Origin: Geothrix sp.
GTDB lineage: Bacteria > Acidobacteriota > Holophagae > Holophagales > Holophagaceae
Direction: 5' to 3'
NCBI GenBank assembly: GCA_023701165.1
Contig: JAMPXL010000007.1
Span: forward strand, 1 to 11,343
Length of the DNA: 11,343 bases
The notes beneath the pieces were generated by a model that saw only the letters and a list, made by a program, of their open reading frames with translations, searched no databases and was not told the DNA's origin. A program made the position numbers and the translations under genes. Shown piece after piece: positions 1-11,343 of the stretch. Every line of letters starts with the position of its first letter. Position 1 is the stretch's first letter.

Positions 1-318
1 GAGGACGAGGGCGCCAGCCGGCCGGAGGAGGGGGCCAAGAGCCTGAACCTGGAGAAGACCTATGGCTTCACGGTGGAATCCGCAGACGTCCGCAACCGCA
101 TCAAGGGCGTGGTGGTGACGAGCGTGGATTCCCGCTCCCCCGCCGCCGAGCGCGGCATGGCGCCGGGCATGATCATCACCGAGGTGGGCCGCCAGCCGGT
201 GAACAACCTGGCGGAGTTCAACGCCCAGGTGAAGAAGGTCGGGGGCAGGACGCTGCTGCTCTTCATCCAGAGCCCCAACGGCAGCCAGAAGATCACCCTG
301 GCCATCCCGCCGCGCTGA
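1..318 (+). CDS. HtrA/DegP-like serine protease, C-terminal PDZ domain (5' end outside window)
   Basis: The reading frame is open from the first base and ends at TGA 316-318, so only the last 105 residues of the protein are present. After an acidic linker, the segment GFTVESADVRNRIKGVVVTS begins a PDZ domain. It continues with the typical SPAAERGMAPGMIITEVG turn, then a strand and helix (PVNNLAEFNAQVKK) and the closing strands of the second PDZ domain of Do-type proteases. In that family this domain binds unfolded substrate tails and helps assemble the cage in the periplasm. The catalytic domain is not visible, so protease identity is inferred from the PDZ type and its C-terminal position. 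Other PDZ proteins, such as RseP-like or C-terminal processing proteases, are less likely because the protein ends directly after the domain. A hairpin follows the stop. Confidence 0.8.
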   Translation, partial: EDEGASRPEEGAKSLNLEKTYGFTVESADVRNRIKGVVVTSVDSRSPAAERGMAPGMIITEVGRQPVNNLAEFNAQVKKVGGRTLLLFIQSPNGSQKITLAIPPR

Positions 319-335
319 CCGGCGCCGCGCATGAA

Positions 336-363
336 CCGGAACCCCGGCCTGCCGGGGTTCCGG
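336..363 (+). terminator. GC-rich hairpin after the protease gene
   Basis: Bases 336-348 (CCGGAACCCCGGC) pair perfectly with 351-363 across a 2-base centre, leaving a practical loop of about 4 bases. The hairpin begins 17 bp after the stop of the protease gene and ends 46 bp before the next start codon. No T-run follows, so it may be a non-canonical terminator or an mRNA-stabilising stem. Confidence 0.55.
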
Positions 364-409
364 CCGTTCCGGTTAAACTCGAAGGTTCAACCAGGGCTAA
401 GGATCAACC

Positions 410-1786
410 ATGGGTCAGCGCCTCCTTCTTGTGGACAGCGACCGGAGCTTCCTCAAGGAGCACCAGGTCAGCCTGGAAGCGGCTTTCGATCTGGAGGTGG
501 CCGGCTCGCCGGAGGGCGTGCAGGCCCGCCTGGAGCGCGGCGGCTACGCCGCGGCGCTCATCTGCGTCGAGGTGTCGGACAACAAGGGCTACGCCCTCTG
601 CTCCACCCTCCGCAAGCAGCCCGCCCTGGACGGCGTGAAGATCGCCCTCATCAGCGCCAAGGCCACGGAGGAGGAGTACCGCCGCCACCAGAGCCTGAAG
701 GGGAAGGCGGACCTCTACCTGCACAAGCCCATCGCCCCCAGCGCCCTGGTGGCGGCGCTGTCGCCCCTGGTGCCCGGCCGGGTCCTGGATCCCGACAACC
801 CCCTGGGCGAGCTGGTGGATACGGAGCTGGGCGACGACTGGCTCGATGGCCTGAGGGGGGCCATGGATGCCGCTCCGCCGCCCGCACCGGTCATTCCCGC
901 CCCCACCGTCATGCCCGCGAAACCCCTGGAGGCCCGCGCCACGGCCCCGCCCGACACCACCCGGACGCAGCTGCTGGAGGAGCAGATCTCCGCCCTGCGC
1001 GGGGAGCTGGCCCTGAAGGACCAGCGCCTTCGCGAGGCCGAGGATGAACTCCAGCGGCAGCTCGGATCCGTGACGCTGAACCTGGATGAGCTGGCCACGG
1101 CGGGCCGGGAGACGGAGGCCCTGAAGGCCCGCCTGTCGGAAGCCGAAGCCGCGCTCGCCGCCCGTGACCAGGAACTGGCGGCGGCCCTGGAGGCCCAGGC
1201 CCAGCTGAACACCACCGTCGAAGGGCTGGTCGACCGGCACAGCGCCCTGGAAGGCCTGCACCAGGCCGCCCTGCTGGAGGTGGCCGGCCACAAGGAGCGG
1301 GCCCACCTGCTCCAGCTGGAATTGGCCGGCCTGGAGGCCACCATGCGGGGCCAGGGCCGGGACCTGGCCGAGCTGGGCGAGCGCCTGCGGCAGGTGGAGG
1401 CCGAGCTGGAAGCCAGCCAGAGGCTGGTCCTGGAGCGGGACCAGCAGCTCCTGGCCCGGCAGGAGGATCTGCAGCAGCGGCAGGAGGAGATCGTCCGGCT
1501 GACGGCCCAGGCCGCAGAGCTGCGCCAGCAGGTGGACGAAGCGGCCATCACGCACGATGGCGAGCGCCTGGAGCTCATGAGCGGGCTGGATCAGAAGGAG
1601 GCCGAGCTGGGCCGTCTGGCCCAGGCTCTGGAACAGCAGCAGGAGGCCCACGCGGTTCTGGAACGCGAGAAACAGACCGCCTACGGCCAGCTTTCCGAAC
1701 ACCGCGACCGCCTCCGGAACCTGGACACCCTGCTCCAGGAGGTCCAGGAGCGCCTGAAGCGGGGTTCCGACCTGGCCCGGGGCTGA
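410..1786 (+). CDS. FrzS-like pseudo-receiver protein with long coiled-coil tail
   Basis: This 458-residue protein starts at ATG 410, with AAGGA at 399-403 six bases upstream. Residues 1-125 form a CheY-like receiver fold: LLLVDSD with acidic residues D9 and D11, a GYALCSTLRK segment, and the conserved lysine-proline K106-P107 in YLHKP. The usual phospho-acceptor aspartate position is E54 (ICVEVSDNKGY), so the domain probably cannot be phosphorylated and may be a constitutive or protein-binding receiver. A proline/alanine-rich linker (about 150-180) leads to some 270 residues of heptad-like, Glu/Gln/Leu-rich sequence, an extended coiled coil. The layout resembles Myxococcus FrzS, a gliding-motility polarity protein with an atypical receiver. 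A role in polar localisation or motility is inference from that resemblance only. The next gene starts 3 bp after the stop. Confidence 0.7.
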   Translation: MGQRLLLVDSDRSFLKEHQVSLEAAFDLEVAGSPEGVQARLERGGYAAALICVEVSDNKGYALCSTLRKQPALDGVKIALISAKATEEEYRRHQSLKGKADLYLHKPIAPSALVAALSPLVPGRVLDPDNPLGELVDTELGDDWLDGLRGAMDAAPPPAPVIPAPTVMPAKPLEARATAPPDTTRTQLLEEQISALRGELALKDQRLREAEDELQRQLGSVTLNLDELATAGRETEALKARLSEAEAALAARDQELAAALEAQAQLNTTVEGLVDRHSALEGLHQAALLEVAGHKERAHLLQLELAGLEATMRGQGRDLAELGERLRQVEAELEASQRLVLERDQQLLARQEDLQQRQEEIVRLTAQAAELRQQVDEAAITHDGERLELMSGLDQKEAELGRLAQALEQQQEAHAVLEREKQTAYGQLSEHRDRLRNLDTLLQEVQERLKRGSDLARG

Positions 1787-1789
1787 GCC

Positions 1790-3118
1790 GTGCCCCTTGC
1801 CGCGATCCTGATCTGCGCCGCCCTCATCCTGACCAGCGCCTTTTTCGTCATGGCGGAGTTCGCCGCCGTGCGCGTGCGGCCCACCCAGCTGGAGGCCCTG
1901 CTGGAGACGGATCCGCGGGCCACCTCGGCCCTGGAGATCCACCGGGGCCTGGGCCACCACCTCTCCTCCATCCAGGCGGGCATCGTGCTGTGCGCCCTGG
2001 CCCTGGGCGCCGTGGGCGAGGAGCTGTTCAGCCACCTCTTCCTGGGCCTGTTCGGCCGCCTGCCCTGGCCCGCCCTGGCGATCCCGCTCAGTTCGGGCCT
2101 GGCCCTGCTGGTGATGACCACCCTCCACGTGGTGCTGGCGGAGCTGGTGCCCCGCAGCCTGGCCATCCATTCCGCCACCCCCTGGGCCCTGCGCACCGCC
2201 GCGCCCCTGCTGGCCTGGTCGCGGCTGGTCCGTCCCCTCACCTGGGGCCTCACGAAGCTGAGCCACCTGGTGCTGCGCCTGCTGGGCGCCCATCCCGACG
2301 CCGACGCCGAGGACCTGCTGCCCAGCGAGGCGGAGTTCCGCCGCATGCTGGAACGCAGCCAGGCCGAAGGGCACCTCGAACTCGACCGCAAGGAGCTCAT
2401 CGAGAACCTCTTCGATTTCAGCAAGCGCACGGTGAAGGAGATCGCCGTGCCCCGGGCCCAGGTGGTCTGCTTCGACCTGCGCCACGACCTGGCGGAGAAC
2501 CTGGCCCTGGCCCGCACCACCATCCACACCCGCATCCCCCTGGTGGAGGGCGACCTGGACCGCGTGGTGGGCATCATCCACCTGAAGGAGCTGCTCTGGG
2601 CCATGCACGACGGGCCCGCCTCGGTGGACCTGCGCGCCCTGGCCCGCCCCGCCTTCCTGGTGCCCGAGATGAAGCCCATCCAGGGCCTGCTGCTGGAGTT
2701 CCAGCAGCGCAAGCAGCACCTGGCCCTGGTGGTGAACGAGCACGGCGGCGTGGACGGCCTGGTGACGCTGGAGGACGTGCTCGAAGAGCTGGTGGGCGAG
2801 ATCCAGGACGAGTTCGACCGCGAGGCCATCCAGCTGCGGAAGACCCGCGGCGGCGCCTGGCTGGCCCAGGGCAACGTCATGCTGGAGCAGCTGGTGGACC
2901 ACCTGCGCCTGGACCTGGTGGCCGAGGCGGGCTCCGTGAGCCTGGGCGGCTTCTTCCAGGAGCGCCTGGGCCGCGTGCTGCGCCCCGGCGACGAGCTGCG
3001 CCTCCAGGGCTGGCGCATCCGCGTGCTGTCCATGCGGGGCCTGGCCCCGGGCCAGTTCCTGCTGAAGCCGCTGCCCCAGGAAAACGGGGCCGGGAACGGC
3101 GATGACCCCACCCCTTGA
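1790..3118 (+). CDS. CNNM/CorC (HlyC/CorC) family membrane protein: DUF21, CBS pair, CorC_HlyC domain
   Basis: This 442-residue protein starts at GTG 1790, 3 bp after the preceding stop, without a clear Shine-Dalgarno, which suggests coupled translation. The N-terminal DUF21 domain (about 1-175) has hydrophobic segments at about 3-22, 60-80 and 95-120 and the family motif ELVPRSLAI near residue 117. A CBS-domain pair follows (about 220-335; note VVGIIHLKELL and LALVVNEHGGVDGLVTLEDV), then a CorC_HlyC domain (about 350-435; FLLKPLP near the end). The family includes divalent-cation (Mg2+/Co2+) exporters and their regulators in the inner membrane; the substrate cannot be read from the sequence. 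Domain order and length are normal. The last 17 bp overlap the next gene, indicating one transcription unit. Confidence 0.88.
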   Translation: MPLAAILICAALILTSAFFVMAEFAAVRVRPTQLEALLETDPRATSALEIHRGLGHHLSSIQAGIVLCALALGAVGEELFSHLFLGLFGRLPWPALAIPLSSGLALLVMTTLHVVLAELVPRSLAIHSATPWALRTAAPLLAWSRLVRPLTWGLTKLSHLVLRLLGAHPDADAEDLLPSEAEFRRMLERSQAEGHLELDRKELIENLFDFSKRTVKEIAVPRAQVVCFDLRHDLAENLALARTTIHTRIPLVEGDLDRVVGIIHLKELLWAMHDGPASVDLRALARPAFLVPEMKPIQGLLLEFQQRKQHLALVVNEHGGVDGLVTLEDVLEELVGEIQDEFDREAIQLRKTRGGAWLAQGNVMLEQLVDHLRLDLVAEAGSVSLGGFFQERLGRVLRPGDELRLQGWRIRVLSMRGLAPGQFLLKPLPQENGAGNGDDPTP

Positions 3119-3983
3119 GGGCTTCCTGCTGGCGGCGGGCCTGGGCACCCGCATGGGGCCCCTGAGCGCCTGCCTGCCCAAGCCCGCCTGGACGCTGCGC
3201 GGCAAGCCCCTGCTCCAGTGGGGGGCCGAGGCCCTGCGGGCGGCCGGGGTCCGGAACCTGGGCTGCAACGCCCACCTGCTGCCGGAGCGCCTGAGAGCGG
3301 TGGCCGGCGGCCTGGAGGTCTTCGACGAACCGCAGCTGCTGGGCAGCGCCGGGGGCCTGCGGCATGCCCGGGGCCGCGTGGAGGCCGAGCTGCTCACCTG
3401 GAACGCCGACATCTGGGCCGACGAGGTGCCCTTCGATCTGCTGCGGACGCGGCACCGCGAGGGCCACGGCGGCATCAGGGCCACCCTCAGCTGGCTGCTG
3501 GTGCCCCACCCCGGCGGGCCCTGGAATCCCGTGTGGATGGACCACGAAGGCCGCGTGCTGCCCAAGGGCGTGACGGGTCCCTGGGGGCCCTACCACTTCA
3601 CCGGCGCCGCCGCCTGGTCGCCCGAGGCCCTGGCCCTGCTGCCCGAGGGACCCAGCGAGGTGAACGACCTGCGCCCGCGCCTGGCCGCCCTCCCCGCGGG
3701 CCATCTGGGCGTGGTGGCCGAGCCCTTCCCCTGGCGGGAGGTGGGCACGCCAGCGTCGCTCATCGAGGCCGCCGCCGACCTGGCGCCCGATCAGGAGGGC
3801 CGCCTGCCCGGCTGCTACGTGCATCCTGGCGCGCACCCCGGCGCGCACCCCGGCGCGCACTCTGGGGGCCGCCTCACCCGCTGCATCCTGGGCCCCGGCG
3901 CCGCCCCGCCGCCCGCCATCGCCGATGCCGATGCCCTCTGGTTCGAAGAGGGCGGCCACCAGGTGCGCTTGGGCGTACCCTGA
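3102..3983 (+). CDS. murU: MurU-like sugar-1-phosphate nucleotidyltransferase
   Basis: This 293-residue protein starts at ATG 3102 inside the end of the CorC-like gene. Residues 11-28 hold the nucleotidyltransferase signature LAAGLGTRM followed by LPKPA, with R17 and K27 the expected NTP-binding residues. GSAGGL near residue 83 and NADIW with D103 match the base- and metal-binding motifs. In the MurU family the reaction joins UTP and MurNAc-1-phosphate to give UDP-MurNAc, which bypasses de novo synthesis in peptidoglycan recycling. A short C-terminal extension (about 238-270) looks like the first turns of a left-handed beta-helix but includes a repeated HPGA segment. The adjoining AmgK-like kinase supports the recycling assignment. 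A mannose-1-phosphate or glucose-1-phosphate transferase remains possible because substrate residues cannot be assigned by eye. Confidence 0.68.
   Translation: MTPPLEGFLLAAGLGTRMGPLSACLPKPAWTLRGKPLLQWGAEALRAAGVRNLGCNAHLLPERLRAVAGGLEVFDEPQLLGSAGGLRHARGRVEAELLTWNADIWADEVPFDLLRTRHREGHGGIRATLSWLLVPHPGGPWNPVWMDHEGRVLPKGVTGPWGPYHFTGAAAWSPEALALLPEGPSEVNDLRPRLAALPAGHLGVVAEPFPWREVGTPASLIEAAADLAPDQEGRLPGCYVHPGAHPGAHPGAHSGGRLTRCILGPGAAPPPAIADADALWFEEGGHQVRLGVP
3819..3866 (+). repeat. Four tandem 12-bp units inside the nucleotidyltransferase gene
   Basis: The unit GCGCACCCCGGC occurs perfectly at 3831-3842 and 3843-3854. A diverged copy precedes it (GTGCATCCTGGC, 3819-3830) and another follows it (3855-3866, GCGCACTCTGGG). 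The repeat keeps frame and encodes HPGA-HPGA-HPGA-HSGG. The two perfect central copies suggest recent slippage or duplication. Confidence 0.85.
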
Positions 3984-3987
3984 ACCC

Positions 3988-4971
3988 ATGGACCCCCGCC
4001 TGAGCCGCGCCCTGGAGCGCTGGAACCTGTCCGATCCCCATCCCCTGGCGGGCGATGCGGGGGCGCGGCAGTACGTGCGGGTGGCGCATCCCCAGCTGGG
4101 CACGGCCCTGGTGGTGCTGCATCCCCTGGACACGCCGGAGAAGCCCGACGACAGCTACTTCGAGTTCCGCGCCCTCCAGGCCTACCTGGATCCCGTGCTG
4201 CGGGTGCCCATGATCCTCCAGTGCGACGACGCCGACCGCTGCCTGCTGGTGGAGGATCTGGGCGACCTGTCCCTGGAGCGCCGCCTCATGGAGCATCCCG
4301 AGGAGGAGCAGCTCTGGGCCGAGCGCGCCGGCTGGCTGCTGGCCACCCTGGCGGGGCCCCTCACCCTGGGCGCGCCACCCCACGCCTTCTTCATGGGCCG
4401 GGCCTTCGACCAGGCCAAGTTCCAGTTCGAGTGGGACTACTGCCGCACCAACTTCTTCCAGGACTTCCTGCAGAAGGAGCCCCCCCGCTGGCTGGACCGC
4501 ATGATGGACGAGGCCCACGCCAGCCTGGAGACCCGGGCCCACTTCTTCGCCCACCGCGACTTCCATGTGCGCAACCTCATGGTCCACGGCGACCGGCTGG
4601 TGGTCATCGACTTCCAGGACGCCCGGCGCGGCGCCGCCACCTACGACCTGGCCAGCATCCTCTACGACGGCTACTGGGACTGGTCGCGGGAGGCCGGGCG
4701 CGCCCTGGTGGGCCCCCTCCAGCGCGAGCTGGGCTGGAACCACGAGGCCCTGCTGGAGGAGCTGAACCTCAGCGCCCTGCAGCGCAACCTCAAGGCCCTG
4801 GGCACCTTCGGCCACCAGCTGGTGCACCGCCACAAGGCCCACTTCGCCCCCGCCATCCCCCGCACCCTGCGCCACCTGAAGGGCCACTTCCAGCGCATGA
4901 ACCACCAGGACGGCGTCCTCGCCAGCGAGCACCTGCTGCGCCTCGCCGAGGACCGGCTGCTGAAGGGGTAG
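3988..4971 (+). CDS. amgK: AmgK-like aminoglycoside-phosphotransferase-fold sugar kinase
   Basis: This 327-residue protein uses ATG 3988, 4 bp after the preceding stop. I prefer it to an upstream in-frame ATG at 3925, which would lie inside the upstream gene. Residues 22-31 (GDAGARQYVR) are the nucleotide-loop motif of this kinase group. HRDFHVRN at 189-196 is the Brenner catalytic loop with D191 and N196, and VIDFQDARRG carries the metal-binding D208. AmgK phosphorylates the anomeric hydroxyl of MurNAc or GlcNAc in the cytoplasm. Its partner MurU then makes the UDP sugar, and the two genes are neighbours in Pseudomonas, as here. Length is typical. Family membership is clear; the exact sugar is inferred from context. 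No good Shine-Dalgarno is visible, which suggests coupling to the preceding gene. Confidence 0.72.
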   Translation: MDPRLSRALERWNLSDPHPLAGDAGARQYVRVAHPQLGTALVVLHPLDTPEKPDDSYFEFRALQAYLDPVLRVPMILQCDDADRCLLVEDLGDLSLERRLMEHPEEEQLWAERAGWLLATLAGPLTLGAPPHAFFMGRAFDQAKFQFEWDYCRTNFFQDFLQKEPPRWLDRMMDEAHASLETRAHFFAHRDFHVRNLMVHGDRLVVIDFQDARRGAATYDLASILYDGYWDWSREAGRALVGPLQRELGWNHEALLEELNLSALQRNLKALGTFGHQLVHRHKAHFAPAIPRTLRHLKGHFQRMNHQDGVLASEHLLRLAEDRLLKG

Positions 4972-5004
4972 GGCGCCGCCCGGGCGACTCGGATCCGAAA
5001 AGGG

Positions 5005-5034
5005 CTGTATCGGGCCCCGGGCTGGGCGTAGGAT
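5005..5034 (+). promoter_or_regulatory. Candidate host-type promoter upstream of the cassette array
   Basis: TAGGAT at 5029-5034 sits in a GTAGGATGGGG word that recurs before the propeller gene at 8694-8704. A weak -35-like CTGTAT lies at 5005-5010 with an 18-bp spacer. It is in GC-rich host DNA about 105 bp before the first cassette gene and could drive the array much as an integron Pc promoter would. The -35 match is poor. Confidence 0.35.
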
Positions 5035-5087
5035 GGGGTCGATTCCAGGCATATCGATGCAAAGGTGAGAGAAGGGTGTTTCTTTAT

Positions 5088-5116
5088 TTGATTCGTGAAG
5101 TTCGTCTAATTAAGAA
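5088..5116 (+). promoter_or_regulatory. Candidate AT-rich promoter at the left end of cassette 1
   Basis: TTGATT at 5088-5093 and TAAGAA at 5111-5116 are separated by 17 bp, directly before the first cassette gene (ATG 5141). The stretch is AT-rich, so chance matches are likely. Confidence 0.3.
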
Positions 5117-5140
5117 TTAAGATTCCTTCCAGAGGTGATG

Positions 5141-5413
5141 ATGTCCAATTACAACACTACAGATCTTATCAATCACCTTCGGGCCAAATGGAGTAACCGC
5201 CCTTGCCCTATGTGCCTAGTCGGTAATTGGGAGATAGAAGAATCTATCTATCAGTTGATGCAATTCAACGAGGGGAATTTAGTTATCGGTGGACCGATCG
5301 TTCCCCTGATACCTGTTACATGCAAGAACTGCGGTAACACAATTCTCATCAATGCCCTTGTTGCGAAAGCAATGGTGCCGCCCGCGAAACCAACACCGGA
5401 GGCACCCCGATGA
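5141..5413 (+). CDS. Cassette 1, first gene: small zinc-ribbon protein
   Basis: This 90-residue protein starts at ATG 5141, with AGAGG at 5131-5135 five bases upstream; ATG 5138 or GTG 5135 are also in frame. Two cysteine pairs, C22-P-M-C25 and C61-K-N-C64-G, would bind one zinc ion as a zinc ribbon. Between them lie W30 and a GGPIVPLIPVTC strand; the tail is proline-rich. Small proteins of this pattern are common hypothetical proteins and I know no assigned reaction. The stop overlaps the next start (ATGA, 5410-5413), so the two proteins are probably made together and may form one unit. Codon use is clearly less GC-rich than in the flanking host genes, consistent with arrival as a cassette. 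Confidence 0.8.
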   Translation: MSNYNTTDLINHLRAKWSNRPCPMCLVGNWEIEESIYQLMQFNEGNLVIGGPIVPLIPVTCKNCGNTILINALVAKAMVPPAKPTPEAPR

Positions 5414-5805
5414 ACGAATCCGATGGATTTGAGCTCTCTCAAGGCCTCACAGTTCTTCGCCCTCGTTCGGGGAAGGCATACCCCATCCCGTGTAACGAGT
5501 GGAAACAACTCAAAGAGAAAATCAAAAAGCTCACTACCGAGCCATGGCTCTACCAAACAGTTGGCTCACTTCTGATTGGCGTGGGTATATCCACCCTTAT
5601 TCCGGTTCTACTCGGGTCCTATTCAAAGCCCGATCAGGACCATGCCAGGGTTGTGGCTTGGGGTGTATTTTGGGTCGCTTCTGCCTGCGGTGGATTGTGT
5701 TTGTTATTCGCAGGTGAAAAACGGCAGCAGCACAAAGGTCGCGCCAACGATGTCGTTGCACAAATGGATTTAATCGAAGCGCGGTTTGAGCCACCGTCAT
5801 CCTAA
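5410..5805 (+). CDS. Cassette 1, second gene: two-TM membrane protein of unknown function
   Basis: This 131-residue protein starts at ATG 5410, overlapping the previous stop by 4 bp, with GGAGG at 5398-5402 seven bases upstream. The N-terminal 50 residues are polar and basic near EKIKKL. Two hydrophobic segments follow at about 50-70 (VGSLLIGVGISTLIPVLLG) and 78-102 (VVAWGVFWVASACGGLCLLF), forming a hairpin. The tail is charged, with a short helix DVVAQMDLIEARFE. No known family is recognised. The stop codon TAA 5803-5805 lies inside the left core of attC site 1. Overlap with the zinc-ribbon gene suggests that a membrane anchor and a zinc-binding partner function together; this is inference. 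Confidence 0.8.
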   Translation: MNESDGFELSQGLTVLRPRSGKAYPIPCNEWKQLKEKIKKLTTEPWLYQTVGSLLIGVGISTLIPVLLGSYSKPDQDHARVVAWGVFWVASACGGLCLLFAGEKRQQHKGRANDVVAQMDLIEARFEPPSS

Positions 5806-5859
5806 CCCTCCGCTCAACGCCTCGACGCAGGCGGGGCCGGTTGGCTTCATTTGTTAGAC
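5800..5859 (+). other. attC site 1
   Basis: The left core TCCTAAC (5800-5806) pairs imperfectly with the right core GTTAGAC (5853-5859), which matches GTTRRRY. Inner boxes GCTCAAC (5812-5818) and GTTGGC (5840-5845) pair with one unpaired base (T5814) on the left, the asymmetry expected of attC. The centre folds as CGCCT...AGGCG (5818-5822 with 5829-5833). The right arm has an extra GGGCCG (5834-5839) without a partner, so the left arm seems shortened. Confidence 0.82.
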
Positions 5860-5884
5860 CCTAAACCTAATCTTGGAGGTCTAC

Positions 5885-6325
5885 ATGCCATTCAAAACAG
5901 CTGTTCAGGCTTACCTCGATACTCTTGATCCTGATAGCCTGGAATTTAAGGTCCTGAACTACCTTCACAAAAATGGAATTGGCTCATCAAAGGCAAAGAG
6001 TTGGGGCAAGATTCAAGAGTTTGCCAAGGTCGACTCCGATGAATATTCCAAAGAAGATTTTCAAAACGGGCTTCTTGCGAAGTCAAGGCAGAACAAATTT
6101 TTCATTTGCTCCAACAATCGTGGTTATTACATCCCAGAGTCAATCAATGATATTACGGTTGCCAAGCATTATTATGAAAGCCGTATTGAGTCCATGCTAA
6201 GTAACCTAAATAATCTACTTGCGGTGTCCCAAATTGCTTACCCAGAAACTGAATTCAAGTGCATCGATGACTGGTTGGCCGAAGCTCTCGCTCGAATTCA
6301 TGCAACCGGAGCAAATCGAGCCTAA
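5885..6325 (+). CDS. Cassette 2 gene: hypothetical protein, possible winged-helix fold
   Basis: This 146-residue protein starts at ATG 5885, with a strong GGAGGT at 5875-5880 four bases upstream; a TTG at 5873 in the same frame is not needed. The middle section (ILE/VAL-poor helices around WGKIQEFAKV, then NGLLAKSRQNKFFICSNNRG followed by YYIP) looks like helices followed by a wing with a turn and GYYIP, as in winged-helix DNA-binding domains. A long helix follows (VAKHYYESRIESMLSNLNNL). There is no signal peptide or TM segment, so it is probably cytoplasmic. The fold call is by eye only and no family is recognised. The TAA stop lies inside the left core of attC site 2. The cassette is about 609 bp (5854-6462). 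Confidence 0.78.
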   Translation: MPFKTAVQAYLDTLDPDSLEFKVLNYLHKNGIGSSKAKSWGKIQEFAKVDSDEYSKEDFQNGLLAKSRQNKFFICSNNRGYYIPESINDITVAKHYYESRIESMLSNLNNLLAVSQIAYPETEFKCIDDWLAEALARIHATGANRA

Positions 6326-6468
6326 CCCCTCGCTCAAGTCGGACCCCGCCTGCACTGCCTTCCACTCTCTCTCAGAATTTCACGATCTCTCTCAACTTCT
6401 CGATTTCTTAGCTCCGCTCATCGCCTCTTTGTAGGCGGGTCCGATTTAGTTGGTTTTATTCCTTAGGC
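6320..6468 (+). other. attC site 2 (long variant)
   Basis: The left core GCCTAAC (6320-6326) fits RYYYAAC. The right core is CTTAGGC (6462-6468), with C instead of the usual G before TTAGGC. TCGGACCCCGCC (6339-6350) pairs with GGCGGGTCCGA (6434-6444), leaving one unpaired C. CTCAA (6333-6337) faces AGTTGG near 6449. The centre (about 6357-6430) is a pyrimidine-rich terminal structure. At 149 bp it lies at the long end of the attC size range. Confidence 0.75.
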
Positions 6469-6485
6469 ATTCCCCCGAGGTCCCA

Positions 6486-7178
6486 ATGGCTGATTCAACT
6501 AGAACGATCAAAGACATTGAACCCTACAGTGTTTTTGGCTATCTCCTTCCAGGAGCGGCTTTGTTTGGTGGTTTAATTGCACACTGGGAACATCCTGCGA
6601 ATTTAGCTGTCAACGGTTTGTTCAAGTCCTCAAACATTGCTTCAATTATAATTTTAACATCGGTTTTTCTCTTGATTTCTTATGGAATTGGTCATGCATT
6701 ATCAGCGGTGTCGGGATTAATTTTCGACACGATTATCGCAGATATTTTAATCGGTTATCCGATTGATGGATTATTCAAACCCGCTAAAAAAGTAAAACTC
6801 TTCGATTGGCTAAAATATTATGTTTCATTCACAGATAGCACGAAAATACGACTTGAGTTTATGTTTTTAGAAAAATTTAAATACAAACCATCGCGAAGTG
6901 AGTTTTATTGGATTGCATTCTCAGCCGTGGCTGCTCAAAGTAACGTGGGCGTCAACCGGATTCTTTCTTTTGTTGGACTTTATGGTTTCAGCCGTAACCT
7001 TTCGGCTGCATTTCTCATGCTCATCCCCTTCCCTCCGTATTATTTAACTATTTATGGTAATTCATTTTGGATGTGGGTCGGTATTTGCCTGTTCTTTTCG
7101 TTCGCCCGTTGGTTGAATTATATGAAGCTTTTAAAGCTATGTGACACTGAAATATGCACTCATTTTCTTGTTTTATAA
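6486..7178 (+). CDS. Cassette 3 gene: polytopic membrane protein of unknown function
   Basis: This 230-residue protein starts at ATG 6486, with GAGG at 6477-6480 five bases upstream. An in-frame TTG at 6450 lies inside the attC and is rejected. A DIEPYSVFGYLLPGAAL start leads into a first membrane segment (about 15-33), followed by segments at about 50-72, 155-182 and 190-208. A soluble stretch (about 95-140) between them is Lys/Phe-rich. Segment two ends in SYGIGHALSAVSGLIFD, a Gly-His-Ser pattern I have seen in uncharacterised membrane proteins, but I cannot name a family. This is the most AT-rich gene in the window, strongly unlike the host. The stop is 17 bp before attC site 3. Gene plus site make a cassette of about 858 bp. 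Confidence 0.78.
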   Translation: MADSTRTIKDIEPYSVFGYLLPGAALFGGLIAHWEHPANLAVNGLFKSSNIASIIILTSVFLLISYGIGHALSAVSGLIFDTIIADILIGYPIDGLFKPAKKVKLFDWLKYYVSFTDSTKIRLEFMFLEKFKYKPSRSEFYWIAFSAVAAQSNVGVNRILSFVGLYGFSRNLSAAFLMLIPFPPYYLTIYGNSFWMWVGICLFFSFARWLNYMKLLKLCDTEICTHFLVL

Positions 7179-7195
7179 ACACGATTGATCCATGG

Positions 7196-7326
7196 GCCTG
7201 AATGTCTGGTCCTCAACTCAACTCGGCCCCACCTGCTTTGCCTTTTGCCCTCTCTCGGCTCCTCGCTTCCTCGGATTCACTTAGCGCCCCGGTGCAGGCG
7301 AGGCCCGTTCGCTTCATTCATCAGAT
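7196..7326 (+). other. attC site 3 (degenerate cores, well-kept inner stem)
   Basis: GGCCCCACCTGC (7225-7236) pairs with GCAGGCGAGGCC (7294-7305), 10 of 12 positions. The other two become G-T wobbles on the complementary strand, the one that is folded and cut in integron recombination. CCCGTTCGCTTCATT (7304-7318) matches site 1's right half closely (GCCGGTTGGCTTCATT). The outer cores are poor: GCCTGAA (7196-7202) and ATCAGAT (7320-7326). The site probably recombines weakly, or is decaying. Confidence 0.65.
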
Positions 7327-7341
7327 CTTTTGGGAATACCC

Positions 7342-7944
7342 ATGAACGAAACCCCACAGGCTCTTGATCCCCGATCACTCAACCTATCCGATGGATGGAG
7401 AGCGATTCTCTCTGAAAACGAGTTATCTCTTGAAAACCCTGCAAAGGGCGACGCCATACAAATTCCTCGTTCCGAAGCCAATCAGCGCATTGAACGAATG
7501 AACCTCGAAAAGAGAAGTCCAAGTTTCTATGCCCATGTTCCGAAACCCAAACGGTTCACCGTCAACAAGGAAGATGCCGAGAGGCTTCTGGAATGGCTAG
7601 GCCCTGAAACACATTTTGAGGCCGGGCACCAACTAAAAAGGAAAGTTGGTTTTAATATTCCAGTAGGAATCTTCTATGTCTTGACCGCCTTTTCGAACCT
7701 ATGGTTTTGGGTGACTGGCGTCATCCTGCTCTGCACTGGACTTCTCTTTAAATATAGACCTAGGGTGTGGCTATTCCTTATGGATGGGGTTTTCTGGCTG
7801 TTGATTATGCTCTACCAGGGGTTTGTCTTCAGCCGAGACCCGGGTTGGTGGTCTGGATCATTCTTTGTGCTCAATGGATACTGGCTTTATCAATCGGTTC
7901 GCCTGTTTCAACGTTTCAATAAGCATGACCTGGCGCAGGCTTAG
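7342..7944 (+). CDS. Cassette 4 gene: soluble N-terminal domain with three-TM C-terminus, unknown function
   Basis: This 200-residue protein starts at ATG 7342; a TTG at 7330 in the same frame overlaps the attC end and is rejected. The Shine-Dalgarno is weak (GGGA at 7332-7335). Residues 1-100 are polar and alternate short strands with a helix (KEDAERLLEWLG), possibly a small PH-like domain of the kind seen in bacterial membrane proteins. Hydrophobic segments follow at about 104-135 (a broad one, possibly two helices), 142-163 and 166-190, the last rich in Trp and Tyr. No enzyme motif is visible. The stop TAG 7942-7944 lies inside the left core of attC site 4. The cassette is about 663 bp (7321-7983). 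Confidence 0.78.
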   Translation: MNETPQALDPRSLNLSDGWRAILSENELSLENPAKGDAIQIPRSEANQRIERMNLEKRSPSFYAHVPKPKRFTVNKEDAERLLEWLGPETHFEAGHQLKRKVGFNIPVGIFYVLTAFSNLWFWVTGVILLCTGLLFKYRPRVWLFLMDGVFWLLIMLYQGFVFSRDPGWWSGSFFVLNGYWLYQSVRLFQRFNKHDLAQA

Positions 7945-7989
7945 CCCTCCGCTCAACCCTTTGGCGCCGATTTGCTTTCTTCGTTCGGC
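7939..7989 (+). other. attC site 4 (degenerate)
   Basis: The left part GCTTAGCCCTCCGCTCAAC (7939-7957) matches the left half of site 1 except in the core, where TAAC has become TAGC. The right part GCCGATTTGCTTTCTTCG followed by TTCGGC aligns without gaps to the right half of site 1 and ends in GTTCGGC (7983-7989), one base from GTTRRRY. The centre TTTGGCGC is short. Pairing between the arms is poorer than in site 1. Confidence 0.6.
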
Positions 7990-8013
7990 TTTCCATCAGC
8001 TTGAGGTTCGTCC

Positions 8014-8508
8014 ATGGCTTCCTGCGCCACCTGCGGTTCCACCATCCTGTTCGGCGCGACCAAGGTGGGCGCCCTCTCGTTCTGCAATGCGGGGTGCCAA
8101 GCCAAGGGGCACCTGCTGATCCGGGCCGCTCAGATTTCGGACGCGGAGGCCTACGGGTGGGCCCAGAAAATCCATGCCGGCCGCTGCCCAAGGTGCTCGG
8201 GGCCGGGCCCCGTCGACACCCACATGTCGTACCGGGTCTGGTCGGCCTTCATCGTCACCCAGTGGCACAGCCGCCCGCACATCGCCTGCCGGGCCTGCGG
8301 CGTGAAGGCCCAGCTCGGGGACATCGCCTATTCCGCCGTCCTGGGCTGGTGGGGCTTCCCCTGGGGCCTGCTGATGACGCCGGTCCAGATCGTCCGGACC
8401 CTGGCCGGCCTGGCCTCGCCGCCCAAGGGATCGGAGCCCTCCGCCGCCCTGATCCAGGCCTCGAAGCTCGAACTGGCGGCCCAGACCTCCGCCGCCACGC
8501 CAACCTGA
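8014..8508 (+). CDS. Zinc-ribbon protein with hydrophobic C-terminal segment, unknown function
   Basis: This 164-residue protein starts at ATG 8014, with GAGG at 8003-8006 seven bases upstream. Residues 4-28 hold C4-x2-C7-G and later C24-x3-C28; C58-P-R-C61 and C92-R-A-C95-G form a second pair set. Two zinc-binding modules are therefore likely. A hydrophobic, Trp-rich segment (about 104-128, LGWWGFPWGLLMTPVQIVR) may sit in or against the membrane. Similar Cys-rich proteins ending in WGFPWG-type segments are common hypothetical proteins in many phyla. The gene begins 25 bp after attC site 4 and shares orientation with the cassettes, but its GC content is host-like and I see no convincing attC after it. 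It may be an old cassette or a host gene. Confidence 0.8.
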   Translation: MASCATCGSTILFGATKVGALSFCNAGCQAKGHLLIRAAQISDAEAYGWAQKIHAGRCPRCSGPGPVDTHMSYRVWSAFIVTQWHSRPHIACRACGVKAQLGDIAYSAVLGWWGFPWGLLMTPVQIVRTLAGLASPPKGSEPSAALIQASKLELAAQTSAATPT

Positions 8509-8549
8509 CCCCCGCAACCCCGACCCCGCAGGACACGCCAGGGCCACCA

Positions 8550-8585
8550 CCCGCCAACCTCCGCTTCTTCGCGGTCCTGGGCGGG
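8550..8585 (+). terminator. Possible hairpin after the zinc-ribbon gene
   Basis: CCCGCC (8550-8555) pairs with GGCGGG (8580-8585) and, concentrically, CCGC (8561-8564) with GCGG (8571-8574) around a TTCTTC loop, with a 5 x 5 internal loop between. It starts 42 bp after the stop at 8508. No T-run follows. It could be a terminator-like stem or a very degenerate relic of an attC-like structure. Apart from this stem and the promoter, 8509-8745 holds no gene I can support. Confidence 0.35.
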
Positions 8586-8670
8586 CGCCTGGTGATGGGC
8601 CTGCGTGCTGGTGGCGGCCCTGCGCATCCGGGCCCACCTGACCCTGAATGGTGAAATCAAGACATCCGGG

Positions 8671-8700
8671 GTGAACGCAGTCCGGCCGGGGGGGTAGGAT
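8671..8700 (+). promoter_or_regulatory. Candidate promoter of the propeller gene
   Basis: GTGAAC (8671-8676) resembles a -35 box and TAGGAT (8695-8700) a -10 box, with an 18-bp spacer. The GTG start at 8746 is 45 bp further on. The word GTAGGATGGGG also occurs before the cassette array, which supports a shared host -10 element. Confidence 0.5.
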
Positions 8701-8745
8701 GGGGGATGCCCCAAGCCTGATGTCCGCCCCCGATGGAGGCTCCCC

Positions 8746-10041
8746 GTGTCGCTTCGCTCGCTGCTGACTCGACTGGTCCCCGGAGCCTCCGGGCCCCCGA
8801 CGGGGGGATGGGAACGCCCCAGGGTCCTGGACCGGGGGCGGGTGGGGCGGCCGCAGATCGCCATGGACGACCAGGGCAACGCCCTGGCGGCCTGGCACCA
8901 CCGGAACCAGGCGGACGAGGGCATCTACATCTGCCGCTACTACGCCGATCAGCGGGGCTGGGACGTGGTGCCCCGGCGCCTCGACAGCGCCCGCACCCAG
9001 GCCCAGGCCCCGGAGATCGCCATGAACTACCGGAGCGAGCTGGCGGTGGTGTGGCACGAGCAGGAGGAGGGCCGGGTGCGGATCTGCGCCCGGCACATGC
9101 TGGGCTCCGAGGAGACCTGGGTGCCCTATCCCGTGACCCTCCAGGTGGCCCCGGGGGAGGTCCACAGCCTGCATGCGGCCATGGACCTGGCGGGGAACAT
9201 CCATGCGGTGTGGTGCCTCGGCGCACCCGGGGAGTACCGCGTCTATGCCAGCGGCTTCCACGCCGACGAGGGGGCCTGGGACCTGGAGGCGATCCCCCTG
9301 GGCGAGGCCTCGCCGGACCCGCTGTTCCCCCAGCTGGCCGTGAGCGACACGGGCCAGGGCCTGGTGGTCTGGAGCACGGAGGCGCCGGAGGCCCGCCTCG
9401 TGGCCTGCCACTACGACCGGGGCGCCCGCAGCTGGAGCGACCGCCCCACCCTGGTGGCCCGGGGCCGCTCGGTGTACCAGCGCATGGCCATGGATGCCCG
9501 GGGGAACGCCATCGTGCTGTGGGTGGAGAAGGGCGAAGGGGGCGTCACCACCCTCCACGCCAGCCACCTGGACGGCGTGACCGTGGAATGGCGGCAGGCC
9601 CCCCTGCTCAGCGCCGGACGCGCCATCCTGTGGCCCCAGGTGGGCCTCGACAGCCAAGGGCGGGCCCACGCCGTGTGGCGGCAGGAGGCCGCAGGGGTCA
9701 TGAAGCTCTTCGCCAAGCACTGCGTCGGCGGCCGCTGGGACGAGCAGCGCCTGGCCCTGGTGGAGGATCTGGGCGACAGCCAGGCCCACGCGCTGTCCGT
9801 CAATCCCCAGGGCCACGCGCTGGTCCTCTGGTTCCAGAACCGGGACGCCCAGTCCACGGTCTGCGTGCGGCGCTTCGACGGCCGGGCCTGGAGCGCGCAT
9901 CCCGTCCTGCTGGGCGCCCCCAGCCGCCGCGAGATCCAGAGCCCGGGCGTGGTGCTGTCCCCCGGGGGCCAGGTGGCCGCCATCTGGCGCCAGGGCAGCG
10001 CGGAGGACGGCTACATCGTGAGCGCCATGGGGCAGGCCTAG
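8746..10041 (+). CDS. Eight-repeat beta-propeller-like protein (sialidase/BNR-type repeats)
   Basis: This 431-residue protein starts at GTG 8746, with GGAGG at 8735-8739 six bases upstream. After about 30 residues it consists of eight similar repeats of roughly 50 residues. Each has the pattern [P/H]-x-[I/L/V]-[A/G]-[M/V/L]-[D/S/N]-x-x-G-x-A-x-x-x-W, first at PQIAMDDQGNALAAW (36-50) and last at PGVVLSPGGQVAAIW, then a turn and a strand often containing a W. This is the look of a beta-propeller scaffold. No catalytic residues or signal peptide are evident: the N-terminus MSLRSLLTRLVPG is weakly hydrophobic and lacks a normal core. A role as a binding platform is more likely than an enzyme. The stop overlaps the left arm of the long palindrome at 10036-10097. 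Confidence 0.8.
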   Translation: MSLRSLLTRLVPGASGPPTGGWERPRVLDRGRVGRPQIAMDDQGNALAAWHHRNQADEGIYICRYYADQRGWDVVPRRLDSARTQAQAPEIAMNYRSELAVVWHEQEEGRVRICARHMLGSEETWVPYPVTLQVAPGEVHSLHAAMDLAGNIHAVWCLGAPGEYRVYASGFHADEGAWDLEAIPLGEASPDPLFPQLAVSDTGQGLVVWSTEAPEARLVACHYDRGARSWSDRPTLVARGRSVYQRMAMDARGNAIVLWVEKGEGGVTTLHASHLDGVTVEWRQAPLLSAGRAILWPQVGLDSQGRAHAVWRQEAAGVMKLFAKHCVGGRWDEQRLALVEDLGDSQAHALSVNPQGHALVLWFQNRDAQSTVCVRRFDGRAWSAHPVLLGAPSRREIQSPGVVLSPGGQVAAIWRQGSAEDGYIVSAMGQA

Positions 10042-10097
10042 GGGCTGTTTTCAAAGTGGGGCGTGGCCGCACCCCACTTTGTAAACAGCCCCTAGGC
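10036..10097. terminator. 62-nt palindrome between convergent genes (probable bidirectional terminator)
   Basis: The sequence is symmetric about 10066/10067. Of 31 base pairs only 10051/10082 and 10062/10071 are mismatched, and 10064/10069 is a wobble. It runs GCCTAGGGGCTGTTT at the left edge, with AAAGTGGGG inside, and the mirrored arms at right. It contains the stop of the propeller gene (10039-10041) and ends 2 bp before the stop of the sirtuin gene on the other strand. It could serve as a terminator for both. Its length and perfection also fit a small mobile palindrome family. Confidence 0.7.
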
Positions 10098-10099
10098 GC

Positions 10100-10804
10100 T
10101 CAGCCGCCCAGCACTTCCGCCACGAAGGCGGGCACCAGCGCAGTGGCCGGGCCGCTGCGGTGCTCCTGGAAGGCGTCGGCCACGAGGCTGGGCTCGAGGT
10201 TGAGCTCCACGGTGCGGGCGCCCGGGGCGGCGGCCTCCACGAAGCCTGCGGCGGGGTACACGTGGCCGCTGGTGCCGATGGCCGCGAAGAGGGCGCAGCG
10301 CTCCAGGGCCCGGTAGATGCGGTCCATCTCCAGGGGCATCTCGCCGAACCACACGATGTGGGGCCGCACCTGGCCACGGCGGCAGGCGGGGCAGCGGCTG
10401 TCGGCATCCAGGTCGCCGGGCCAGTCCAGCACCGTCCGGCAGGCGAGGCAGCGGCCCTTGAGCAGCTCGCCGTGCATGTGGAGCAGGTTCACCGATCCGG
10501 CCCGGTCGTGGAGGTCGTCCACATTCTGGGTGACCAGCAGGACGTCGCCGGGCCACGCGCGCTCCAGCCGCGCCAGGGCGTGGTGGGCGGCGTTGGGCTG
10601 CGCGGCGGGGAGGCTGCGCCGCCGCTCGTTGTAGAAGCGGTACACCAGGGCCGGATTGCGGTGGAAGGCCTCGGGCGTGGCCACGTCCTCCACCCGGTGG
10701 TTCTCCCAGAGGCCGTTGGCGTCGCGGAAGGTGCGCAGCCCGCTTTCCGCCGAGATGCCCGCGCCGGTGAGGATGACGATGGAGGCGTCGCGGGGGAGTG
10801 TCAT
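10100..10804 (-). CDS. cobB: CobB-type NAD-dependent protein deacylase (sirtuin)
   Basis: This 234-residue protein starts at ATG 10804; GGAG (10814-10817 on the - strand) lies nine bases upstream. Longer in-frame starts (10825, 10870) run into the intergenic repeat. All sirtuin motifs are present: [15 protein letters not shown] (14-28), [12 protein letters not shown] (92-103) with HGE and catalytic H111, zinc cysteines C119, C122, C138 and C141, and [10 protein letters not shown] for NAD binding. Y58 and R61 (FYNERR) match the YxxR pair that binds succinyl and malonyl groups in class III sirtuins, so desuccinylation as well as deacetylation is expected. The enzyme removes acyl groups from lysines in the cytoplasm, for example on acetyl-CoA synthetase. 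Size is normal. Confidence 0.93.
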
Positions 10805-10835
10805 GGGAATAGGCTCCAGAATCATCTGAAAAGCT

Positions 10836-10959
10836 GGAACACAGAGACCGCAGAGGGGCACAGAGGACACAGAGGAATACCACGAGGGGCCTCCAGGTGC
10901 AGCAGGCTCATGGCGCTTCCTCTGCGTCCTCTGCGAAGATTCTGTGCCCTCTGTGTTCC
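10836..10959. repeat. Inverted-repeat element of CACAGAGG-type words between phosphatase and sirtuin genes
   Basis: The left arm (10836-10877) begins GGAACACAGAGACCGCAGAG and the right arm (10917-10959) is its imperfect inverse, ending CCCTCTGTGTTCC. Within each arm the words CACAGAGG and GCAGAGG repeat. The 39-bp spacer has no obvious feature. Such CACAGAG/CTCTGTG runs recur as dispersed intergenic repeats in several bacterial genomes. The flanking AAGGACACCAAG-like stretch (10970-10985) seems to belong to the same element. Confidence 0.7.
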
Positions 10960-10968
10960 TGTCTTTCT

Positions 10969-11343
10969 TTACTTGGTGTCCTTCGTGGAAATCTTTTCCA
11001 CCAGATCCAGCGCCTTGCCATCCACGGGGCCGGGCTTGAGGCTCAGCTCCCGGGCCAGGGTGGGGGCCAGGTCCACGGTGCGCACCGGTTCGGGCCGAAG
11101 GCCGGCCTTCCAGGGGCCCCAGAAGATCAGGGGCACGCGGCGGTCGTAGTCATAGGGGGAGCCGTGGCCAGCGGGGTAGTCCGTGGGGGGCGTGCCGAAG
11201 CCCATCCAGGGCTGGAAGGCCACCAGGATGTCGCCGCTGCGTTCGGCGTGGAAGCTCCGGCGCAGCAGCACGCGCAGGCTGCTGTCCCGGGGGCTGCCCG
11301 TGGCGGCGGGATCCGTGGCGGCCAGTTCCTCGGCGGTGAAGGC
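10969..11343 (-). CDS. PafA-like alkaline phosphatase superfamily protein, C-terminal part (5' end outside window)
   Basis: The frame is open to the window edge and ends at TAA (10969-10971 on the - strand), giving the last 124 residues. It shows [13 protein letters not shown], then [19 protein letters not shown] and [15 protein letters not shown], the end of the alkaline phosphatase fold. The H of HGSPY is expected to be a zinc ligand, and DLAPTLA followed by GKAL is the usual terminal helix and strand. The combination is closest to PafA-type enzymes, which are periplasmic phosphomonoesterases active on many substrates. A phosphodiesterase or sulfatase relative is possible because the nucleophile lies outside. 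The tail EKISTKDTK is encoded by repeat-like sequence and may be a late extension. Confidence 0.78.

Follow-up and report, generated by a model that had tools for sequence, protein, structure and literature searches.

Cassette arrays that contain at least two attC sites in one direction and no integron integrase gene (intI) nearby are known as CALINs. In the IntegronFinder 2.0 survey, 2961 CALINs were counted against 2760 complete integrons, and its authors describe the former as degraded (PMC9024848). The same text notes that attI sites other than those of class 1 have been poorly characterized and that IntegronFinder 2.0 does not detect them, so attI sites at the heads of arrays would be missed. 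CALINs of Xanthomonas were reported at fixed places, and the passages concerned make no mention of attI heads (PMC12444791). Cassette insertion at genomic attG sites has been described (Loot 2024, via citing papers), and these sites are characterized as diverged from classical ones (PMC12901181).

The DNA analyzed here, referred to as the window, is an 11,343-nt stretch of a Geothrix sp. genome. A first-pass annotation had placed an integrase-less cassette array with four attC-like sites at positions 5101–7989 and had named a covariance search as one means of checking it. The attC model was trained solely on 38 attC sites adjoining intI in other genomes. It matched exactly these four sites, all on the forward strand, and no fifth place in the window was found at E 10:

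5800–5859, forward strand: attC site A, 60 nt (31.3 bits, E 2.8e-7)
6320–6468, forward strand: attC site B, 149 nt, with a worn R' core, CTTAGGC (79.9 bits, E 1.1e-20)
7204–7326, forward strand: attC site C, 123 nt, with GTCTGGT and ATCAGAT as cores, both of them worn (86.6 bits, E 1.7e-22)
7939–7989, forward strand: attC site D, 51 nt, with GTTCGGC as R' core; a weak match (16.4 bits, E 0.0033 when only the window is searched)

Thus, the window contains four model matches, three of which have E below 1e-6. Site A is consistent with the loss of 64 nt between two CTCCGCTCA repeats inside the 124-nt form and agrees with the shortened consensus in 53 of 60 letters, gap-free. The pairing of R'' with R' and of L'' with L', with extrahelical bases, is present in the family consensus; sites B and C score 80–87 bits, site A has lost its long stem and site D is weak. 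The R' core has kept its GTT in A and D and lost it in B and C (two of four worn). These counts were taken from the covariance alignments; those of a core-masked scan were not used, as it was too loose and gave chance matches across the whole window. A search requiring paired cores and strong folding recovered few attC sites. The E-value of site D rises to 0.024 when 81,895 bases are searched, and the site does not appear at E 1 in the whole-genome search, for which 150 of the 1374 first-look candidates were scored; its call rests partly on its position and on the GTTCGGC core.

It is scarcely conceivable that the repeats are chance inverted repeats of a low-GC island and not attC sites. The worn cores of B and C and the short, weak site D would suit such a reading, but a model trained next to intI found these four places and nothing else, and for A, B and C its matches refute it.

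The gene-to-attC geometry described in the annotation was also recovered. The stop codons TAA 5803–5805, TAA 6323–6325 and TAG 7942–7944 fall within the R'' heptamers of sites A, B and D, respectively, and the stop of the 6486–7178 gene is located 25 bases before site C. The cassette genes and the genes flanking the array are as follows:

3988–4971, forward strand: left flank, a resident gene of the chromosome belonging to the APH (phosphotransferase) family (Pfam PF01636, E 6.8e-17)
5138–5413, forward strand: cassette 1, first gene, ORF of 91 aa, Cys pairs, zinc-ribbon-like by eye
5410–5805, forward strand: cassette 1, second gene, ORF of 131 aa, two hydrophobic segments by hydropathy
5885–6325, forward strand: cassette 2, ORF of 146 aa
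6486–7178, forward strand: cassette 3, ORF of 230 aa, one strongly hydrophobic segment by hydropathy
7342–7944, forward strand: cassette 4, ORF of 200 aa, hydrophobic C-terminal half
8014–8508, forward strand: cassette 5, last in the array, its attC lost, 164 aa, GC 71% (assigned from a relative in genome G011)
8746–10041, forward strand: right flank, resident 431-aa gene, adjoining the APH gene in empty sites (sister comparison)

The annotation had also noted sharp changes of composition at both edges. These are present, GC content falling from 71% in 4501–5000 to 49% in 5001–5500 and rising from 48% in 7501–8000 to 70% in 8001–8500, but the right step does not mark the array's end, since the gene following it has a cassette relative (68% identical) in the intI array of G011, with an attC site on either side. 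The G011 cassette of this relative also starts with the GTTCGGC core of site D. The array thus runs to at least 8508, past the right step, and comprises six genes in five cassettes, instead of the five genes proposed earlier.

None of the six genes has a known function. No cassette protein exceeded the cut-offs of Pfam and NCBIfam and none of the six matched the PADLOC anti-phage defence models at E 0.1, so a role in defence or resistance has no support from these searches. The annotation had likewise seen no known resistance or defence protein, and its proposal of candidate new small systems is accordingly conjectural; weak matches to PHROGs of unknown function were obtained (best E 0.00027). 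The 146-, 230- and 200-aa proteins were compared with a large protein set. The 146-aa protein has five relatives with 55–88% identity in this set and two distant matches (31–32%) in the 77 genomes of the family; its winged-helix look was noted by eye only and is not claimed. One distant relative (25% identity) was found for the 230-aa protein. For the 200-aa protein, five relatives with 53–63% identity and one 148-aa entry with 100% were found, and no match besides itself in the 77 family genomes; its predicted model has a mean pLDDT of 76. An Rfam scan of the window at gathering scores gave no match.

The same locus was then compared among relatives. The APH gene is present in 70 of the 77 family genomes (E 1e-60), and at this site sister species carry different cassettes or none. 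The distance from the APH gene to the 431-aa gene is 3774 bases in the window, 72 in locus L006 and 155 in L030. The six proteins of the window had no match in the 64 loci compared (tblastn, E 0.01). Hence, the sister comparison proposed in the annotation revealed no invariant block of genes.

Two elements were distinguished at the head of the array:

5029–5037, forward strand: TAGGATGGG box, perhaps acting as a promoter element for the array (sister comparison)
5100–5122, forward strand: worn attI-like docking site, R box ATTAAGA against GTTAGRC

The head core agrees with the L008/L014 pattern in 18 of 23 letters and is its best place in the window; none of 300 whole-window shuffles reached its score. 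A GTTRRRY R box lies beside the L box in L008 and L014, and ATTAAGA occupies this position in the window, so the site was classed as attI-like and not as attI. Five sister loci also have an attI-like core and the box at this place (L008, whose core is perfect, L009, L014, L016 and L026); in these, the box, with 8 or 9 of 9 letters, precedes the core by 48–51 nt (51 nt in L008, L009 and L014, 50 nt in L016); in the window this distance is 71 nt. The cores of L009, L016 and L026 are weak, with 14–15 of 23 letters, a level that the unrelated loci L001 and L004 also reach.

Alternatively, the cassettes could have landed by chance at a non-classical attG site, the attI-like head being coincidental or brought by the first cassette. 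Insertions of this kind are reported in papers citing Loot 2024, and the window core has no GTT. We consider this improbable in view of the fixed spacing of core and box in L008, L009, L014 and L016 and of the 44 occurrences of the attI pattern in 77 genomes, compared with 0 for the reversed control. Geothrix shares with attG insertions the location of cassettes away from intI and the junction between G and TT of the core (G/TT), whereas the heads of its satellites match the attI of the genome they lie in.

No intI was found in the window, and no TIGR02249 match in its genome; since this genome is only 58% complete, the lack of intI is established for the assembled part. With this limit, the results support the earlier description of an array of integron cassettes in the window that has no integrase gene of its own nearby; the array is partly worn. 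The usual account of such arrays is a complete integron that lost intI in place and whose cassettes decayed. It would agree with the worn attC cores, with the attI-like site and promoter-like box, and with the view of CALINs as degraded integrons in the IntegronFinder 2.0 text (PMC9024848). A piece resembling the 5' end of intI, seen by eye at some satellite heads elsewhere, could also favour it and may reflect either intI loss or a mobile unit. However, a tblastn search of L001–L032 at E 1e-5 yielded no intI sequence at this place, sisters with cassettes here keep an intact intI on other contigs (in all five genomes with the head core intI exceeds the cut-off), and the exact sharing of cassettes between arrays elsewhere needs no local intI. 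This account therefore appears unlikely for the window.

Satellite arrays were surveyed within Holophagaceae; according to record titles, cultured Geothrix strains exist. Geothrix is generally regarded as harmless. Genomes G011, G018 and G021 contain 3, 5 and 4 arrays, respectively; each of the 12 has at its head an attI-like core that agrees in 18 or 19 of 19 letters, and only three, one per genome, adjoin intI. In G018, the satellite heads of arrays a–c match the genome's own attI including the spacer. Elsewhere in the family, intact attI cores without intI stand at the heads of a further 24 cassettes or arrays. Twelve cassette bodies were found to be 100% identical in different arrays of one genome, and 10 of 14 exact shared stretches have the GTTAGG core at both ends. 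All seven orthologous orphan heads tested are 86–94% identical over 800 nt, to within 2 nt of G/TT; past this point they share only attC-length stretches at other offsets. Thus, the upstream flank is kept at these sites and the cassettes are not. None of the three arrays of G033 reaches 16 of 19 letters for the attI motif, nor does the array of G035; the two satellite arrays of G033 begin, in our reading, at half attC sites.

Like sedentary chromosomal integrons of the Vibrio and Xanthomonas type, the Geothrix system has attC sites that are uniform, at about 124 nt, numerous cassette genes of unknown function and one intI with attI, but in three genomes its cassettes are divided among 3 to 5 arrays headed by attI. 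It also differs from CALINs as described in the attI-like head of the window's array and in the intact attI heads and recent cassette exchange of its relatives. In addition, a 225-bp attI-bearing unit recurs within arrays and at array heads. It has no shared ORF (the longest, 15–62 aa, are not conserved) and no attC. According to PMC12901181, Delta-attI-type gene cassettes of mobile integrons likewise end on the right in attI and not in attC; unlike them, the Geothrix unit lacks a shared ORF and attC and is also found at satellite heads.

The comparisons, all of them at the sequence level, show attC sites, an attI-like head and different cassettes at the same putative docking place in sisters. 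Sister genomes repeat the arrangement of one intI and several attI-headed satellites, among which cassettes have moved recently. This suggests that in related Geothrix one distant integrase may fill several arrays that each have a docking site of their own. Integrase-less arrays would then have their origin accounted for. For the window, we think it probable that the array was built at the attI-like docking site right after the APH-family gene and filled by an integrase encoded elsewhere in the genome. Acting in trans, this integrase would have cut the docking site at G/TT, and circular cassettes would have been inserted via attC × attI recombination, as at an ordinary attI; the TAGGATGGG box may serve as the promoter. 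The loss of GTT from two R' cores and from the attI R box would by now have left the array partly frozen. The R box other than GTTAGRC and the absence of the window's own cassettes from other arrays count against trans action at this site; the weak sister cores, the lack of intI in the incomplete genome, and G033 and G035, with arrays without the attI motif, also count against the explanation. As a broader reading, to which we incline slightly, Geothrix would have a distributed integron, in which one integrase feeds attI satellites scattered across the chromosome and seeded by a small mobile attI unit, attI replacing gene and attC.

Should it turn out that many of these arrays possess an attI of their own and receive cassettes in trans, a cell would have several first, expressed positions and not one, and the origin of CALINs would become testable. 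If the distributed integron is true, integrase-less arrays would be working outposts and not ruins, and the window would be a worn one.

The attC sites of the window are real. Four attC-like sites had been described in the first-pass annotation, and all four were matched by a covariance model that was built from 38 aligned sites adjoining integron integrase genes (intI) and contained nothing from the window. The check by covariance model, performed with this intI-linked attC model of our own, gave four matches in the window and none further at E 10:

attC sites of the window matched by the covariance model
5800–5859, + strand: attC site A, 31.3 bits, E 2.8e-7
6320–6468, + strand: attC site B, 79.9 bits, E 1.1e-20
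7204–7326, + strand: attC site C, 86.6 bits, E 1.7e-22
7939–7989, + strand: attC site D, 16.4 bits, E 0.0033 (weak)

The consensus fold of the 38 sites contained R''/R' and L''/L' stems, with both-side changes in 12 of 27 pairs. The attC sites beside intI genes of the family Holophagaceae are about 124 nt long and nearly uniform in sequence. A half-site scan found 64 sites in the loci fetched by that stage (some of which overlap) versus 4 in the same loci after shuffling. In the whole-genome attC list of the window's assembly, for which 150 of 1374 candidates were scored, site D was missing, and one further match each was located on contigs C290, C324 and C320. The last of these contigs (locus L109, 70–396) carries an attI-like core, GCCTAATTTAAAGTTAGGC, followed by a short attC.

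The wear of the window sites was evaluated using three genomes of the family (G011, G018 and G021), where R' starts with GTT in 64 of 68 attC sites from intI-array stretches and in 139 of 148 from their remaining array stretches; one of these 148 sites is clipped by the stretch end. According to the covariance alignments, this GTT is kept in sites A and D and lost in B (CTTAGGC) and C (ATCAGAT). CTCCGCTCA occurs twice in the 124-nt attC consensus, at positions 9 and 73, and removal of the 64 nt between the repeats leaves 60 nt that match the 60-nt site A at 53 of 60 letters, ungapped. Site A thus fits a deletion between internal direct repeats, which is a possible route of attC wear. The other short attC sites of the relatives (65–67 nt) are of a different type.

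The annotation had delimited an array of five genes at 5101–7989. Its gene units with attC stood, with two genes overlapping by 4 bases in cassette 1 and a single gene in each of cassettes 2 to 4, but the gene at 8014–8508 had been left outside, and we interpret it as a terminal cassette that has probably lost its own attC. Indeed, the genes preceding A, B and D have their stop codons inside the attC left core (in R''). Among the 77 genomes of the family, the sole good relative of the 8014–8508 product besides itself was a G011 protein (68% identity); a third match (E 9.8e-4) was interrupted by stops. The G011 gene is flanked on either side by an attC site within the intI array, and its cassette begins with the core GTTCGGC, the same as that of site D. 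The high GC content of the 8014–8508 gene (71%) suggests long residence. No window cassette protein scored above the cut-off in Pfam or NCBIfam or was matched by PADLOC at E 0.1. Relatives in a collection of 5.8 billion proteins numbered five for the 146-aa protein, five for the 200-aa protein (not counting a 148-aa entry at 100% identity) and, with the self-match excluded, one for the 230-aa protein; the predicted structure of the 200-aa protein had a mean pLDDT of 76.

The host assembly consists of 361 contigs at 58% completeness. The array had been described as integrase-less, and in this assembly, with 58% of the genome represented, the integron integrase model TIGR02249 had no match. The model scored above cut-off in 46 of the 77 family genomes, including, on other contigs, all five sister genomes that hold loci L008, L009, L014, L016 and L026 (G020, G027, G028, G030 and G032). 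The APH-family gene on the left flank is most closely related to Geothrix genes, with amino-acid identities of up to 93%, which places the host in Geothrix or a near relative. It adjoins a nucleotidyltransferase gene, and the pair (3102–4971) is reminiscent of peptidoglycan recycling (MurU/AmgK). Two repeats were also observed: 12-base tandem repeats within the nucleotidyltransferase gene (3818–3865) and, between convergent genes, a near-perfect, terminator-like inverted repeat with 31-nt arms, 90% complementary (10036–10097).

The distance from the APH gene to the gene on the right flank is 3774 bases in the window, about 3000 in sister loci L001 and L012, 626 in L007, 155 in L030 and 72 in L006; in most other loci, the right flanking gene was not found near the APH gene. 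The place was scanned for attC in 34 loci (32 APH-gene loci and, from two additional genomes, the corresponding loci L096 and L099), and strong sites after the APH gene were found in L008, L014, L016 and L026. Matches in L007 and L096 were weak (E above 0.3), and a minus-strand match in L026 was situated elsewhere. The sister loci do not keep the cassettes as an invariant block, and none of the six window cassette proteins had a match in the 64 loci fetched by that stage.

Box and core spacing was measured in 28 sister loci, and the window and sisters were also aligned. A TAGGATGGG-like box followed by an attI-like core was found after the APH gene in the window, L008, L009, L014, L016 and L026, at start-to-start distances of 71, 51, 51, 51, 50 and 48 nt, respectively. 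The L008 core, GTCTGATTTTGAGTTAGAC, is close to the intI-linked attI, GTCCAATTCAAAGTTAGGC. A 23-letter pattern was derived from L008 and L014, so their own scores (23/23 and 21/23) are no test. The window core (5100–5122) scored 18/23 as the top-scoring place in the window, a value that none of 300 whole-window shuffles attained and that shuffling of 4972–5135 attained twice in 5000 trials. The cores of L009, L016 and L026 scored 14–15, which L001 and L004 reach by chance; therefore, the box and the spacing carry the argument for these three loci. In L008 (2259–2530), the APH 3' end is duplicated; the additional copy is accompanied by an altered box and an altered attI-like core, and different cassettes follow.

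A search of the 77 genomes for GTCYRAT-N5-GTTAGRC revealed 44 occurrences in 25 genomes and none of the reversed pattern. By coordinates, 15 adjoin an intI match and one is that of L008; the other 28 were fetched, and no intI was found in the stretches around them (tblastn, E 1e-4). Same-direction attC sites follow 24 of these 28 orphan attI sites, with two or more in 18. As for the four lacking attC, L088 and L097 reach a contig end within 140 nt, and L090 and L091 belong to other genera.

With 150 candidates scored per genome, which makes the array counts lower bounds, at least three arrays were listed in G011, five in G018 and four in G021, the smallest (in G018) having two or three attC. 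All 12 arrays listed have an attI-like head matching at 18 or 19 of 19 letters, and only three contain intI. Two more attI matches (16 of 19) in G011 are array-internal. In G018, the spacer TACTA is common to the intI-linked attI and heads a–c, and head d differs. Array a of G018 contains a tyrosine recombinase gene at its distal end (L115, 13277–14038; 33% identity to IntI, below the TIGR02249 cut-off). The stretches of G033 and G035 contain no attI-like core reaching 16/19, which counts against the attI-headed arrangement. By eye, among the three G033 arrays (loci L124, L125 and L126), the intI array has an attI with a four-base spacer, and the two others start with half attC sites, not attI; the G035 intI is split. 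Judging from these sequences, a single integrase appears to serve several attI-headed arrays.

A unit about 225 bp long begins behind a GTTAGGC core and has an attI core as its other end:

Copies of the 225-bp unit
L058 18067–18291 and L035 2725–2950: directly after intI-linked attI
L054 19120–19340, L078 2320–2539, L121 3565–3786 and L072 (8285–8725): behind attC within arrays

At satellite heads, that is, attI-like cores heading arrays without adjoining intI, it is whole in L072 (77–80% identity) and partial in L073 and L084. Seven copies share no conserved frame, the longest (26 to 62 aa) differing among them, and the attC model found nothing inside six copies (L121 was scanned separately). 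The unit may be an attI-bearing cassette that would seed satellites; delta-attI cassettes are already a known kind, according to the available part of PMC12901181.

Comparison of 256 cassette bodies from 15 arrays (G011, G018, G021 and G033) revealed 50 different-array pairs within one genome that were similar over at least 100 nt, and 12 pairs that were 100% identical. G011, G018 and G021 contain 14 exactly shared stretches with a length of 200 nt or more; ten start and stop on the GTTAGG core, one ends 4 nt before it and three misfit at one or both ends. In the 1.58 Mb array of G021, a 317-nt stretch lies behind attC; in the C2 array, it directly follows the orphan attI. Orthologous orphan heads were compared in seven of nine pairs, with flanks matched to within 1 nt (two L097 pairs were omitted because of contig ends). 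All seven showed 86–94% identity across 800 nt, and the match stopped no more than 2 nt from G|TT. Past this point, two pairs have nothing in common, and the other five share just stretches of 44–126 nt, which lie at the onset of attC and differ in offset; in orthologous head pairs beyond the nine, the nearest match ends 58–631 nt short of the core. As read from these alignments, cassettes move between arrays of one genome.

In the available parts of the respective papers, acidobacterial attC sites were modelled previously (PMC8352920), and both Xanthomonas CALINs (cassette arrays without integron integrase) at fixed places and the idea of CALIN mobilisation in trans were published (PMC12444791). 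In the literature searched, as far as its available text goes, Geothrix together with integron occurred in a sewage study only, and nothing relevant was found on orphan, duplicated or additional attI, save a mention of 'attI-like sites' in the available part of PMC10127599, on off-target activity. We can say only for these searches, whose scope did not include the primary report on attG (a non-classical genomic cassette insertion site), that attI-headed satellite arrays are undescribed. The window is a worn CALIN of an ordinary kind in an unusual setting, and the interest lies in this setting, namely multiple attI-headed arrays apparently per one integrase.
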